Shown here one piece after another: positions 1 through 64,000 of a DNA stretch of 64,000 nt. The stretch's first letter is position 1; the number at the start of each line of letters is the position of its first letter. A program made the translations under genes and the position numbers. The DNA is taken from positions 248,001-312,000 of the forward strand of contig NZ_FOOF01000003.1 in assembly GCF_900113115.1 (NCBI RefSeq), written 5' to 3'. Under the pieces are notes generated by a model. That model did no database searches, was not told where the DNA came from, and saw only the letters and a list, made by a program, of their open reading frames with translations. The DNA is from Duganella sp. CF458 (GTDB taxonomy: Bacteria > Pseudomonadota > Gammaproteobacteria > Burkholderiales > Burkholderiaceae_D).

Positions 1-316
1 CAGCTGCCTGCACTTGCAGGAAGCGCGCCACCTGCCAGCCCAGTCCCGCTTGCAGCAGCAGCCGGTCCAGCGTGCCGATGTGCGGCATGCGCCGCAGCAG
101 CGCGTCAAGGGCCGGCGACTTGGCGTAACGGCGCTCCTTGAGGATGCTGATGCCGCCGCCGGCACTGTCGGTACGGCCCGACATCAGCCGCAAGCGGCGT
201 GCGATACGCTGCGCGCCGTTGCCATGGGTGCTGCTCCACCACAGCCACACGCCCTCGCACAAGCAGATCACTGCAGCGAACAGCAGGACGGAAAAACCGG
301 TCCAGGCGAAATTCAT
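1..316 (-). CDS. tadB: TadB-like type II secretion F-domain protein, partial (cut by left edge)
   Basis: Only the N-terminal 105 residues are present; the gene runs off the window. The ATG at 316 follows a GGAGGC ribosome site and starts 10 bases after the cpaF stop. The visible part has one hydrophobic segment (about residues 7-27), then a basic stretch and a sequence of the kind preceding the GspF domain in TadB. TadB and TadC are the inner-membrane platform proteins of the Flp pilus machine and work with the CpaF ATPase encoded just upstream. The identification rests partly on gene order, since the diagnostic GspF core is outside the window. Confidence 0.78.
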   Translation of the reverse strand, partial: MNFAWTGFSVLLFAAVICLCEGVWLWWSSTHGNGAQRIARRLRLMSGRTDSAGGGISILKERRYAKSPALDALLRRMPHIGTLDRLLLQAGLGWQVARFLQVQAA

Positions 317-326
317 GGCCGCCTCC

Positions 327-1670
327 TTATTCGTACACCCTGCCGGGATCGAAGACGCTGTCAGGCACCGGCACGCCGAACATGCGCAGGCGTTCGGCAA
401 AGCGCGGCCGCACGCCGGTGGCGTAGTAGTGCCCCTGCACCCTGCCCTGCGCATCCACGCCGGTCTGCTCGAAATGGAAAATCTCGTGCATCGCCACAGT
501 GTCGCCTTCCATGCCGGTGACTTCCTGCAGGCTGACCAGCTTGCGCGTGCCGTCGGTCAGGCGCGAGAGCTGCATCACCACCGTGATGGCGGAGCAGATC
601 TGCTGGCGCGCGGTGCGCGGCGCCAGGTTGGCGCCTGCCATGCCGACCATGCTCTCCAGCCGCGACAACGCATCGCGCGGTGAGTTGGCGTGGATGGTGG
701 CGAACGAACCCTCGTGGCCGGTATTCATGGCCTGCAGCATGTCGATCGCCTCGGCGCCGCGCACTTCGCCCAGGATGATGCGGTCGGGGCGCATGCGCAG
801 CGCATTGCGCACCAGCGCGCGCTGCGTCACTTCGCCTTTTCCCTCCACGTTCGGCAAGCGGGTTTCCAGGCGCACGATGTGCGGCTGCCGCAGTTGCAGC
901 TCGGCCGCGTCTTCGATCGTGACGATGCGTTCACTGGACGGGATGAAGCCGGACAGCACATTGAGCAGCGTGGTCTTGCCGCTGCCGGTACCGCCCGAAA
1001 TCAGCACGTTCAGGCGCGCCTGTCCCAACGCCTTCAGCACTTCCGACATGGGCGGCGTCAGGCTCTTGAACTCCAGCAGCTTTTCCATCGACAGCGGCTG
1101 CGCCGAGAAGCGGCGGATCGACAGGATCGGTCCGTCCACCGCCAGCGGCGGAATGATGGCGTTGACGCGCGAACCATCCGGCAGGCGGGCATCGACCATC
1201 GGGCTCGATTCATCGACGCGCCGGCCCACGCGCGAGACGATCTTCTCGATGATCTTCATCAGGTGCGTGTTGTCGTGGAAGCTGATGCCGGTCAGCTCCA
1301 GCCGGCCGGTGCGTTCAACGTAGACCTGGGCATGGGTATTGACCAGGATGTCCGACACGCCGGGATCGGCCAGCAGTGGTTCCAGCGGCCCGAAGCCCAG
1401 CATCTCGTTCTGGATGTCCAGCACCAGCTTATGGCGTTCGCCCTGGTTCAGCACAATGCGTTCGTCGTCGACGATGCGCGCCACCAGCAGCGCCAATTCG
1501 TGCTTGAACTGTTCCGGTGTCAGGCGTTTCAGGCGTTCCAGGTCGATGCGCTCCAGGATCATCTGGTGCATGGACTTCTTCAGCTCCTGGTAGGCGCCGT
1601 CGGCCATGGCCGGGGCACTCGGCGCCTGCTGTCCATCGTCGCCCAGGGCCAGGCGTTCGCGCAAGCTCAT
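327..1670 (-). CDS. cpaF: CpaF/TadA family Flp pilus assembly ATPase
   Basis: Hexameric secretion ATPase of the VirB11/PulE superfamily that powers Flp pilin polymerisation at the inner membrane. The 447-residue length is normal for CpaF. An N-terminal helical region (about 30-90) precedes the catalytic core, with Walker A GGTGSGKT at 226-233, a Walker B region [11 protein letters not shown] around 298-308 containing the catalytic Glu, and the His-box segment ATIHAN near 324-329. It lies 1 base downstream of cpaE and 10 bases upstream of tadB, so it belongs to the same pilus operon. No key motif is missing. Confidence 0.97.
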
Positions 1671-1671
1671 G

Positions 1672-2853
1672 TCATTCTCCCATCGAAGTTTCGGCGCGGC
1701 CGAACAGCCGGTCGAACAAGCCTTTGCTTTCGGGCAGGCGGCGCTCGGTCACCGTCTCCACCAGCTCCGCCAGGCTGCGCGCCACCGGGCTGCTGCGGGC
1801 AAGTTGCAGCAGCGGAATGCCCTGGTTGACCGAATCGGTGGCGGACAGGTAATCGTTGGGCACCGTGTGCAGCACGTCGGCGCCCAGCGCCTGTTCCAGG
1901 TCGGCCAGGCGCAGCTTGCCGCCCTTTTCGTAGCGGTTGACGATCAGGCGGGTGCGCTCCTGCGGGTAGCCCAGCGAGCGGAAGATGTCGAGCAGGCGGC
2001 GCCCGTCGCGGATATCGGGCAGCGCCAGTTGCAGCACCGGATAGATGGCGTCGGCCTGGTCCAGCGCGCGCAGCGACAGCGCATCGATCTGGCGCCCCAC
2101 GTCCAGCAGCACGTAGTCGTAATGCTGGCGCGCCACGCGCAGGATGGCGTCGATGTGGTCCGGCTTCATTTGCGTGGCCAGCGCCGGGTCGTCGGCCGCC
2201 GCCAGTACGCCGTAGCCGGGCGCCACATGCACCAGGCACGATTCCAGGAAGGCAGGGTCGAGCCGGCCGATCTGGCTGCAGATATCGGACAGGGTCATGG
2301 CCGGCTTCTGGTCCGACACATACAATGTGGCATCGCCGAACTGGCCGTGCAGGTCGAGCAGCAGCACCTTGCGCCCGGCCAGCGCCGCCAGTGCGTAGCC
2401 GAAATTGGTGGCAAGGAAGGTGGCACCGCTGCCGCCCTTGCAGGAAATGAAGGCCAGCGCCTTGCCCTCGCGCACCGCGGTCACGCCGCGCTCGATCTCG
2501 ATGCGGTCCAGCGCCTCGTGCAGGGCACGGTGCACCAGCGGCAGCTGCAGCACTTCGCGCATGCCGACGCGCATGGCGCGGATCAGCAGCTCGTGTTGCG
2601 GCGCGCGCGTCAGCAGGATGAAGGAGGCGTCGGGATAATGGCGCGCCAACGGTTCCAGCAGCTCGGCCTGGGCCGGCGCCACTTCGCTGGCGTCGAACAG
2701 CACCAGTTCCGGCGGCTGCGGCAGCAGCCGTTCCAGTGCATCGCGCAAGTCGCGCCGCGTATGCGCCAGCAGCAGCGCCGGCAGGCGCGCCGAGCCCTGT
2801 GCCGCCAGCTCCGCCTGCAAGCGTTCGTCGTTGCTGATCAACAGCGCTTTCAT
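1672..2853 (-). CDS. cpaE: CpaE/TadZ-type pilus assembly localisation ATPase
   Basis: A 393-residue protein with an N-terminal receiver-like domain (about 1-120) and a C-terminal ParA/MinD-like domain. The deviant Walker A is KGGSGAT at about 139-145, where the usual signature lysine is Ala, as is typical of TadZ/CpaE proteins. TadZ proteins mark the polar or membrane site at which the Tad machine assembles. The ATG at 2853 was chosen because AGGAGGT lies 3-9 bases upstream; the reading frame is open further upstream but that part has no ribosome site and no family similarity. It is next to cpaF with 1 base between them. Confidence 0.93.
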   Translation of the reverse strand: MKALLISNDERLQAELAAQGSARLPALLLAHTRRDLRDALERLLPQPPELVLFDASEVAPAQAELLEPLARHYPDASFILLTRAPQHELLIRAMRVGMREVLQLPLVHRALHEALDRIEIERGVTAVREGKALAFISCKGGSGATFLATNFGYALAALAGRKVLLLDLHGQFGDATLYVSDQKPAMTLSDICSQIGRLDPAFLESCLVHVAPGYGVLAAADDPALATQMKPDHIDAILRVARQHYDYVLLDVGRQIDALSLRALDQADAIYPVLQLALPDIRDGRRLLDIFRSLGYPQERTRLIVNRYEKGGKLRLADLEQALGADVLHTVPNDYLSATDSVNQGIPLLQLARSSPVARSLAELVETVTERRLPESKGLFDRLFGRAETSMGE

Positions 2854-2875
2854 GGGACCTCCTTTGCTTGCAGGT

Positions 2876-3433
2876 TCAGGGGCAAGGCGCCTGGCCCGGC
2901 GTATAGCCAAGCGATTCGGCGGCCACCAGCGTGCTGGAGGACGGCATCACCCCCGGCACCGGCACCATGGGCAGCAACGGCTCATAGGCCAGTGCCGGGC
3001 AGTCGGCGCCGCTGCCGCACAGGCTGACCCGCACGAAGCTGATGCAGCCTGGGCCGTGCGAATCGCGTGCGCAATTGATGCGGTTGGCCATGGGGCAGGC
3101 CGGCAGCAGGGGCAGCCGGGCCAGTTCGCCGGCGGCGTTCTGCCACAGGTATTCGATGCGGATAGTGGCGCTGCTGACGTTCGGCGCCAGCGGCAAAGCG
3201 CCATCGTCGTCGCGGAACAGCGCCGAGCGGCGCAGCGCCTGCATCGCCGCCGGGTTGCTGAAGTCCGTGATGGCGGCGGCGCGTGCCGCCCGCTGGGTCA
3301 CTTCCGGCAGCGTGTTCCACAGGAACAGCAGGCGCCCGTATTCGAACATGGCGAACAGCAAGGGCATGAACACCACGCACACCAGGCCGAATTCCACCGT
3401 CGCGCTGCCGCGCTGGAGGCCGGGCTTAGTCAT
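2876..3433 (-). CDS. TadE-like pseudopilin (first of two)
   Basis: A 185-residue protein with the short cytoplasmic tail, RGSATVEF signature and single hydrophobic helix (about residues 12-40) of TadE/TadF minor pseudopilins. The Glu in ATVEF matches the conserved glutamate of prepilin-like signals. The C-terminal part is predicted extracytoplasmic and carries several cysteines (CPMANRINC, CISF, LCGSGADC) that could form disulphides. The start at 3433 has GGAGGT about 8 bases upstream and overlaps the preceding TadE-like gene by 8 bases, indicating coupling. The exact partition between TadE and TadF roles cannot be decided from sequence alone. Confidence 0.88.
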   Translation of the reverse strand: MTKPGLQRGSATVEFGLVCVVFMPLLFAMFEYGRLLFLWNTLPEVTQRAARAAAITDFSNPAAMQALRRSALFRDDDGALPLAPNVSSATIRIEYLWQNAAGELARLPLLPACPMANRINCARDSHGPGCISFVRVSLCGSGADCPALAYEPLLPMVPVPGVMPSSSTLVAAESLGYTPGQAPCP

Positions 3434-3863
3434 CACGGCCGACCTCCGCATACACGGCCAGCGTCACCGGCACGGTGCCAAAATCCACGATGGCCTGATT
3501 GTCGACGCTCACCAGCACGCCGACCTTGCTTGGCGTATCGGTCAGCAGCAGCGCGTTGCAATTGCCCGGGTCGCACAGGAATTCCACGCGCAGTGTCTGG
3601 ACATCGACTGCCGCCGCAGCCAGCGTCTGGTCGATCAGCGCACGCGCACTGTCCAGTGCCACCGTGCGCCGGCTGCCGTCGCGCAGGATTTCCAGCGGCA
3701 CGGTGGACAGGAAGCGCGCCGCATTGCTGGCGGCCCGGTCCACCGCCGCGCCATTGATGGCCAGCCGTCCCATGTTCAGTGCCAGCACCAGCAACGGCGC
3801 CAGCCCCGCCATCACCAGGGCAGCCTCGATGGCGGCGACGCCGCGGCAGCGCCGGCGCCTCAT
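3426..3863 (-). CDS. TadE-like pseudopilin (second of two)
   Basis: A 145-residue protein beginning with an Arg-rich cytoplasmic tail, followed by GVAAIEAAL and one hydrophobic helix (about residues 8-32), as in TadE-family minor pseudopilins. Its ATG at 3863 overlaps the TGA of the tadG-like gene (ATGA, 3860-3863), showing translational coupling. The C-terminal half contains one Cys pair (CDPGNC) and ends in a beta-rich region. It is expected to sit in the inner membrane and be cut by the prepilin peptidase encoded upstream. The family call is firm; the name within the family is not. Confidence 0.87.
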   Translation of the reverse strand: MRRRRCRGVAAIEAALVMAGLAPLLVLALNMGRLAINGAAVDRAASNAARFLSTVPLEILRDGSRRTVALDSARALIDQTLAAAAVDVQTLRVEFLCDPGNCNALLLTDTPSKVGVLVSVDNQAIVDFGTVPVTLAVYAEVGRDD

Positions 3864-5263
3864 CGCAGCAGTTCCACGTCGGTCGCCAGCGCCGCCAGCT
3901 CCTTGGCGCTCAGGATGCCGGCGAACTCGCCCGGCACTTCCGTGGCCGTGGCCTGCGCCGTCAGGAAAAAGCGCGCCACGGCCAACACCGTGCCATCCAC
4001 ATTGGCGCCGGCCGCGACCGGGCATGCCAGCAGGGGAACATACAGCAGGCGCCGGTCCTTGCGGCCCGGGTAGCCCGTGGGCGCGGTCTTGAAGCCGGTG
4101 TTGTTGTAGGCGCCCGACGCCGGCCAGTTGGTGCCCGTACTGCTGAAGGCCGGTGCGGCGGGATACAGGCTGGTCCAATGGCTGAACAGGAAGGCACTGT
4201 TGTTGCTCCGCCTGGCAGGCCCGTAAGCCCACAGCGTGCCGTACTGCGCCGCGGCGACGGCCGGCAGCGGATAGGCGCCGTCGGCGACTGTCATCAGGGG
4301 CTTGCCGGCGGCCGGCGTGCCGGCGGCCGCCGCGGCCTGCGGCGGGTAGCTGTTCATCCAGCTGGCCAGGGTGCCGCGGTACTCGCGCACGTTGCTGTCC
4401 GGCGGCGCCGTGTAGGGATCGCAGGCATCGCTGCCGTTGTATATGCCGAAGCGCGAGTTGAGCTGCTGCCACAGGCCGAAGCCTGCGTTGCGGCGCAAAT
4501 GCAGGGCGCCGGCCAGCGAAGGGTAGGCCAGTTTGCCGACGCACATGAACGGCGCCACCTGGCTGTCGGCGCTGCTGGCCGGCACCGCGGCGCTGCCGGG
4601 CGGGCTGGCCGGATCGATCAGGAAGTACTCGCCGCTGCCGGCACCGGGCGCCGGATTCAGTGCCAGCAGGTTGTAGGTGAGGCCAAAGCGCAAGCCGTAA
4701 TCGATGCGCTCGTCCAGGCCGGCGCCGTTGAAGCGGGTGGCGGTGGCAACGCTGCTCGGTGCGCAGATCGCCAGCGGCAGCACGCGCAAGCCGTTCGGGC
4801 CGGCCACGGCGCGGGCGCCGACCATGGTGGCGGCCGCGCCGCCCAGCAGGCGGCCGAACGCCACCGGCAGGACAGTGAAGGCGTCGCCCTGCCCGGCCAT
4901 GTCGGCGCGCGCATACCGCAGCCCGCCAGGGGCTCCCTGCGCTGCGCTGAAGTCCAGCCAGGGGCCGGCCGGATCGGCGGCAAACGACAGCACCGCGGGA
5001 TTCAGCACGACGCGGTCGACGCCGCGCACGCGGCGGTTCAGCACTGCGGCACTGGCGGCCACCACCGCGCCCGAAACGCCGCTGGCCGTGCCATCGAGTT
5101 GCTGGGCCGCGCTCAGCGCCACCGCGTCGGCGACCTGCTGCAACTGGCCCTGGCGCTGGAACGCCATCGACAGCTCCAGCGCCAGCCCGCACACGCCGAT
5201 CGCCAGCGGCAGCACGAAAGCCGTCAGCATCAGGATCGCGCCGCGCTCGCGCTGCCGCTTCAT
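3860..5263 (-). CDS. tadG: TadG-like pilus assembly protein
   Basis: A 467-residue protein whose N-terminus (RGAILMLTAFVLPLAIGVCG) is the TadG-like membrane helix, followed by a long extracytoplasmic region. TadG-type proteins are thought to bridge the inner membrane and the outer-membrane secretin in the Tad apparatus. Start and stop both overlap neighbours by the ATGA pattern (5260-5263 and 3860-3863). No clear von Willebrand A metal site was seen in the extracytoplasmic part, unlike in many TadG proteins, so it may be a VWA-less variant. Confidence 0.87.
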   Translation of the reverse strand: MKRQRERGAILMLTAFVLPLAIGVCGLALELSMAFQRQGQLQQVADAVALSAAQQLDGTASGVSGAVVAASAAVLNRRVRGVDRVVLNPAVLSFAADPAGPWLDFSAAQGAPGGLRYARADMAGQGDAFTVLPVAFGRLLGGAAATMVGARAVAGPNGLRVLPLAICAPSSVATATRFNGAGLDERIDYGLRFGLTYNLLALNPAPGAGSGEYFLIDPASPPGSAAVPASSADSQVAPFMCVGKLAYPSLAGALHLRRNAGFGLWQQLNSRFGIYNGSDACDPYTAPPDSNVREYRGTLASWMNSYPPQAAAAAGTPAAGKPLMTVADGAYPLPAVAAAQYGTLWAYGPARRSNNSAFLFSHWTSLYPAAPAFSSTGTNWPASGAYNNTGFKTAPTGYPGRKDRRLLYVPLLACPVAAGANVDGTVLAVARFFLTAQATATEVPGEFAGILSAKELAALATDVELLR

Positions 5264-6627
5264 TTGCGTTCTCCCAGGTCCGCTGCCGGATCGCTGAAGG
5301 ATTTTCGGTAGCGCGCCTGGGCCGCCGCCGCCGCCGCGCCATCCAGCCCGGCACCGTCGCCTTCCGGCTTGACCAGGTGGGCGGTGATCACGAACAGCAG
5401 TTCGCTGCGATCGTTCTGGAAGTCGGTGCTGCGGAACAGCGCGCCCAGCACCGGTATTTCGCTGAGAAACGGCACACCCTTGATGTTGTTGACCTGCGTG
5501 TGCCGGATCAGGCCACCGATGGCAAAGCTCTGGCCGTCCTGCAGCTGCACCGTGGTGCTGGCGCGGCGCGTGGTGATCAGGGGGAAGATGGCGCGCCCGC
5601 TGATGCTGCCGTTGCTCACGCCGATGCCGTCGCGCGACAACTCCGATACTTCCGGCGCCACTTTCAGGTTGATGCGCCCGCCCGCCAGCACGGTGGGCGT
5701 GAATTTCAGGCCGACGCCGAATTCCTTCTCCTCCAGCGTGATGCGGTTGTTCTCCTGCGCCACCGGCACCATCACCTTGCCGCCGGCGAGGAAGTTGCCT
5801 TCCTGCCCGCTCAGCGCCATCACGGTCGGCTCGGCCAGGATGCGCACCTGGCCGTCCTGCCGCTCCGCATCGAGCCGCACGCTGCTGCCGTTCGATTTCG
5901 TCAACCGCAGGCCGCTGCCCAGCGTGCCGCTCAGGAAGTCAGCCAGCACCATGGCGCTCCAGCTGCCGCTGGCGTGGCGCAGCGACAGGCCCGCTTCCAG
6001 CTTGTCGAGCAGGGTCTTGGACACTTCGGCCACCTTCACCTCCAATTTGACCTGCTGCGGCGCGCTGACCGCCAGCAGGTTGACCAGCCGCGGGCCCGGC
6101 GCCGACGGCTGCGCCGGCGCGCCTTCCTTGCGCGCCAGCGGCTGCGGCGCCTGGCGCACGAAGGCTTGCGCCAGGTCCAGCACTTGCGCCAGTGTGGCGC
6201 CATCGCTCACGCTGCCGCTCAGGGCGATGGCATCGGCAGCGGCACTGACCTTGATGCCGCGCTCCTGCGGCAGCAGTTCCGCCAGGCTGGCGCGCAGCGG
6301 CGAGACGTCGAGCGCCACCGCGACTTCCACGACGCTGCAGGCGCCCGACTTGACTTGCACGATCAGGTTGGTGCTGCCGATCTCGGCACCGACCAGGTAA
6401 AGCGTATCGGACGCCACCAGGGTGGCCTGCAGCACGTGGGGGTTGCCGATGCTGCGCCCGCTCACGGTGTCGGACAGGCGCATCAAGGTGGACTTGCCCA
6501 GTTCCAGCGCCAGCTTGCCGGGAACGGCGGGCGCTCCGGCGCAACGCAGGCTGTCGCTATGCGCCGGGGCGGCCGGGAGGAGCAACAGGGCCAGCGCGGC
6601 CGGCAGGCAGGTAGGTGCGAATCGCAT
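5260..6627 (-). CDS. cpaC: CpaC/RcpA family Flp pilus outer-membrane secretin
   Basis: A 455-residue secretin forming the outer-membrane channel of the Flp pilus. A Sec signal peptide covers about residues 1-24 (ending APAHS). A pilus-secretin N-domain (about 35-110), a BON-like segment (about 110-160) and the secretin core (about 190-420) follow, including the conserved RAIFPLITTRRASTTVQLQD and QSFAIGGLIR blocks. The ATG at 6627 has AGGAGCC just upstream. It is 9 bases after cpaB and overlaps tadG by 4 bases. The fit to the CpaC/RcpA subgroup is supported by the Tad gene context. Confidence 0.95.
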   Translation of the reverse strand: MRFAPTCLPAALALLLLPAAPAHSDSLRCAGAPAVPGKLALELGKSTLMRLSDTVSGRSIGNPHVLQATLVASDTLYLVGAEIGSTNLIVQVKSGACSVVEVAVALDVSPLRASLAELLPQERGIKVSAAADAIALSGSVSDGATLAQVLDLAQAFVRQAPQPLARKEGAPAQPSAPGPRLVNLLAVSAPQQVKLEVKVAEVSKTLLDKLEAGLSLRHASGSWSAMVLADFLSGTLGSGLRLTKSNGSSVRLDAERQDGQVRILAEPTVMALSGQEGNFLAGGKVMVPVAQENNRITLEEKEFGVGLKFTPTVLAGGRINLKVAPEVSELSRDGIGVSNGSISGRAIFPLITTRRASTTVQLQDGQSFAIGGLIRHTQVNNIKGVPFLSEIPVLGALFRSTDFQNDRSELLFVITAHLVKPEGDGAGLDGAAAAAAQARYRKSFSDPAADLGERK

Positions 6628-6636
6628 GTCGGCTCC

Positions 6637-7503
6637 TCACAAGCATTCCTTGCCGCTGCGGTTGCCGTCGATGACGCCGATGCAGTAGCGCGCCGGCTCG
6701 GCGGAAGGTGGCAATACGGCCCGCGCCAGGCGCGGTGCGGCGGGGGGCGCCGCGGCCGGCAAGCTTGCGGCAACGGCAGTTGCGGTCGCCGCAGCGGCGC
6801 CCGCGCCAAGCACGCTGTGGCGGGTGGCGCCCGGCGTCGCGCCGGGCTGCGGGTCGACCTGGTTGCGCAGCACCAGCGACAGCGTGCCGACGCTGCGCGC
6901 CAGGTCGAGTTGCTCGGCCTGGCCGGGCGTGACTTCCAGCGTGACGGCATTGACCACGCGCGGCTTGGTGTCGTCGCGCGCCACTTCCTGCGCCACGGCC
7001 AGGACCAGGATGCGTTCCAGCACGATCTTCGACAGCGCGGCTTCACTGCCGTTGCTGCCGTTGTTCTGCGCCGGCGCATACACCAGGATATCGACGAAGT
7101 TGCCCGGCAAGGCAAAGCCGGCCACGCCCACCACGTCGTTGACGCGCACCGTGATGGCGCGCTTGCCTTCGGCGATCAGGGCCGACAGCCCGCCCAGCGT
7201 GCCGGCCGGCGCCAGCTTGGCTTCCGTCACCGGCTCGCCGCGCTGCACGCTGGCCTTCAGCACGCGGCCTGCCAGCGCTGCCGGTTCGCGCTGGGCGCCG
7301 GTCGGCACGCTGCCGGCCGGCCACTCGGCCAGCGACACCATCTCCGGCGCCAGGCGCTGGCCCAGGCCGACATCGACTGCCGCCACCGCGATGCGCACGG
7401 TGGACGCAGCGGGTTGGCGCAGCCAGCGCGACGCCAGCAACACGGCGGCCAGTCCCAGCACCATCGCCAGTCCCAGCATCAGCAAGGCGCGCCGGCTCTT
7501 CAT
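6637..7503 (-). CDS. cpaB: CpaB/RcpC family Flp pilus assembly protein
   Basis: A 288-residue protein with an N-terminal membrane anchor (about 6-27), a SAF domain (about 35-97, IAVAAVDVGLGQRL to the PVTEAKLAP block) and the RcpC/CpaB core (KRAITVRVNDVVGVAGFAL and GNFVDILV). CpaB stabilises the secretin and may bind peptidoglycan. The C-terminal 60 residues are Ala/Pro-rich with a terminal CIGVIDG...KEC segment. Its ATG at 7503 overlaps the stop of the upstream ATPase gene (ATGA, 7500-7503). Confidence 0.94.
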   Translation of the reverse strand: MKSRRALLMLGLAMVLGLAAVLLASRWLRQPAASTVRIAVAAVDVGLGQRLAPEMVSLAEWPAGSVPTGAQREPAALAGRVLKASVQRGEPVTEAKLAPAGTLGGLSALIAEGKRAITVRVNDVVGVAGFALPGNFVDILVYAPAQNNGSNGSEAALSKIVLERILVLAVAQEVARDDTKPRVVNAVTLEVTPGQAEQLDLARSVGTLSLVLRNQVDPQPGATPGATRHSVLGAGAAAATATAVAASLPAAAPPAAPRLARAVLPPSAEPARYCIGVIDGNRSGKECL

Positions 7504-8789
7504 ACGGCACCATCGGCGAACATGCTGGACCAGGCCTGGTCCAGCGTGGCGGGATTCAGGCTCGGCACGGTACCGGCGAAGCCGGCAAATTCGGCCACGC
7601 GCGCCACGATTTCGCGCGGCAGGCTGGCCAGCAAGGGCTGGCCGCTGCCCTGGTGCAGTTCGCCGACCAGGTAGGCCAGCGCCGCTTCGTCGGCCTCGAT
7701 GCCGCGCGCCCGGCATTGCTGGCGCAGCAGGCTGCGGTAGCTGGCTTCCGGCAAGGGCCCCAGCGCGACCTTGTAACCGATGCGGCGCAACGCAGCCCCA
7801 TCGAGCAAGGTGTGCGGCGCCAGGTTGGTGGCAAACGCCAGCGCTGCCTGGCACGGCACGCTGAAGGCATGGCCGCCCGGCAGTGCAAGCTGGTCGGTGC
7901 CGGTATCGAGCAATTGCGCCAGGCGGTTGAGCAGCGCACTGGCCGGCACGCGCTGGCGTCCCAGGTCGTCGATGATCAGCAAGCCATGGCAAGCCTTGAG
8001 CTGGGGCGGCGCCAGGTAGCAGCCGCCAGCCGCATCGTGGCGCAGGTCGAGCATGGCGCCTTCGAGTTCGGCGCCCAGCTGCACCACGGGGCGCTGGCAC
8101 AGCAACCAGCGCATATCGCCGCTGCGGGCAATGGCGGGCCGGCCCGGCAACGGCGGCGGCGCCAGGTGCACCGCCGCGTCGTACAACTGGATGATGGCGC
8201 TGCCCACCGCCACCGCATACGGCACCGCCACCACGCCTTGCAGCAGGCGTCCCAGCTTGCGCGCCAGCGTGGTCTTGCCGCTGCCGGAGGGCCCGTACAG
8301 GCACACCGAACGTCCCGCATGCATGGCCGCGCCCACCAATTCATGGATGCGCGGCGGCAGGCAATCGTCGGCGAACACGCCGGCCACGTCGGCCGCCAGC
8401 ACCGGCGGCAGTTGCAGGGCCTGGCGCTGCAACTGGGCGCGCCAGGCTTCGAGCGGGACCGGTGCCGGGCCGACATACGGCGCGCGGTCGAGCCACTCGG
8501 CCGCGCGCTGGCGGCCGATACCGGTCAGCTGGTACTGCACGTCGATCTCGGAATCGCCGCGCCATGCCACCTCCACCAGTTGCTCGCCTTGCAAAGTGTC
8601 CAGCACCTCGCGCAACACATTGATCGACAGCCGCAGGCGGCTGGTCAGCGCCGATAAATGGCATTTGCCGGCCCCCAGCAAGGCCTTGCCCGCCAGCTCG
8701 GCCAGCATGGCCGGTTCCAGGCCGGTGTCGCGCACCGTGCGCGGCGGGGTCGGCAATAGCGGCTGCTCGTCGTCTGCAAAATCGATCAT
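7500..8789 (-). CDS. Winged-helix/AAA ATPase embedded in the Tad pilus operon
   Basis: A 429-residue P-loop ATPase. Walker A GPSGSGKT is at 166-173 and Walker B LLIIDD at 270-275, followed by a sensor-like ATNLAP segment near 320. The N-terminal region (about 25-105, SRLRLSINVLREVLDTLQGE and the following beta wing) reads as a winged-helix domain. The ATG at 8789 has AGGAGGT 5-11 bases upstream; the frame is open about 20 codons further but without a ribosome site. It sits between the prepilin peptidase and cpaB with a 4-base overlap to cpaB. It is not one of the classical Tad proteins; its role, regulatory or in assembly, is unknown. Confidence 0.85.
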   Translation of the reverse strand: MIDFADDEQPLLPTPPRTVRDTGLEPAMLAELAGKALLGAGKCHLSALTSRLRLSINVLREVLDTLQGEQLVEVAWRGDSEIDVQYQLTGIGRQRAAEWLDRAPYVGPAPVPLEAWRAQLQRQALQLPPVLAADVAGVFADDCLPPRIHELVGAAMHAGRSVCLYGPSGSGKTTLARKLGRLLQGVVAVPYAVAVGSAIIQLYDAAVHLAPPPLPGRPAIARSGDMRWLLCQRPVVQLGAELEGAMLDLRHDAAGGCYLAPPQLKACHGLLIIDDLGRQRVPASALLNRLAQLLDTGTDQLALPGGHAFSVPCQAALAFATNLAPHTLLDGAALRRIGYKVALGPLPEASYRSLLRQQCRARGIEADEAALAYLVGELHQGSGQPLLASLPREIVARVAEFAGFAGTVPSLNPATLDQAWSSMFADGAV

Positions 8790-8855
8790 GGTGACCTCCT
8801 GTTGGAAACGATGATAGCCATGGGTTTCCAGTTGGATATTGAGGCGGAGCAAAGA

Positions 8856-9293
8856 TCAGCGATGCGCCAACGCAACGGTGGCCAAGGTGCCGGCTGCAAT
8901 CGCTACGGCATAGGGCATGCCTTCCGCCTTGCCGCCACGCCAGCGCGCCATTTGCAGGTAACACAGGGCCAGTACGCCGCCCGCCATCGCGCTCAACAAG
9001 GAAAGCTGCAGCGCCTGCCAAGGCCCGACAAAGCTGCCCGCCATGGCCGCCAGCTTGACGTCGCCCGCCGCCATGCCGCCCAGTACATAGAAAGGCAGGA
9101 ACAGCAGCAAACCTACTGTCGCACCGGCCAATCCCTGCGCCAGCAGTGCGCTGGCGCCGCCCAGGCGCCAGTGAAGTGCCAGCGCCAGCAACAGGCCCGC
9201 CGCCACCAGTACATTGGGAATCCGGCGCCAGGCCAGGTCCGATACTGCTGCCTGGAGCACCAGGCACAGCAGGATGATTTCAAGTCCGCTCAT
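8856..9293 (-). CDS. cpaA: TadV/CpaA-type prepilin peptidase (A24 family)
   Basis: An integral-membrane aspartyl protease of about 145 residues that cleaves Flp prepilin and TadE-like pseudopilins. The first catalytic Asp is in AAVSDLAWRRIPN and the second in the GDVKLAA motif (GGMAAGDVKL), both hallmarks of the A24 family. Four to six hydrophobic segments are visible. I chose the ATG at 9293 because it places the first helix as in CpaA; an ATG at 9341 that shares a base with the flp stop (TGATG) is an alternative that would add 16 residues. It lies directly after flp. Confidence 0.9.
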   Translation of the reverse strand: MSGLEIILLCLVLQAAVSDLAWRRIPNVLVAAGLLLALALHWRLGGASALLAQGLAGATVGLLLFLPFYVLGGMAAGDVKLAAMAGSFVGPWQALQLSLLSAMAGGVLALCYLQMARWRGGKAEGMPYAVAIAAGTLATVALAHR

Positions 9294-9340
9294 GGCGAAA
9301 AGGCTGGCAACCCGGCCGCCGCCGGGCGCCAGCCAGCCCA

Positions 9341-9514
9341 TCAAGGCGTCAGTGCGTCGACCACGCGGTTGAACACGTCAGTCAGCTCGGTCGAGACGCT
9401 GGTCATGGCCGTGCCTACTGCCAGTGCAATCAGCGACGCGATCAGGCCATACTCGATTGCCGTCACGCCCCGCTCATCCCTGATGAAACGCCTCACTGCA
9501 GAAAGTGCTTTCAT
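9341..9514 (-). CDS. flp: Flp-type major pilin
   Basis: A 57-residue class IVb pilin, the structural subunit of the Tad pilus. The short basic leader ends in DERG and cleavage would be before VTAIEYGLIA; the Glu-Tyr pair after the site is the Flp signature. The following helix is strongly hydrophobic. The start at 9514 is set by AAGGAG 7-12 bases upstream; the frame is open further upstream but that part is not pilin-like. It is the first gene of the minus-strand pilus operon and probably the most highly expressed. Confidence 0.96.
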   Translation of the reverse strand: MKALSAVRRFIRDERGVTAIEYGLIASLIALAVGTAMTSVSTELTDVFNRVVDALTP

Positions 9515-9615
9515 GATGATCTCCTTCGCTAGGAAAACTCTGACACCTGGGCTGCGCATCATTGACTTCACTATAGGAGCCATTCCTACGAGCAAGTTGA
9601 TATTGCGCAAGCTTT

Positions 9616-9643
9616 CCGCACAGAACTTTTTCTCACTGTGCGG
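9616..9643. promoter_or_regulatory. Inverted repeat upstream of flp
   Basis: CCGCACAG (9616-9623) and CTGTGCGG (9636-9643) form a perfect 8-bp inverted repeat with a 12-base AT-rich spacer, about 100 bases upstream of the flp start. It could be an operator or an RNA hairpin. No other role is visible in this 297-base gap between flp and the diguanylate cyclase gene. Confidence 0.4.
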
Positions 9644-9719
9644 TGTTCTATGTCACACTGGAGGTATGGGAGGGGTGTTGCAATGAGGTTGCGTTTTGCA
9701 TGAAACCACGCAAAGTTAA

Positions 9720-9748
9720 TTGCCGAGAATGCAAAAAAGATTTATCCT
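9720..9748 (+). promoter_or_regulatory. Candidate sigma-70 promoter for the diguanylate cyclase gene
   Basis: TTGCCG (9720-9725), a 17-base spacer, and TATCCT (9743-9748) lie 63 bases before the ATG at 9812. Spacing is ideal but the -10 box is only a moderate match, so this is a prediction. Confidence 0.35.
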
Positions 9749-9811
9749 GATCAGCTATTCTTTAGAAAGCCCCTTGCTTTGCCGCTGAGCGCCTAGTTAC
9801 CGGACACTCAC

Positions 9812-10858
9812 ATGGATTCCCTTCTGAAACATATGGTGGACATGACCGGCCACCGCGATCACACGATGCTCGACATCTCGGTGATCTCGGCGGTAGCGGA
9901 ATTGGCGTCCGCCACGCAGGCACGCGTGCTGAGCATCGTCAATGTGCGAGGCCAGCTGTATGTACGTGCGCGCGCCGTGATCGAGCAAGGCCGCCCTGCG
10001 CGCATGGAGGACTACATGGACCCGGCCATTGCGGGCGACCCGGTCAGCAACTTCCCTGCCCTGGCGCGCTGCCTGGCCCACCATGAATCGAGCGCAGACT
10101 ACATGTCGCCCGAGGGTGAGCACACACTCTGGCTACCGATCTGGATGGGCGACAAGGCCGACACTTGCCTGGAAATCATCAATCCGACCCCGTACACCAG
10201 CGACACCATCCATATCATTGGCGGCATTGTCAGCGTGTACCGCAATTTCCAGAACCTGCTCGATTACAGCGAGCGCGACTCGCTGACGGGCCTGCTGAAC
10301 CGCAAGACCTTCGACGACCAGTTGGCCAAGATGCTGCAGGCCTCAGCCGAGCACGACGTGCTAGCGCTGCCGCCGGACGGCCACGAGCGCCGCACGCCGC
10401 AGGAGCAGGAAAAACAATGGCTGGCGGTGGTCGATGTCGACCATTTCAAGGCAGTTAACGACAAATTCGGGCATTTATACGGCGATGAAGTGTTGATCCT
10501 GATCGCCAACCTGCTGCAATCCTCGTTCCGCGCGCAGGACCGCGTGTTCCGTTTCGGCGGCGAGGAATTCGTGGTGCTGCTGCGCTCTTCCACCCTGGAT
10601 AACGCCAAGAAGATCATCGAACGCTTCAGGATGAACGTGGAACAGCACGAGTTCCCGCAAGTGGGGCAGGTCACGGTGAGCGTCGGCTTCGTCAGCATCA
10701 GCGCCTATGAAGCGCCGGTAATCATCCTCGGCCGTGCCGACCAGGCGCTGTACTACGCCAAGAGCCATGGCCGCAATATGGCGTGCCATTACGACGAGCT
10801 GGTCAGCGGCGGCCAGTTGCAGACCGTCGAATCGAACGATACCGCCGAATTCTTCTGA
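9812..10858 (+). CDS. GGDEF diguanylate cyclase with intact product-inhibition site
   Basis: A 348-residue soluble protein making c-di-GMP from two GTP. The N-terminal half (about 1-155) is GAF-like in appearance, with no membrane segment. The C-terminal GGDEF domain has the active site GGEEF at 249-253, and the inhibitory I-site RAQD at 240-243 is exactly five residues before it, so feedback inhibition is expected. The insert PPDGHERRTPQEQEKQ lengthens the domain between its first helix and the DVDHFK block. It is convergent with a c-di-GMP phosphodiesterase gene 9 bases away and next to the pilus operon. Confidence 0.95.
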   Translation: MDSLLKHMVDMTGHRDHTMLDISVISAVAELASATQARVLSIVNVRGQLYVRARAVIEQGRPARMEDYMDPAIAGDPVSNFPALARCLAHHESSADYMSPEGEHTLWLPIWMGDKADTCLEIINPTPYTSDTIHIIGGIVSVYRNFQNLLDYSERDSLTGLLNRKTFDDQLAKMLQASAEHDVLALPPDGHERRTPQEQEKQWLAVVDVDHFKAVNDKFGHLYGDEVLILIANLLQSSFRAQDRVFRFGGEEFVVLLRSSTLDNAKKIIERFRMNVEQHEFPQVGQVTVSVGFVSISAYEAPVIILGRADQALYYAKSHGRNMACHYDELVSGGQLQTVESNDTAEFF

Positions 10859-10867
10859 GGTTCAGGC

Positions 10868-12088
10868 TCAGGCCAGCGTCAGGAAGCGCATCGGGTCCAC
10901 CTGCCATTTCGCCGCCGATTCATGGCCGACGATCTTGTCGCCGCCGCCAAAACCCAGGCCGCGCGACAGGTCGACAGTTTCCGGCTTGATGTACACATTG
11001 TTTTTCGTATTGAAGAACACGTTCACCTTCGGCGCCAGCAAGTTGCTTTCGTGCGGCTCGACCACCACGCCGAGACGGCCCGATTCCAGCATCACCAGGG
11101 TACCAACCGGGTAGATGCCGACGCAGCGCATGAATTCCTGCACCAGCTGCGGATTGAAATGGTGCTTGCTCCACTCGTAGATCTTGCGCAGGGCGGCCGC
11201 TGCCGGCAGTCCCTTGTGATAGACGCGGTCTGCCGTAATCGCGTCGTAAACGTCGACAATTGCCGCCATCTGCGCGATTTCGCTGATTTCGTCCCCCGCC
11301 AGTTTGTCCGGGTAACCGGTGCCGTCACGCCGCTCGTGGTGGTGCAGCGTAATGTCCAGCGCCAGTGCCGGCACCTCGGGGGACTGCTTCAGGATGTTGA
11401 AGCCATCCACTGGGTGCTTCTTGATGATGGTGAATTCTTCATCGGTCAGCGGGCCCGGCTTGTTCAGGATCGCGTCCGGCACCAGGGCCTTGCCGGTATC
11501 GTGCAGCAAGCCGCCAAGGCCGGCTTCGCGGATGATGTCCTGGTCCAGGTTGCGCGCATTGGCGAACGCCACCAACAAGGCGCACACGCTGACCGAATGC
11601 AGGAAGGTGTAATCGTCCTTGGACTTGATGCGCAGCAGGCCCAGCAAGGCGCCCGGGTTGCGCAAGATCGATTCGGTGATGTTCTGCACCACCGGCTGCA
11701 CGGAACCGATTTCGATTGCCTTGCCGAGACGGGCATCGGCCATCACATTGCGCACCACCCCGGCAGCCTGCGTGCGGATCTGTGCCGCGCGCTGCAACTC
11801 TTCACCCAGGGAAGTCCGGATGATGCGCGACGGCTCTTTGGCGATCGCTTCGACTTCGCGCTCGGTCGCGGCCTGGGCCTCGGCCAGCGACGGCGCATCC
11901 TCCACGTCCAGCCCTTTGGACGCGTCGATCACCACGTCGTGGATGCCGGCCTGGATGATTTTCTGGATCTGCTCCTGGCTCGAAATCTCGAAGCGGTTGC
12001 GGACAAACGGGTGGGTCATCCAGTCACAGCTCAGGTCGTGGATATACATGCCGACCTTTAACTGCGCCGAATCGACTTTCTTTAACAT
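10868..12088 (-). CDS. HD-GYP c-di-GMP phosphodiesterase with DUF3391 N-domain
   Basis: A 406-residue protein. Residues 1 to about 135 match the DUF3391 N-terminal domain (KVGMYIHDLSCDWMTHPF). The HD-GYP domain (about 150-340) keeps the HD dyad (LLHDTGK, H196-D197) and the GYP signature (HHERRDGTGYP, 250-260), so it is expected to hydrolyse c-di-GMP through pGpG to GMP. The ATG at 12088 has no strong ribosome site. It is convergent with the diguanylate cyclase gene, giving a make/break pair. Confidence 0.95.
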   Translation of the reverse strand: MLKKVDSAQLKVGMYIHDLSCDWMTHPFVRNRFEISSQEQIQKIIQAGIHDVVIDASKGLDVEDAPSLAEAQAATEREVEAIAKEPSRIIRTSLGEELQRAAQIRTQAAGVVRNVMADARLGKAIEIGSVQPVVQNITESILRNPGALLGLLRIKSKDDYTFLHSVSVCALLVAFANARNLDQDIIREAGLGGLLHDTGKALVPDAILNKPGPLTDEEFTIIKKHPVDGFNILKQSPEVPALALDITLHHHERRDGTGYPDKLAGDEISEIAQMAAIVDVYDAITADRVYHKGLPAAAALRKIYEWSKHHFNPQLVQEFMRCVGIYPVGTLVMLESGRLGVVVEPHESNLLAPKVNVFFNTKNNVYIKPETVDLSRGLGFGGGDKIVGHESAAKWQVDPMRFLTLA

Positions 12089-12157
12089 GGTGAGGCTCGC
12101 GAGATAAATCCGTGAAGAACGTTAGAATAAGTATACACAATGTTATCCTACGGGAAT

Positions 12158-13090
12158 ATGGAACTTCGCCAACTGCGCTATTTTGTTGCAATCGTCGACC
12201 ACGGATCGTTGTCGCGCGCCGCCTTGGTATTGCACGTTGCGCAACCCGCCCTGACCCAGCAATTGCGCCAGCTTGAAGAAGAACTGGGCGCCCAGCTCTT
12301 GCACCGCAGTGCCCAAGGCGTCGTCAGCACCGATGCCGGCAAAGTGTTTTACGACCATGCCCAGGCGATCTTGAAGCAGGTGGCCGACGCCCGCTCCGCC
12401 GTTACCCAGTCGGCCCGCCCGTCGGGCAGCGTCACCATGGGCTTGCCGCACAGTATTTCCGGTGCCCTGGCGCTGCCCCTGTTGACCGCTGCCCGCGAGC
12501 AATATCCCGACATTACGCTGCAGTTGACCGAAGAACTGACCGGAAACCTGGCAGAACAGCTCAAAAGCGGACGCGTCAACCTGGCCGTGCTGTTCGACGA
12601 CGGCCAGTTGACTCCGTTCTCCACCACCCCATTGGCGGAAGAAGAACTGCGCTTCATTTGCCGCCATGACGCGGTGTGGTTCAGCGACAACGAAAGCGTC
12701 ACGCTGCAGCAAGCCCTGAACACCACATTAATATTGCCTGGACTGCAACACGGCGTGCGGCCACGCATCGAAGCCATCGCGCGCGCCGCCGGCCTGTCCA
12801 TCGGAAATGTCATCGAAATCAACTCGATCGCCATCCTGAAGTCCGCCATCATGGCCGGCATGGGCGCGACCATCCTGCCGGTAGCGCCGGTCCTGCCGGA
12901 AATCGAACTTGGCCAGATGCGCAGCGTGCGGATCAACAACCCCGCCATCAGTCGCACTGTGGTGTTGTGCGCCTCCCGCAATATCCCCCTGACCAACGCC
13001 GCCAACGCGATCGCCGCGCTGACCCAACAAGTGGCGACCGACCTCTGCCAGCGCAATACCTGGCCTGGTGCCCGTTTGCTTTCCAACTGA
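12158..13090 (+). CDS. LysR-family transcriptional regulator
   Basis: A 310-residue LysR-type regulator. The winged helix covers about 1-60 (ELRQLRYFVAIVDHGSLSRA, VAQPALTQQLRQLEEELG) and the co-inducer binding domain about 90-295. The overall look is of the Nac/Cbl-like LysR group, but the target cannot be read from sequence. I chose the ATG at 12158 (MELRQLRYF); an in-frame ATG at 12140 would add six residues. It is divergent from the HD-GYP gene and convergent with an orphan binding-protein gene. Confidence 0.92.
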   Translation: MELRQLRYFVAIVDHGSLSRAALVLHVAQPALTQQLRQLEEELGAQLLHRSAQGVVSTDAGKVFYDHAQAILKQVADARSAVTQSARPSGSVTMGLPHSISGALALPLLTAAREQYPDITLQLTEELTGNLAEQLKSGRVNLAVLFDDGQLTPFSTTPLAEEELRFICRHDAVWFSDNESVTLQQALNTTLILPGLQHGVRPRIEAIARAAGLSIGNVIEINSIAILKSAIMAGMGATILPVAPVLPEIELGQMRSVRINNPAISRTVVLCASRNIPLTNAANAIAALTQQVATDLCQRNTWPGARLLSN

Positions 13091-13109
13091 ATTATTTACG
13101 GCCGGGTTC

Positions 13110-13145
13110 GTGTCCCATTTCGGGTGTGACCCCATGGTGGGACAC
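13110..13145. terminator. Nested inverted repeat between convergent genes
   Basis: GTGTCCCA (13110-13117) pairs with TGGGACAC (13138-13145), and inside it GGGT (13122-13125) pairs with ACCC (13129-13132). It lies between the convergent LysR and binding-protein genes and may act as a bidirectional terminator, although no T-run follows. Its sequence resembles the GTGTCAGACCC palindromes found at 17610 and 21018. Confidence 0.5.
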
Positions 13146-13158
13146 GGGCTGGGCTGTG

Positions 13159-13887
13159 TTAGGTCAGCTTATGTCTTGCCAGAATGCGGCGCAAGGTGCC
13201 GTCAGCGCGCATGTTGTCTAACGCGCGCTGGAACAGGGCGCTGTCGGTGTCGTCGAAGTCCAGGGATCCTGCCAACCAGGCCGTGGTGGTGCGTACCGGG
13301 GCGCTGGTTTCGAAGTCGCCTGCATCCGAGCCGTGCCCTTTCAGGGACGCGGCGATGATGCGGCGCTCGCCAAACGCCGCGTCGGCCATGCCGCCCAGCA
13401 GGAAGCGGTGCACTTCGTCGATCGAACTGGCTTCGACAAAGCGCGTGAAACCCTGCTCTTTCAGGATAGCGGCCTGGGCGGCGCCGCGCAGCAGGGCGAT
13501 GCGCTTGCCCTTCATCTGTTCCACCGGCAGCAGCTTGCCGCGCACGGCCAGCAAGACATAATTCTCGTCCAACAGCGGCACCAGCCAGCGGTAGTGCGCT
13601 TCACGCTCGGATAGTCGGGTCAGCGGGTAGATGGCGGTGGCTGGCATGGTGGTGGCCAGGAACTGCGCGCGGCGCCAGGGTACGAACTGGGTCGCAGGCT
13701 TCAGGCCGGCCCGCTGGCACAACTCCGCCACGATCTCCTGCAAGGCGCCCTGATCGCCGCTTTCATGTACCAGCGAGGGCAAGTGGCTGGTTACCAATTG
13801 CATCTTGCGCGCCACGCCGGCCAAGGCCAGCGCCGGGCTGGCTAAGCACACTGCTGCCGCCACCAGAATTGTTCGTCGAGCCATCAT
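13159..13887 (-). CDS. Periplasmic amino-acid-type substrate-binding protein (SBP family 3)
   Basis: A 242-residue protein with a Sec signal peptide (about 1-23, ending ALALAG) and the alpha/beta pattern of the family 3 solute-binding fold (VPWRRAQFLATTMPATAIYPLTR, KGKRIALLRGAA, ADAAFGERRII). No ABC permease or ATPase gene is adjacent, so the partner is elsewhere or the protein acts as an orphan receptor. The ATG at 13887 is followed at once by a second ATG at 13884; the ribosome site is weak. Confidence 0.82.
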   Translation of the reverse strand: MMARRTILVAAAVCLASPALALAGVARKMQLVTSHLPSLVHESGDQGALQEIVAELCQRAGLKPATQFVPWRRAQFLATTMPATAIYPLTRLSEREAHYRWLVPLLDENYVLLAVRGKLLPVEQMKGKRIALLRGAAQAAILKEQGFTRFVEASSIDEVHRFLLGGMADAAFGERRIIAASLKGHGSDAGDFETSAPVRTTTAWLAGSLDFDDTDSALFQRALDNMRADGTLRRILARHKLT

Positions 13888-13917
13888 TTTTTCTTATACC
13901 CCCATCCCCAAACCGTA

Positions 13918-13933
13918 TTTCCGTATACGTAAA
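13918..13933. promoter_or_regulatory. Candidate operator upstream of the indolepyruvate oxidoreductase gene
   Basis: A 16-base near-palindrome centred on GTATAC (arms TTTCCGTA and TACGTAAA, one mismatch) lies in the 175-base divergent gap between the binding protein and the oxidoreductase gene. It resembles a regulator site, but the regulator is unknown. Confidence 0.35.
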
Positions 13934-14062
13934 GTAACCCGTAAACTTAAAAGTTGAAAAGGCTTGCACACCCGCAGGCATTGTGACTTAGGCAAGGACG
14001 CGCTTACCCGGCGCCGACCAATGCCAGGCACGCACCGAATCATGATTTTGGAGACAGCCACC

Positions 14063-17000
14063 ATGCCAGACGGCAGCAACTCGCCTGTACTAAACGACGT
14101 CACCCTCGACGACAAATTCACTTCCACCACCGGTAAAGTCTTCCTGTCCGGCATCCAGGCGCTGGTGCGCCTGCCAATGATGCAGCAATTGCGCGATGCG
14201 CGCGACGGCTTGAGCACCGGCGGTTTCATCTCCGGCTACCGCGGCTCTCCGCTGGGCGGCCTGGATGAGACGTTGTGGAAGGCGCAAAAGCACCTGGAAC
14301 AGCACAATGTGCAATTCGTCCCAGGCGTGAATGAGGACCTGGCGGCGACTGCCGTCTGGGGCTCGCAGCAGGTTGACCTGATTGGCCCGGCCAAGTACGA
14401 CGGCGTGTTCGCGATGTGGTACGGCAAGGGCCCGGGCGTGGACCGCTGCGGCGACGTCTTCAAGCACATGAACCATGCCGGTACGTCCAAGAACGGCGGC
14501 ATCCTGCTGGTGGCCGGCGACGACCACGGTGCTTACTCGTCCACCCTGCCGCACCAGTCGGACCACATCTTTTCCGCCTGCATGATCCCGGTACTGTATC
14601 CATGCAATGTGCAGGAATACATCGACCTCGGTATCCACGGCTGGGCCATGTCGCGCTTCTCCGGTTGCGCCGTCGCCTTCAAGGCGCTGGCGGACACCGT
14701 GGAGTCGAGCGCTTCGATCGATGCCGATCCGTTCCGCGTTGAGGTGAAGATCCCGAAAGACTTCGTGATGCCGGAAGGCGGCCTGAATGCCCGCCTGTCC
14801 TCGATCCCGCTGGGCCAGCAAGCGCGCAACCAGGAAGCGCTGATGCAGGACTACAAAATCTACGCGGCCCTGGCTTACGCTCGCGAGAACAAGCTGAATC
14901 ACACCACCATCGATTCCAAGGACGCCAAGCTGGGCATCATCGCCTCCGGCAAGTCCTACCTGGACGTGCTGGAAGCGCTGGAAGAACTGGGCATCGACGA
15001 AGCCATGGCCGCCAAGGTTGGCCTGCGCCTGTTCAAGGTCTCCATGCCATGGCCGCTGGAGCCGGACTCGGTGCGTGAATTCGCACAGGGCCTGGACGAA
15101 ATCCTGGTGGTGGAAGAGAAGCGCCAGTTCGTCGAATACCAGCTGAAGGAACAGCTGTACAACTGGCGCGACGACGTGCGTCCGCACATCATCGGCAAGT
15201 TCGACGACAAGGGCGAGTGGGTTGCCCCGCGCGGCGAATGGCTGTTGCCGCCGAAAGCGGACTTCTCGGTATCGCAAGTGGCGCGCGTGATTGCGAGCCG
15301 CGTGGCGCGCTACATCGCCGACGCTTCGATCCAGGACCAGATCAAGGCCCGCCTGTCCTTCCTGGAAGCGAAAGACGCCGTGCTGAAGAAGGCGATCGAG
15401 ACGCCGTTCCGCCCGGCTTTCTACTGCTCCGGCTGCCCGCACAACACTTCGACCAAGGTACCGGAAGGTTCCTTCGCGCTGGCCGGCATCGGCTGCCACG
15501 TGATGGCAACTTCGATCTACCCTGAGATGAACAAGCTGACCACGCATATGGGCGGCGAAGGCACGCCGTGGATCGGCCAGGCGGCATTCAGCAAAGTGCC
15601 GCACGTATTCCAGAACCTGGGCGACGGCACTTACTTCCACTCCGGCTATCTGGCGATCCGCGCCGCCGTTGCTGCGAAAGTCAACATCACCTATAAGATC
15701 CTGTACAACGACGCCGTGGCCATGACCGGCGGCCAGCCGGTCGACGGCACCGTGTCGGTGCCGATGATCGCGCAGCAGATGGCGGCCGAAGGCATCAAAC
15801 GCATCGCGCTGGTGACTGAAGACCTGTCGCGCTACACCGACCGTTCCGCCCTGCCTTCCATCGTTTCCCTGCATGACCGCAAGGAGATGGATGCCGTGCA
15901 GCGCGAACTGCGTGAGCTGCCTGGCTGCACCGTCATCATCTACGACCAGACTTGCGCCGCCGAGAAGCGCCGCCGCCGCAAGAAGGGCGAGTTCGCTGAC
16001 CCGAACAAGCGCATGGTCATCAACGAAGCCGTATGCGAAGGCTGCGGCGATTGCGGCATCCAGTCCAACTGTGTGTCGATCCTGCCGAAGGAAACTGAAT
16101 TCGGCCGCAAGCGCACCATCGACCAGTCGAGCTGCAACAAGGACTACTCGTGCACCAAGGGCTTCTGCCCATCCTTCGTCACCGTCGAAGGCGGCACGCT
16201 GAAGAAGACCAAGACCGGCACCGCGAAGACCGACGACTGGGGCGATGTCCCGCCACCAGTACTGCCAAGTATCGAGCAGCCATACAACATCCTGATCAAC
16301 GGTATCGGCGGTACCGGCGTGATTACCGTCGGCGCGCTGATGGGCATGGCCGCGCACCTGGAAGGTAAAGGCGCCTCGGTGCTGGACATGACCGGCATGT
16401 CGCAGAAGAACGGCTCCGTGACTTCCCACGTCAAAGTGGCGAAGACCCCGGCCCACCTGCGCGCGCAACGCATCGCCACCGGCGAAGCGGACCTGATCCT
16501 GGGCTGCGACATGCTGACCTCCGGCGCCTACGACGCCGTATCGAAGATGCGCCCGGGCCGCACCTTCGCCATCGTCAACCAGCATGAGCAGCCGCCAGGC
16601 ACCTTCGCGCAGAACGCCGACTGGCAGTATCCGGCTGAAAGCGTGGAAGCGCTGATCACCGAATCCGTCGGCGGCGCGCAGTCTGTGGACTTCATCAACG
16701 CCACCAAGCTGGCGACTGCACTGATGGGCGACTCGATTGCGTCCAACCTGTTCATGATGGGCTACGCCTTCCAGAAGGGCCGCATTCCGCTGAGCGAAGC
16801 CGCCCTGCTGCGTGCCATCGAGCTGAATGGCGTGGCCGTTGAGTCGAACAAGAAGAGCTTCCTGTGGGGCCGTCGCGCCGCTGTCGACTTCAAGCGCGTG
16901 GAAAAGATCGCAACCCCGACCCAGGCCGTCGTGGTGCAGATGCCACAGTCGTTGGAAAACGTGATCAAGAAGCGCGTTGAGTTCCTGACCGCTTACCAGG

Positions 17001-17596
17001 ACGCTGCTTACGCCGCGACTTATGAAGACCTGGTGCAGCAAGTGCGTTCGAAAGAGACCCTGCTGGGCCTGGGCAACAAGCTGTCGACCGCGGTGGCCAA
17101 GTCGCTGTTCAAGCTGATGTCCTATAAAGATGAATATGAGGTGGCGCGCCTGTACACCGATGGCCGCTTCGTCGAGCAGCTGAAGACCCAGTTTGAAGGC
17201 GATTTCTCGCTGAAATTCAACCTGGCGCCGCCGCTGTTCGCGAAGAAGGATGCCAAGGGCCACCTGGTCAAGGCGGAATATGGTTCGTGGATGTGGAAGG
17301 CGTTCACCCTGCTGGCCAGGTTCAAGGGCCTGCGTGGCGGCACTTTCGATATCTTCGGCTATACCGAGGAGCGTAAGATGGAACGCGCGCTGATCACCGA
17401 GTTCCGCGGCGTTATTGCTGAGCTGCTGGGTGGGCTGTCTGCTGCGAACCATGAACAGGCGGTGGCGCTCGCCAATTTGCCGGAGAAGATTCGTGGCTTT
17501 GGCCATGTGAAGGAAAAGGCTGTGGCCGAGTATCAGGTGAATAAGGCGAAGTTGATGGCTGTGTTCAAAGACGGCTCTCACGCACACGCTGCCTGA
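14063..17596 (+). CDS. Indolepyruvate ferredoxin oxidoreductase family protein (fused alpha/gamma type)
   Basis: A 1177-residue fused 2-oxoacid:acceptor oxidoreductase. Family members decarboxylate aryl or branched 2-oxoacids such as indolepyruvate to acyl-CoA with thiamine diphosphate and iron-sulfur clusters. An N-terminal pyrimidine-binding region (about 25-330), a C-terminal thiamine-diphosphate region with GIGCHVMA and GDGTYFHSG (about 460-640), a ferredoxin motif CEGCGDC at 658-664 with C670, and a gamma domain (GIGGTGVITVGALMGMAA, about 750-940) are seen. The start at 14063 follows TTGGAGAC; an ATG at 14042 in frame is the alternative. The following icmF suggests a role in amino-acid-derived acyl-CoA metabolism. 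Confidence 0.93.
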   Translation: MPDGSNSPVLNDVTLDDKFTSTTGKVFLSGIQALVRLPMMQQLRDARDGLSTGGFISGYRGSPLGGLDETLWKAQKHLEQHNVQFVPGVNEDLAATAVWGSQQVDLIGPAKYDGVFAMWYGKGPGVDRCGDVFKHMNHAGTSKNGGILLVAGDDHGAYSSTLPHQSDHIFSACMIPVLYPCNVQEYIDLGIHGWAMSRFSGCAVAFKALADTVESSASIDADPFRVEVKIPKDFVMPEGGLNARLSSIPLGQQARNQEALMQDYKIYAALAYARENKLNHTTIDSKDAKLGIIASGKSYLDVLEALEELGIDEAMAAKVGLRLFKVSMPWPLEPDSVREFAQGLDEILVVEEKRQFVEYQLKEQLYNWRDDVRPHIIGKFDDKGEWVAPRGEWLLPPKADFSVSQVARVIASRVARYIADASIQDQIKARLSFLEAKDAVLKKAIETPFRPAFYCSGCPHNTSTKVPEGSFALAGIGCHVMATSIYPEMNKLTTHMGGEGTPWIGQAAFSKVPHVFQNLGDGTYFHSGYLAIRAAVAAKVNITYKILYNDAVAMTGGQPVDGTVSVPMIAQQMAAEGIKRIALVTEDLSRYTDRSALPSIVSLHDRKEMDAVQRELRELPGCTVIIYDQTCAAEKRRRRKKGEFADPNKRMVINEAVCEGCGDCGIQSNCVSILPKETEFGRKRTIDQSSCNKDYSCTKGFCPSFVTVEGGTLKKTKTGTAKTDDWGDVPPPVLPSIEQPYNILINGIGGTGVITVGALMGMAAHLEGKGASVLDMTGMSQKNGSVTSHVKVAKTPAHLRAQRIATGEADLILGCDMLTSGAYDAVSKMRPGRTFAIVNQHEQPPGTFAQNADWQYPAESVEALITESVGGAQSVDFINATKLATALMGDSIASNLFMMGYAFQKGRIPLSEAALLRAIELNGVAVESNKKSFLWGRRAAVDFKRVEKIATPTQAVVVQMPQSLENVIKKRVEFLTAYQDAAYAATYEDLVQQVRSKETLLGLGNKLSTAVAKSLFKLMSYKDEYEVARLYTDGRFVEQLKTQFEGDFSLKFNLAPPLFAKKDAKGHLVKAEYGSWMWKAFTLLARFKGLRGGTFDIFGYTEERKMERALITEFRGVIAELLGGLSAANHEQAVALANLPEKIRGFGHVKEKAVAEYQVNKAKLMAVFKDGSHAHAA

Positions 17597-17650
17597 AAAC
17601 CGGTAAACCGGTGTCAGACCCGCAGGGTCTGACACCGATCTGCCGGTTTT
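17596..17650 (+). repeat. GTGTCAGACCC palindrome, copy 1, with terminator-like outer arms
   Basis: GGTGTCAGACCC (17610-17621) and GGGTCTGACACC (17625-17636) form a perfect 12-bp stem with a GCA loop. Outer arms AAAACCGG (17596-17603) and CCGGTTTT (17643-17650) are also perfectly complementary. It begins at the stop codon of the oxidoreductase gene, so it probably also ends that transcript. The same core recurs at 21018. Confidence 0.75.
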
Positions 17651-17652
17651 GC

Positions 17653-17684
17653 TTGACTTGACGTTAACGTAAACGTCATATAAT
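17653..17684 (+). promoter_or_regulatory. icmF promoter with MerR-type operator in the spacer
   Basis: TTGACT (-35, 17653-17658) and a perfect TATAAT (-10, 17679-17684) are 20 bases apart. The whole spacer, 17659-17678, carries inverted arms TGACGT and ACGTCA around an 8-base centre. An over-long spacer filled by a palindrome is the mark of promoters untwisted by MerR-family activators. LiuR-type MerR regulators of branched-chain amino-acid catabolism are the most likely kind, but that is inference. Confidence 0.75.
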
Positions 17685-17714
17685 CAACATTCCCCGTTCC
17701 AAGGAACACAAAAC

Positions 17715-20700
17715 ATGAACGACCTCGCCAACGCCAAGAAACTGTCCGCTGAGCCAGAGCAGGCCAAGACCGCGAACAAAGTCCGCTTTGTCACCGCCGC
17801 GTCCCTGTTCGACGGCCACGACGCCTCGATCAACATCATGCGCCGCATCCTGCAATCGCAGGGCGCCGAAGTGATCCACCTGGGCCACAACCGCTCGGTG
17901 GACGAAGTGGTCACCGCGGCGCTGACCGAAGATGTGCAAGGCATCGCCATCTCCTCCTACCAGGGCGGCCACGTCGAATACTTCAAGTACATGATCGACC
18001 TGCTGCGCCAGCGCGGCGGTTCGCACATCAAGGTGTTCGGCGGCGGCGGCGGCGTGATCGTTCCAAGCGAAATCAAGGACTTGCACGACTACGGCGTGAC
18101 CCGCATCTTCTCGCCGGAAGACGGCCAGCGCATGGGCCTGGTCGGCATGATCCAGTGGATGGTGCAGCAATGCGACGTCGACCTGTCCACCTACTCCCCG
18201 ACCCAGCTGGATGCCATCCGCAGCGGCGATATCGAACAGCGCCACCGCCCCCTGGCCCAGTTGATCACCGCACTGGAAAACGGCAAGGCATCCGACAAGC
18301 TGCGCGCCGAACTGACGGAGGCAGCCAAGGCCGTCACCGCGCCAACCCTGGGCATCACCGGCACCGGCGGCGCAGGTAAATCCTCGCTGACCGATGAACT
18401 GATCCGCCGCGTGCGCCTGGACCAGGCCGACGCGCTGAACATCGCCGTGATCTCGATCGACCCGTCGCGCCGCAAATCGGGCGGCGCGCTGCTGGGCGAC
18501 CGTATCCGCATGAATGCGATCAACCCTTGGAACGGCAAGACCCGTGTCTTCATGCGTTCCCTGGCGACCCGCGAAGCCGGTTCCGAAATCTCCCAGGCCC
18601 TGCCTGACGTGGTCGCAGCCTGCAAAGTCGCCGGTTTCGACCTGGTGATCGTGGAAACCTCCGGCATCGGCCAGGGCGATGCCGCGATCGTGCCGCACGT
18701 CGACGTGTCCATGTACGTGATGACGCCGGAATTCGGCGCCGCATCGCAGCTGGAAAAGATCGACATGCTCGACTTCGCCGATTTCATCGCGATCAACAAA
18801 TTCGACCGCAAGGGCGCGCAGGATGCACTGCGCGACGTGGCCAAGCAGTACCAGCGCAACCGCGAAATGTGGACCAAGCGTCCGGAAGAAATGCCGGTAT
18901 TCGGCACCCAGGCCTCCCGCTTCAACGACGACGGCGTGACAGCCCTGTACCAGGGCCTGCTGCCGGTACTGGCGGGCAAAGGCCTGAAGACCACCAAGGG
19001 CGTGCTGGCTCCGATGGACGTGCGTTTCAGCTCCGGCAAGAACGTGATCGTTCCTCCGGCACGCGCGCGCTACCTGGCCGAGATCTCCGACACCGTGCGC
19101 GGCTATCATAAAAAGACGCAAGCGCAAGCCAAGCTGGCACGCGAACGCCAACAGCTGCAGGAATCCAAGCGCATGATGGCTGTCGCCGGCAAATCGGTGG
19201 CCGACTTCGACGACCTGATCATCGAACGCGATCACGCCATGGACGGCGCGGCCAAGAAGCTGCTGGCCCAATGGCCGGACATGCAGGCGGCCTACGCCGG
19301 CGACGAATACGTCGTAAAAATCCGCGACAAGGAAATCCGCACCGGCCTGGTGCAGCACACCCTGTCCGGCACCAAGATCCGCAAGGTATCGCTGCCGAAG
19401 TATGAAGACCACGGCGAGCTGCTGCGCTGGCTGATGCTGGAGAATGTTCCAGGCTCCTACCCGTTCACCGCCGGCGTGTTCGCCTTCAAGCGTGAAGGCG
19501 AAGACCCAACCCGCATGTTCGCGGGCGAAGGCGATGCGTTCCGTACCAATCGCCGCTTCAAGCTGGTGTCCACCGGCATGGATGCGAAGCGCCTGTCGAC
19601 CGCATTCGACTCCGTCACCCTGTACGGCGCCGACCCTGCGATCCGTCCTGACATCTACGGCAAGATCGGTAACTCCGGCGTGTCCATCGCGACCCTGGAC
19701 GACATGAAGGTGCTGTACGACGGCTTCGACCTGTGCAACCCAAGCACCTCGGTGTCGATGACCATCAACGGCCCTGCCCCGGCGATCCTGGCGATGTTCA
19801 TGAACACCGCCATCGACCAGCAGGTCGAGAAGTTCGTCGCCGAGAACAAGCGCCAGCCTTCGGAAGACGAATTCCAGAAGATCAAGGACTGGGTGTTGAT
19901 GAACGTGCGCGGCACCGTGCAGGCCGACATCCTGAAGGAAGACCAGGGCCAGAACACCTGCATCTTCTCGACCGAGTTCTCGCTGAAGGTGATGGGCGAC
20001 ATCCAGGAATACTTCGTGCACCACCAGGTACGCAACTTCTACTCGGTGTCGATCTCCGGCTACCACATCGCGGAAGCCGGCGCGAACCCGATCTCACAAT
20101 TGGCCTTCACGCTGTCCAACGGCTTCACCTTCGTGGAAGCCTACCTGGCGCGCGGCATGCATATCGACGATTTCGCGCCGAACCTGTCATTCTTCTTCTC
20201 CAACGGCATGGACCCGGAATACACGGTGCTGGGCCGCGTTGCGCGCCGCCTGTGGGCCGTCGCAATGAAAGAGAAATACGGTGCCAACGACCGCTCGCAG
20301 AAGCTGAAGTACCACATCCAGACTTCGGGCCGCTCGCTGCACGCACAGGAGATCGACTTCAACGACATCCGCACCACGCTGCAGGCGCTGATCGCAATCT
20401 ACGACAATTGCAACTCGCTGCACACCAACGCCTACGATGAAGCGATCACCACGCCAACCGACGAATCCGTCCGCCGCGCATTGGCGATCCAGCTGATCAT
20501 CAACCGCGAATGGGGCCTGGCGAAGAACGAAAACCCGAACCAGGGCGCCTTCATCATCGAAGAACTGACCGACCTGGTGGAAGAAGCGGTTCTGCAGGAA
20601 TTCGAGCGCATCGCCGAACGCGGCGGCGTGCTGGGCGCAATGGAAACCGGCTACCAGCGCGGCAAGATCCAGGAAGAGTCGCTGCTGTACGAGCACAAGA

Positions 20701-21008
20701 AACACGACGGCTCGCTGCCTATCATCGGCGTGAACACCTTCCGCAACCCAAAAGGTTCGGAAGCCCCGGCCACCATCGAACTGGCCCGTTCCACCGACGA
20801 TGAAAAGCAATCGCAGCTGACCCGCCTGGCGGACTTCCACGCCCGCAATGCGGACGCGGCACCAGCCGCCCTGGCTGCGCTGCAAAAAGCCGCCATCGAC
20901 AACGAAAACGTGTTCGCCAAGCTGATGGACGCAGCCCGCGTCTGTTCGCTGGGCCAGATCACGACCGCGCTGTTCGAAGTCGGCGGCCAATATCGCCGCA
21001 ACATGTAA
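17715..21008 (+). CDS. icmF: Fused isobutyryl-CoA mutase (IcmF)
   Basis: A 1097-residue adenosylcobalamin enzyme interconverting isobutyryl-CoA and n-butyryl-CoA, with its own G-protein chaperone. Domain order is that of IcmF: a B12-binding domain (about 20-155, with the DGH motif and lower-ligand His35 and a GGGGG stretch), a MeaI-like GTPase domain (Walker [10 protein letters not shown] near 214-222), and the mutase large and small catalytic domains (about 560-1090). The ATG at 17715 follows AAGGAA. It forms a catabolic pair with the upstream 2-oxoacid oxidoreductase and has its own operator-bearing promoter. No truncation is evident. Confidence 0.97.
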
Positions 21009-21017
21009 CCGAAGGAA

Positions 21018-21044
21018 GGTGTCAGACCCCAGGGGTCTGACACC
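21018..21044. repeat. GTGTCAGACCC palindrome, copy 2
   Basis: GGTGTCAGACCCC (21018-21030) and GGGGTCTGACACC (21032-21044) form a perfect 13-bp inverted repeat around a single A, beginning 9 bases after the icmF stop. A CCGGTTTT segment follows at 21051-21058, as in copy 1. It lies between convergent genes and may end transcription. Confidence 0.75.
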
Positions 21045-21056
21045 GCTTTACCGGTT

Positions 21057-21134
21057 TTAGTGGAAGAACAACCACACCAGCAACAGCACAATCCCCGGCA
21101 CCCCCAGCAGCCAAGCCAAGAAATACTTCCCCAT
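21057..21134 (-). CDS. Small membrane protein, 25 residues
   Basis: A 25-codon frame with ATG at 21134 and TAA at 21057-21059, preceded by a strong AAGGAGG at the correct spacing. The product starts MGKYFLAWLL and ends VWLFFH; residues 4-23 are a single hydrophobic helix with a Gly-Val-Pro-Gly kink. It would be a single-pass inner-membrane protein. Nothing about its function can be read from sequence. Its strong ribosome site and its amphiphilic ends support a real gene. Confidence 0.7.
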   Translation of the reverse strand: MGKYFLAWLLGVPGIVLLLVWLFFH

Positions 21135-21266
21135 GATCGCCTCCTTGTGACGTTAAACAATAGTCACAGGCTACGACTCGCACCGTAGGCCGTCAGTTAG
21201 CTGGAACACACGCAGCCCGACGAACAAGTTATCATTTAACGATTTGATAATGATGCGAGGACGGCA

Positions 21267-22793
21267 ATGGCAGTAGTGTTGGGACCAATCTTGAAGTTCT
21301 GCGGCTGTGACGACGGCATGTGGACTGTCAGCGCGCTGGTAGTGTGGATGGGCGACGTGCCGCCCGCCGTCACCGCAGCCGTGCTGCCCGGCACGGCTGC
21401 CGCAGTGCGCCCCCTGGCCACCGCCTCCCGCCGCTTGCGCACCCGTTTGCACAGGCGCACCGTGCATACCGTCGAAAGCTGGCGATTCACCATCGAGCAG
21501 CACGCCACGCGCGAGCAGCAAGTCCAATACATCGTCGACGGCCAAGCCTTCACTTTCACCGTGCCGGCGCGCGACAACGCCCCCACCTGCGCCTACACCT
21601 CTTGCAACGGCTTCTCCGACTACAAGAAAATGAAGGACATCCCGCAGGACCCGGTCTGGAACAAGATGCACGACAACCACGTGCAGCGTCCATACCACCT
21701 GCTGTTGATGGGCGGCGACCAGGTCTACAGCGACGCGATGTGGACCACGACCTCCCTCAACGACTGGGCTGCCGCGCCGAACGACAAAAAACTCGCCAAC
21801 AAGCCGGTCAGCAAATCACTGCAAACCGAAATCGACGATTTCTTCTTCGGGAATTACCTTAAGGTGTGGGCCTATCCGCATGTCGCCCGCATGTTCGCCA
21901 CCGTTCCGACGGTGATGATGTGGGACGATCACGACATCATCGATGGTTGGGGTTCTTACCCGGACAAGTTCCAACAGTCGCCCGTATTCAAGGCGATCTA
22001 CAACATCGCGCGCGACTACTTCCTGCTGTTCCAGCAGCACAGCACAACGGAAGCCGATGTGCCGCTGCGGCTGCCATTGCAGCCAGGCTTCACCCAGGCA
22101 TTGCGCGTCGGTGAATACGGGCTGCTGGTGCTGGATTTGCGCAGCGAGCGCACGCCGGACGTCGTCATGGGCGATCAATCGTGGCAAGCCGCCTATACCT
22201 GGCTGGAAGCGCAGCAGGACTGCAAACACTTGCTAATCATGTCCAGCATCCCCGTCGTGCACCCTGACTTCAGCACGCTGGAAATGCTGCTGTGCGCCTT
22301 GCCTGGCCAGCAGGAACTGGAAGACGACCTGAAAGACCATTGGCTAAGCCGCACCCACCAATGGGAGCGCCTGCGCCTGATTCACCGCCTGCAGGAATGG
22401 TCGCAAAGTAGCGGCGGCCGCGTCACCATCCTCTCCGGCGACGTGCACGTGGGTGCGATCGGCGCCATCGAATCGAGCCAGAAGCAGTACCAGGGCAAGC
22501 CGATCACGATCCACCAATTGACTTCGTCCGGCGTGGTCCACCCGCCGCCGCCAGCGATGGCGCTGTTCTACCTCGAACACGTCGGCGACAAGGTGGAACA
22601 ACTGGAAGGCGGCATCACGACCGCGATGTACAAATTCCCCGGCACCTCGCACCGCTACATCGGCGCGCGCAATTACCTGAGCCTCGAGCCGGACCGCATC
22701 GTGGACGGCCGCTCGCGCAACCGCCTGTGGGCCAACTGGTATGTCGAGAATGAAGCACAGCCTTATCGCCAGGCGATCCTGCCGCTCGAATGA
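21267..22793 (+). CDS. PhoD-like alkaline phosphatase family protein
   Basis: A 508-residue metallophosphatase of the PhoD-like group. Metal-binding motifs are MGGDQVYSD, WDDHDIIDGWGSYP and SGDVHVGAIG, in the usual order. No export signal is apparent at the N-terminus, so it may be cytosolic, unlike classical PhoD. The first 90 residues form a beta-rich N-domain. Upstream bases 21229-21250 contain an AT-rich TTATCA/TGATAA inverted repeat of unknown meaning. Substrate is not predictable; phosphodiesters or phosphomonoesters are both known in the family. Confidence 0.85.
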   Translation: MAVVLGPILKFCGCDDGMWTVSALVVWMGDVPPAVTAAVLPGTAAAVRPLATASRRLRTRLHRRTVHTVESWRFTIEQHATREQQVQYIVDGQAFTFTVPARDNAPTCAYTSCNGFSDYKKMKDIPQDPVWNKMHDNHVQRPYHLLLMGGDQVYSDAMWTTTSLNDWAAAPNDKKLANKPVSKSLQTEIDDFFFGNYLKVWAYPHVARMFATVPTVMMWDDHDIIDGWGSYPDKFQQSPVFKAIYNIARDYFLLFQQHSTTEADVPLRLPLQPGFTQALRVGEYGLLVLDLRSERTPDVVMGDQSWQAAYTWLEAQQDCKHLLIMSSIPVVHPDFSTLEMLLCALPGQQELEDDLKDHWLSRTHQWERLRLIHRLQEWSQSSGGRVTILSGDVHVGAIGAIESSQKQYQGKPITIHQLTSSGVVHPPPPAMALFYLEHVGDKVEQLEGGITTAMYKFPGTSHRYIGARNYLSLEPDRIVDGRSRNRLWANWYVENEAQPYRQAILPLE

Positions 22794-22986
22794 ACGCTCT
22801 GAAAGCCACATGCGAATCAAATGCTTGCTTTTGGTTCGCAAGTTCAGCGGAGCGCAAAAATACAACATCTGACGAGTGTAAATACTTTATTCCCATTGGC
22901 ACCATCTTCCGATAGGGAGCAAAATTCCAAGTCCACGTAAGCAAAAGTGAATGTTTTTTTCCTACTAACTAGCAGGAGAATGGTTC

Positions 22987-24081
22987 ATGGACTTTATCGA
23001 TCATCTTCGTGCACTCGCGGCTCGTATCAATTCCACACAAGACCTGATTAGAACAGAGGAAGCGACAAAGAATGCGATGGTGATGCCGTTCATTCAGCTT
23101 CTAGGCTATAACGTCTTCGACCCGACTGAAGTCACTCCGGAACTGGTTGCCGATATTGGTACCAAAAAAGGTGAAAAAGTCGACTACGCGATTTTACGTG
23201 ACGGGCACCCCATCATGCTCTTCGAATGCAAAAAGTTTGGTGGAGATCTCAGCATCAACCATGCTGGCCAGTTGTTTCGATATTTTCACGTTACCGCGGC
23301 GCGCTTCGGCGTTCTCACGAACGGTTCCGTATATCGATTTTTCACCGACCTCGAGCAGCCGAACAAGATGGACGAAAAGCCGTTCTTCGAGTTCGATCTT
23401 CTGGATTTTAAAGAACGCGATGTAGAAGAATTAAAGAAGTTTGCGAAAACCACTTTTGACGTCGATACGATCCTGACAACTGCCAGCGAGCTTAAATATA
23501 CACGGGCGATTCAAAATAAGATTGCCGATCTACTCAACAATCCAACTGAAGATTTCGTGAAGATTCTTTCTGGCGAGCTATTGGGAGGAAGGCGTTTTAC
23601 GCAGGCTGTTCGCGACCAGTTTACTGGCATAACGAAGCGCGCCTTTGAGCAGTTGCTAACAGAAAGAATTAACGAGCGTTTGAAAGGCGCATTGGTTAAC
23701 GAACCGGAATCGATAGCCAGCCCTGTGGAGCTTAAATTCGAGGACACAAACGATCAAACAATCGTAACTACAGCCGAGGAAATTGAAGGTTTTCACATCG
23801 TTCGGTCGATCCTGCGAGATGTCGTCAACACTCGGCGCGTTTTCATGCGCGATGCGCAAAGCTATTGCGCAATTCTTCTCGACGATAATAATCGAAAGCC
23901 AATATGCCGCCTCCGCTTCAACAACACTGAAAAACTGGCAGTCGGGATATTCAACGATAAACGAGAGGAAGAGAAAATTCCTCTCGCCCACCTTGACGAC
24001 CTGTACGAGATGGCAGAAAAGTTGAAGGCGACGGTACGCCAGCATTTACCGGCCGACGATCTGCCATCGACCAACTCATGA
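22987..24081 (+). CDS. Orphan HsdR N-terminal-like PD-(D/E)xK nuclease
   Basis: A 364-residue protein with the N-terminal nuclease domain of type I restriction R subunits but without the helicase and motor domains, and without HsdM or HsdS nearby. The active-site pattern is D66 in KVDYAIL and E80-C-K82 in MLFECKK. The C-terminal 150 residues (from about 215) form a second, unrecognised domain. The gene and its 193-base upstream gap are visibly poorer in G+C than their neighbours, suggesting transfer. The ATG at 22987 follows AGGAGAA. It ends convergently with the LacI gene, overlapping by 6 bases. Defence or DNA-repair roles are possible. Confidence 0.82.
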   Translation: MDFIDHLRALAARINSTQDLIRTEEATKNAMVMPFIQLLGYNVFDPTEVTPELVADIGTKKGEKVDYAILRDGHPIMLFECKKFGGDLSINHAGQLFRYFHVTAARFGVLTNGSVYRFFTDLEQPNKMDEKPFFEFDLLDFKERDVEELKKFAKTTFDVDTILTTASELKYTRAIQNKIADLLNNPTEDFVKILSGELLGGRRFTQAVRDQFTGITKRAFEQLLTERINERLKGALVNEPESIASPVELKFEDTNDQTIVTTAEEIEGFHIVRSILRDVVNTRRVFMRDAQSYCAILLDDNNRKPICRLRFNNTEKLAVGIFNDKREEEKIPLAHLDDLYEMAEKLKATVRQHLPADDLPSTNS

Positions 24082-25092
24082 GCGCACTCCAGGCACTGAA
24101 ACGGTCGCACCTGCCGTCAATTCTGGTTGCCACAGCTCCTGCAGGCTTGCTGCCGGTTTGCCGTTGATGAGGGCCAGCAGCATGTCGGCCATCTTGGCGC
24201 CGGCAGCGCGGGCGTTGGGCTGGTCGATCGTGGTGACGTCGATGTCGGCCAGGGTGTCGGCCATGCTGCCCCATACGATCAGGGACAGGTCCTTGCCGAT
24301 CGCGACTCCGGCGTCGAGCAGGGCTCGCACCGCGCCCACACCGGCCAGGTGGTTATCGACCACGATCGCAGTCGGGCGCGGGGTCGTCGCCAGGAGCGCC
24401 TGCACTGCGGCGTGCCCGGCGCGGCGGTCGATGCAGTCGTCGACCAGATGGCGCGGATCGACCGCCAGGCCTGCGCTGGACATCGTCGCGAGGAAGCTGG
24501 CGCGGCGCTGCGCGGCAAAGTTCATCGCCAGCGGCGCGCTGATCATAGCGATGCGCTGGTGGCCTAGCGACAGCAAGCGCTCCGACGCCATGCGGATCCC
24601 GGCTTCATTGTCGTAGTCGAACCAGGCGTAGGGCGCGTCGAGCTGGGTGCGGCCATGGGCGATGAAGGGGAAGCCGACGCGCGCCAGGTAGGCGATGCGT
24701 TCATCCTGCACCAGCGTGCGGCTCACCACCAGGCCATCAACGCGGCGGCCGCGCACCATCTGCTCATAAGATGGCATTTCGTTGGACGGCGACACCGGGG
24801 CGATGATGAAGTTCATGCGCTTCTGCTCCAACGCTTCCGACATGCCGCCCACCACTTCCAGGAACATGGCGTCGCCCAGGTCGGCCGGCAAGAGCGGGTA
24901 GATGGTGCCGAGCACATTGCTGCGTCCAACGGCCAGGCTGCGCGCCATGGGATTGGCTTCATAGCCGGATTCGCGGGCGGCACGCAACACGCGCTCGCGC
25001 GTCAACTCGCTGACCTCGGGATAGCCGTTCAGCGCGCGGCTGACGGTTGTCTTCGACATGCCGAGTGTGTCGGCGAGGTTCTTCAGATTCAT
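24076..25092 (-). CDS. LacI-family regulator at the end of the alpha-glucoside operon
   Basis: A 338-residue LacI/GalR repressor. The helix-turn-helix is at about 1-25 (LKNLADTLGMSKTTVSRALN) and the periplasmic-binding-protein-like sensor domain covers about 60-335. Its start overlaps the MFS permease stop (ATGA, 25089-25092), so it is the last gene of the GH65 operon. It is similar in type to AglR-like regulators and is a candidate for the CAAACCGGTTTG operator upstream of the operon. The effector is probably an alpha-glucoside or a sugar phosphate, by context. Confidence 0.93.
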   Translation of the reverse strand: MNLKNLADTLGMSKTTVSRALNGYPEVSELTRERVLRAARESGYEANPMARSLAVGRSNVLGTIYPLLPADLGDAMFLEVVGGMSEALEQKRMNFIIAPVSPSNEMPSYEQMVRGRRVDGLVVSRTLVQDERIAYLARVGFPFIAHGRTQLDAPYAWFDYDNEAGIRMASERLLSLGHQRIAMISAPLAMNFAAQRRASFLATMSSAGLAVDPRHLVDDCIDRRAGHAAVQALLATTPRPTAIVVDNHLAGVGAVRALLDAGVAIGKDLSLIVWGSMADTLADIDVTTIDQPNARAAGAKMADMLLALINGKPAASLQELWQPELTAGATVSVPGVRS

Positions 25093-26351
25093 GGCGAAAT
25101 TATAGCGGGTGCATCGAGCCCGTCGTCACTGCCGTCCACCGCGCGCTTGAAGAAGTAAAGTGTGACCAGCACGATCGCGATCGGCACCAGCGTCAGGTAA
25201 AACGCGAAATGCCCGCTGAAGGCGCCGAACACATAACCGGTAATCAGCGATCCCGTGGTGCCGCCCAGCGCCGAGAAGATCACCAGCAGGCCGGTCATCG
25301 CCGAGTGCTGGTGCTTGGGCAAGGAACTGAGCATGACCGAATTGATGCCAGGGTACACCGGTGCCATGAATAGCCCAATCAGCGGGAATACGAAAGCAGC
25401 CAGCGGTGCATCGCCCCAGCCCGCGTCGACCGGGACCGCAACGTCATGCGTCATCGGTAATGCGACCAGCACCACAGCGCCCATACCGAGCAGGCAGCCG
25501 TTCATCACAGGGTACCAATTGATGCGCCGCATCAGGACCCCGGCCGACAGGCGGCCGACTGCGAGGCATGCGGCGAAAATACTGGTGACCTGCACGCTCA
25601 TGGCAGCCGGCAGGTGCAAGATTTCGTTATTGAAGGTCGGCAGCCAGGTGCCCACACTTTGCTCGATCAGCACATACAGGAAAGCGGTCAGCACGAACAC
25701 GCATACCAGCGGCTTGAAGAACAGCTTGAGCATGGCGGTGAATTCCTGCGCCAAGCTGCGCGCTTCCGGCGGTGCCGCCAGCCGTTCATCGAATGGCGTT
25801 GCCAGCAGCAGCGCAAAGGTCAGCGCGCACAGGCCGGCCAGCACCCAGTAAACATGCAGCCAGCTTTGCGAGCGCGGGTTGGTGGAATCGATGAAGAAGC
25901 TGAACACCCAGTAGGCGCACAGCACGCCCACCATGAAGAAGCCCTCCAGCGTGTTCATGATGCCTGCATGCTGGCGGCGATCGGCGGCGACCAGGCCGAG
26001 CGTGGAATAGACCGACACCTTGACCAGCGCGAAGGACACGCCAACGCACAGGAACAACATCTTGGTAGTGAGGAAGGAAGGCAGCAGCGGCATGGACAGG
26101 CAGGCCGCCGTAACAATGACCAGCCCGGTCAGCATCGCCTTCTTGTACCCGATGCGAGGCAGGAAGCTCGCCACCAGGAAGGACACCACGGCAATCGGCA
26201 AGTCCTTGAAACCTTCCAGTACGCTGGCGGAGGATTTGCTGACGCCGTAGTTGCCGATGACCTGCAGGATCACCGTGCCAACGCTGTTCAACAGGATGGC
26301 GAAGGTGAAATAGATCAGGAACAGGACCCAGATGATGCGCCGGTTTTGCAT
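25089..26351 (-). CDS. MFS sugar permease
   Basis: A 420-residue major facilitator with about 12 membrane helices. The cytoplasmic loop between helices 6 and 7 holds the basic/acidic stretch ERLAAPPEARS. The ATG at 26351 was chosen because GGAGAC lies 6-11 bases upstream; it overlaps the 3' end of the beta-phosphoglucomutase gene by 37 bases. The position between pgmB and a LacI regulator in a GH65 operon implies uptake of a di- or oligosaccharide such as maltose, kojibiose or nigerose across the inner membrane. Confidence 0.9.
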   Translation of the reverse strand: MQNRRIIWVLFLIYFTFAILLNSVGTVILQVIGNYGVSKSSASVLEGFKDLPIAVVSFLVASFLPRIGYKKAMLTGLVIVTAACLSMPLLPSFLTTKMLFLCVGVSFALVKVSVYSTLGLVAADRRQHAGIMNTLEGFFMVGVLCAYWVFSFFIDSTNPRSQSWLHVYWVLAGLCALTFALLLATPFDERLAAPPEARSLAQEFTAMLKLFFKPLVCVFVLTAFLYVLIEQSVGTWLPTFNNEILHLPAAMSVQVTSIFAACLAVGRLSAGVLMRRINWYPVMNGCLLGMGAVVLVALPMTHDVAVPVDAGWGDAPLAAFVFPLIGLFMAPVYPGINSVMLSSLPKHQHSAMTGLLVIFSALGGTTGSLITGYVFGAFSGHFAFYLTLVPIAIVLVTLYFFKRAVDGSDDGLDAPAIISP

Positions 26352-26986
26352 AGTGTCTCCATTATATTTTTGAATTGTTCCAATCCCGGGATCACCGTGT
26401 CTGCTTGCCACAGCGTGGCCGCATGGCCAACGCCGATGGCGTACATGCCGGCCGCCTTGATGGCGCTCACGCCGGCAACGGCGTCCTCCACGCCAACGCA
26501 ATCGGCCGGGTCTACGCCCAGTTCCGACGCAGCGCGCAGGAAGATTTCGGGATCGGGTTTGCCGCGCGCGATCGTCGCCGCGTCTACGACATAGTCGAAC
26601 TTCTCAGTGATGCCGAGGCTTTCCAGCACCGTGAAGGCGTTTTTGCTGACTGACGCAAGGCCCACCTTCAAGCCTTGCGCGCGACACCAGTCGAGTGCTG
26701 CCACTGCGCCGGGCAGCAAGTCGGCGGGCGACATTTCGGCGATCAGTGTCTTGTAATGCTCGTTCTTGGAGTCGGCCAGCGCCAGCTTCTCGGCGTCGCT
26801 GTAGGTGCGCGGCGCCCCGGCCAGTATCAGCTCCAGTGAGCCCATGCGGTCGATGCCCTTCAGGTTTTCGTTGAAGGCTTCGTCGAAGTGCACCTGTTGC
26901 GACTGCGCCAGCGCTTGCCACGCCAGGAAGTGATAGTGGGCGGTATCGGTGATCACGCCATCGAGGTCGAAGATAACGGCTTTCAT
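26315..26986 (-). CDS. pgmB: Beta-phosphoglucomutase
   Basis: A 223-residue HAD-superfamily enzyme converting beta-glucose 1-phosphate to glucose 6-phosphate. Catalytic Asp7 and Asp9 are in VIFDLDGVITDT, the cap has the typical FNENLKGIDRMGSLELIL block, and KPDPEIF and GVEDAVAGV complete the active site. It starts by a 4-base overlap with the GH65 gene, whose product makes beta-glucose 1-phosphate, so the two reactions are sequential. The reading frame extends another 55 codons upstream inside the GH65 gene, but those residues are not part of the enzyme. Confidence 0.96.
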   Translation of the reverse strand: MKAVIFDLDGVITDTAHYHFLAWQALAQSQQVHFDEAFNENLKGIDRMGSLELILAGAPRTYSDAEKLALADSKNEHYKTLIAEMSPADLLPGAVAALDWCRAQGLKVGLASVSKNAFTVLESLGITEKFDYVVDAATIARGKPDPEIFLRAASELGVDPADCVGVEDAVAGVSAIKAAGMYAIGVGHAATLWQADTVIPGLEQFKNIMETLCKTGASSGSCS

Positions 26987-29295
26987 GCGAGCTCCTGGAC
27001 CGGCGCGGCCGGCGTAACGGTGACGGGCAAGCCGCGATGCTGGAAAGCCAGCGTTTCGCCGCGCAGCAAGGTGTATTGCGTGCCGCCCGGGCTCACGCGC
27101 ACCTGCAGCAGGCTGCCATGCAGGTGGATGCGGAATTGGTAGTGCTGCCATTGCTTCGGCAGCGTCGGCGTGAAGCGTACCTCGCCGTCCACCACGCGCA
27201 TGCCGCCGAAGCCGTAAGCCACCCCGAGCCAGGTGCCGGCCATGGCGGCGGTATGCACGCCGTAGTGCGTGTTGCCGTGGGTGTTATCCAGGTCGAGGCG
27301 GGCGGTCTCCATGAAGTAGTCGTAGGCCTTGCCCTCGTAGCCCACTTCGGAGGCGATGATGCTGAAGATGCAGGACGACAGCGAGGAATCGTGCGTGGTC
27401 ACTGCTTCGTAGTAATCGAAGTCGCGTTTCTTGTCTTCCAGCGTGAACTGCTCGCTCAACAGCATCAGGGCCAGCACCACGTCGGCCTGTTTGCAGACCT
27501 GGTGGCGGTAAATCACCATCGGATGGTAGTTCAGCAACAGCGGGTATTTGTCGGCGGGAGTTCCTGCGAAGTCCCACACTTTCTTGTCGAGGAAACTGTC
27601 GTCTTGCGGGTGGATGCCGAGTGCAGCGTCGTAGGGCAGCAACATGGCTGCAGCAGCGCGGCGGAATTCTTCCAGCTCGCCCTCGCTCCACGCAACGGCG
27701 GCGGCAATGCGCGCCCAGTCCTGCGGGTATTCGCGCGCGATACGTTCGGCCACGGTGGCGGCAAACTGCATGTGCAGCTTGGCCATCGCGTTGGTGTAGT
27801 AATTGTTGTTCACCAGCGCGGTGTATTCGTCCGGTCCTGTCACTTCGTTGATCACGAATGCGCCTGCGCGGTTGTAGCTACCGATGCCGAGCCAGATGCG
27901 CGCGGTCTCGAGCAGGATTTCGGCGCCGTATTGCAGCAGGTAGGCGTCGTCGCCGGTGGCGTCCATGTACTGCTTGATGGAGTAAGCCACGTCCGCGTTG
28001 ATGTGATACTGCGCGGTGCCGGCCGGGAAATAGGCCGAGCATTCCTCGCCTGCGATGGTACGCCAGGGGTACAAGGCGCCTTTGGCATGCGACATCTGGC
28101 GTGCACGTTCGCGTGCGGCTGGCAGGCCGGCGTAACGGTATTCCAGCAGCTTGCGCGCAATCTCGGGCTTGTTGTACAGGAAGAACGGGAAGATGTAGAT
28201 CTCCGTATCCCAGAAGTAGTGGCCTTCGTAGCCCTCGCCCGTCACCCCCTTGGCGGAGATATTGGTCTTGCCGTCGCGGCCCACCGACTGCAGCAGGTGG
28301 AACTGGTTGAAACGGATGCCCTGCTGGAGCGCGTCGTCGCCAGCTACTTCCACGTCGGCTTGCGCCCAGAAGTCGGCCAGGTAGGCTTCCTGCTGCGCGG
28401 CCAGCTTGTCGAAACCGAGACCGCGCGCCGCTTCCAGTTCGGCGCGCGAACGCGCCAGCAGCTCGTCGTCGGCATAATCGCGCGAGCTGTAATAGCAGCC
28501 GTATTTCACCAGGCGCACCGCCTGGCCATCGCGCGCATCGACAGCGTATGACTGCGCCAGGCGCGAGCCTTCAGCGCGCTGCGCAAAGATATGCTGCGCA
28601 TCGATCACCTGCGCGGCGGCTGTTACCAGCGTGAAGCCGCTGTTATGGGTGCGCTGCTGCAGGGCGGCGAAGTGCGGCGCCAATTCGGTGCCAAGCAGCG
28701 CCAGCGCCGGGCCGGATGTGGCGGAACCGACACGCGGGTCGTCGCCGGCTTCCAGGTTGCGCACCACGCCATCGACCGTGCATTCCAGCCGCAAGGCGCC
28801 ATCGAAACCAAGCGGCGTCACCGTGAATTCGATCGCAAACAGATGCTTGCTGGCGAAGCTGACCAGGCGCCGGCTGCGCACCTGCACGCGGCGACCGGAC
28901 GGCGCCTGCCAGACGATATCGCGCTCCAGAAGCCCGGTGCGCAAGTCGAGGCGGCGCTCGTAGCTTTCAACCCGGCCCTGCAGCAAGTCAAAACGCTCCT
29001 CGCCAACCCACAGCGCGATCCCCTTGGCATTCGGCACGTTCAACATAAACTGGTTGTTGCGTGCCAGGCCGTAGGCATTTTCGGGGTACTGGATCGGTTC
29101 CGACTCAAAGAAGCCGTTCAGGTAAGTACCGTCCAGGGAAGTGCCGGCCGGGCCGGCGTAGCCTTCTTCCGCCGTTCCGCGCAGGCCGATATAGCCATTG
29201 CCCAGCGCGAACAGGGTCTCATCCAGGAAATTTGACGCCGCATCGAAGGACGTTTCGCGGATACACCAGGCATCGAGGGGGTAAGTGTGCAGCAT
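26983..29295 (-). CDS. Glycoside hydrolase family 65 disaccharide phosphorylase
   Basis: A 770-residue inverting phosphorylase cleaving an alpha-glucoside with phosphate to give beta-glucose 1-phosphate. The N-terminal beta-sandwich (about 1-270), the (alpha/alpha)6 barrel with general acid E484 in INEVTGPDEYT, and the phosphate-binding THDSSLS block near 620 are present. Maltose phosphorylase is the nearest common annotation, but kojibiose, nigerose and trehalose phosphorylases share these motifs. The start at 29295 is favoured by AAGAAGG 7 bases upstream; an ATG at 29301 directly abuts that site. First gene of a four-gene operon with pgmB, MFS and lacI. Confidence 0.94.
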   Translation of the reverse strand: MLHTYPLDAWCIRETSFDAASNFLDETLFALGNGYIGLRGTAEEGYAGPAGTSLDGTYLNGFFESEPIQYPENAYGLARNNQFMLNVPNAKGIALWVGEERFDLLQGRVESYERRLDLRTGLLERDIVWQAPSGRRVQVRSRRLVSFASKHLFAIEFTVTPLGFDGALRLECTVDGVVRNLEAGDDPRVGSATSGPALALLGTELAPHFAALQQRTHNSGFTLVTAAAQVIDAQHIFAQRAEGSRLAQSYAVDARDGQAVRLVKYGCYYSSRDYADDELLARSRAELEAARGLGFDKLAAQQEAYLADFWAQADVEVAGDDALQQGIRFNQFHLLQSVGRDGKTNISAKGVTGEGYEGHYFWDTEIYIFPFFLYNKPEIARKLLEYRYAGLPAARERARQMSHAKGALYPWRTIAGEECSAYFPAGTAQYHINADVAYSIKQYMDATGDDAYLLQYGAEILLETARIWLGIGSYNRAGAFVINEVTGPDEYTALVNNNYYTNAMAKLHMQFAATVAERIAREYPQDWARIAAAVAWSEGELEEFRRAAAAMLLPYDAALGIHPQDDSFLDKKVWDFAGTPADKYPLLLNYHPMVIYRHQVCKQADVVLALMLLSEQFTLEDKKRDFDYYEAVTTHDSSLSSCIFSIIASEVGYEGKAYDYFMETARLDLDNTHGNTHYGVHTAAMAGTWLGVAYGFGGMRVVDGEVRFTPTLPKQWQHYQFRIHLHGSLLQVRVSPGGTQYTLLRGETLAFQHRGLPVTVTPAAPVQELA

Positions 29296-29315
29296 CTTCA
29301 TCCTTCTTTTTCATT

Positions 29316-29327
29316 CAAACCGGTTTG
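29316..29327. promoter_or_regulatory. LacI-type operator for the GH65 operon
   Basis: CAAACCGGTTTG is a perfect 12-base palindrome with the CG centre of LacI-family operators, 21-32 bases before the GH65 start. No other palindrome of this quality is present in the short gap. Confidence 0.7.
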
Positions 29328-29346
29328 GATACGGCATAAAAAATTT

Positions 29347-30333
29347 TTACGTACTGCGCACGATGAGCGCGGTGGGCAGGGTCTCGGAAGCCACGGGACG
29401 CCCCTCCAGCGAGTCCAGCATCTTCTTGGCCAACAATACGCCCGCATCGCGCAGGTATTGGTGCACGCTGGACAGCGGCGGCACGAAGCTCGCGGCGCCC
29501 GGCGTATCGTCATAACCGATGACCGAGACCTGTTCCGGCACGCGCACATCGCGCTCGGCCAATGCACGGATCGCACCCATCGCCAGCAAGTCGCTGGCGG
29601 CAAACACGCCGTCGAACGACAAGCCTTTCTTCTTCAGCAGGGAATCGAGGCAATCAAAGCCGGCTTCAAAAGTAAATGCCTTCGGCCGCATGATGTGCAC
29701 GCTACCCTGCCCGCCCAGCGCGTCGATGAAGCCCGCGCAGCGTTCCTGCACCTCGGCATGGTCCACGTCGCCCAGGAACAACACCTTCTTGCGTCCCAGT
29801 TCGATGAAGCGCTGGGCGACACTGCCACCGCCCTTGCGGTTGTCGCTGCCGACCACCACGGTGTCCGAGCCCGCCTCCGGCGCGCCCCACACCACCAGCG
29901 GCTGGCTGCGCTTTTTGAGCGCGGTCACCGCTTCGCCATGCGAACCCTGGCCCAGCAGGATCAAGCCGTCGGCGCCTTGCACCGGGGCGGTATCCAGCAA
30001 CTGGCGCGAGGTCAGCACCACGCTGTAGCCGGCGGTCGTCAGCTCCTGCGTGATCCCGCCCAGCAGTTCCAGCGGGTAGGGGTCGGACATCGGCCGGCCC
30101 TTCTCGGGTGTCATTTCCACCACAACTGCCACCGAATACGAACGCCCCATGCGCAGGTTGCGTGCGCTCACGTTCAGGCGATAGCCCTGGGCTTCCGCGA
30201 TCTGGCGCACTTTCTCCCGCGTTTCTTCCGTTACGAGGGGACTGCCACGCAGGGCGCGCGACACGGTAATTTTCGAAACCCCTGCCAGCTTGGCGAGGTC
30301 TTCCATAGTTTTATTGACTGCCATGCGGGGCAT
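29347..30333 (-). CDS. LacI-family regulator upstream of GH65
   Basis: A 328-residue LacI/GalR repressor with the helix-turn-helix at about 7-32 (MEDLAKLAGVSKITVSRAL) and a sensor domain at about 65-325 (SVIGYDDTPGAASFVPPLSSV). The start is uncertain: ATGs at 30333 and 30324 are both in frame and neither has a clear ribosome site. It is divergent from the TonB receptor gene, and paired palindromes lie between them, so autoregulation and control of the receptor are likely. It differs clearly from the second LacI protein at 24076. Confidence 0.92.
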   Translation of the reverse strand: MPRMAVNKTMEDLAKLAGVSKITVSRALRGSPLVTEETREKVRQIAEAQGYRLNVSARNLRMGRSYSVAVVVEMTPEKGRPMSDPYPLELLGGITQELTTAGYSVVLTSRQLLDTAPVQGADGLILLGQGSHGEAVTALKKRSQPLVVWGAPEAGSDTVVVGSDNRKGGGSVAQRFIELGRKKVLFLGDVDHAEVQERCAGFIDALGGQGSVHIMRPKAFTFEAGFDCLDSLLKKKGLSFDGVFAASDLLAMGAIRALAERDVRVPEQVSVIGYDDTPGAASFVPPLSSVHQYLRDAGVLLAKKMLDSLEGRPVASETLPTALIVRST

Positions 30334-30366
30334 TATGACAGATTTCGAAACCACGCAACAACAAAA

Positions 30367-30401
30367 TGACATCGATAACATTTCGTTTGACATCGATATC
30401 A
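30367..30401. promoter_or_regulatory. Tandem ATCGAT-centred operators between lacI and the TonB receptor gene
   Basis: TGACATCGATAACA (30367-30380) and TGACATCGATATCA (30388-30401) are two copies of a TGA-N-ATCGAT-N-TCA palindrome, 21 bases apart centre to centre, or two helical turns. Spacing and CG centre fit a LacI-family dimer-of-dimers. The second copy is the more symmetrical. Confidence 0.75.
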
Positions 30402-30463
30402 TTTCTTGTTTCAATGGTCAGGCCTTGGAAGCCGAATCACATAAAACGAAAGAAGAGACACGT

Positions 30464-32920
30464 ATGAAAAATCATCGGAAGTTCCTGTTGTCGTCCATTT
30501 CCATCGCTGTACTGGCCTTGATCGGCCAGGCCCGGGCCGCGGAACAGGAAGGCCAGCAAGCCACGGCGGAAGCCGCGCCAGCCCCGGCTGCGGCAGATGC
30601 CGCCGTCCAGAAAGAAATCCAGCAAGTCGTGGTGACCGGCGTGGCCTCGGCCCGCGGCGTGCGCAAGCTGGACTCCGCCTTCTCCATCACCACCGCATCG
30701 GAAGAACAACTCAAACAAGCCGCCCCGATCAGCACCGCCGACGTCATGAAGCTGGTGCCGGGCGCCTTTGCCGAGTCGACCGGCGGCCAGTCGGGCGCCA
30801 ACATCCAGGTGCGCGGCTTCCCGTCCGGCTCCGATTCGCCGTTCGTGTCGGTGCAGATGCAGGGCAATCCGCTGTACCCGGTTTCCACCTTGTCCTTCTT
30901 CGAGGGCTCTTCGGCCTTCCGCCTGGACGACACCATTGAACGCGTGGAAGTGCTGCGCGGCGGCCCGAGCACCATCTTCTCCAGCGGCCAGCCGGGCGCC
31001 ACCATGAACTTCATCTTGAAAAAGGGCGCCGACACGCCGGAGGGTTCGGTGCGTTTCACCACCGGCACCGGCGAACTGCGCCGCATTGATGTCTTCTACG
31101 GCGGCAAGATTTCCGATGGCTGGTACGGCACCATTGGCGGTTTCTACCGCAACACCCATGGCGTACGCGATTCCGGCTTCCCTTCCGATGACGGCGGCCA
31201 GGTCACCGCGACCCTGACCCGCAAGCTGGACCAGGGCGAGGCGACCTTCTATGTACGCCGAACCGACGACAAGAACGCCTTCTACACCGGCGTGCCGCTG
31301 GTTTCCAGCAATGAAGGACGCACCATCACCGAATTCCCGGGCTTCGACCCGCTCAAGGGCACGCTGATGAGCAACGAGATGCGCCGCTTCACCGTGGACG
31401 CCGCGCCAGGCAAGACCCTGAATTACGACCTGGGCGATGGCCGCGGCCTGAAGTCCACCGTGCTGGGCATGGAGTTTGACCAGAACATCGATGGCTGGAA
31501 CGTCTCCAACAAGTTCAACCATTTCGATGGCGAGCTGAACACCATCGCCATGTTCACCGGTAACAACCCGCTGGCCATGTCCGCTTATAACACCGCCGCG
31601 CTGGCAGCCAACGGCGGCACCACTGCCACGGCGACCTACCTGGATGGCACGCCGGTCTCCGGCAACCAGCAAGTAGTGCAGGCCGGCTTGTGGGCGGTTG
31701 AGAAGAAACTGAAGTCCTTCACCGACGAGATCCGCGTCAGCAAGGAGTGGATCAAGGACAACACCCTGACCGTGGGCGGCTATTTTGCCAACTACTCCTC
31801 GGATGACGTGTGGTACCTGGGCAGCAGCCACCTGATGACGGCCGTGCCGAACGCACGCCTGATCAACGTCAAGCTGGACAACGGCGTCATCGTTTCCAAC
31901 AACGGCAAGGATGGCAGCGTGTTCTATGCCCCGGTCGCGTCCTACGATGGCAGCAACACCGCGCTGTTCCTCGCCAACGAATGGAAGGTCAACGACAAGA
32001 TCAAGATCGACGGCGGCATTCGCCGTGAGCGCCAGAAGCTCGATGCGACAATTTCCAACCTGAGCAGCGGCGATACGGACAATAACCCGCTGACGGTCTA
32101 CAACAACAATACCTCGATGCCGACCGGATCCAACACGGCGCTCAAGCGCACCGATTCGGCCAACAGCTTTACCATCGGCGGCAACTACAAGCTGGCCAAG
32201 GACATGAGCGTGTTCGCGCGCGCCAATATGGGCCACACTTTCGTCGCCTTCGACGACCTGCGCAACGCCGGCACCCAGGCCAAGGTGGACGACCGCAGCT
32301 TCCTGCCGACGCCAAAGATCAAGCAGTACGAACTGGGCTTCAAGACCGCCGGCCAGTTGTACAGCGCCTACATCAACTACTTCCACACCGACTTTGAAGG
32401 CATCGCCTTCCAGCAGATCCTGTCGAACGGCACCATCCTGAATTCGGTATCCGGTTCCAAAGGCGATGGCGTGGAAGTGGAACTGGCGGTGCGCCCGATC
32501 CGCGACCTGTCGCTGAGCCTGTCCGGCAACTGGCAGGATTCGAAGTACAAGGACAACCCGCTGACCGAAGGCAAGCTGGTGCAGCGCCAGCCAAAGCTGC
32601 AATACCGCTTCACGCCGACCTACCGCATCCCGCTGGGTGAAAACAATGCGCTCAAGCTGTACGGCACCTACACCTATGTGGGCGACCGCTGGGCCGACCA
32701 ATCCAACCTGCAATACCTGCCTTCATATAAAACCGTGGACCTGGGCGCGCTGTATACCATCGGCGACAAGATCGAGATTCGCCTGAGCGGCAACAACATC
32801 ACCAACGAGCTCGGCCTGACCGAAGGCAACTCGCGCCTGACCACCGGCGGCAGCGGTCCGATCAACGCCCGTCCGCTGTTTGGCCGCAGCTGGGAGCTGT
32901 CGCTGGCCTACCGCTTCTGA
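30464..32920 (+). CDS. TonB-dependent outer-membrane receptor, probably for an alpha-glucoside
   Basis: An 818-residue receptor. A signal peptide covers about 1-25 (ending GQARA), an Ala/Pro-rich linker follows, then a plug domain starting at QQVVVTGVASARG with VRGFPSGS and VEVLRGG, and a 22-strand barrel ending in LAYRF. The family includes siderophore and sugar receptors; the LacI regulator and phosphorylase operon next to it favour a sugar. The ATG at 30464 has AGAAGAGA upstream; the open frame further upstream covers the operators and is unlikely to be translated. Confidence 0.93.
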   Translation: MKNHRKFLLSSISIAVLALIGQARAAEQEGQQATAEAAPAPAAADAAVQKEIQQVVVTGVASARGVRKLDSAFSITTASEEQLKQAAPISTADVMKLVPGAFAESTGGQSGANIQVRGFPSGSDSPFVSVQMQGNPLYPVSTLSFFEGSSAFRLDDTIERVEVLRGGPSTIFSSGQPGATMNFILKKGADTPEGSVRFTTGTGELRRIDVFYGGKISDGWYGTIGGFYRNTHGVRDSGFPSDDGGQVTATLTRKLDQGEATFYVRRTDDKNAFYTGVPLVSSNEGRTITEFPGFDPLKGTLMSNEMRRFTVDAAPGKTLNYDLGDGRGLKSTVLGMEFDQNIDGWNVSNKFNHFDGELNTIAMFTGNNPLAMSAYNTAALAANGGTTATATYLDGTPVSGNQQVVQAGLWAVEKKLKSFTDEIRVSKEWIKDNTLTVGGYFANYSSDDVWYLGSSHLMTAVPNARLINVKLDNGVIVSNNGKDGSVFYAPVASYDGSNTALFLANEWKVNDKIKIDGGIRRERQKLDATISNLSSGDTDNNPLTVYNNNTSMPTGSNTALKRTDSANSFTIGGNYKLAKDMSVFARANMGHTFVAFDDLRNAGTQAKVDDRSFLPTPKIKQYELGFKTAGQLYSAYINYFHTDFEGIAFQQILSNGTILNSVSGSKGDGVEVELAVRPIRDLSLSLSGNWQDSKYKDNPLTEGKLVQRQPKLQYRFTPTYRIPLGENNALKLYGTYTYVGDRWADQSNLQYLPSYKTVDLGALYTIGDKIEIRLSGNNITNELGLTEGNSRLTTGGSGPINARPLFGRSWELSLAYRF

Positions 32921-32960
32921 TTGGTGTAACCCTCCCTTAGTCCCTTAGCAGTTCCCCTCC

Positions 32961-33001
32961 GGGCGTCGCAGGATTTTCCAAGGCTGCGGCGCCCTTTTTT
33001 T
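32961..33001 (+). terminator. Rho-independent terminator of the TonB receptor gene
   Basis: GGGCGTCGCAG (32961-32971) pairs with CTGCGGCGCCC (32984-32994) apart from one wobble, with a 12-base loop, and is followed by seven T (32995-33001). It lies 40 bases after the stop codon. Confidence 0.88.
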
Positions 33002-33089
33002 CGCCTGCACGGAGCTCTAGCATTCACCGTCTTTTTCGCCTAAGCTGACAAAGGTGCCTGAGTGAAAGGTTACTATCAAGGGTAGATTC

Positions 33090-33410
33090 GTGGTCGCGCT
33101 GAATTCCGTCAACTCACTGCAGACTGCCGTGGCCTTTGCCGAGCGCAAGGTGCAGCAGGATCGCGACCAGGTGGCGCAGGATGAAGACAGGCTGGACGCC
33201 AGCCGCTCACAATTGCAACTCGACACCCAATCCCTCTTGAAGACTCAGCAGGACAGCGCGCGCGCCCAAGCCGCCGCCACGCCAACCCTGAGCGCGCCGC
33301 GCCTTGATAACGCCATCGAACAACGCGTCCCGTCCAGCGCCCTGCCCAAGCCGCCGACACTGAATAGCCTCGGCCAGACGATCGGCAAGCTGATCAACGT
33401 GGAAGCTTGA
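33090..33410 (+). CDS. Small coiled-coil hypothetical protein
   Basis: A 106-residue frame starting at GTG (33090) with GGGT about 8 bases upstream. Residues 10-60 have the heptad pattern of a coiled coil, rich in Gln, Asp, Arg and Leu. The C-terminal third is Pro/Ala-rich with a SLGQTIGKLINVE tail. No signal peptide or membrane helix is seen. I do not recognise a family. It ends convergently with the TonB-C/Sel1 gene, overlapping it by 17 bases. Confidence 0.65.
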   Translation: MVALNSVNSLQTAVAFAERKVQQDRDQVAQDEDRLDASRSQLQLDTQSLLKTQQDSARAQAAATPTLSAPRLDNAIEQRVPSSALPKPPTLNSLGQTIGKLINVEA

Positions 33411-34404
33411 GCAGCGCATCCTTTGCCGGTTCGTAGCCGCCGGCGGCCGAGCGCTCATACAACGCTCGCGCTTTACCCATATCCTGCTGCAAGACCTCAC
33501 CGTTCTCGTAGAGATACGCCAGGTCGTATTGCGCAGCGCGGTTCTGTGCCTCTGCTGCATCAACCACAAGTTGCAGGCCGCGCTGTTTGTCACCTTCCTG
33601 GACATGAATCAACAGCATTCCAAGCGTGGTCTTGGCTTCTGGATCACCTTGGTCGACAGCCCGTTCCAACATGTCGAACATCAGATTGTAATCCTGCGCT
33701 TCCTCCGGTGCAGCAAGCAGTATTTTGGCCAGGTTCAGTTGTGCGCTTGCGTTACCCTGGTCCGCTGCTTTTTTCGCCCAGTCGATCGCCTGCACCACAT
33801 CCTTGTCGGCGGCCCGGCCGGCAGCCAGCACCATCGACAGGGCCACTTGCGCGTGCACATAGCCCGATTCGGCGGACTTGCGCAGCAATCGAAGCGACTC
33901 GGGGACATTCTTGTCGACTTCCGGATCACCTGCAAAATAACGCCAGCTCATCTGGTACATTGCCTCGGCATTTCCTGCCGCTGCAAGCGCCTTGGTTTGT
34001 TCAAGGCGAGCCTTGGCTTCAGCGGGTGTTTCACCGCCTTCCAGGGTCCAAACGTAGCTCATCTTGGTCCATGTCGGTTCATGCCAGCCGATCGTTTCGG
34101 GCGACATGAACAGGCATTTCGCGAGTCCGTCCTGCGCCGCCAGGTCCAGCAGCGGGTGGCCACTGGATTTCTCCACCCTGGACTCGATGACACGGCCATC
34201 CATCCCGATCAGGTAGGCCAGCACCACTGCGCCTTCCTCACCATTCCGCAAGGACTCGGCCGGCCACTCCGGCTTGGGGCAAGACTGCAGCTTGGCAGTC
34301 AGCTTTCCAAGAGGAGTCTGGTTCTTGTCGGTGGCTGCCTCAGCAAGTGTGGGCAGACTGAGCAGGCATGCTACTGCGGCTGGCAGGAAGGTCGATAGGC
34401 GCAT
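33394..34404 (-). CDS. TonB C-terminal-like plus Sel1-repeat secreted protein
   Basis: A 336-residue protein. The signal peptide (about 1-24, ending TLAEA) precedes a TonB C-terminal-like domain (about 40-125, with EGAVVLAYLIGMDGRVIES). From about 140 to the end there are four to five Sel1-type helix-turn-helix repeats (DVVQAIDWAKKAADQGNASAQ and similar). The ATG at 34404 was chosen for the signal peptide. It probably acts in the periplasm as a scaffold. The combination of a TonB-C domain with Sel1 repeats is known in Proteobacteria, but its function is not. Confidence 0.82.
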   Translation of the reverse strand: MRLSTFLPAAVACLLSLPTLAEAATDKNQTPLGKLTAKLQSCPKPEWPAESLRNGEEGAVVLAYLIGMDGRVIESRVEKSSGHPLLDLAAQDGLAKCLFMSPETIGWHEPTWTKMSYVWTLEGGETPAEAKARLEQTKALAAAGNAEAMYQMSWRYFAGDPEVDKNVPESLRLLRKSAESGYVHAQVALSMVLAAGRAADKDVVQAIDWAKKAADQGNASAQLNLAKILLAAPEEAQDYNLMFDMLERAVDQGDPEAKTTLGMLLIHVQEGDKQRGLQLVVDAAEAQNRAAQYDLAYLYENGEVLQQDMGKARALYERSAAGGYEPAKDALLKLPR

Positions 34405-34515
34405 CGGGCCAATTATCAGGAAGTAAATATTTCCCGACTGTATCACCATCGACGGGCTGCGCCAAGGACACCGGACGCGGCAGGGACCACATTTTCAAGA
34501 ATTGCTGATACGGTT

Positions 34516-35547
34516 TCATGGCATCCTCCACCAGGCACTGGTGGCCTGCGGCTGGGCGATATCAAGTGCTTCGCCGATCATCGGCGTCGCGAGGGTTTGG
34601 CCACGCGCGGCGGCCAGGGCGCTGATCTGTTCGAACGGATCGTCCCAGCTATGCATGGCCAGGTCGAAAGTGCCGTTATGGATCGGCAGCATGACTTTGC
34701 CGCGCAGGTCGATGTGGGCCTGCATGGTTTCCCTCGGCTGCATGTGGATGTCGGGCCAGTTCGGGTCATAGGCGCCGGTTTCCATCAGGGTCAGGTCGAA
34801 GGGGCCGAAGCGGTCGCCAATTTCCTTGAAGCCCTTGAAGTAGCCGGTATCGCCGCTGAAGAAGACCTTCAGGCCGCCGCTCTCGATCACCCAGGAAGCC
34901 CACAGCGTCTTGTTGCTGTCCCACAGGGTGCGGCCGGAGAAGTGCTGGGCCGGGGTGGCGGTCAGCTTCAGGCCGCCGGCCGAGACCGACTCCCACCACC
35001 CCAGTTGCCGTACCTTACCAGCCGGCACGCCCCAGGACACCAGGGTGTCGCCTACACCCAACGGCGCCAGGAAGTGTTCAGTCTTTGCCTCCAGCTCGCG
35101 GATGGCGGCGTAATCGAGGTGGTCGTAATGGTTATGCGACAGGATCACGCCCTTGATTGGAGGCAGCTCGGCAATGCTGATCGGCGGCGCGTGAAAGCGT
35201 GCCGGGCCAGCCCATTGCACCGGCGAAGCGCGCTTGGAAAACACCGGGTCGGTCAGCCAGAACTCGCCATTCAGCTTCAACAGGATCGTGGAGTGGCCCA
35301 GGCGGAACAGGCTGTTGTCCGGCGCAGACAACAATTGCTCGCGAGTGAGTACTTGCACCGGCAATGCCTGCGCGGGTACCGTATCGGCCGGCTTGTTGAA
35401 GGTCAAGTCCCACAGCACCTGCACCATTTTCAGCAAGCCCGGCTGCTGGCGCGGCGCTTCGTTGCGGTACGCAGGGCGGGAATCGGCGGCGTTGTATGCA
35501 AGGCAAGTCATGATGAAGATCGCTCCAATCAGCAGGGTTCGTTTCAT
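34516..35547 (-). CDS. Metallo-beta-lactamase fold hydrolase (NAPE-PLD/UlaG-like)
   Basis: A 343-residue protein with a membrane-anchor-like N-terminus (about 3-20) and the metal site HNHYDH at 138-143, with a later Asp in FFSGDTGY and a His in LPIHNGTF. This motif order is of the NAPE-hydrolysing phospholipase D / UlaG-like branch of the fold. It is divergent from a TetR regulator with paired operators between them. The substrate is probably a lipid or phosphoester, by family. Confidence 0.88.
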   Translation of the reverse strand: MKRTLLIGAIFIMTCLAYNAADSRPAYRNEAPRQQPGLLKMVQVLWDLTFNKPADTVPAQALPVQVLTREQLLSAPDNSLFRLGHSTILLKLNGEFWLTDPVFSKRASPVQWAGPARFHAPPISIAELPPIKGVILSHNHYDHLDYAAIRELEAKTEHFLAPLGVGDTLVSWGVPAGKVRQLGWWESVSAGGLKLTATPAQHFSGRTLWDSNKTLWASWVIESGGLKVFFSGDTGYFKGFKEIGDRFGPFDLTLMETGAYDPNWPDIHMQPRETMQAHIDLRGKVMLPIHNGTFDLAMHSWDDPFEQISALAAARGQTLATPMIGEALDIAQPQATSAWWRMP

Positions 35548-35567
35548 GTTCAGTTCAGTAGAGTTAC

Positions 35568-35617
35568 ACTACACAGTGTAGTTTCTGTTTTGGGAAAAGT
35601 AAACTACCCGGTGTAAA
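35568..35617. promoter_or_regulatory. Tandem TetR-type operators in the divergent promoter region
   Basis: ACTACACAGTGTAGT (35568-35582) has perfect 7-base arms around one base. ACTACCCGGTGTAAA (35603-35617) is a degenerate second copy 35 bases away. They lie between the divergent hydrolase and TetR genes, the second overlapping a likely -10 region (TAAAAT) of the TetR gene. Confidence 0.78.
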
Positions 35618-35626
35618 ATATTCTGT

Positions 35627-36238
35627 ATGAACCAACCCGACAAACTCACCGACCGCAAGCGCGCCGCCATCATCACCGCCGCCATCGCCGAATTCCGTGC
35701 CCGCGGTTTCGAAGCCACCAGCATGGACCGCATCGCGGCCGAGGCCGGCGTATCGAAGCGCACGGTGTACAACCACTTCGCCAGCAAGGACGAGTTGTTC
35801 GAGCAGATCCTGCAGGAGTTGTGGGATTGCAGTGCCGCGCTGAACGCCATCGGCTACCAGCAAGGCCAGCCGCTCAAACCGCAATTACTGGAACTGATGC
35901 GGCAGAAAATGGCCATGCTGCGCGACGACTACTTCCTCGACCTGGTGCGCGTTGCCATCGCCGAAGCAATCCATGCGCCGCAACGCGCCGGCGACATGCT
36001 GACCAAACTGGGCAAGAAGGAGGAAGGCGTGGCCAGCTTCCTGCGCGCAGCACAGGAAGACAAGGTGCTGAAGGCGGGCGACCCGGCCTTCATGTCGCAC
36101 ATGCTGCAAGGCCAGTTGAAATCGTTCGCCCTCTGGCCGCAAGTGGCAATGGGCAAAAAACCGCTGACGCCGCAGGAGCAGGAGGCGGTCATCACCGCCA
36201 CCGTCGAGATGTTCCTGTCCTACTACGGGCTTAATTGA
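35627..36238 (+). CDS. TetR-family transcriptional regulator
   Basis: A 203-residue TetR/AcrR regulator. The helix-turn-helix is at about 10-55 (TAAIAEFRARGFEATSMDRIAAEAGVSKRTVYNHF) and a C-terminal ligand domain of the AefR-like type follows. It is 79 bases from the divergent hydrolase gene with operators in between, so it likely represses both itself and the hydrolase. It ends convergently with the BNR-repeat gene, overlapping by 8 bases. Confidence 0.93.
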   Translation: MNQPDKLTDRKRAAIITAAIAEFRARGFEATSMDRIAAEAGVSKRTVYNHFASKDELFEQILQELWDCSAALNAIGYQQGQPLKPQLLELMRQKMAMLRDDYFLDLVRVAIAEAIHAPQRAGDMLTKLGKKEEGVASFLRAAQEDKVLKAGDPAFMSHMLQGQLKSFALWPQVAMGKKPLTPQEQEAVITATVEMFLSYYGLN

Positions 36239-37319
36239 AGCAAACCGCGTAGACCGGCGGCAGCGTGGTGGAAATGGTTTGCCAATGTTCGCCGCCATTG
36301 GTCGACAACCAGGCGCCGCCCGTGGTCGATGCCATCAGCAAGGTCTTGCCGTCGTCGGCCACCGCCAATCCGTGGCGGTACACCAGGTCATAGCAATGTT
36401 CCTGCGGCAGGCCACCGCGCAAGGTATGGAAACTGGCGCCGCCATCGGCGGTACGGTTGACGGCCAGCGCCGCCTCCACCGGCACCCGCTGCTGGTCGGC
36501 CACCGCCGGCGCGAACCAGGCGGTCTTGCCGTCGCGCGGATGCACCGCCACTGCGAAGCCAAAACTCGACAGCGGTGCGGTAACCTCTTCCCAGCTTTCG
36601 CCATTATTGCGCGACTGCCAGATGCCGTTATGGTGCTGGCACCACAGCGCGTCCGGCTCGGCCGCGCAACGCACGATGCGGTGCGGGTCCTGCACCGCCC
36701 CGTCATCCTGCATTTCGGGCGGCATATAGCGCGCCGCCATGCCCTTGGTGCGCAGCTGCCAGCTCGCGCCGCCATCGCGCGTCAGCCAGGCGCCGCCGCA
36801 TGACACGCCGACCAGCAGCGCATTGCTGTCGCGCGGGTCGACGCAGATGCTGTGGATGCCCGGCACGTCGTAGCCGCCGCCGAACCACTGCGCGCGCTCG
36901 GGAACGTTCCACAGCGATTCCACCAATTGCCAGCTCGCGCCGCGGTCGTTGGAGCGGAACAGGCCACCCGGCAAGGTACCGGCCCACAGCACGCCGGGCT
37001 GGTCCGGGCCGCCCGCTTCCAGCGACCAGATTTGCTTGAGGGTCCAGTCCACCTTGTCGGTGCTGTCCTGCGGCTTGGATGGATAGGCCGGCACCGCGAC
37101 TTCCGTCCACGCCGCGCTGCCGGCATCGCGCCGGTGCAGCTTGGCGCCGAAGTGCCCCAGGTTCAGGCATGCATATACGGCGCCATCGCGCGCGTCGTGC
37201 AGCACCATCGAAACCGGATCGCCGAAGAAGGATTTATCCTCTTCCAGTTTCCACTCGCCGTTGCGGTAAGCCAGTTCGAACAAGCCTTTGCGGCTTGCAA
37301 GGAAAGCGCGGTCTGCCAT
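36231..37319 (-). CDS. BNR/Asp-box repeat protein (sialidase-like beta-propeller)
   Basis: A 362-residue protein built from Asp-box repeats: SNDRGASW, TRDGGASW, SRNNGESW, TADGGASF and STNGGEHW. This is the beta-propeller of sialidase-like and exo-alpha-sialidase-annotated proteins, but the sialidase catalytic Arg triad and RIP motif are not evident, so enzymatic activity is doubtful. There is no signal peptide. The ATG at 37319 has GGAGGATGAC upstream and is 1 base after the stop of the ThiS-like gene, showing coupling. The pair recurs in other bacteria to my knowledge, without a known role. Confidence 0.85.
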   Translation of the reverse strand: MADRAFLASRKGLFELAYRNGEWKLEEDKSFFGDPVSMVLHDARDGAVYACLNLGHFGAKLHRRDAGSAAWTEVAVPAYPSKPQDSTDKVDWTLKQIWSLEAGGPDQPGVLWAGTLPGGLFRSNDRGASWQLVESLWNVPERAQWFGGGYDVPGIHSICVDPRDSNALLVGVSCGGAWLTRDGGASWQLRTKGMAARYMPPEMQDDGAVQDPHRIVRCAAEPDALWCQHHNGIWQSRNNGESWEEVTAPLSSFGFAVAVHPRDGKTAWFAPAVADQQRVPVEAALAVNRTADGGASFHTLRGGLPQEHCYDLVYRHGLAVADDGKTLLMASTTGGAWLSTNGGEHWQTISTTLPPVYAVCFN

Positions 37320-37320
37320 G

Positions 37321-37578
37321 TCATCCTCCGGATAAGGCTTGCAGCACGTAGATCTTGGAATCATTGCCCAATGGCGCGTCGAGTTCACTGCGCTTGCCGT
37401 CGATGAATACCGCGACGTTGGCCCGCAGGCGGCCTTGCTCGTCCAGGACGTAGGGCCCCAGGCGCGGATTGTCGGCAAAGGCCCCCTCCAGCGCGGCGCG
37501 CAAGGTGGCCGCCCGGGTCTCCAACGTCGGAACCGGCAGGAAGCGCGCCAACTGCTGGGTGAAGATGATCTGGGCCAT
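37321..37578 (-). CDS. MoaD/ThiS-type ubiquitin-like protein
   Basis: An 85-residue protein with a beta-grasp pattern and a C-terminal Gly-Gly (LQALSGG), the feature that is adenylated in sulfur carrier proteins and ligated in ubiquitin-like conjugation. Classical MoaD and ThiS genes sit with moaE or thiG; here the sole partner is the BNR-repeat protein. The Gly-Gly end is intact. No adenylating (MoeB/ThiF) or JAMM protease gene is in the window, so activation would depend on an enzyme elsewhere. Confidence 0.82.
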   Translation of the reverse strand: MAQIIFTQQLARFLPVPTLETRAATLRAALEGAFADNPRLGPYVLDEQGRLRANVAVFIDGKRSELDAPLGNDSKIYVLQALSGG

Positions 37579-37640
37579 GGGAAAGCTATTCTAGCGCGCT
37601 TTGGCCTACAATCATCCCGTGTGCATAACCGGAGCCACAC

Positions 37641-37958
37641 ATGCGTCTCACCCCGCGGGAACTTGAGTTGTTGATGCACGAAGTGGAGCAGGAAGACCCG
37701 ATCGATTTTGCCGACCTGCCTTTCAACGAACAGGAATTGCGCGAACTGGTCGCCAACCATCTGTGCGAAATGGCCGACGCCATGGCCAGCTTCAGCGAGG
37801 AAGACCGCCGCCTGACCTTGCTGGCGGTGGCGGCCAAGCTGGTGCTGGAAAACCTGGTGTTGCACGTGCAGCTGCTCAGGCGTCACGGCTTGCCGCTCAA
37901 CGAACAGACTGCCGCCCTGCTGTCGCGCCTGCGCAAGGGCGACAGCGACGGCGCTTAA
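37641..37958 (+). CDS. Conserved-looking hypothetical protein, 105 residues
   Basis: A 105-residue acidic, mainly helical protein (MRLTPRELELLMHEVEQED start) with a good ATG preceded by GGAG-like bases at about 37631. It is divergent from the MoaD-like gene and convergent with the deacetylase, overlapping it by 4 bases. I do not recognise a domain. The first dozen residues resemble urease gamma but the rest does not. Confidence 0.68.
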   Translation: MRLTPRELELLMHEVEQEDPIDFADLPFNEQELRELVANHLCEMADAMASFSEEDRRLTLLAVAAKLVLENLVLHVQLLRRHGLPLNEQTAALLSRLRKGDSDGA

Positions 37959-38926
37959 ACGCGCTCCGCCGGCTGCAGCATATTGCGCGCCAGGCGCAGA
38001 CCGAACTTGCCGATGCCCTGGTCCCAGGGGGTGAAGCGCGGCAGCTGATACCAGTCCGTTGCGCCGCGGCTGGCGCCCCACGCCGTGGAGACCGCGGCGT
38101 CGAAGCCCATCTCGCGCACCATGGCAACGTGCTCCGGCAGGTAGTCCTGGCCCGGCTTGCCGTTCGGGTAGGCAAACATGCGCACCGGCGCGTCGAGCGC
38201 CGCTTCCAGCGTGGCCCTGCCCTGCGCGATTTCCTGGCGTGCTTCCGCGGCCGGCAAGCGCGCCAGGATAGGGTGGTTGACCGTGTGCCCGCCGATGCCC
38301 ATGCCGGCCGCGTGCAGGGTGCGCAACTGGGTGCTGCTCATCATCAGGTCGCGCGGCAATTCGGCGCCGGACAAGCTGGCCACCTTGCCGACTTGTTCCA
38401 GGCGCTGCACCATCGGCAAGTATTTGAGCTGGCCGATCAGGGCGCCGATGGTGTGGCGGCGGGCTTCCCAGCTTGCCAGGCTGTGGCGCCCGAGGCCGAG
38501 TGCCGTCGCATCGAACACCTCGCCCGGCGCGCGGCGCACCGACTCAATCACGCTATCGTTCCACATGCGGCCGCCATCCAGGAAGCCGGTGGCAATGAAA
38601 AAGCTCGCATGCAAGCCATGCTTTTGCAGCAACGGCAGGGCTACCTCGGCATTGTCGGCATAGCCGTCGTCGAAGGTGATGCAGGCGCTGCGCGCCGGCA
38701 GCCTGCCCTCGGCAGCCAGCCGCACGGCATCGAGCAGGGGCAACACATTGAAGCGCGACTTGAGCCAGCCAAGCTGGCGGTCGAACTGTTCGCGGTGCAC
38801 CTCGCCCGGAAACAGCGGGTCTTGCGCCGGCAGGACGCGATGGTAGATCAGGATGGCCGGCGCCCGCCGGCCGCCGCCGGACAGCAGTGACAGTGCACCG
38901 CGCTCCAGTTGCCGCTTAAGCCACAC
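37955..38926 (-). CDS. Polysaccharide deacetylase of the XrtA locus
   Basis: A 323-residue NodB-family deacetylase starting with GTG (38926), overlapping the O-ligase gene by 11 bases. The NodB core has ITFDDGYADN with the metal Asp pair and GGHTVNHP (metal His pair). The N-terminal MWLKRQLERGALSLLSGG segment suggests attachment to the membrane or absence of a classical signal peptide. It is the last gene of the XrtA operon, and would deacetylate or trim the exopolysaccharide. A second deacetylase lies at 51008. Confidence 0.92.
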   Translation of the reverse strand: MWLKRQLERGALSLLSGGGRRAPAILIYHRVLPAQDPLFPGEVHREQFDRQLGWLKSRFNVLPLLDAVRLAAEGRLPARSACITFDDGYADNAEVALPLLQKHGLHASFFIATGFLDGGRMWNDSVIESVRRAPGEVFDATALGLGRHSLASWEARRHTIGALIGQLKYLPMVQRLEQVGKVASLSGAELPRDLMMSSTQLRTLHAAGMGIGGHTVNHPILARLPAAEARQEIAQGRATLEAALDAPVRMFAYPNGKPGQDYLPEHVAMVREMGFDAAVSTAWGASRGATDWYQLPRFTPWDQGIGKFGLRLARNMLQPAERV

Positions 38927-40208
38927 CTTGCGCCTCCGTTTGCTGCGCGGCGCGCGGTGGCGCCGCTGGTTGATTCAAGGCCTGTTGCACCAGCAGGCGG
39001 GTCGCGACCATCAGCACCATGATGTAGTAAGGCACGTCGAAATAGGCCAGGCTGAGGAAGGCGCCACCGACCATGAAGCCGATCAGGCTGACCTGCAGCA
39101 TACGCACCAGCTTGCTTGCCCATTCCAGTTCAGGCACCTTGCCGGCGTGCCGGATCACCCAGGTTCCGTTGCGCCACACCACCAGGTACATCAGCAGGAA
39201 CAACGCCAGGCCGACATAGCCGTGTTCACCCAGGACCTGGAAGTAGATGCTGTGGGCGGCGTGGATATCGTCCGGATTGGGCGCATACAGCTGGAACACG
39301 TACTTGTTGTAGATCTGGAAGCCGCCGCCAAACAGCGGATGGTCGTTGGCCAGGTTGATCGCCATTTTCCAGGCATTGATGCGGCCCATCGCCGAGCTGT
39401 CCTGCTCATAGGTGTTGATGGTATCGATCCGGCTATGCCATTGCTCCGGCATGAAGACCAGCGCCAGCGGCGCCAGCACCACCATCAGCGCACCCAGCTT
39501 CAATTTGTCCTGGCTCTTCAGCCAAAGGAAGCCCAGCATGGCGGCCAATGCCACTGCCGCGCCGCGCGAGTAGGACCCCAGGGCAGCCAGCACGCATAGT
39601 CCCGCTGCCGCCCACATTGCGCGCTTGCCCCATTTGTTGGCGATCAAGCCTGTCAGGAACAGCATCAGCGGCACCACCATGATCAGGGCCAGCGCGATCT
39701 CGTTATTCCCTTCGATGAAGGTGCCGGTCGGTCCCCATACGCGGTACGCGCCGGCGCTGCGGATGGTGAACAGGCCGCCTTTTACGCCATAGAAGCCGAG
39801 CGAGATCACAATCGCCCACACCACCATTTCGATGTCCTTGCGGGTGCGCACCAGCATGGCCACGACCAGGGTCATCACCATGATTTTTGCTACCTTGTTC
39901 AGCAGCGGGAACGGGCTTTCAGGACCGATGGCAAACAAGGCCGTCAGGCACATCCAGCCGGTAAACGCCGCCAGGATCCAGGTCAGGCCGGTATTCGGGA
40001 ACTTGACATCCTTTGACTTGGCCATCATCGCCAGCAAGGTGGTCCCCGCGATGATCGCCGCGAACGGCATGCTTTGCGCCCATCCCCAGCTCTGGGTATG
40101 CGGGTTCATCACGCTGATCCAGATCCACAGCACGGCACCGTAGAACGGGCGCTTGAAGATGAAGGGCAGCGAACCGAAAACGATCAGGGTAATGATTATG
40201 TCGCGCAT
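38916..40208 (-). CDS. Exosortase A-associated O-glycosylation ligase
   Basis: A 430-residue membrane protein with about 10-12 helices and the Wzy/WaaL O-antigen ligase core (RGAAVALAAMLGFLW, GGGFQIYNKYVF, HAAHSIYFQVLGEHGYVGLALF). The PEP_O_lig_1 subgroup is found in exosortase loci and is thought to polymerise or transfer glycan to protein. It overlaps the downstream deacetylase by 11 bases and follows the PaaK-like ligase by 13 bases. No clear anomaly. Confidence 0.94.
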   Translation of the reverse strand: MRDIIITLIVFGSLPFIFKRPFYGAVLWIWISVMNPHTQSWGWAQSMPFAAIIAGTTLLAMMAKSKDVKFPNTGLTWILAAFTGWMCLTALFAIGPESPFPLLNKVAKIMVMTLVVAMLVRTRKDIEMVVWAIVISLGFYGVKGGLFTIRSAGAYRVWGPTGTFIEGNNEIALALIMVVPLMLFLTGLIANKWGKRAMWAAAGLCVLAALGSYSRGAAVALAAMLGFLWLKSQDKLKLGALMVVLAPLALVFMPEQWHSRIDTINTYEQDSSAMGRINAWKMAINLANDHPLFGGGFQIYNKYVFQLYAPNPDDIHAAHSIYFQVLGEHGYVGLALFLLMYLVVWRNGTWVIRHAGKVPELEWASKLVRMLQVSLIGFMVGGAFLSLAYFDVPYYIMVLMVATRLLVQQALNQPAAPPRAAQQTEAQGVA

Positions 40209-40221
40209 GGCGCCTCCCGGC

Positions 40222-41592
40222 TTACTTCGTCAATGCGTTCCATGGAGTCTCCAGCTTGGTCACGCAATAGCGGTACTTGCCGCTCTTTTCCGGCAGGATT
40301 TCCGGCACCAGTTCCACCTCGATCTTCACCTGCGTTCCCATGCGCGCATGGAAGCCGGCCTCGACGGCCAGCCGCGCCTTGTCGTCGAAAACGCCGTCGT
40401 ACACGATCTGCACGCGCGTCCAGTCCAGGGTTTCCTGGATCACCTTGAAGGCGCGCACCGCGGGCAGGTCGCGCATTATATAGGCCAGCGCGGCGCTATG
40501 GATCAGGGTGCCGTCCTGGTTGATCAGGAAGTCGGTGGTGCGGCCGTGGATCTCCTTCAGCACCGGCAAGGTGCGGCCGCAGCTGCACGGCGCGGTGTCC
40601 AGCGCGCCGACGTCGCCGGTGCGATAGCGGATGAAGGGGAAGTCGCCGGACTGCAAATGGGTCACCACGATCTCGCCCGACTCGCCGGGCGGCAGCTGCC
40701 GGCCTTCCGGGTCCAGCACTTCGATCACGATGTCTTCGCTCGTGATGTGCAGCTTGCCGGCCGGGCATTGGTGGGCGATGAAGCCGGAATCGCGGCCGCC
40801 GTAGCCATTCGCCACCGGGCAGCCGAACACGCGCTCGATCTGTTCGCGCTGCGACTGGTACAGGCATTCGGACGTGACAAAGGCGACGCGGATGCCCAGC
40901 TGGTCGAGGCGGATTCCCTTGTCTTCGGCATGCGCGGCGATGCGCGCCAGCACGGTCGGGTAGCCGAACAGCATCTTCGGCTTGCGCTGGCGGATGCGTT
41001 CCACGTGGCCATCCAGTCCGGCTTCGGTGGTGGCGAAGGCCGACATCAATTCGGTGCGCATCAGGGTGTCGCGCACCATGCGCACGCGGTCCTGCGCGCT
41101 CAACTCGATCGGCGAACCCCAGATCACGATTTCGCGGTCGCCGATATCGACGTTCCACCAGCGCGTGGCGCGCCATTTGGCGGCCACGTCATGGCTCACG
41201 CGGTGGCGGCCGACAAAGAAGGTGAGCGGCGCGCCGGTCGAGCCGCCGGTGTTGTAGCGCACCAGGTTCTGTGCATCGTCGGCTTTCAGCGTTTCGATGT
41301 TCGCACGGATGGCCGCCTTGTCCAGCAATGGCAGGCGCACCAGGTCGGGCACGCCCTTGAAGTCGCGCGCGGCGTCGAAGCCGATGCGGGCAAAAGCGTC
41401 GCGGTAATACGGTACGTGGCGCTGCGCGCGCAGCAACAGGGCGCGCAGGCGTTCGATTTGCAGTTCCTGCAGCCTGGCCGCCGGCCAGTACTGGGTCTGT
41501 TCCATATGGCGGCGCACGGCCACGCTGCTGTGCTTCTTGAGCTTTTCATGCAGCGGGAACAGGATGCCGGAAACCAGGGCGGTATAGATCAT
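40222..41592 (-). CDS. PaaK-like adenylate-forming (phenylacetate-CoA ligase family) protein
   Basis: A 456-residue adenylate-forming enzyme. YNTGGSTGAPL is the phosphate-binding loop, YRTGDVG the hinge region, and CSCGRTL a Cys pair typical of the family. In XrtA loci such proteins accompany glycan genes and probably activate an acyl or amino-acid group for transfer to the polysaccharide; the substrate is unknown. The ATG at 41592 overlaps the preceding glycosyltransferase stop by the ATGA pattern. Confidence 0.88.
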   Translation of the reverse strand: MIYTALVSGILFPLHEKLKKHSSVAVRRHMEQTQYWPAARLQELQIERLRALLLRAQRHVPYYRDAFARIGFDAARDFKGVPDLVRLPLLDKAAIRANIETLKADDAQNLVRYNTGGSTGAPLTFFVGRHRVSHDVAAKWRATRWWNVDIGDREIVIWGSPIELSAQDRVRMVRDTLMRTELMSAFATTEAGLDGHVERIRQRKPKMLFGYPTVLARIAAHAEDKGIRLDQLGIRVAFVTSECLYQSQREQIERVFGCPVANGYGGRDSGFIAHQCPAGKLHITSEDIVIEVLDPEGRQLPPGESGEIVVTHLQSGDFPFIRYRTGDVGALDTAPCSCGRTLPVLKEIHGRTTDFLINQDGTLIHSAALAYIMRDLPAVRAFKVIQETLDWTRVQIVYDGVFDDKARLAVEAGFHARMGTQVKIEVELVPEILPEKSGKYRYCVTKLETPWNALTK

Positions 41593-42734
41593 GGGCGGCG
41601 CCCTCCTTTGCTTGCCAAGGCCTGGCGGTAGACGTCCAGCAGGCGCGGCTTGACGCTGGACCAGGCGTATTGCGCCACGCTGGCGCGGCCGGCGCTGCGC
41701 AGCGCTTCCGCCAGCGCCGGATGTTCGGCCAGGCGCAGCACGGCCTGCGCCATGGCGCCCGGATCGGCCGGCGGCACCAGCAGCGCGGTCTTGCCGTCCT
41801 CCACCACATACGGTACGCCGCCGACGTTGGTGCTGACCACCAGGGCGCCGCTGGCCAGCGCTTCCAGGACGGAGTTGGGCATATTGTCGACCAGGCTGGG
41901 ATTCAGCATGATGTCGGCATTGCGGTACAGGGCCGGCATGTCGGCCGTGTCGACCCGGCCGGTAAAGTGCACGGCATGCGCCACGCCCAGGCCTTGCGCC
42001 AGATGCTCCAGCTCGGCGCGCAGCGGGCCCGAACCGGCCACCGTGAGCTGGGCTTCGGGGTGGCTCTGGCGCACGATCGCGAAGGCGCGCAGCGCGCTGG
42101 CGTTGTCGTAAATGTCCTCCAGGTTGCGTGCCACCAGCAGCCGCAGGGCGCCGCGCACGCGCGGCGCGGCATCGGCGGCAAAGCGCTCCAGGTTGACGAT
42201 ATTGGGCACGATCACGGAGTCGATGCCGTGCTGGCCGAACACATGGGCCAAAAAGCCCGACGGCACGGCCAGTGCGGCGCAGCGGCGCAGGCTGGGGCGC
42301 ATCCAGGCCGCCGACTGCTGGAGGAAGTTGGCCGCCTCGCCGCCCCGGTAATTGACCATTACCGGGGTGCCGCGCAGGTGCGCAATCCAGATCGCCGGCG
42401 CGGCGAACAGGTGCCACGACCAGCCGGAATTGGCCATCACATGGAATACCTGCACGCGGCCGGCGGCGCGCCACAGGCTGGCCAAATACGGCAGCATGCG
42501 GAACAGCGCACGCAGCCCGCGCAGCTTGCCGGCCCAGGCCGGGCGGTACGGTGCGTTGGTTTGCACGAATTCAACGGCGATGCCGGCGTCGCGCAGCAAG
42601 CCGGCAAGCTGCAAGGCCTGGTTGGCCATGCCGCCGGACGGCGGCGGCAACGGGCCGACCAGCGCAATGCGCTGCACTTCCGGCATGTCCAGCGCGTGCG
42701 GCTTGGCGGCGAATGCTTGCTGCGGCGCGTTCAT
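41589..42734 (-). CDS. Glycosyltransferase family 4 protein
   Basis: A 381-residue GT-B glycosyltransferase. The N-terminal domain has GPLPPPSGGMANQA and the C-terminal domain has LLVARNLEDIYDN and PSLVDNMPNSVLEALASG, the usual nucleotide-sugar region. It is coupled by 4-base overlaps to both neighbours. The donor and acceptor sugars cannot be inferred. Confidence 0.9.
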   Translation of the reverse strand: MNAPQQAFAAKPHALDMPEVQRIALVGPLPPPSGGMANQALQLAGLLRDAGIAVEFVQTNAPYRPAWAGKLRGLRALFRMLPYLASLWRAAGRVQVFHVMANSGWSWHLFAAPAIWIAHLRGTPVMVNYRGGEAANFLQQSAAWMRPSLRRCAALAVPSGFLAHVFGQHGIDSVIVPNIVNLERFAADAAPRVRGALRLLVARNLEDIYDNASALRAFAIVRQSHPEAQLTVAGSGPLRAELEHLAQGLGVAHAVHFTGRVDTADMPALYRNADIMLNPSLVDNMPNSVLEALASGALVVSTNVGGVPYVVEDGKTALLVPPADPGAMAQAVLRLAEHPALAEALRSAGRASVAQYAWSSVKPRLLDVYRQALASKGGRRP

Positions 42735-43951
42735 GCCAGTGCCTTCTCCGTGATGCTGCCGTATACGTTGCGGTAGCGCGCCACGCTGGCGGTCCAGTTG
42801 CGCTCTTCCTCGACGAAGCGGCGGCCCGACTGGCGCAATGCCGGCCATTTCTGCGGCGCTGCCAGCAGCGCCAGCACCTGTTTCGACAGCGCGGCGGCAT
42901 CGCCGGCGGCAAACAGCACCCCGGTGCGCCCGTCATCGATCAGTTCCTTGTGGCCGCCCACGTCGGACGCCACCATCAGGCGGCCTTGCGCCATCGCTTC
43001 CAGCGGCTTCAGGGGCGTGACCAGGTCGGTCAGGCGCATCTTGTGGCGCGGGTAGCACAGCACGTCCACCAGGTTGTAGTAGCGCTGCACTTCGCTGTGC
43101 GGCACGCGGCCGGTGAACACCACCTTGTCCTCGATGCCCAGCGCCTTGGCCTGCGCGCGCAGCGCCGCATCCTGCGGACCGCCGCCCACCAGCAGCACGC
43201 GGATCTCGGGCCGCTGCGCCAGCATGTCCGGCAGCGCGTTGAGCAGGATGTCCAGTCCCTCGTAGGCATAGAAGGAGCCGATGAAGCCCAGCACGCTCTT
43301 GCCCTCCAGCCCCAGTTGCTGCGCCAGCGCTTCGTCGCGCACCCCGCCGACGGCGAAGTCGTCGATGTCGACCGCGTTGGGAATCACTGCCACCTTCCTG
43401 GCCGGGATGCCGCGCCCGATGATTTCGCTGCGCAAGCCTTCGCAAATGGTGGTGGCGGCGTCGACGCGCTGCAAGGCCCAGGTTTCCATGGCGCGCGTCA
43501 GGCGGTAGCGCAAGCCCCATTCCTTGCTGGTGCCGTGGTCGACCGCTGCGTCTTCCCAGAAGGCGCGGATCTCGTACACCACCGGGATCCCCAGCTTGCG
43601 GCCCACGCGCAGCGCGGCCACGGCGTTCAGCGCCGGCGAGTGCGCGTGCAGTACGTCCGGTTTCACTTCCTGCGCCACTTCCAGCAGGCGCGCGGCCAGC
43701 GCGTTGATGACAGCCACCTGGTTCAACACCGGCAGCCTGGCCAGCGGCCCGCCGGCCGGCGGCGTGCGGAAGAACTCCAGGCCGTCGACCGTTTCGCGCG
43801 CCGCGCCGGAGGCGCCCTGCTTCGGGCTGGTGATGTGGAAGGTCTGCCAGCCGCGCGCACGCTGGGCCTGCAGGATGGAGCGCGTGCGGAAGGTATAGCC
43901 GCTATGCAGCGGAATCGAATGGTCCAGCACGTGCAGGATACGGATACTCAT
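42731..43951 (-). CDS. Exosortase A-associated glycosyltransferase
   Basis: A 406-residue GT-B family 4 glycosyltransferase of the exosortase-associated type, with RILHVLDHSIPLHSGYTFRT, KPDVLHAHSPALNAVAAL and FIGSFYAYEGLD, LKPLEAMAQGRLMVASDVGG as characteristic blocks. The start overlaps the amidotransferase stop and its stop overlaps the next glycosyltransferase start by 4 bases. Confidence 0.94.
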   Translation of the reverse strand: MSIRILHVLDHSIPLHSGYTFRTRSILQAQRARGWQTFHITSPKQGASGAARETVDGLEFFRTPPAGGPLARLPVLNQVAVINALAARLLEVAQEVKPDVLHAHSPALNAVAALRVGRKLGIPVVYEIRAFWEDAAVDHGTSKEWGLRYRLTRAMETWALQRVDAATTICEGLRSEIIGRGIPARKVAVIPNAVDIDDFAVGGVRDEALAQQLGLEGKSVLGFIGSFYAYEGLDILLNALPDMLAQRPEIRVLLVGGGPQDAALRAQAKALGIEDKVVFTGRVPHSEVQRYYNLVDVLCYPRHKMRLTDLVTPLKPLEAMAQGRLMVASDVGGHKELIDDGRTGVLFAAGDAAALSKQVLALLAAPQKWPALRQSGRRFVEEERNWTASVARYRNVYGSITEKALA

Positions 43952-45843
43952 GCCTGCATCTCTTTTTTCAGGAAGGCTTCAAACATCAGCACGGTCCAGA
44001 TCGGCGCGCTGTAATCGCGCCGGCCGGACAGGTGCTGTTCCACCAGTTCACGCAGGTAGTCCTGGTTGAACATGCCGGTGTCGGCCAGGGTCGGGCCCAG
44101 CAAGGCCTGCTGCACGCGCTCGCGCAGCGGACCGCGGAACCAGGCCGCCAGCGGCACCGCAAAGCCCTGCTTGCGGCGGTACAGGATATCGTGCGGCAGG
44201 TACTTCTCCATCGCCTTCTTGAAGATGTACTTGCCTTCGCTGCCCTTCAGCTTCATCTCGGGCGGCAGGCCGGAAATCCACTCCACCAGCTTGTGGTCCA
44301 GCAGCGGCACCCGCACTTCCAGCGCGTGCGCCATCGAGGCGCGGTCAACCTTGGTCAGGATGTCGCCCGGCAGGTAGGTCTTCATGTCCAGGTACTGGAT
44401 CATCGACAGCGGGTCGTCGGTCGGCGACTTGGCCGCGTGCCCGCGCATCACGTCGATCGCGCTATAGCCCTGCAGGCCGGCGCGGAATTTGGCCGAGAAC
44501 AGGCGCGCGCGCATGGCGTCCGACATGATCGAGACGCCGTGGAAATAGCCTTCCACCAGGTCGCGCGACAGCGCCTCGAAGGTGGTCTTGGCGCGCAACA
44601 CGCGCGGCGCCCAGTCGGCCTTGGGATACATGCGGCCCAGGGTGCCGAACACCGGCTTGCGCAGCGCTTCCGGAATGCGCCCGCGCACGCTCTGTTCCGC
44701 CATGGCGTAGCGGTAGCGGCGGTAGCCGGCCAGGTTCTCGTCGCCGCCGTCGCCCGACAGCGCTACGGTGACGCGCTTGCGCGCCAGCTGGCATACCCGG
44801 TAGGTGGGAATGGCCGAGCTGTCGGCATACGGCTCGTCGTACAGGTGGGCCAGGGTATCGAGCAGGCCGTAGTCGTCGGTATCGACGGTTTCCACGAAAT
44901 GGTCGGTCTTGTACAGCTGGGCCACCTGCCGCGCGTATTCCGATTCGTCGAAAGCCTTGTCCTGGAAGGCAATCGAGCAGGTATGCACGGCGCCTTCGTC
45001 GAGGCCGGCCATCATCGCCACCACGGCGGAGGAATCGACGCCGCCCGACAGGAAGGCGCCCAGCGGCACTTCCGCCACCAGGCGGATCTTGACCGCTTCG
45101 CGCAGGCGCTCCACCAGCTCGCCCTGGGCGTCGCTCTCGGTCATCTTCTCGTGCAGCTTGAACGGCACGTCCCAGAACTGCTCCGGCCTGGCCAGCGGCG
45201 CGCCGACCTTCTGCGTCAGCCGGAATCCGGGCGACAGCTTGAGCGCGCCCTTGTAGATGGTCTTCGGCTCCGGCACATAGCCGTAGGCGAAATAGTCTTC
45301 CACAGCCTGCGGGTCGATATCGCGCGGCAGCGAAGGATGCATGCGCAGCGCCTTCAATTCCGAGCTGAAGGCGAACCAGCCATCCGGCGTCATGGCGTAG
45401 TACAGTGGCTTGACGCCCAGGCGGTCGCGCGCCAGGAACATCACCTGCTGCTTGCGGTCCCACAGGCCGATGGCGAACATGCCGCGGAAGTGGTGCACGC
45501 AATCCTCGCCCCACTCCTCCCACGCGTGCACGATCACTTCGGTGTCGCTCTTGGTCTTGAAGGTGTGGCCGAGCGCCTTCAGCTGCGCGGTCAGTTCGCG
45601 GTAGTTGTAGATCTCGCCGTTGTAGCAGACCATCACGCTGCCGTCCTCGTTGCCGAGCGGCTGCTGGCCCATCGCGATGTCGATCACCGACAGGCGGCGA
45701 TGGCCGAAGCCCACGCCCGGTTCGATGTAGATATCGCCTTCGTCAGGCCCGCGATGGTGCTGGGTGTCGTTCATGCGGCGCAGCAGCGCCTCGTCCACCG
45801 CGCGCGCGCCGCGCGCATCCATGATCCCTGTTATTCCGCACAT
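43948..45843 (-). CDS. Asparagine synthase-type amidotransferase of the XrtA locus
   Basis: A 631-residue protein with an N-terminal Ntn-type glutamine amidotransferase (nucleophile Cys2 in MCGITG, CYNGEIYNY) and an ATP-pyrophosphatase domain (LSGGVDSSAVVA, LSGDGGDENL). In exosortase loci this family probably modifies sugar acids to amides. The ATG at 45843 was chosen because Cys2 must follow the start Met. It overlaps the next glycosyltransferase by 4 bases at its stop and the previous one by 13 bases at its start. Confidence 0.95.
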   Translation of the reverse strand: MCGITGIMDARGARAVDEALLRRMNDTQHHRGPDEGDIYIEPGVGFGHRRLSVIDIAMGQQPLGNEDGSVMVCYNGEIYNYRELTAQLKALGHTFKTKSDTEVIVHAWEEWGEDCVHHFRGMFAIGLWDRKQQVMFLARDRLGVKPLYYAMTPDGWFAFSSELKALRMHPSLPRDIDPQAVEDYFAYGYVPEPKTIYKGALKLSPGFRLTQKVGAPLARPEQFWDVPFKLHEKMTESDAQGELVERLREAVKIRLVAEVPLGAFLSGGVDSSAVVAMMAGLDEGAVHTCSIAFQDKAFDESEYARQVAQLYKTDHFVETVDTDDYGLLDTLAHLYDEPYADSSAIPTYRVCQLARKRVTVALSGDGGDENLAGYRRYRYAMAEQSVRGRIPEALRKPVFGTLGRMYPKADWAPRVLRAKTTFEALSRDLVEGYFHGVSIMSDAMRARLFSAKFRAGLQGYSAIDVMRGHAAKSPTDDPLSMIQYLDMKTYLPGDILTKVDRASMAHALEVRVPLLDHKLVEWISGLPPEMKLKGSEGKYIFKKAMEKYLPHDILYRRKQGFAVPLAAWFRGPLRERVQQALLGPTLADTGMFNQDYLRELVEQHLSGRRDYSAPIWTVLMFEAFLKKEMQA

Positions 45844-47000
45844 GATGGTACTGGCTTTCTTATCTTGAGCTTGCGTTCGCACAAGCTGTCGTACATTTCC
45901 TGGTAGCCGGCCACCATGGCCGGCATGCTGTACTTGCGCAGCACCCGCTCGCGCCCCGACTGGCCGTGGCGGCGCGCCAGTGCCGGCGCTTCCACATAAT
46001 GCTTCAGCGCGGCCGCCATGGCTGCGGCATTGGACGGCGGCACCAGCTGGCCGGTGACGCCGTTGTCGATCACTTCCGGAATGCCGCCCACGCGCGTGCC
46101 CACCACCGGCAGGCCGCTGGCCATGGCTTCCAGCGCCGAGCCGGGCGTGCCTTCGGCAATCGAAGACATGGCGAACACGTCGAAGCTGCGCAGGATGTCC
46201 GGCACGTCGTTGCGCGCGCCGGGTAGCCAGACCGCGTCGGCAATGCCGGCCGCGGCCGCCTTGTCGCGCAGCTGTTGCAGCAGCGGGCCGTCGCCGACCA
46301 CCGCCAGGCGCAGGCGCTGGCGCAGCTGCGGCAGCAATTCGCGCAGCAGCAGGAAGGCATCCATCAGGGTGGCGTGGTCTTTCACGTCCTGCACCCGGCC
46401 CACGGTGCCGATCACGATTTCACCGTCGTTGAAGAAGGGACGCGCCTCGCTGTCGCCGCGCACGCGGAAGCGCTCGGCGTCGATGCCGTTGGCCAGCATG
46501 CGGCTCTTGGCGGCCGGCACGCCGATCACCTCGCGGTTCCACTGCTCCATCGCGGCCGAATTGGCATAGCACACGTCGTAGAACGGCAGCATCAGGCGGC
46601 GCAGGAAGTTGTGCTTGCGGTTGCTGCCGTCCGGGTCGGTGTGGTCGCGGCCATGGGCGCCGTTGACGCGCACCGGCACGCCGGCCAGCAGCGCGGCAGG
46701 CGCGTATTCGATGGCCGAGAAATTATAGGTGTGCAGCACGGCCGGCTGCAGCTGGCGCAGCAGGCGCCACAGCACGCCATGGGTGGCGGGCGACAGGCCG
46801 GGCTGCTTGCCCAGCGTATGCACGGTGACGCCCGGCTTGTGGATGCGCTTGACGAAGTCCGGGTTGACGCGCGTCAGGCACACAATGGCGTGGCGGTAGC
46901 GTTCGGCCGGCATGCGGTTGATGCGCTCGACCATGAGGTTTTCCATGCCGCCAAAATCGAGCGCATACGTCAGGTGGACGATGAGAGGGATGTCGTTCAT
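45831..47000 (-). CDS. Exosortase-associated glycosyltransferase (Stp2-like)
   Basis: A 389-residue GT-B glycosyltransferase with LTYALDFGGMENLMVERINR, GRDHTDPDGSNRKHNFLRR and SIAEGTPGSALEAMASGLPV, as in the Stp2 group of exosortase loci. The ATG at 47000 was picked because the residues before it in the open frame lack family similarity. The next gene on the strand overlaps it by 13 bases; the preceding exosortase gene ends 10 bases away. Confidence 0.93.
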   Translation of the reverse strand: MNDIPLIVHLTYALDFGGMENLMVERINRMPAERYRHAIVCLTRVNPDFVKRIHKPGVTVHTLGKQPGLSPATHGVLWRLLRQLQPAVLHTYNFSAIEYAPAALLAGVPVRVNGAHGRDHTDPDGSNRKHNFLRRLMLPFYDVCYANSAAMEQWNREVIGVPAAKSRMLANGIDAERFRVRGDSEARPFFNDGEIVIGTVGRVQDVKDHATLMDAFLLLRELLPQLRQRLRLAVVGDGPLLQQLRDKAAAAGIADAVWLPGARNDVPDILRSFDVFAMSSIAEGTPGSALEAMASGLPVVGTRVGGIPEVIDNGVTGQLVPPSNAAAMAAALKHYVEAPALARRHGQSGRERVLRKYSMPAMVAGYQEMYDSLCERKLKIRKPVPSCAE

Positions 47001-47010
47001 GGCAGCGCAA

Positions 47011-48564
47011 TCAGGGGCGGCGCGTGCCGGCCAGGGACTGGTCCAGCGGCGCGAGGTTGCGATCCAGGAAGGCACGCATGGCGGCGCGCGCCACCGCCGG
47101 GTCTTCATCGTAGGGGGCGAATACCATCACGGCGGCGCCGTCGCCGTTGCCGGACAGCAGTTTGCCCTTGACCTGCAACAGTTTGCCGACGTAATGGCTG
47201 CTGGTCATGCTGCCGTTGACCCAGTACCACTGCCACACCAGCAAGCGCCGGCCTTCCAAGCCGAGCATGGCTTCGCGCACGGCCATGTGGCGGCCGCCGA
47301 AGCTTTCGTCGCGCAGGTCGGCGCTGTTTTCGCGGTACGCGGCCTTTTGCTGGCCGATGCGGTTGGTCGAGCTGACCAGCTTGGCGCTGCCGGGCGCATC
47401 GCGGTAAAACAGCACGGTCAGGCCGACCGGCGGCGCGCCGGCAAAGGACTGGCGCAGCGTACCGCTGGCCGCTGCGTAGTCGGGCTGCCAGGCGGTGAAC
47501 TCCGGTGCGGCCGGCGTCGGTGAAACCAGGGCCAGCTTGACGGCCGGGGCGGCGGTCGCGGCCTGGTCGGCGCGCGCGGCCAAGGCCGGCCAGACCACCA
47601 GCACGGCCAGCACGGCCACGCCGCCGCCGATCAGCGGGCGCAGCGGCAGCGGCAGCAGCGCCTGGCTGGTCAGCGGGGCTGCGGCGGCCGCCGGGCCGTC
47701 TTCGCGCCAGAAGCTGCCGACCCAGAACAGCAGCAGCATCACCAGACCGAAGAATACCCAGCCGTAAATCAGGTGGTCGACGCCGACCGCCAGCGTCATG
47801 CCGCTCAAGTGGCCCATCATCACGATCATATACGCGCGCACCCCGTTGGCTGCCACCGGCACCAGGATCGAGGCCAGGATGAAGGCGGCGCGGCGCCAGG
47901 CGGTGCGGTAGCTCAGGTAGGCGAACAGGCAGCCGAGGGTGATCGACGAAATCAGGTAGCGCAGGCCGCTGCAGGCATCGACCACCGACCAATTGCCGCT
48001 GGGGATGGAAAAATTGTTGCCATCGCGTAGCACCGGAATCCCGGTCAGGCGCAGCGCATCGACCGTGAAGTCGGCGGTCAGGTCGATCAGCGGCGGCACC
48101 AGGCTCTCGCCCACCGGCACCGCAAACAGGATGAAGGCCAGCGGGAACAGCAGTGCGCCGGCGATCCGCCTGCCCAGCACCGCCAGCACGGTCAGCGGCA
48201 GCATGGCTGCCAGCGCGTACTGGCGCACGATGCTGACTTCCGCCAGGTCGGCCAGCAGCCAGGCCGCGCCGAAGGCTGCCAGCAGCAGCAAGGCCGGCCA
48301 GCACGGCTGCAGCGGCAACTGCTGCAGCGCCCAACGCTGGCGCCATACCAGCCACAGGCTGATGGGCAGGATCAGGAAGCCGTGCGCAAAGGTCTCCGAG
48401 CGCTCCCAGATGTGGGCCACGCTCAACGCCGTCTCATGGAACACCAGCAGCGGCAGCAGCATGACCAGCGCCACCAGCAGCGCATTGCGCGCGCCGGCCA
48501 GGGGCCCATGCGATGCGGCCGCGCCGGGTGCGGCGGCCGGTCCGGTGGAAGGTAAGGTATTCAT
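47011..48564 (-). CDS. xrtA: Exosortase A fused to an EpsI-type domain
   Basis: A 517-residue transpeptidase-like membrane protease that sorts proteins with a C-terminal PEP-CTERM signal. The exosortase part has about eight helices, with catalytic Cys197 in VVDACSGLRYL, Arg242 in ANGVRAYMIV and His263 in VDHLIYGW. From about residue 310 to the end a soluble EpsI-type domain follows. EpsI is often a separate gene; here it is fused. The ATG at 48564 gives a 25-residue Ala-rich leader. It overlaps the Stp1-like gene by 4 bases. No PEP-CTERM substrate is in this window. Confidence 0.96.
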   Translation of the reverse strand: MNTLPSTGPAAAPGAAASHGPLAGARNALLVALVMLLPLLVFHETALSVAHIWERSETFAHGFLILPISLWLVWRQRWALQQLPLQPCWPALLLLAAFGAAWLLADLAEVSIVRQYALAAMLPLTVLAVLGRRIAGALLFPLAFILFAVPVGESLVPPLIDLTADFTVDALRLTGIPVLRDGNNFSIPSGNWSVVDACSGLRYLISSITLGCLFAYLSYRTAWRRAAFILASILVPVAANGVRAYMIVMMGHLSGMTLAVGVDHLIYGWVFFGLVMLLLFWVGSFWREDGPAAAAAPLTSQALLPLPLRPLIGGGVAVLAVLVVWPALAARADQAATAAPAVKLALVSPTPAAPEFTAWQPDYAAASGTLRQSFAGAPPVGLTVLFYRDAPGSAKLVSSTNRIGQQKAAYRENSADLRDESFGGRHMAVREAMLGLEGRRLLVWQWYWVNGSMTSSHYVGKLLQVKGKLLSGNGDGAAVMVFAPYDEDPAVARAAMRAFLDRNLAPLDQSLAGTRRP

Positions 48565-49805
48565 GCCGGGGTCCAAAGGGCTGGAGCTGCGCCGGCGTCC
48601 TGCGCAGCGGGGGGGTCGATCATGCGATCCAGCGGCGCCAGCCGGGCGTCCCAGCTATACGCCGCCAAAACGCGCGCGCGGGCAGCCTGGCCAATCGCCG
48701 CCAGCCCTGCCGGTGGGCCGGCCAGCGCCGCGCCGGCAGCGGCCAGCCATTGCTGCGCATCGTCGGCCAGCAGCAGTTCGCGGCCAATCCCGGCGTCGAT
48801 GCCTTCCAGGGCCTGCGGCGTGACCAGCACGGCCTTGGCCATCGCCATCGCTTCCAGCACCTTGTTCTGGATGCCGCGCGCCACGCGCAGCGGCGCCACC
48901 GACAGCGCGGCATGCGCCACATAAGGACGCACGTCCGGCACGGTGCCGGTCACCGTGATGCCCGGTTGCGCGGCCAGGGCCTGCACTTCGGCCGACGGGC
49001 GGGCGCCGACAACGGCGAAACGCACCGCCGGGTCGCGCGCGCGCAGCGGCGGCAACACTTCCGAGGCAAACCATTGCACGGCGTCGACGTTGGGCCAGTA
49101 ATCCATGGCGCCGCAGAACACCAGCACCTTATCGGCGGCGGCGTAGGGGTTGGCGAATTCGCCGGGGGCGAAATACGCGGTGTCGACGCCGTTGCTGAAC
49201 CAGCCGGTGCGCGCCGCGCTTTCCGGCGCCAGGGTGCGGAACAACTCCGCCTCCGGCGCCGACACGAACAGCGAGGCGTCGAACGCGCCGGCTATCTTGC
49301 GCTCATAGCGCAGCAGGCGGCTGGCCTCGTAGCCGAACAGCGCGCTGGCGGGCCAGGGCTTGCGTTCGGCGTACTGGCGCCATTTGTCGGAATCGACATC
49401 GCAGAAATCGACGATGCGGCGGGCCTGCGGCCAGGCTTCGGCGTATTGCGCCATCGGCGAGGAAAACACCACGATGCGGTTGATGCCATGCTGCTGCATG
49501 GCCTGGTTCACCCAGCCTTGCAGGCCGGCGTCGCGGTAATAGTCGTAGGACAGCGAGCGGTTGCGCAGCACGGCGCCCAGGCTGCGCACGCGCGCAGCGC
49601 GCGGCGACAGGGGCGCGAAATGCGCCGAGGCGCACACCGCCTGCACGGTCGGCACATGCTGCCAGTCGTCCGGGTCGTCGACGAAGGTGGCCAGATGGAC
49701 GCGATAGCGTTGCGCCAGGTGCTTGAGCAAATGCCAGGAGCGGATCTTGTCGCCCTTGTTGGGCGGGTAGGGCATGCGATGCACCAGCAGCAGCAGGTCG
49801 TCCAC
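48561..49805 (-). CDS. Exosortase-associated glycosyltransferase (Stp1-like)
   Basis: A 414-residue GT-B glycosyltransferase starting with GTG (49805). The blocks LLLLVHRMPYPPNKGDKIRS, RIVDFCDVDSDKWRQYA and GAMDYWPNVDAVQWFASEVLP are those of the Stp1 group, found in exosortase loci. It lies 3 bases after the FemAB gene and overlaps the exosortase gene by 4 bases. The GTG start is supported by the match of the first residues to the family. Confidence 0.94.
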   Translation of the reverse strand: MDDLLLLVHRMPYPPNKGDKIRSWHLLKHLAQRYRVHLATFVDDPDDWQHVPTVQAVCASAHFAPLSPRAARVRSLGAVLRNRSLSYDYYRDAGLQGWVNQAMQQHGINRIVVFSSPMAQYAEAWPQARRIVDFCDVDSDKWRQYAERKPWPASALFGYEASRLLRYERKIAGAFDASLFVSAPEAELFRTLAPESAARTGWFSNGVDTAYFAPGEFANPYAAADKVLVFCGAMDYWPNVDAVQWFASEVLPPLRARDPAVRFAVVGARPSAEVQALAAQPGITVTGTVPDVRPYVAHAALSVAPLRVARGIQNKVLEAMAMAKAVLVTPQALEGIDAGIGRELLLADDAQQWLAAAGAALAGPPAGLAAIGQAARARVLAAYSWDARLAPLDRMIDPPAAQDAGAAPALWTPA

Positions 49806-49808
49806 GAT

Positions 49809-51011
49809 TTACCCCAGGTTCTTGACGATATAAGGGCCGAGCGCATTGGCCAGCGGCAGCGGCATCGCCTTCCATAGCTTGATGAAAAGCTGGTATTTCG
49901 GGTTCAGCGGGTTCACGTCCGGCAGTGCATCGGCCGCGAACAGCTGGTATTCATAAGGCAGCGGCTGCGCCGTGAAACCCCAGTTCTTCTTGAAGTCGAA
50001 GGCGCCGGTGCCTTTCTTGCTGCGGCCGAAGTCGAACATGCGGTAGCCCTTGGCGGCGGAAGCCTGCATCAGGTTCCAGTACATGAAGTCGTTGCCCGCC
50101 ACCTCGCGCGCGATCTCCATGCCGCCGCCGTAATATGGCAGCACTTCGTCGCGGAAGAAGAAGCTCAGCACGCCGGCCACCAGCTTGCCGTCCTGCGTGA
50201 TGACGCGCACCTCGCAATCGTCCTTGAAGGTTTGCTTGAGCAGGGCGAAATACTTCTTCGGGAACACCGGCGTGCCGAGGCGGTGCACGCTGCGCGCGTA
50301 GGCGGTGAACATGCGCTCGACGTTGTCGTCCACCTCGCCCTGCAGATTCAGCTTGATGCCCTTGCGTACCATCGCGCGCTGCTTGCGCGGGATGGCGTTC
50401 ATATTCTCTTCGTCGTCGCCGCTGATCGCCTTGCGGAAGGTGTAGTACAAGTCCTTGCCCTGCCATTTCGCAGCGCCGGGATGGGCCGGCGCGTAGTTGC
50501 GGTACTCCAGGTGGCCCACGCCAAGCGCGGCGGCCAGTTCTTCGGCGGCCTGGTCCAGCAGGGCGCGCGCGGTGTCGGTGACGGCTGCCACGCCGCCGTA
50601 TACGCAGAACGGCAGCGAGGCCAGGTAGTGGCCGAACATGCGGCTCTTCATGCGCGCCAGCGGCAGCACGCCGGTGATCACGCCGCCCTCCTCCACGTAG
50701 AAGAACCAGGTCGGGTGGCCGTAGCATTGTTCGATGACCGTTTGCCAGCCGGCGCGGTGGAAGAAGGTCGCCTCGGGACAGTGCGCGACGAAGGCGTCCC
50801 AGCGTGCACGTTCGTCGGCACCGCTGCCGAGCAATTGCACCAGAACCGGCAAGCCCGGGCCGGCGGCAACCGCGTGGCCGGTGTCAGGCGCTTGTGCCTC
50901 ACCCTGGTTTACCGGCTTGCCGGCAGCGACCGCCAGCGCAGTCGCCGTTTCCGCCTCCGCCTTGGCCCGTGCTGCGCGGCGTTCTGCCGCCGCTTCGATA
51001 ATCGACGTCAT
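49809..51011 (-). CDS. FemAB-like aminoacyl/peptidyl transferase of the XrtA locus
   Basis: A 400-residue GNAT-like FemAB-family protein of the exosortase-associated group. After an Ala-rich leader (1-50), the two GNAT-like halves follow (about 55-220 and 220-395) with ARSVHRLGTPVFPKKYF and YGGGMEIAREVAGNDFMYWN as family blocks, and MFDFGRSKKGTGAFDFKKNWG. FemAB enzymes transfer amino acids from aminoacyl-tRNA; here the acceptor may be a glycan or lipid. Start and stop overlap or abut neighbours closely. Confidence 0.94.
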   Translation of the reverse strand: MTSIIEAAAERRAARAKAEAETATALAVAAGKPVNQGEAQAPDTGHAVAAGPGLPVLVQLLGSGADERARWDAFVAHCPEATFFHRAGWQTVIEQCYGHPTWFFYVEEGGVITGVLPLARMKSRMFGHYLASLPFCVYGGVAAVTDTARALLDQAAEELAAALGVGHLEYRNYAPAHPGAAKWQGKDLYYTFRKAISGDDEENMNAIPRKQRAMVRKGIKLNLQGEVDDNVERMFTAYARSVHRLGTPVFPKKYFALLKQTFKDDCEVRVITQDGKLVAGVLSFFFRDEVLPYYGGGMEIAREVAGNDFMYWNLMQASAAKGYRMFDFGRSKKGTGAFDFKKNWGFTAQPLPYEYQLFAADALPDVNPLNPKYQLFIKLWKAMPLPLANALGPYIVKNLG

Positions 51012-51853
51012 TGCTGCCCCAGGAAAATGCGGTCCATGCGATCCCACGCGAAATCGCGCGTCAGGGCCCTGATGCGCGACTCCATGCGGTGCAGGTTGAC
51101 GTAATGGCGGAAGCGCGTCTTCAGCCCCAGGCCTTCCGGGCGCGGCTGGCCGGGATCGAGCTCCCACGGGTGGCAATAGAAAATCGCGGGCTGGCCGTCT
51201 GCCCGGTTTACGCGGCGCATCATGCCACGCGACAGCGCATACGGCAGCAGGCGGAAATAGCCGCCGCCGCCGGCCGGCAGGTTGCGCTGGCCGATGCGCA
51301 CGGTGGTGATCGGCACTTCCAGCAAGCCTTGTTCGCCGTTCGGCCGGAAGGCAAAGCGCGGCGCATCGGGCATGCCGTAATGGTCGTGCGCAATCGGATA
51401 GATCGAAGAACTGTAGCGATAGCCCGCTTCCTGCAGCACATCGAGCGCCCACAGGTTGCCGGGGCCGATCGAGAAGCTGGGCGCACGGTAGCCGATCACC
51501 TGCTGGCCGCCGATGTCTTCCAGGATCTTCTTGCTGCTGGCGATATCGTCCAGGAACTGCTCGCGCGACTGGTCGGACGCGCGCAGGTGGCCGTAGCCGT
51601 GGCTGGCCAGCTCGTGGCCGCCGGCCACGATGCGGCGCACCATCTCCGGATAGCGTTCGGCGATCCAGCCCAGCGTGAAGAAAGTGCCCTTGGCCTGGCC
51701 GTCGTCCAGGATGCCGAGCACGCGGTCGATATTCGCTTCCACCCGGCACTCGCGCTGCGGCCAGCTCTCGCGGCTGATGTGGGGTGCGAACGCCGACACC
51801 TGGAAGTAGTCTTCCACGTCGATGGTCATCGCATTGCGAACCGCCGCGCCCAT
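51008..51853 (-). CDS. Polysaccharide deacetylase, exosortase-locus subfamily
   Basis: A 281-residue NodB-family deacetylase. TIDVEDYFQVSAF holds the first metal Asp, HGYGHL the metal His pair, and YRAPSFSIG the catalytic-base side. It lacks a signal peptide, which fits the pattern of exosortase-locus deacetylases. It is coupled to femAB by a 4-base overlap and starts 3 bases after the wecB stop. It is distinct from the deacetylase at 37955. Confidence 0.95.
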   Translation of the reverse strand: MGAAVRNAMTIDVEDYFQVSAFAPHISRESWPQRECRVEANIDRVLGILDDGQAKGTFFTLGWIAERYPEMVRRIVAGGHELASHGYGHLRASDQSREQFLDDIASSKKILEDIGGQQVIGYRAPSFSIGPGNLWALDVLQEAGYRYSSSIYPIAHDHYGMPDAPRFAFRPNGEQGLLEVPITTVRIGQRNLPAGGGGYFRLLPYALSRGMMRRVNRADGQPAIFYCHPWELDPGQPRPEGLGLKTRFRHYVNLHRMESRIRALTRDFAWDRMDRIFLGQQ

Positions 51854-51855
51854 GC

Positions 51856-52986
51856 TCAGCCCCGCGCCTTCAGCCAGTCCAGCACGATGGCGGCAATGCG
51901 CTCGGCGGCGCGGCCGTCCCAGAAGTGCGGAATGCGGCCGGCCTTGCCGGCGCCGGCCAGTTGCGCCTCGTATGCCGCCATGATGCGCGCCGGGTCGTTG
52001 CCGGCGATGGTATTGGTGCCTTCGTCGACCGTGATCGGGCGCTCGGTGTTGTTGCGCAGCGTGATGCACGGCGTGCCCAGCGCGGTAGTCTCTTCCTGGA
52101 TACCGCCCGAGTCGGTCAGCACCACGCGCGCATCCTTCATCAGGCCCAGCATCTCCAGGTAGCCCATCGGCGGCAGCAGCAGCACTTCCGGCCGGTCCAG
52201 CAGGTGGCTCAGGCCGAACTTTTCGATGGTGGCGCGGGTGCGCGGGTGCACCGGGAAGATCACCGGCGTGCGTTCGGCAATCCTGGCCGCGCTTTCCAGC
52301 AAGCCTTGCAACACGGCCTTGTCGTCCACGTTCGATGGGCGGTGCAAGGTCATCACGGCGTATTCGCCCTTGCCGGCCTTGAAGTCCGCACGTCCGGCAT
52401 CGGCCGCGATGCGCGGCGCCGGAATGGCGCGTGCCAGGTTCGCGCGCAGGGTATCGATCATGACATTGCCGACGAAGTGCACGCGCCCGGCGCCGATGCC
52501 CTCCTTGGCCAGGTTGTCGGCGCCGCTTTCCTCGGTGGTGAACAGCAGGTCGGACAACTGGTCGGTCAGCACCCGGTTGATTTCCTCCGGCATGGCGCGG
52601 TCGAAGCTGCGCAAGCCCGCTTCCACGTGGATCACCGGCACGCCCTTCTTGGCCGCCACCAGCGCGCAGGCGATGGTGGAATTGACGTCGCCCACCACCA
52701 GCACGGCGGCCGGCTGCACTTCATCCATGGCCGGCTCGAAGCGCTTCATCACTTCCGCGGTCTGCTGCGCGTGGCTGCCGGAGCCGACTTCCAGGTTGAT
52801 GTCCGGGCTGGGAATGCCCAGTGCATCGAAGTACTGCTGGTTCATGGCCACGTCGTAGTGCTGGCCGGTGTGCACCAGCAGCGCCTCGACCTGCGGTTTC
52901 AACTGGGCGAAGGCAGCCATGATGGGTGCCATCTTCATGAAATTGGGCCGTGCGCCGACGACGCACAGGATACGCAAGGCACTCAT
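51856..52986 (-). CDS. wecB: UDP-N-acetylglucosamine 2-epimerase (non-hydrolysing)
   Basis: A 376-residue enzyme interconverting UDP-GlcNAc and UDP-ManNAc. It has the family blocks VVGARPNFMKMAPI, HTGQHYD, VVGDVNST, HVEAGLRS, EEINR and SGGIQEE. UDP-ManNAc is a common building block of exopolysaccharides, so this predicts a ManNAc-derived sugar in the product of the locus. The start overlaps the ATPase stop by 4 bases. Confidence 0.96.
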   Translation of the reverse strand: MSALRILCVVGARPNFMKMAPIMAAFAQLKPQVEALLVHTGQHYDVAMNQQYFDALGIPSPDINLEVGSGSHAQQTAEVMKRFEPAMDEVQPAAVLVVGDVNSTIACALVAAKKGVPVIHVEAGLRSFDRAMPEEINRVLTDQLSDLLFTTEESGADNLAKEGIGAGRVHFVGNVMIDTLRANLARAIPAPRIAADAGRADFKAGKGEYAVMTLHRPSNVDDKAVLQGLLESAARIAERTPVIFPVHPRTRATIEKFGLSHLLDRPEVLLLPPMGYLEMLGLMKDARVVLTDSGGIQEETTALGTPCITLRNNTERPITVDEGTNTIAGNDPARIMAAYEAQLAGAGKAGRIPHFWDGRAAERIAAIVLDWLKARG

Positions 52987-54020
52987 TCGTTGCTGTCCTG
53001 GTGGATGTTGTAAGACGAAGGTGAACGCACGATCTTCTTCAGGATCGTCAGCACCGATACCAGGGACTTTTCGACCCGCATCATGCGTTCGTCCAGCACG
53101 GCGGGGTACTGGCCGCCGAACATGGTTGCCGCTTCCATGTCGTGGGCGGCGCCGTTGCCAGCCGTCGGCGCGCCGCCATCGCCCGCGGCGGAGGCCGGCG
53201 GCGGCTGGAATTCCTGCTGGATGTCGCGGATCACCGTGTCGACGTCGGTATCGGTGAACTCTTGCATCTCTTCCAGGAAGCCCATCAGCAGCAGGCGGTC
53301 CATCAAATGGTTGGTCTTGCGCGGAATGCCGCCGGTGTACTGGAACACGGCGCCATAGGCGGCCGGCGTCAGGTGCGGGTTGCCGCTCCAGCCGACCGTG
53401 CGCATGCGATGCTCGATATAGGCATTGCTTTCGCTGCTGTCCATCGGGCCCAGGTGGTAGGTCGCGATGACGCGCTGGCGCAACTGCGACATGCCGGGGC
53501 TGTGCAGGGTGGCGCGGAACTCCGGCTGGCCCAGCAGGAAGGTCTGGAGCAGCGACTTCTGGTCGGTCTGGAAATTGGACAGCATGCGCAATTCTTCCAC
53601 CACTTTCGGCGTCAGGTTCTGCGCTTCGTCAACCACCAGCAGCGCGCGCTTGCCGTCCTGCTCGCATTGGCGCAGGAACACTTCCAGGCGGCCCAGCAGC
53701 GTGGTCTTGCTGGCCGCGTCTTCGCACGGCAGGCCGAAGCCGCCCACCACGCCGCGCAGCACATCGTCGGAATTGAGGTGGGTATTGACCAGGTGGCAGG
53801 TGACGATCTTGTCCGACGCGATCTGGTTGAACAGGTTGCGCACCAGGGTGGTCTTGCCGGCCCCGACTTCGCCGGTGATGACGATGAATCCCTCGCCCTG
53901 CGACAGGCCGTATTCAAGGTAAGCCATGGCCCGTTTATGGCCTTTGCTGCCGAAGAAGAAATGCGGGTCGGGCCGCAGGCGGAAGGGCTTGTCGCTCAGC
54001 CCGTAGTAGCTTTCATACAT
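52983..54020 (-). CDS. XrtA/PEP-CTERM system-associated ATPase
   Basis: A 345-residue AAA-type ATPase of the ExeA/GspA-like kind. Walker A GEVGAGKTT is at 50-58, Walker B LLVVDEAQN near 127-135. It starts YGLSDKPFRLRPDPHFFFGS, the hallmark of the exosortase-associated subgroup. The C-terminal 70 residues are low-complexity, then a hydrophobic short tail. Its role is probably energising assembly or export at the inner membrane. It overlaps wecB by 4 bases and is 16 bases after the outer-membrane protein gene. Confidence 0.95.
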   Translation of the reverse strand: MYESYYGLSDKPFRLRPDPHFFFGSKGHKRAMAYLEYGLSQGEGFIVITGEVGAGKTTLVRNLFNQIASDKIVTCHLVNTHLNSDDVLRGVVGGFGLPCEDAASKTTLLGRLEVFLRQCEQDGKRALLVVDEAQNLTPKVVEELRMLSNFQTDQKSLLQTFLLGQPEFRATLHSPGMSQLRQRVIATYHLGPMDSSESNAYIEHRMRTVGWSGNPHLTPAAYGAVFQYTGGIPRKTNHLMDRLLLMGFLEEMQEFTDTDVDTVIRDIQQEFQPPPASAAGDGGAPTAGNGAAHDMEAATMFGGQYPAVLDERMMRVEKSLVSVLTILKKIVRSPSSYNIHQDSNE

Positions 54021-54036
54021 GGGAAGACCTTGATGC

Positions 54037-55593
54037 TTAGAATCTGGTTGTCAGAGTCGCGGACACGGCGTTTTCCGTGTAGTTCTGGCCGCCCAGCCCG
54101 AGCGAACCGCGCACGTGGCGCAATTCCACGGTAGCGCTGGTGCGCTTGGTATACGTCCGCGCCAGGTTGAGCCGCAGGTCGCGATGCCTGGTGCTGCGCG
54201 CATCGCTCAACGATTTGACGTTCATCGCATTGCCGATCAGGGTTGCCACGGTTTGCGCCCCGGGCCGGTAGCTGATGCTGGCCATGGCGCCCAGCTGCTC
54301 GGTATTGTCGTTCAGGGTCGCCAGGGAACTGCCCAGCAGCACACTGTCGACCTGCTGGCTCGACAGCATCTGGCGTTTGTTCTGGAACACGCTGACCGTG
54401 GTGGTGGTGCGCGCCAGCTGCCAGGCCATGCCCGCGTTTAACTGCTTGTTCAGCGAATAGCGGTTGCTCAGGAAGTTGACGCTGGTGGCCAGCGAGGGCG
54501 GCAAACCTGCCGACTGGATATAGGCTTGCACCGCGGCAGCGCGCAGCAGCGCGTCCGGAATCTGGGCGCGGAACAGGTTGTCCAGCATGGCGGCCGTATC
54601 GATCGCCTGCGGCAGCACGAACTGGCTGCGCGTCGAGTTGACGGAATCGGTGTAATTGATGTTCCACACCGTGCCGCGGCTGCGGTGCTGCAGCGCCAGG
54701 CTGTAGCTGGGGCCATAGAAGCGGTGGCCGGCGGTGGCCTGCACCGAGGTGCGGGCCGATGGCGTCCACTGCAGCGAGCCGCCGTAGGCCGCGCCCGATT
54801 GCGCCCCGCCCACGCCGCTGAAATCATAGCTGTCGTAGCCGCCGTACAGGCCGAGGTTGAGCTGTGGCGTGGCTGCATAGCGCAGGTTGAGGTTGGCCGC
54901 CTTGGAACTGGTGCTTTGCTGGCGCTCGCCGCCGCCGATGACCGGCAACTGCTCGTCGATCACCGAGCGCGACGCCATGGCATCCCAGCCAAAGCGGCGG
55001 AAGGTCGGTCCGCTGGCCAGCAGCGCGCTGATGGTATTGCCATCGCTGCGGCGCATGCCGGCGTTGTCGGTGCTGACCGAGTCGTGCGAATAGCGCAGCT
55101 GGCCATTGGCAAACGCGCCGAAGCGGTGCACCAGGTAAGGGCTGATGCGGTAGGTGCGCACCTCGGTGCGGTTGGTGCTCACGTAGTCGTTGCCGGCCTG
55201 CAGCGGTCCGAAGGCCGACGTGGCTTGCTGGTGGATGCCGGTCTGGGCATCGAGGAACAGCAGGTCGTCGACCAGGCGCGACTTGAGCAGGCCGTTCAAG
55301 TTCTGGTTGTGGCGCTGGGCCCCATTGCGCCGCGCGCCGGCATACTCGTACACGCTCAGCGAATAATCGAAGCTGAGGTCAAACCGCTGCGAATGGTTGA
55401 GCAACTGGAAGCCCGGCGTGAGTTGCAGGACCCACCCGCTTTCGGCCCGGTCGCCGGCTTGCAGGCCGACATTATCGGAATACGTGGCGCGCGCGGCGGC
55501 GGTCGGCGTGAAATCCCACGCGGCGTGCGCCGGAAAGGCCGCCGCCAAGCCTGCTGCCAGCGGCAGCAGGGCCAGGCGGCTGCGCTTAGCCAT
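54037..55593 (-). CDS. PEP-CTERM system-associated outer-membrane beta-barrel protein
   Basis: A 518-residue protein with a signal peptide (about 1-25, ending AHAAW) and many amphipathic beta strands ending in TTRF, as in the exosortase-locus outer-membrane family. It is presumably the channel for the exopolysaccharide or an associated porin. Starts at 55593 (MAKRSR) and 55605 (MTITMAKR) are both possible; neither has a good ribosome site, and both overlap the upstream kinase gene. I chose the one that gives a normal signal peptide. Confidence 0.88.
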   Translation of the reverse strand: MAKRSRLALLPLAAGLAAAFPAHAAWDFTPTAAARATYSDNVGLQAGDRAESGWVLQLTPGFQLLNHSQRFDLSFDYSLSVYEYAGARRNGAQRHNQNLNGLLKSRLVDDLLFLDAQTGIHQQATSAFGPLQAGNDYVSTNRTEVRTYRISPYLVHRFGAFANGQLRYSHDSVSTDNAGMRRSDGNTISALLASGPTFRRFGWDAMASRSVIDEQLPVIGGGERQQSTSSKAANLNLRYAATPQLNLGLYGGYDSYDFSGVGGAQSGAAYGGSLQWTPSARTSVQATAGHRFYGPSYSLALQHRSRGTVWNINYTDSVNSTRSQFVLPQAIDTAAMLDNLFRAQIPDALLRAAAVQAYIQSAGLPPSLATSVNFLSNRYSLNKQLNAGMAWQLARTTTTVSVFQNKRQMLSSQQVDSVLLGSSLATLNDNTEQLGAMASISYRPGAQTVATLIGNAMNVKSLSDARSTRHRDLRLNLARTYTKRTSATVELRHVRGSLGLGGQNYTENAVSATLTTRF

Positions 55594-56545
55594 AGTGATA
55601 GTCATAGGTCTCGGTACCCGGGAATTCACGCGACTTGTTGTAGATCAGGTTGACGTTGCTCAAGCCTTCCAGCTGGCGCAGCGATTCCTTGACCGCGTGC
55701 TGGGTGGTGCGCTCCGATTCCACCACCATCACGATCTGGCCCATATTCGAGGCCAGCACATGCGATTCTGACGTCAGCAGCAGCGGCGGCGAATCGAAGA
55801 TCACGATACGGTCCGGGTAGCGGTTCGCGATCTCATTGACCAGGTTTTTCATCATGTGCGAGGCCAGCAGCTCGGTGGCACGCGGCGAGCTGGTGCCGGC
55901 TGGCAGGATCGACAGGGTATTGACATTGGTGCGCAGCATCACGTCGGCCATGTCGACACTGTCGTCCAGCAAGATGTCCATCAGGCCGCGCTGGGCCGGC
56001 AAGCCCAGCGTGCGCAGCACCGACGGCCGCGCCACGTCGGCGTCGACCAGCAACACGGTGTGGTCCAGTTCCATGGCAATGCTCATCGCCAGGTTGATGG
56101 CGCAGAAGGTCTTGCCTTCGCCGGGCAGCGAACTGGTGATCATGATCAGGTTGCCCGGGTTGTCGCCCTGCTTGCGGGCGGCAAAGGCGCGCTTGATCAG
56201 CGGGCGCTTGATGATGCGGAAATCCTCCACCAGCGCGGTGCGGCCGCCGGCGGCAGTGACCAGGCCGGACTCGTGCATGCGCATCAGGTCCAGTTCCACG
56301 GTATGGGTGGTACGGCGGCTGGCATCGCCGTGCGGCTGCAGGGTGGCCAGCGTCGGCATCACGGGCGCCGCGGCCGCGGCGGGGGTAGCAGCTTGGGCAG
56401 CAGCGGGCGCCGCGGCAGCCGGGGCCGCGTGGGCTGCTTCCGCTACCGGAGCCGCGGCCGGTGCCGGAGGGATGGTGGCTTCGGCTGCGGCGTCGGCAGG
56501 ACGCGCTTGCCCGAGGCGGTTGGCGGCTTTTTCGATAATGCTCAC
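55586..56545 (-). CDS. XrtA-associated tyrosine autokinase (CpsD/EpsG-like)
   Basis: A 319-residue bacterial tyrosine kinase. An Ala/Pro-rich linker (about 18-63) precedes the BY-kinase domain with Walker A SSLPGEGKT at 138-146, Walker A' LLVDADVARP near 170, and Walker B VIFDSPP. The last six residues, YDYHYG, contain three Tyr, in the position of the autophosphorylated cluster. The kinase is separate from the chain-length protein, 27 bases downstream of it. It controls polymer length and export. Confidence 0.95.
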   Translation of the reverse strand: MSIIEKAANRLGQARPADAAAEATIPPAPAAAPVAEAAHAAPAAAAPAAAQAATPAAAAAPVMPTLATLQPHGDASRRTTHTVELDLMRMHESGLVTAAGGRTALVEDFRIIKRPLIKRAFAARKQGDNPGNLIMITSSLPGEGKTFCAINLAMSIAMELDHTVLLVDADVARPSVLRTLGLPAQRGLMDILLDDSVDMADVMLRTNVNTLSILPAGTSSPRATELLASHMMKNLVNEIANRYPDRIVIFDSPPLLLTSESHVLASNMGQIVMVVESERTTQHAVKESLRQLEGLSNVNLIYNKSREFPGTETYDYHYG

Positions 56546-56572
56546 TTGAAGACTCCCTGGGTGTTGCGCAGC

Positions 56573-58099
56573 TCAGGCGGCGCGCAGCAAGGTAACGGTA
56601 ATGACACCGCCAAATGCGGTCAGCAGCGAGGCCACGGCCAAGCCGAAGGCATACAGCCGGCGCCGGCGCGAAGAGCGCTGCTGCTCGGTCCAGTTCATGC
56701 CGATGGTGCCGAGAATCGGCACCCCGGTGACTTCACGCAAGCTGTGCTGGCTGAGGAAGGTCGGACGCACCTGGCTCATCAGGAACGCACCGCCCAGGCC
56801 GGCCAGCAGGGCAGCCACGAACACGATCGAGTAAAAGCGTGCGCGGTTCGGGCCGGTCGGGGTTTGCGGCACGATCGGCGGGTCGATCACGCGGAAGCTC
56901 ATCATGTCGGTCGCCGAGCTCAGATCGCCGGACAGCTTGGCCGCTTCGCGGCGCTGCACCAGCTTTTCATAGTTTTCCTTGTTGATCGAGTAGTCGCGGT
57001 TGAGCTGTGCCAGCTGCGCCTCGACTTCCGGCGCCGCCGTGCTCTGCGAGCGCATGCGGTCCATGCGCGCCGAATACTCGCCGACGCGGGCCTTGAGCGA
57101 TGCCACGCGCGCTTCTTCCACCGACAGCGCGACGTTCATCTGCTGCAGCATCGGGCTGTAGCCGGCGCCCGGATCGCCGCTCTTGGCCGCCTTCTTCGCC
57201 TCGTCCTTCTTGCGTTGCTGCAGGTTGGCAATCAGGCGCTTGGACGACACGATGTCCGGATGCTCTTCGGTGTACTGCATGCGCAGGCTGTCAAGCTGCT
57301 TCTCCAGCGTCGAGATGCGGCCATCGATTTCCGGATTGGCGATGTTGGTGGCGTCGGCTGCCGGCGCCATGTCTTCCCCGGCGATCTGGCGCTTGATGGC
57401 ATTGCGCGCCTGTTCGGCTTCCAGCAATTCCAGGCGCGCCTGGTTCAGCTTTTCCGACAGGTCGCCCAGGTTGCTCGAGTAATCGGTGCCCTGGCGCGGC
57501 AGCAAGCCCATATGGCGGATCTTGAATTCCTTCAGCGCATTTTCGCCGGCGGCCAGGCGCTCCTCGTACATCTTGATCTGGTCGTCGATGAACTGCACGG
57601 CCTTTTCCGAATCCTGCTTCTTGCCGCCGAAGGAGCCTTCCACAAAGATGGTCAGCAGCGACTGCACCACGTCCTTGCCCAGCTTGGGATTCTCATTGTT
57701 GTAGGAGATGGTGTAGATGTCGTCGCGTTCGGTACCGATCACCTTGATCGCGCCCATCAGCTCATCGACCTGACGCTCGTGTTCCTTGCCATCCTTGGCC
57801 TTGATGTCCAGGTCCACCATGCGCAGCACGCGCTCCACATTGGGGCGGCTGATCAGGGTGCGGCGCATGAACATCACTTGCTGCTCGACGTTGGGGGTGG
57901 TGGTCATGCCCGACATCAGCGGCTTCAGGATACTCTGGGTATCGACATACACCCGGGCCGACGCCTGGTAATCGTTGGGCAGGCGGTACACCACCGCCCA
58001 GCCGATCACTGCCACCAGCCAAGCGATTGCCACGGCATACCAGCGGTATTTCCCGATTGCTTTAAGAAAGGTCAACAGCAATGCCAAAATCTCTGCCAT
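56573..58099 (-). CDS. XrtA-associated polysaccharide chain-length determinant (Wzz-like)
   Basis: A 508-residue inner-membrane protein. The N-terminal helix is about 19-41, a Wzz domain and a coiled-coil region (about 175-400) lie in the periplasm, and a C-terminal helix pair (about 420-450, and near 485-505) completes the topology. There is no fused kinase; it works with the autokinase gene downstream. The ATG at 58099 was chosen; a GTG at 58108 in frame would add three residues. It is the first gene of the minus-strand operon. Confidence 0.93.
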   Translation of the reverse strand: MAEILALLLTFLKAIGKYRWYAVAIAWLVAVIGWAVVYRLPNDYQASARVYVDTQSILKPLMSGMTTTPNVEQQVMFMRRTLISRPNVERVLRMVDLDIKAKDGKEHERQVDELMGAIKVIGTERDDIYTISYNNENPKLGKDVVQSLLTIFVEGSFGGKKQDSEKAVQFIDDQIKMYEERLAAGENALKEFKIRHMGLLPRQGTDYSSNLGDLSEKLNQARLELLEAEQARNAIKRQIAGEDMAPAADATNIANPEIDGRISTLEKQLDSLRMQYTEEHPDIVSSKRLIANLQQRKKDEAKKAAKSGDPGAGYSPMLQQMNVALSVEEARVASLKARVGEYSARMDRMRSQSTAAPEVEAQLAQLNRDYSINKENYEKLVQRREAAKLSGDLSSATDMMSFRVIDPPIVPQTPTGPNRARFYSIVFVAALLAGLGGAFLMSQVRPTFLSQHSLREVTGVPILGTIGMNWTEQQRSSRRRRLYAFGLAVASLLTAFGGVITVTLLRAA

Positions 58100-58289
58100 C
58101 TCGATCACTCATCCCTGGTTAGGCAGGCAAACTGTCGCAATGCCCACATCTAATATTGCCTAAATAACATCTAATCTCTATCATACAGCAGAACGCGCTG
58201 GCTGTTACTATTAATTTATGTCTGTTGCGCACTGCTGACGAAAAGAATTTAACATTTCCCTATAGCAATTCACCACTTTTGGAGGCGGC

Positions 58290-59063
58290 ATGCTCAAGCT
58301 GATTTCACTATTCCTGGCCGCCTGCCTGGCCTGCGCCAGCCCGCTGGCCGGGGCCGCGCCGCTGCCGCGCACGATTGCCGCCGTCAAACCCAGCGTGGTC
58401 GGCATCGGCACCTTCAACCGCACGCGCAGTCCCGCCATCGTATTCCATGCCACCGGCTTTGTGGTGGGTGACGGATTATCGGTCATCACCAATGCGCACG
58501 CGGTGACGGCACTCGATTCGGAAAAACTGGAAACCCTGGGCGTGGTGACCGGCAAGGGCGACCAGCTGCAGTTTCGCGAAGCCAGCGTGGTGACCATCGA
58601 CCGCGCGCACGACCTGGTGCACCTGCGCCTGAAGGGCGCGCCCTTGCCGGCCCTGGCCCTGGGCAGCAGCGAGATGCTGGACGAAGGCAGCGACCTGGTG
58701 TTTACCGGCTACCCGCTGGGCATCCTGCTGGGCCTGAACCCGGTCACCCACCGCGCCTTGCTGGCGGCGCAAACGCCCGCCATCCTGCCGACCCCGAGTT
58801 CGCGCGGCCTCAATCCGCGCGCCGTGCTGCAGCTCCAGCGTGGCGCGCCGTTCACGATTTACCAGCTCGACGGTACAGCCTACCCCAGCAATAGCGGCAG
58901 CCCCGTGTATGATCCGGAAACCGGCGCCGTGGTGGCCGTGATTAATATGACCCTGGTCAAGGGCATGAAGGAAAGCGCGATCACCGCCCCGAGCGGCATC
59001 AGCTACGCCATCCCGGTGCGCCACGTGCATGAACTGCTGCAACAGGGCGGGGCACAAAAATAG
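58290..59063 (+). CDS. Secreted trypsin-like serine protease in the XrtA locus
   Basis: A 257-residue S1-type protease. The signal peptide is about 1-23 (ending GAA), with the catalytic triad His70 (VITNAHAV), Asp108 (RAHDLVHLRL) and Ser202 (YPSNSGSPVYD). The serine motif is NSGSP instead of DSGGP, as in HtrA-like members, but no PDZ domain follows. A strong GGAGG precedes the ATG. It is divergent from the chain-length gene (181-base gap) and in front of the export lipoprotein gene. It may process sorted proteins or regulate the locus; this is inference. Confidence 0.92.
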   Translation: MLKLISLFLAACLACASPLAGAAPLPRTIAAVKPSVVGIGTFNRTRSPAIVFHATGFVVGDGLSVITNAHAVTALDSEKLETLGVVTGKGDQLQFREASVVTIDRAHDLVHLRLKGAPLPALALGSSEMLDEGSDLVFTGYPLGILLGLNPVTHRALLAAQTPAILPTPSSRGLNPRAVLQLQRGAPFTIYQLDGTAYPSNSGSPVYDPETGAVVAVINMTLVKGMKESAITAPSGISYAIPVRHVHELLQQGGAQK

Positions 59064-59127
59064 CAAGGTAAAATAGCAAGACTCGTGATATAACAGGCAA
59101 TGCCAAAAAGCAAACAAGGAGAATAAT

Positions 59128-59757
59128 GTGAATATGCAAACCAAGCTGGCCCGCGTGCTGGCCGCGAGTGCCGTCGTGTTCGGCGCACTGGGCCTGGGCG
59201 GCTGCTCCACGCCCCATGGCGGAGCCCCGTCGGACGCCGGCGCCGTGCCGCAAACCGACTACCTGATCGGCCCGGGCGACAACCTGAGCATCATCGTCTG
59301 GCGCAATCCGGAAGTGTCGCAGGTGGTGCCGGTGCGCCCGGACGGCAAGATCACCACGCCGCTGGTGGAAGACTTGCCGGCCAGCGGCAAGACCTCGACC
59401 GAGCTGGCGCGCGATATCGAAAAAGCGCTGGCCAAGTTCATCCAGCAACCGGTGGTCACGGTCATCGTCACCGGCTTCGTCGGCACGTATGGCGAGCAGA
59501 TCCGCGTGATCGGCCAGGCCGCCAAGCCGCAATCGCTGCCTTACCGGCGCGATATGTCGATCCTGGACGTGATGATTGCCGTGGGCGGGGTCACGGAGTT
59601 TGCCGCCGGCAACAAGGCCAGCATCATCCGCCAGGTCGACGGCAAGCAGCAGCAATTCACCGTGCGCTTGAACGACTTGATCAAGGATGGCGATATTTCG
59701 GCCAATGTGCCGATGCGCCCCGGCGATATTCTGGTAATTCCGGAGAGCTTCTTCTAG
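59128..59757 (+). CDS. XrtA-associated exopolysaccharide export lipoprotein (Wza-like)
   Basis: A 209-residue lipoprotein with lipobox LGLGGC (Cys26 lipidated), then a PES/Wza polysaccharide export domain (YLIGPGDNLSIIVWRNPEVS) and a SLBB-like part (YGEQIRVIGQAAKPQSLPY). It forms the outer-membrane export channel for the exopolysaccharide. The GTG at 59128 has AAGGAG at good spacing; an ATG at 59134 is an alternative. Length suits the short exosortase-locus export proteins. Confidence 0.95.
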   Translation: MNMQTKLARVLAASAVVFGALGLGGCSTPHGGAPSDAGAVPQTDYLIGPGDNLSIIVWRNPEVSQVVPVRPDGKITTPLVEDLPASGKTSTELARDIEKALAKFIQQPVVTVIVTGFVGTYGEQIRVIGQAAKPQSLPYRRDMSILDVMIAVGGVTEFAAGNKASIIRQVDGKQQQFTVRLNDLIKDGDISANVPMRPGDILVIPESFF

Positions 59758-59829
59758 ACTGGAAGTACCAATTCGATAGTTTCCTGTAGGTGTCGAAAAT
59801 TCTTACAGTTCAAGATAAGATAGGCGGTT

Positions 59830-59849
59830 GGGGGGCGTGAGCGCCCCCC
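59830..59849. terminator. GC-rich hairpin after the export gene
   Basis: GGGGGGCG (59830-59837) and CGCCCCCC (59842-59849) form a perfect 8-bp stem with a TGAG loop. It lacks a clear T-run after it, so termination is likely but weak. The rest of the 220-base gap holds a second, imperfect hairpin at 59937-59953. Confidence 0.55.
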
Positions 59850-59936
59850 TTGGTCTAGCTAAGCACCTGATTTTCCAGCAATTCCATAGGTGAAACTCGT
59901 ATCTGGAACGGTACTTGCTTCTTCACTAAGTATCAC

Positions 59937-59953
59937 GGGCGGCAACGCTGCCC
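59937..59953 (+). promoter_or_regulatory. Leader hairpin upstream of the secreted-protein gene
   Basis: GGGCGGC (59937-59943) and GCTGCCC (59947-59953) pair with one G-U wobble around AAC, ending 24 bases before the GTG start. Could affect translation or act as a weak terminator; not resolvable by eye. Confidence 0.3.
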
Positions 59954-59977
59954 TTCTTAATTCGCAAGGACGACGAC

Positions 59978-60631
59978 GTGGCCATTGAACAACAGCCAGG
60001 CAAGCAACTGAGCGCACAAGGCGCTGCGCGCCGCCGCTTCACACGCGCCGGTGCCGCCGCATCCGGCGTGCTCCTGACCCTGCACAGCCAACCTGGCATG
60101 GCTGCGGTGGTGTGCGCCGGCCCTTCGGGTTTCCAGTCCGGCCTGGTCAGCGCTCGCCCCAACGATCCGGGCGCCTGCGCCGGCAAATCGCCAGGCGCAT
60201 GGAAGAATACCGATCCGGCGCCGGACAGCAGCAGCACCGGCAAGGGCGGCAAAGGAGGCGGCAAGGGCGGTGGCAAGAATCCGACCCCGTCGCCGCTGCC
60301 GGACAAGGTGTGGCCGGCCGGCGCCTTGCCGACCGATAAGTTCCGTAGCGTATTCACCTGCACGCTGGAGATGAACAACAGCTACGGTTCGGACAATTGC
60401 ACCCTGGACTACATCCTGGGCAACGAACCGACCTTCGACAAATACAAGCTGGGCGCCCACCTGGTGGCGGCTTACCTGAACGTGCTGGCCGGCCTGTCCA
60501 GTTTCCAGACCGTGCCGATGCTGCAAAACATCTGGAACGAGCTGCGCGACACCGGCCACTTCACCCCGACTGCCGGCGTGCAGTGGGATGCCAAGCAAGT
60601 GGTCGACTACCTGTCCGGTACCATGGGTTGA
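59978..60631 (+). CDS. Secreted Cys- and Gly/Lys-rich protein of the HPr-rel-A cassette
   Basis: A 217-residue protein starting at GTG with AAGGA 7 bases upstream. A twin-arginine-like RRRFTRA (18-24) precedes a short hydrophobic stretch (about 25-37), suggesting Tat export. Residues 46-77 have two Cys and SPGAWKN, then a GKGGKGGGKGGGK insert (88-100), then VWPAG and a conserved-looking C-domain (about 118-217) with FTCTLEMNN and DNCTLDYILGNE. The four cysteines (46, 67, 128, 141) suggest disulphides. Its stop overlaps the PqqD-like gene by one base. Likely the cargo of the cassette; function unknown. Confidence 0.75.
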   Translation: MAIEQQPGKQLSAQGAARRRFTRAGAAASGVLLTLHSQPGMAAVVCAGPSGFQSGLVSARPNDPGACAGKSPGAWKNTDPAPDSSSTGKGGKGGGKGGGKNPTPSPLPDKVWPAGALPTDKFRSVFTCTLEMNNSYGSDNCTLDYILGNEPTFDKYKLGAHLVAAYLNVLAGLSSFQTVPMLQNIWNELRDTGHFTPTAGVQWDAKQVVDYLSGTMG

Positions 60632-60864
60632 TGCCGCAGCAGTGGCAACTGGTGGCAGGCCAGTCTCTGCTGCATCGCAGCTGGGACGGCCAGGTCGTGC
60701 TGTACAACGAAGTGTCCGGCGCCACCCACCTGCTGGACCAGGCTACCCTCGATTTGCTGCACGCCTTGCGCGCGGGCGACCTCGCGCCCGAAGACTGGGC
60801 CGACGCTGAGCTCCAGCTGGCCTTGGCCGGCTTGCGCAAACTCTACCTGGTGGAACCATGCTGA
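60631..60864 (+). CDS. PqqD-like peptide chaperone (HPr-rel-A system)
   Basis: A 77-residue PqqD-family protein of the HPr-rel-A type. PqqD proteins bind precursor peptides and present them to modifying enzymes. The blocks LYNEVSGATHLLDQ and a helical C-terminus fit. The ATG at 60631 overlaps the preceding TGA (TGATG), and the kinase ATG lies 7 bases before its stop. Its presence implies that a peptide or protein substrate is bound and modified. Confidence 0.87.
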   Translation: MPQQWQLVAGQSLLHRSWDGQVVLYNEVSGATHLLDQATLDLLHALRAGDLAPEDWADAELQLALAGLRKLYLVEPC

Positions 60865-61772
60865 CCGTGGCATCGTTGGCGCCGGGAGCGCTGCAGGCGC
60901 GCCTGGCGGGTGACGGCCTGCGCCTGCGCACCGGCCGCTTTGCGGTGCGGCTGCAGGCCGACATGCCGAGCGTGGCGGCCGGCATCGGCCAGTTGTACGG
61001 CGACTACCCCTTGCTGCAGGACAGCGATTTCGCCGATTTCCACCTGCAGTTGCGGCGCCCCCGTTCGGCGCGCCGCTGGCTGCGCCCGCAAGTGCGGCTG
61101 CATTGCGACGGCTACGAGATGTTCCAGCCGATGCCGCTGCAGCATGCCTTCCCCATGTTCGAATGGGGCTTGAACTGGTGCGTGTCGAGCCGCGCCCACC
61201 GCTACCTGATCGTGCACGCCGCCGTGCTGGAACGCCAGGGCCGCGCCGTCATCCTGCCGGCCCCGCCAGGCTCGGGCAAGAGCACGCTGACGGCCGCCCT
61301 GTGCGGCAAGGGTGGCTGGCGCCTGCTGTCCGACGAGCTGACCCTGCTCGAACTCGATACCGGCCTGGTGGTGCCCAACCCGCGCCCGGTCAGCCTGAAG
61401 AATGCCTCCATCGACATCATCCGCGCCTACCTGCCCGATGCCGTGCTGAGCACGCCCGTGCACGACACCAGCAAGGGCACCGTGGCCCATATGCGCGCGC
61501 CGGGCGATGCCGTGGCGCGCGCCGCCGACTGCGCCCGGCCGGCCTGGATCGTATTCCCGCACTACAGCGCCGGCGCCGCCACCACGCTGGAACCGCTTGC
61601 GCGCGCCGCCACTTTCATGGAACTGGCCGGCAACAGCTTCAACTACAGCGTGCTGGGGGCGGCCGGCTTCCACGCCCTGGGCCGCCTGATCGAGCAGGCG
61701 GCCGGCTTCCGCTTCCGCTATAGTGCGCTGGATGAAGCCCTGGACACCTTTGCCCGACTGCATGAAAGCTGA
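60858..61772 (+). CDS. HprK-related kinase A
   Basis: A 304-residue protein with the HPr kinase/phosphorylase-like P-loop fold. Walker A APPGSGKS is at 135-142, His120 (IVHAAVLER) and SDE (158-160) are in the catalytic neighbourhood. The usual HprK N-terminal domain and the phosphocarrier HPr are not encoded nearby. HprK-related kinase A proteins occur in cassettes with a PqqD-like protein and a nucleotidyltransferase; the substrate is not known. It overlaps both neighbours, by 7 and 11 bases. Confidence 0.9.
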   Translation: MLTVASLAPGALQARLAGDGLRLRTGRFAVRLQADMPSVAAGIGQLYGDYPLLQDSDFADFHLQLRRPRSARRWLRPQVRLHCDGYEMFQPMPLQHAFPMFEWGLNWCVSSRAHRYLIVHAAVLERQGRAVILPAPPGSGKSTLTAALCGKGGWRLLSDELTLLELDTGLVVPNPRPVSLKNASIDIIRAYLPDAVLSTPVHDTSKGTVAHMRAPGDAVARAADCARPAWIVFPHYSAGAATTLEPLARAATFMELAGNSFNYSVLGAAGFHALGRLIEQAAGFRFRYSALDEALDTFARLHES

Positions 61773-62874
61773 GCTGCCGCTCCTGCTGCGCGCCCTGCGC
61801 GCGCCGCAGCAGCTGGCCGCCCTGCCGCCCGCGGACTGGGACCTGCTGCTGCGCCAGGCCGCCAATGCCAACCTCAGCGCCACCCTGCACGACTGGCTGG
61901 CGCAGCACGGCGTGCTGGCGCAGGCCCTGCCCCAGGCGCGCGAGCAATTGTCCTGGGCCGCCGTGATGGCGCGCCGCCACCGCCAGGCCACCTACTGGGA
62001 AATCCGCCTGATCGGCAAGGCGCTGGCCGGGCTCGGCGTGCCGCTGCTGCTGTTGAAAGGCGGGGCCTATGCCGCCGCCGGCTTGCCGCCCGCCGCCGGC
62101 CGCCTGTTTTCCGACATCGACATCCTGGTGCCGGAAGACAGCCTGCCGCAAGTGGAAGCGGCCCTGATGCGCCACGGCTGGGTCGGCACGCACCACGACA
62201 GCTACGACCAGCGCTATTACCGCGAATGGATGCACGAGCTGCCGCCGATGATGCATGTGCTGCGCCAGACCGCCATCGACGTGCACCACACCATCCTGCC
62301 GCGCAGCGCCGCCCAGCGCCCCGATGCGCGCCTGTTGCGTGCCGCCGCCCGGCCGCTGGCGGGCGAGGGCGAGGCCGCGGCAGCCGGGGTCGCCATCCTG
62401 GCGCCGCTGGACATGGTGCTGCACAGCGCCACCCACCTGTTTGCCGACGGCGAGTTCGACAAGGGCTTGCGCGACCTGTGGGACTTGCACTGCCTGCTCA
62501 CCCATTTCGGCCGGCATGAGCCCGGCTTCTGGGAAGCGCTGCCGGCGCGCGCGCGCCAGCACCAGTTGCAGCGCTTCATGTTCTATGGCTTGCGCTACAG
62601 CGCCATGCTGCTCGGCACCGAGGTGCCGCCGGCCACCATGGCCGCCATGGCAGCCGATGCGCCGCCGCCCCTGCTGCTGGCCGGGATGGATGCGCTGTTG
62701 ACGCGCGCGCTGCTGCCGCATCACCCCAGCTGCCGCGGCGCCGGCAGCGCCGTGGCCGACTTCCTGCTGTATGTGCGCGGCAACTGGCTGCGCATGCCGC
62801 CGCTGCGCCTGGCGCGCCACCTGTTCCATAAGGCATTTTTGACACCCAAAAACTCGCAGGGCGCGGCCGCATAA
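61762..62874 (+). CDS. Nucleotidyltransferase family protein (HPr-rel-A cassette)
   Basis: A 370-residue protein of the NTP_transf_5-like group. LLLLKGGAYAAAG and GRLFSDIDILV hold the metal-binding Asp118 and Asp120. It overlaps the kinase gene by 11 bases. Together with the kinase this suggests sequential nucleotide-dependent modification of one substrate, possibly AMPylation or nucleotide attachment. The ATG at 61762 was chosen because the preceding residues of the open frame overlap the kinase and are unlike the family. Confidence 0.87.
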   Translation: MKAELPLLLRALRAPQQLAALPPADWDLLLRQAANANLSATLHDWLAQHGVLAQALPQAREQLSWAAVMARRHRQATYWEIRLIGKALAGLGVPLLLLKGGAYAAAGLPPAAGRLFSDIDILVPEDSLPQVEAALMRHGWVGTHHDSYDQRYYREWMHELPPMMHVLRQTAIDVHHTILPRSAAQRPDARLLRAAARPLAGEGEAAAAGVAILAPLDMVLHSATHLFADGEFDKGLRDLWDLHCLLTHFGRHEPGFWEALPARARQHQLQRFMFYGLRYSAMLLGTEVPPATMAAMAADAPPPLLLAGMDALLTRALLPHHPSCRGAGSAVADFLLYVRGNWLRMPPLRLARHLFHKAFLTPKNSQGAAA

Positions 62875-62937
62875 CGGCAGCAACTGCCAGCGCCGTCCAG
62901 CTACAATTGCCGGGTACTCGCTTTGCACGGAGCAGGC

Positions 62938-63786
62938 ATGCGATTCCTTGCCATCGTGGCGGCCAGCCTGCTGGCCCACGCTGCCGGCGCGCAGAACGCC
63001 GCCACCCTGTATGACCAAGCGCAGCGCCTGGAACACGGCGAAGGCGTGGTGCGCGACCTGGACCAGGCGGCCGCGCTGTACTGCCGCGCCGCCCGGCTGG
63101 GCGCGCCCGACGCCCAGTATGCGCTGGGCTGGATGTATGCCAACGGCCGCGGCGTGGGGCATGACGATGGCGTGGCCTGGCGCCTGTTCGGGCTGGCAGC
63201 CGAGCAGGGCAACGCGGCTGGCCTGCGCATGCAGGCGCTGCTGCCTGCCGCCCCCGGCGCGGCGCTGCCGGCCTGCATGGCGCCCGACCCGGCGCTCGAA
63301 CTCGACCTCGCCTTGCCGCTGCCCGATTACAGCGCCGCCACGCCGCGATTGCGCGCCCTGGTCGACAAGCTGGCACCCGAATACCAGATCGAGCCGGCCC
63401 TGGCGCTGGCCGTCATCGCCGTCGAGTCCGGCTTCCGGCACACCGCCGTGTCGCCCAAGGATGCGCGCGGGCTGATGCAACTGATCCCCGCCACCGCGGC
63501 GCGCTTTTGCGTGCTGGACGCCTTCAATCCGGAACAGAACCTGCGCGGCGGCCTGGCTTACCTGCGCTGGCTGCTGGCGCGCTACAGCGGCGACGTCACG
63601 CTGGCCACCGCCGCCTACAATGCCGGCGAACAGGCGGTCGACCAGTACCGTGGCGTGCCGCCGTACGATGAAACGCGGGCCTACGTGCGGCGGATCGGCA
63701 AGCTGTACGGTAAAACCCTGCATCCGATTGCGGCCGCCGTGCCGCAACGCTGCGTGCGCCAGATGGCAATTCGATCACGCCGGTGA
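62938..63786 (+). CDS. Sel1-repeat and lytic transglycosylase (SLT) protein
   Basis: A 282-residue periplasmic protein. Signal peptide about 1-18 (ending AAGA), Sel1 repeats about 25-95, then an SLT domain (about 135-265) with catalytic Glu163 in IAVESGFRHTA and AYNAGEQAV. It cleaves peptidoglycan, probably to open the wall for an envelope apparatus. The ATG at 62938 follows GGAGCAG. Located 63 bases after the nucleotidyltransferase, so likely in the same transcript. Confidence 0.93.
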   Translation: MRFLAIVAASLLAHAAGAQNAATLYDQAQRLEHGEGVVRDLDQAAALYCRAARLGAPDAQYALGWMYANGRGVGHDDGVAWRLFGLAAEQGNAAGLRMQALLPAAPGAALPACMAPDPALELDLALPLPDYSAATPRLRALVDKLAPEYQIEPALALAVIAVESGFRHTAVSPKDARGLMQLIPATAARFCVLDAFNPEQNLRGGLAYLRWLLARYSGDVTLATAAYNAGEQAVDQYRGVPPYDETRAYVRRIGKLYGKTLHPIAAAVPQRCVRQMAIRSRR

Positions 63787-63798
63787 TATGCTTGCCCG

Positions 63799-64000
63799 AT
63801 GGAATGGGACGCGATCATCATCGGCACCGGCATGGGCGGCGCGCCACTCGGCTATGCGCTGGCAAAGGCCGGGCAACGCGTGCTGTTCCTGGAAAAGGGC
63901 AAGTCCCAGCTGCGGCCCGGCGCACTGACCAACAGCTACGCCGAAACCCATTTCCCGGCGCCCGCCGCGCCCGGCCCGCAGCACCGCGCCACGCTGCAGC
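63799..64000 (+). CDS. FAD-dependent oxidoreductase, GMC-like, partial (cut by right edge)
   Basis: Only 67 residues are present. WDAIIIGTGMGGAPLGYAL is a dinucleotide-binding (GxGxxG-like) Rossmann start, followed by VLFLEKGKS with the ribose-binding acidic residue. This is the opening of a GMC or related flavoprotein. It starts 12 bases after the transglycosylase stop, in the same direction, and may belong to the same cassette. Family beyond FAD binding cannot be confirmed from the piece. Confidence 0.75.
   Translation, partial: MEWDAIIIGTGMGGAPLGYALAKAGQRVLFLEKGKSQLRPGALTNSYAETHFPAPAAPGPQHRATLQ

Follow-up and report, generated by a model that had tools for sequence, protein, structure and literature searches.

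A four-gene HPr-rel-A cassette of Duganella and other Proteobacteria is a candidate unit for modifying a twin-arginine cargo protein

In a 64,000-nucleotide stretch of the Duganella sp. CF458 genome (contig NZ_FOOF01000003.1, positions 248,001 to 312,000; hereafter the window), four overlapping genes on one strand encode a cargo protein with a twin-arginine-type signal, a PqqD-like protein, an HprK-like kinase, and a nucleotidyltransferase. We favor, with moderate confidence, the reading that this cassette is a protein-modification unit in which the kinase would phosphorylate a serine of the cargo, the PqqD-like protein would present it, and the nucleotidyltransferase would add a further group before export. 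The cassette is common to many Proteobacteria, often close to exopolysaccharide (slime) genes, and its co-conservation and gene order lie far beyond chance. As the initial annotation had noted, its kinase and PqqD families (TIGR04352 and TIGR04353) are known by the name HPr-rel-A and lack a described function in the open-access literature, where we found no account of the cassette either. What is new relative to that name is the exported cargo, two classes of cargo motif, their co-variation with the kinase, and a link to exosortase A.

The initial annotation had placed five genes here in one direction, the first four overlapping, and a re-reading of the open reading frames returned the same genes, coordinates, and strand (Table 1). 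The stop codon of the cargo overlaps the start codon of PqqD within TGATG at 60629-60633, and the two following overlaps span 7 nt (PqqD/kinase) and 11 nt (kinase/nucleotidyltransferase). Reading by eye, we preferred the ATG at 61762 over a GTG at 61723 as the nucleotidyltransferase start, and the ATG at 62938 for the transglycosylase. This fifth gene, initially annotated as following the cassette, does encode an SLT plus Sel1 protein, but it occurs at only 26 of 100 kinase loci; we therefore rejected it as a member and ended the unit at 62874.

Table 1. Features of the cassette and its surroundings, in window coordinates.
Feature	Position	Strand	Basis
Cargo precursor, 217 aa, GTG start, N-type	59978..60631	+	ORF, homologues, position upstream of PqqD elsewhere
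Twin-arginine-type signal of cargo (R18-R19 to A43)	60029..60106	+	Residue conservation
N-type motif C46-AGP-S50-GFQ-S54	60113..60139	+	Alignment of 95 cargos
PqqD-like protein, 77 aa, putative RRE fold	60631..60864	+	TIGR04353, 34.1 bits (cut-off 35)
HprK-related kinase A, 304 aa	60858..61772	+	TIGR04352, 398.6 bits (cut-off 200)
NTP_transf_5 nucleotidyltransferase, 370 aa	61762..62874	+	PF14907, 184.9 bits (vs 31.2)
Sel1 plus SLT lytic transglycosylase, neighbour outside cassette	62938..63786	+	Pfam
XrtA/PEP-CTERM system exopolysaccharide export protein (context)	59128..59757	+	TIGR03027, 242.9 bits
XrtA-associated tyrosine autokinase and chain-length determinant (context)	55586..58108	-	TIGR03018, TIGR03007, above cut-off
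Exosortase A core match (context)	47701..48477 (contig 295701-296477)	-	TIGR03109, 356.5 bits

Among 100 loci that were chosen by their kinase and include near-duplicates, the nucleotidyltransferase is present at 100, the PqqD-like gene at 98, and the cargo at 96, in the order cargo-PqqD-kinase-nucleotidyltransferase. At 80 more distant kinase loci, the corresponding counts are 75, 64, and 54, the last being matches to a cargo profile. Co-conservation of the cargo with the kinase and PqqD genes had been set as a check beforehand, and of the 172 kinase loci surveyed, 160 have an upstream candidate cargo, with the sole candidate at L233 discarded by hand as spurious, that at L229 added by hand, and those at L229 and L176 failing the signal rule; no cargo was found at 6 of the 166 loci with room upstream. 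Within the 80-locus set, the nucleotidyltransferase is absent from five loci (L208, L211, L213, and two with low-scoring kinases) and lies on the opposite strand in L172, L174, L178, L180, and L181, and the gene order is altered in L186. The PqqD-like gene went undetected in one clade (L215-L219, L221-L224) and in Vibrio alfacsensis. From the beta/gamma groups, the cassette extends to other groups of the phylum, including a Sphingomonas. Open reading frames of at least 100 aa within 7 kb yielded no universal fifth gene; the most widespread cluster of neighbours covers 35 of 123 loci, and the protein representing it gave a match to NtrC, a general regulator. Glycosyltransferase and sugar-nucleotide genes lie near some loci. 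A second cargo, sought in the genome of the window, was not found.

The assignment of an HprK-like kinase was upheld, with a TIGR04352 score far over the cut-off and the motifs H120, GSGKST (Walker A, K141), and D159-E160. All four of H120, K141, D159, and E160 are invariant in 38 kinase sequences, the second acidic residue being Glu rather than Asp. A profile of the kinase found HprK as its best match in the PDB (1jb1), aligning the Walker A, the upstream His, and the acidic pair; this likeness is remote (E 0.0021), and, unlike HprK/P systems, the cassette contains no HPr partner. An AlphaFold model (pLDDT 97) has a PEPCK/HprK-like fold, for which Foldseek ranked PEPCK first and HprK later. 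The nucleotidyltransferase was likewise confirmed by its match to PF14907, and its motif, K99-G100 ... D118-I-D120 (D-x-D) ... D173, is invariant in 32 sequences. Searching the PDB with its profile returned nothing useful, as did searches with single protein sequences; profiles worked for the kinase and the PqqD-like protein.

The PqqD-like protein of the window falls just under the TIGR04353 cut-off. This family is matched by 33 of 33 aligned PqqD-like members (E<=0.01). The best PDB matches of their profile, both remote, are the lasso B1 proteins TfuB1 (E 0.0075) and TbiB1 (E 0.0082). Lasso B1 proteins are not known to need a radical SAM enzyme. The initial annotation had remarked that such enzymes, the usual partners of PqqD proteins in RiPP pathways, are absent here, and no radical SAM match was found among the ten proteins scanned; the arrangement is not odd, because lasso-peptide B1 proteins, the closest solved relatives, are themselves PqqD-like according to passages of PMC5067487, which also describe the binding of leaders by PqqD-type proteins. 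The cassette shares with HPr-rel-A the same kinase family (above cut-off), probably the same PqqD family (just below its cut-off in the window), and the same adjacent kinase-PqqD pair, so annotated in Sphingomonas parapaucimobilis NZ_CP155749. The SynChlorMet system (kinase-like ScmC, PqqD-like ScmD) is matched weakly, by TIGR04249 to the kinase and by TIGR04248 to 2 of 33 PqqD members, but far under the cut-off (22.8 vs 125 bits), and the ten proteins scanned gave no radical SAM match.

The cargo itself has no match to any Pfam or NCBIfam family; a search for homologues returned 216 at E<=1e-3, and among the 120 listed none carries a Pfam domain. The family is diverse, and its constant parts are the twin-arginine signal and a Cys/Ser motif. 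An RR pair ahead of a hydrophobic stretch is present in 155 of 158 cargos, in agreement with the twin-arginine-like signal first proposed, and R18, R19, R20, and F21 are each at least 97% conserved among close homologues. Calling the cargo Cys-rich was an overstatement: it has four Cys in 217 residues, with C46 and C67 conserved. In an alignment of 95 cargos, C46 is present in 93, S50 in 94, and S54 in 94, and past the signal, conservation of at least 90% is limited to C46, S50, S54, C67, and W75. S50 and S54 are thus candidate modification sites. We rejected the C-terminal T215 as an acceptor, as it is invariant in close homologues but falls below 90% in the wider set. A lipoprotein reading of C46 was also rejected; no lipobox was seen by eye, and the distance from the signal varies. 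The structure model of the cargo is confident in about the last 105 residues only and had no PDB match at E<=0.001. TatC was matched in 64 of 64 genomes hand-picked from the roughly 94 cassette genomes then known (63 above cut-off), which is weak evidence, since 11 of 14 control genomes match as well.

Cargos fall into two classes by motif. The N-type motif, as in the window, sits just after the signal, and the C-type motif, [ST]C-phi-x-S-phi, is usually close to the C-terminus. Both were first picked by eye, and the C-type rule alone was then tried on new loci. The N-type rule, C.{1,4}S[GA].{2,3}S, matches 51 of 72 non-redundant N-type cargos (shuffles mean 0.9, max 4), with 21 missing the strict rule, and 0 of 18 C-type cargos. 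The C-type rule, C..S[FILMAV] within 30 residues of the C-terminus, matches 15 of the 18 C-type cargos (2,000 shuffles, mean 0.37, max 3) and is near chance in N-type cargos (4 of 72; shuffles mean 1.5, max 6). In these counts the N set includes L172, L174, and L199, which are C-type by eye, leaving the C set short by these three; the typing rule of the 172-locus survey, which differs from that of the motif test, had assigned L072, L079, and L092 to the C class. Three of the 18 C-type cargos retain the Ser without the Cys. On newly fetched cargos, the preset C-type rule matched 23 of 29 (shuffles mean 0.49, max 4), and a widened rule, whose pattern was set after viewing these rows, matched 29 of 29, all with C-x-x-S. 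The 29 came from 32 loci, to which an earlier signal rule was applied across a longer N-terminal stretch (L268 was dropped by hand, and L270 and L271 had no candidate), with five further loci left out as already seen; they are not all independent, as L265-L267 and L269 lie near earlier loci and L250 equals L251 in sequence.

At the level of sequence, kinase and cargo co-vary. On a kinase tree of 70 rows (58 from the 172 earlier loci, 12 from the 29 newly fetched), with cargo types labelled by hand from the motifs, cargo type changes once, compared with a mean of 23.8 changes when labels were shuffled, and 0 of 500 shuffles were as low; SH-aLRT support for the split is only 63. The split runs partly against taxonomy: the C-type clade also takes in eight C-type kinases whose class or order is that of the window. 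The two motifs differ, and we assume one chemistry for both.

Kinase, B1, and nucleotidyltransferase genes recur in lasso-peptide tailoring, according to passages of PMC9266682 and PMC7533575. PMC9266682 reports that lasso kinases have a His-Lys-Asp-Asp motif and act on a C-terminal Ser, and that PsmN is needed for placing hexose on phospho-Ser. The lasso systems (PadeK, ThcoK, SyanK, and PsmK with B1 and PsmN) resemble the cassette in having a His-Lys-Asp kinase, a PqqD-like B1 protein, and an annotated nucleotidyltransferase, and their conserved Ser near the substrate C-terminus is shared by C-type cargos. Cassette substrates, in contrast, are mostly 120-300 aa proteins with a twin-arginine signal rather than short peptides, the motif of the window's own cargo is N-terminal, and a scan of ten proteins at 55586-63999 matched neither a lasso B2 protease nor a lasso cyclase.

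We propose that the PqqD-like protein presents the cargo to the kinase, which would act first, phosphorylating the conserved motif serine (S50 or S54 in the window). The nucleotidyltransferase would then likely add a second group onto the phosphate, either a nucleotidyl group or, in line with PsmN, a hexose. A kinase with such a fold is expected to draw on ATP, which would place its action in the cytoplasm. The modified cargo would be exported afterwards, probably via the Tat pathway, and the product may work in or on exopolysaccharide. The Tat pathway exports folded, finished proteins, which suits the order of modification before export. We infer all four of the acceptor serine, the kinase-first order, the nature of the second group, and the exopolysaccharide role. 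Modification followed by export is the best reading because of the co-conservation of the cargo, its twin-arginine signal, and its conserved candidate acceptor residues.

Members of the HprK/P family also take phosphate off, which counts for an account based on Tat proofreading or timing. Here, the PqqD-like protein would bind the signal region and a reversible phosphate would hold the cargo until folded, leaving the mature protein unmodified. It fits with the inclusion of the twin-arginine signal in the best-conserved region of the cargo and with the leader binding by PqqD-type proteins described in passages of PMC5067487. However, the conserved Ser belongs to the exported portion of the protein and in most C-type cargos sits close to the C-terminus, far away from the signal, and the nucleotidyltransferase, present at 100 of 100 loci and 75 of 80 distant loci, is left unexplained. 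We consider this account unlikely.

The cassette co-occurs strongly with exosortase A (25/28 vs 29/248, Fisher p 1.7e-17; in a phylum set, 30/51 vs 12/346, Fisher p 5.6e-22), as judged from genomes and genera having both, which were counted by hand; in the phylum set, exosortase A is missing from 21 of the 51 genomes with the cassette, all of them members of one class. In the window, the XrtA/PEP-CTERM exopolysaccharide cluster adjoins the cassette, but the cargo matches no PEP-CTERM family, and visual inspection showed no end of that kind. This co-occurrence, along with the genes for glycosyltransferases and sugar nucleotides in the vicinity of some loci, would also suit a reading in which the cargo is not a substrate: the kinase and nucleotidyltransferase would produce a nucleotide-linked sugar or lipid for exopolysaccharide, or load it, and the cargo would be its secreted binder. 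We regard that as improbable, given that PqqD-type proteins bind peptides, that the cargo motif follows the kinase phylogeny, and that HprK-like kinases of lasso clusters act on peptides, as passages of PMC9266682 describe. Least probable, in our estimation, is that the Ser phosphate is eliminated and a neighbouring Cys adds to form a lanthionine-like ring in C-x-x-S, which the joint conservation of Cys and Ser would suit (all 29 new C-type cargos have C-x-x-S), but for which no lyase or cyclase family was matched in the cassette of the window, no neighbour gene of at least 100 aa recurs in more than 35 of 123 loci, and the Cys is lost beside a retained Ser in 3 of the 18 C-type cargos.

A more specific form of the protein-modification reading, which we offer tentatively and hold to be rather doubtful as a whole, is a Tat-coupled protein phosphoglycosylation. 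A RiPP-style guide, kinase, and transferase would mark a Cys-flanked serine of exported proteins, the sugar-phosphate would join the protein to, or prime, an exosortase-A-type exopolysaccharide, and the two substrate motif classes would have evolved with the two kinase clades. If the cassette does modify its cargo, RiPP-type logic (guide, kinase, transferase) would reach beyond small peptides and cover exported proteins of ~75 to 300 residues, and the uncharacterised HPr-rel-A genes would gain a substrate, candidate acceptor residues, and an exopolysaccharide setting. It would also help to show the role of the PF14907 'uncharacterised nucleotidyltransferases' and would bear on the question, raised in PMC9266682, of what PsmN transfers.

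In the window, the cassette follows a set of exopolysaccharide genes, and its kinase (TIGR04352) has its closest named relatives in the Oxalobacteraceae (Duganella, Pseudoduganella and Massilia). The profile of the HtrA/MarP-like protease encoded nearby matches in 34 of 100 kinase loci.

Genes in and around the cassette (coordinates of the window)
Feature	Position	Strand	Details
XrtA/PEP-CTERM exopolysaccharide cluster	upstream of cassette		export protein, chain-length determinant, tyrosine autokinase
Exosortase A match	47701-48477		coordinates converted
HtrA/MarP-like secreted serine protease	58290-59063		between exopolysaccharide genes and cassette
Cassette, four overlapping genes	59978-62874	+	cargo, 217 aa; PqqD-like, 77 aa; HprK-related kinase A, 304 aa; NTP_transf_5 nucleotidyltransferase (NTase), 370 aa
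Sel1/SLT lytic transglycosylase	3' of cassette		63-nt gap measured from likely ATG
FAD-dependent oxidoreductase, start	63799-64000		cut by the window's end

Across 100 loci, comprising 80 of 256 matches from a contig search plus 20 relatives and containing the kinase in 100/100 by choice, the NTase was present in all 100, PqqD in 98 and the cargo in 96, and the order of the genes was fixed. The initial annotation had included the lytic transglycosylase in a five-gene unit, but this gene occurs at only 26 of the 100 loci. A further 80 loci, 8 with kinases below 200 bits, yielded the NTase in 75, PqqD in 64 and a cargo-profile match in 54. Among these, the NTase lies on the opposite strand in L172, L174, L178, L180 and L181, gene order is altered in L186, no NTase was found in L208, L211 and L213, and no PqqD was found in L215-L219 and L221-L224. 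These last nine loci, together with L282 on a Vibrio alfacsensis plasmid (NZ_CP140104), represent a clade that keeps cargo, kinase and NTase without a detected PqqD, with a gap of ~190-330 nt in PqqD's place. The proposal that the cargo is co-conserved with the kinase cassette in other genomes was borne out: a cargo candidate, found via the profile or by position and signal, is present in 160 of the 172 loci with a kinase of at least 200 bits, in locus sets that include near-duplicates and some loci twice (e.g. L182 and L001). Six of the 12 loci lacking a candidate had <1,100 bases upstream. The kinase family is over cut-off in 28/276 genomes of the class, 51/397 of the phylum, 22/31 and 69/147 in two overlapping subgroups, and 0/14 control genomes.

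A search with the cargo gave 216 homologues at E<=1e-3, and none of the 120 listed carries a Pfam domain. An alignment of 95 cargos shows conservation of 90% or more at four signal positions (R18, R19, G25 and S37) and, after the signal, at C46, S50, S54, C67 and W75; no position among the last 142 residues reaches this level. An RR pair marks the signal in 155 of 158 cargos; TatC was found in 64/64 cassette genomes tested (63 over cut-off), yet also in 11/14 controls. Where the cargo profile misses, the gene upstream of PqqD mostly still codes for a twin-arginine-signal protein, with the conserved motif usually near the C-terminus as [ST]-C-phi-x-S-phi (e.g. SCWTSF, TCFASL, SCIVSI). We call these cargos C-type, and those with the motif just after the signal, as in the window, N-type. 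The shortest C-type cargo (L172, 74 aa) ends in ACISCNASLI, and Sphingomonas parapaucimobilis NZ_CP155749 provides a named case (TCFLSV). Of 29 cargos fetched from new loci, 25 have their motif Ser 2 to 21 residues before the C-terminus, and the other 4 have it 39 to 49 residues before. Locus L238 has a tandem pair of C-type cargos ahead of a single PqqD-kinase pair. In L194, two tiny cargo-profile matches (~57 aa; 4576-4746 and 6212-6388), the first with a twin-arginine signal, flank a kinase that scores far under the cut-off of TIGR04352, perhaps reflecting a wider superfamily of such systems. Short twin-arginine-signal proteins also sit just upstream of sub-cut-off kinases in L191 (10514-10783) and L192.

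Making the cargos non-redundant at 50% identity left 90 of 158. With patterns picked after inspecting the cargos, C..S[FILMAV] occurred in the last 30 residues of 15/18 C-type cargos (shuffled mean 0.37, max 3 of 2,000) and 4/72 N-type cargos (shuffled mean 1.5, max 6), and C.{1,4}S[GA].{2,3}S in the first 44 residues of 51/72 N-type (shuffled mean 0.92, max 4 of 500) and 0/18 C-type cargos. Applied unchanged to 29 cargos of new loci, some near copies of one another or of loci already seen, the C-type rule matched 23 (shuffled mean 0.49, max 4); once broadened in view of these same cargos, the pattern matched 29/29 (shuffled mean 0.075, max 2). Three C-type cargos without Cys retain the Ser in a phi-x-S-phi setting, making Ser the most constant motif element. 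The sequences show the cassette to be a conserved unit: its predicted exported product has a conserved Ser, in most cases next to a Cys, and its kinase co-varies with this motif.

Cargo type, assigned by hand, requires a single change on a 70-row kinase tree (shuffled mean 23.8; 0/500 as low), in which the N/C split has SH-aLRT support of only 63. Eight of the C-type systems come from the class or order of the window itself (L164, L172, L174, L178, L180, L181, L183 and L186); their kinases group with those of C-type systems in other classes and apart from the N-type kinases of related genomes. A motif-recognising kinase would give such a pattern, which is no proof of catalysis.

Exosortase A was over cut-off in 25/28 cassette genomes versus 29/248 others in the class set (Fisher p 1.7e-17), in 30/51 versus 12/346 in the phylum set (Fisher p 5.6e-22) and, in a hand count by genus, in 22/25 versus 22/191 (p 5e-15), p-values that are inflated by shared ancestry. 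All 21 phylum-set cassette genomes without exosortase A belong to one class, that of genome G339, and 4 of them encode an exosortase that passes the cut-off of the general family. In the neighbour survey, with class counted by hand, 11/17 loci of this class lie near members of a glycosyltransferase sequence cluster, represented by a protein that exceeds the cut-off of TIGR03088 (XrtA-system), and 10/17 near members of an asparagine-synthase-like amidotransferase sequence cluster found at 12/123 loci overall. The cassette thus seems to be linked to exopolysaccharide clusters of this type and not to the sortase itself. The amidotransferase (L161, L176, L196, L198, L199, L200, L202, L204, L205, L207, L212 and L214) mostly follows the NTase directly; its representative, from L161, best matches TIGR03108, below cut-off, and more weakly the lasso cyclase NF033535.

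The best solved relatives of the kinase profile are HprK proteins (1jb1, E 0.0021), whose His, Walker A Lys and acidic pair align to H120, K141 and D159-E160 of the window kinase, invariant in 38 rows. A fold search with the kinase's AlphaFold model (pLDDT 97) ranks PEPCK (E 6e-7) ahead of HprK (E 1e-3), two proteins with a common P-loop fold. NTase residues K99-G100, D118-x-D120 and D173 are kept in 32/32 rows, and the PqqD profile is closest among solved structures to the lasso B1 proteins TfuB1 and TbiB1 (E ~0.008). In lasso clusters, according to PMC9266682, HprK-like kinases with a His-Lys-Asp-Asp motif phosphorylate a conserved C-terminal Ser, and PsmN, annotated as a nucleotidyltransferase, is required for hexose on the phospho-Ser. 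Two further papers describe an HPr kinase, PqqD and an uncharacterised nucleotidyltransferase as recurrent in a rumen lasso survey (PMC7533575) and nanomolar-affinity leader binding by B1 (PMC5067487).

We propose that the kinase would phosphorylate the conserved motif Ser of the cargo, that the NTase would cap the phospho-Ser, and that Tat would export the cargo. The open-access literature searched yielded no published description of the cassette. The lasso system shares its HprK-like kinase, PqqD-like B1 and nucleotidyltransferase with the cassette, but the substrates of the cassette are mostly full proteins, and neither a lasso protease nor a lasso cyclase was matched among the ten proteins scanned at 55586-63999 of the window. 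For these two reasons the cassette reads as a variant on established RiPP tailoring and not as a lasso system.
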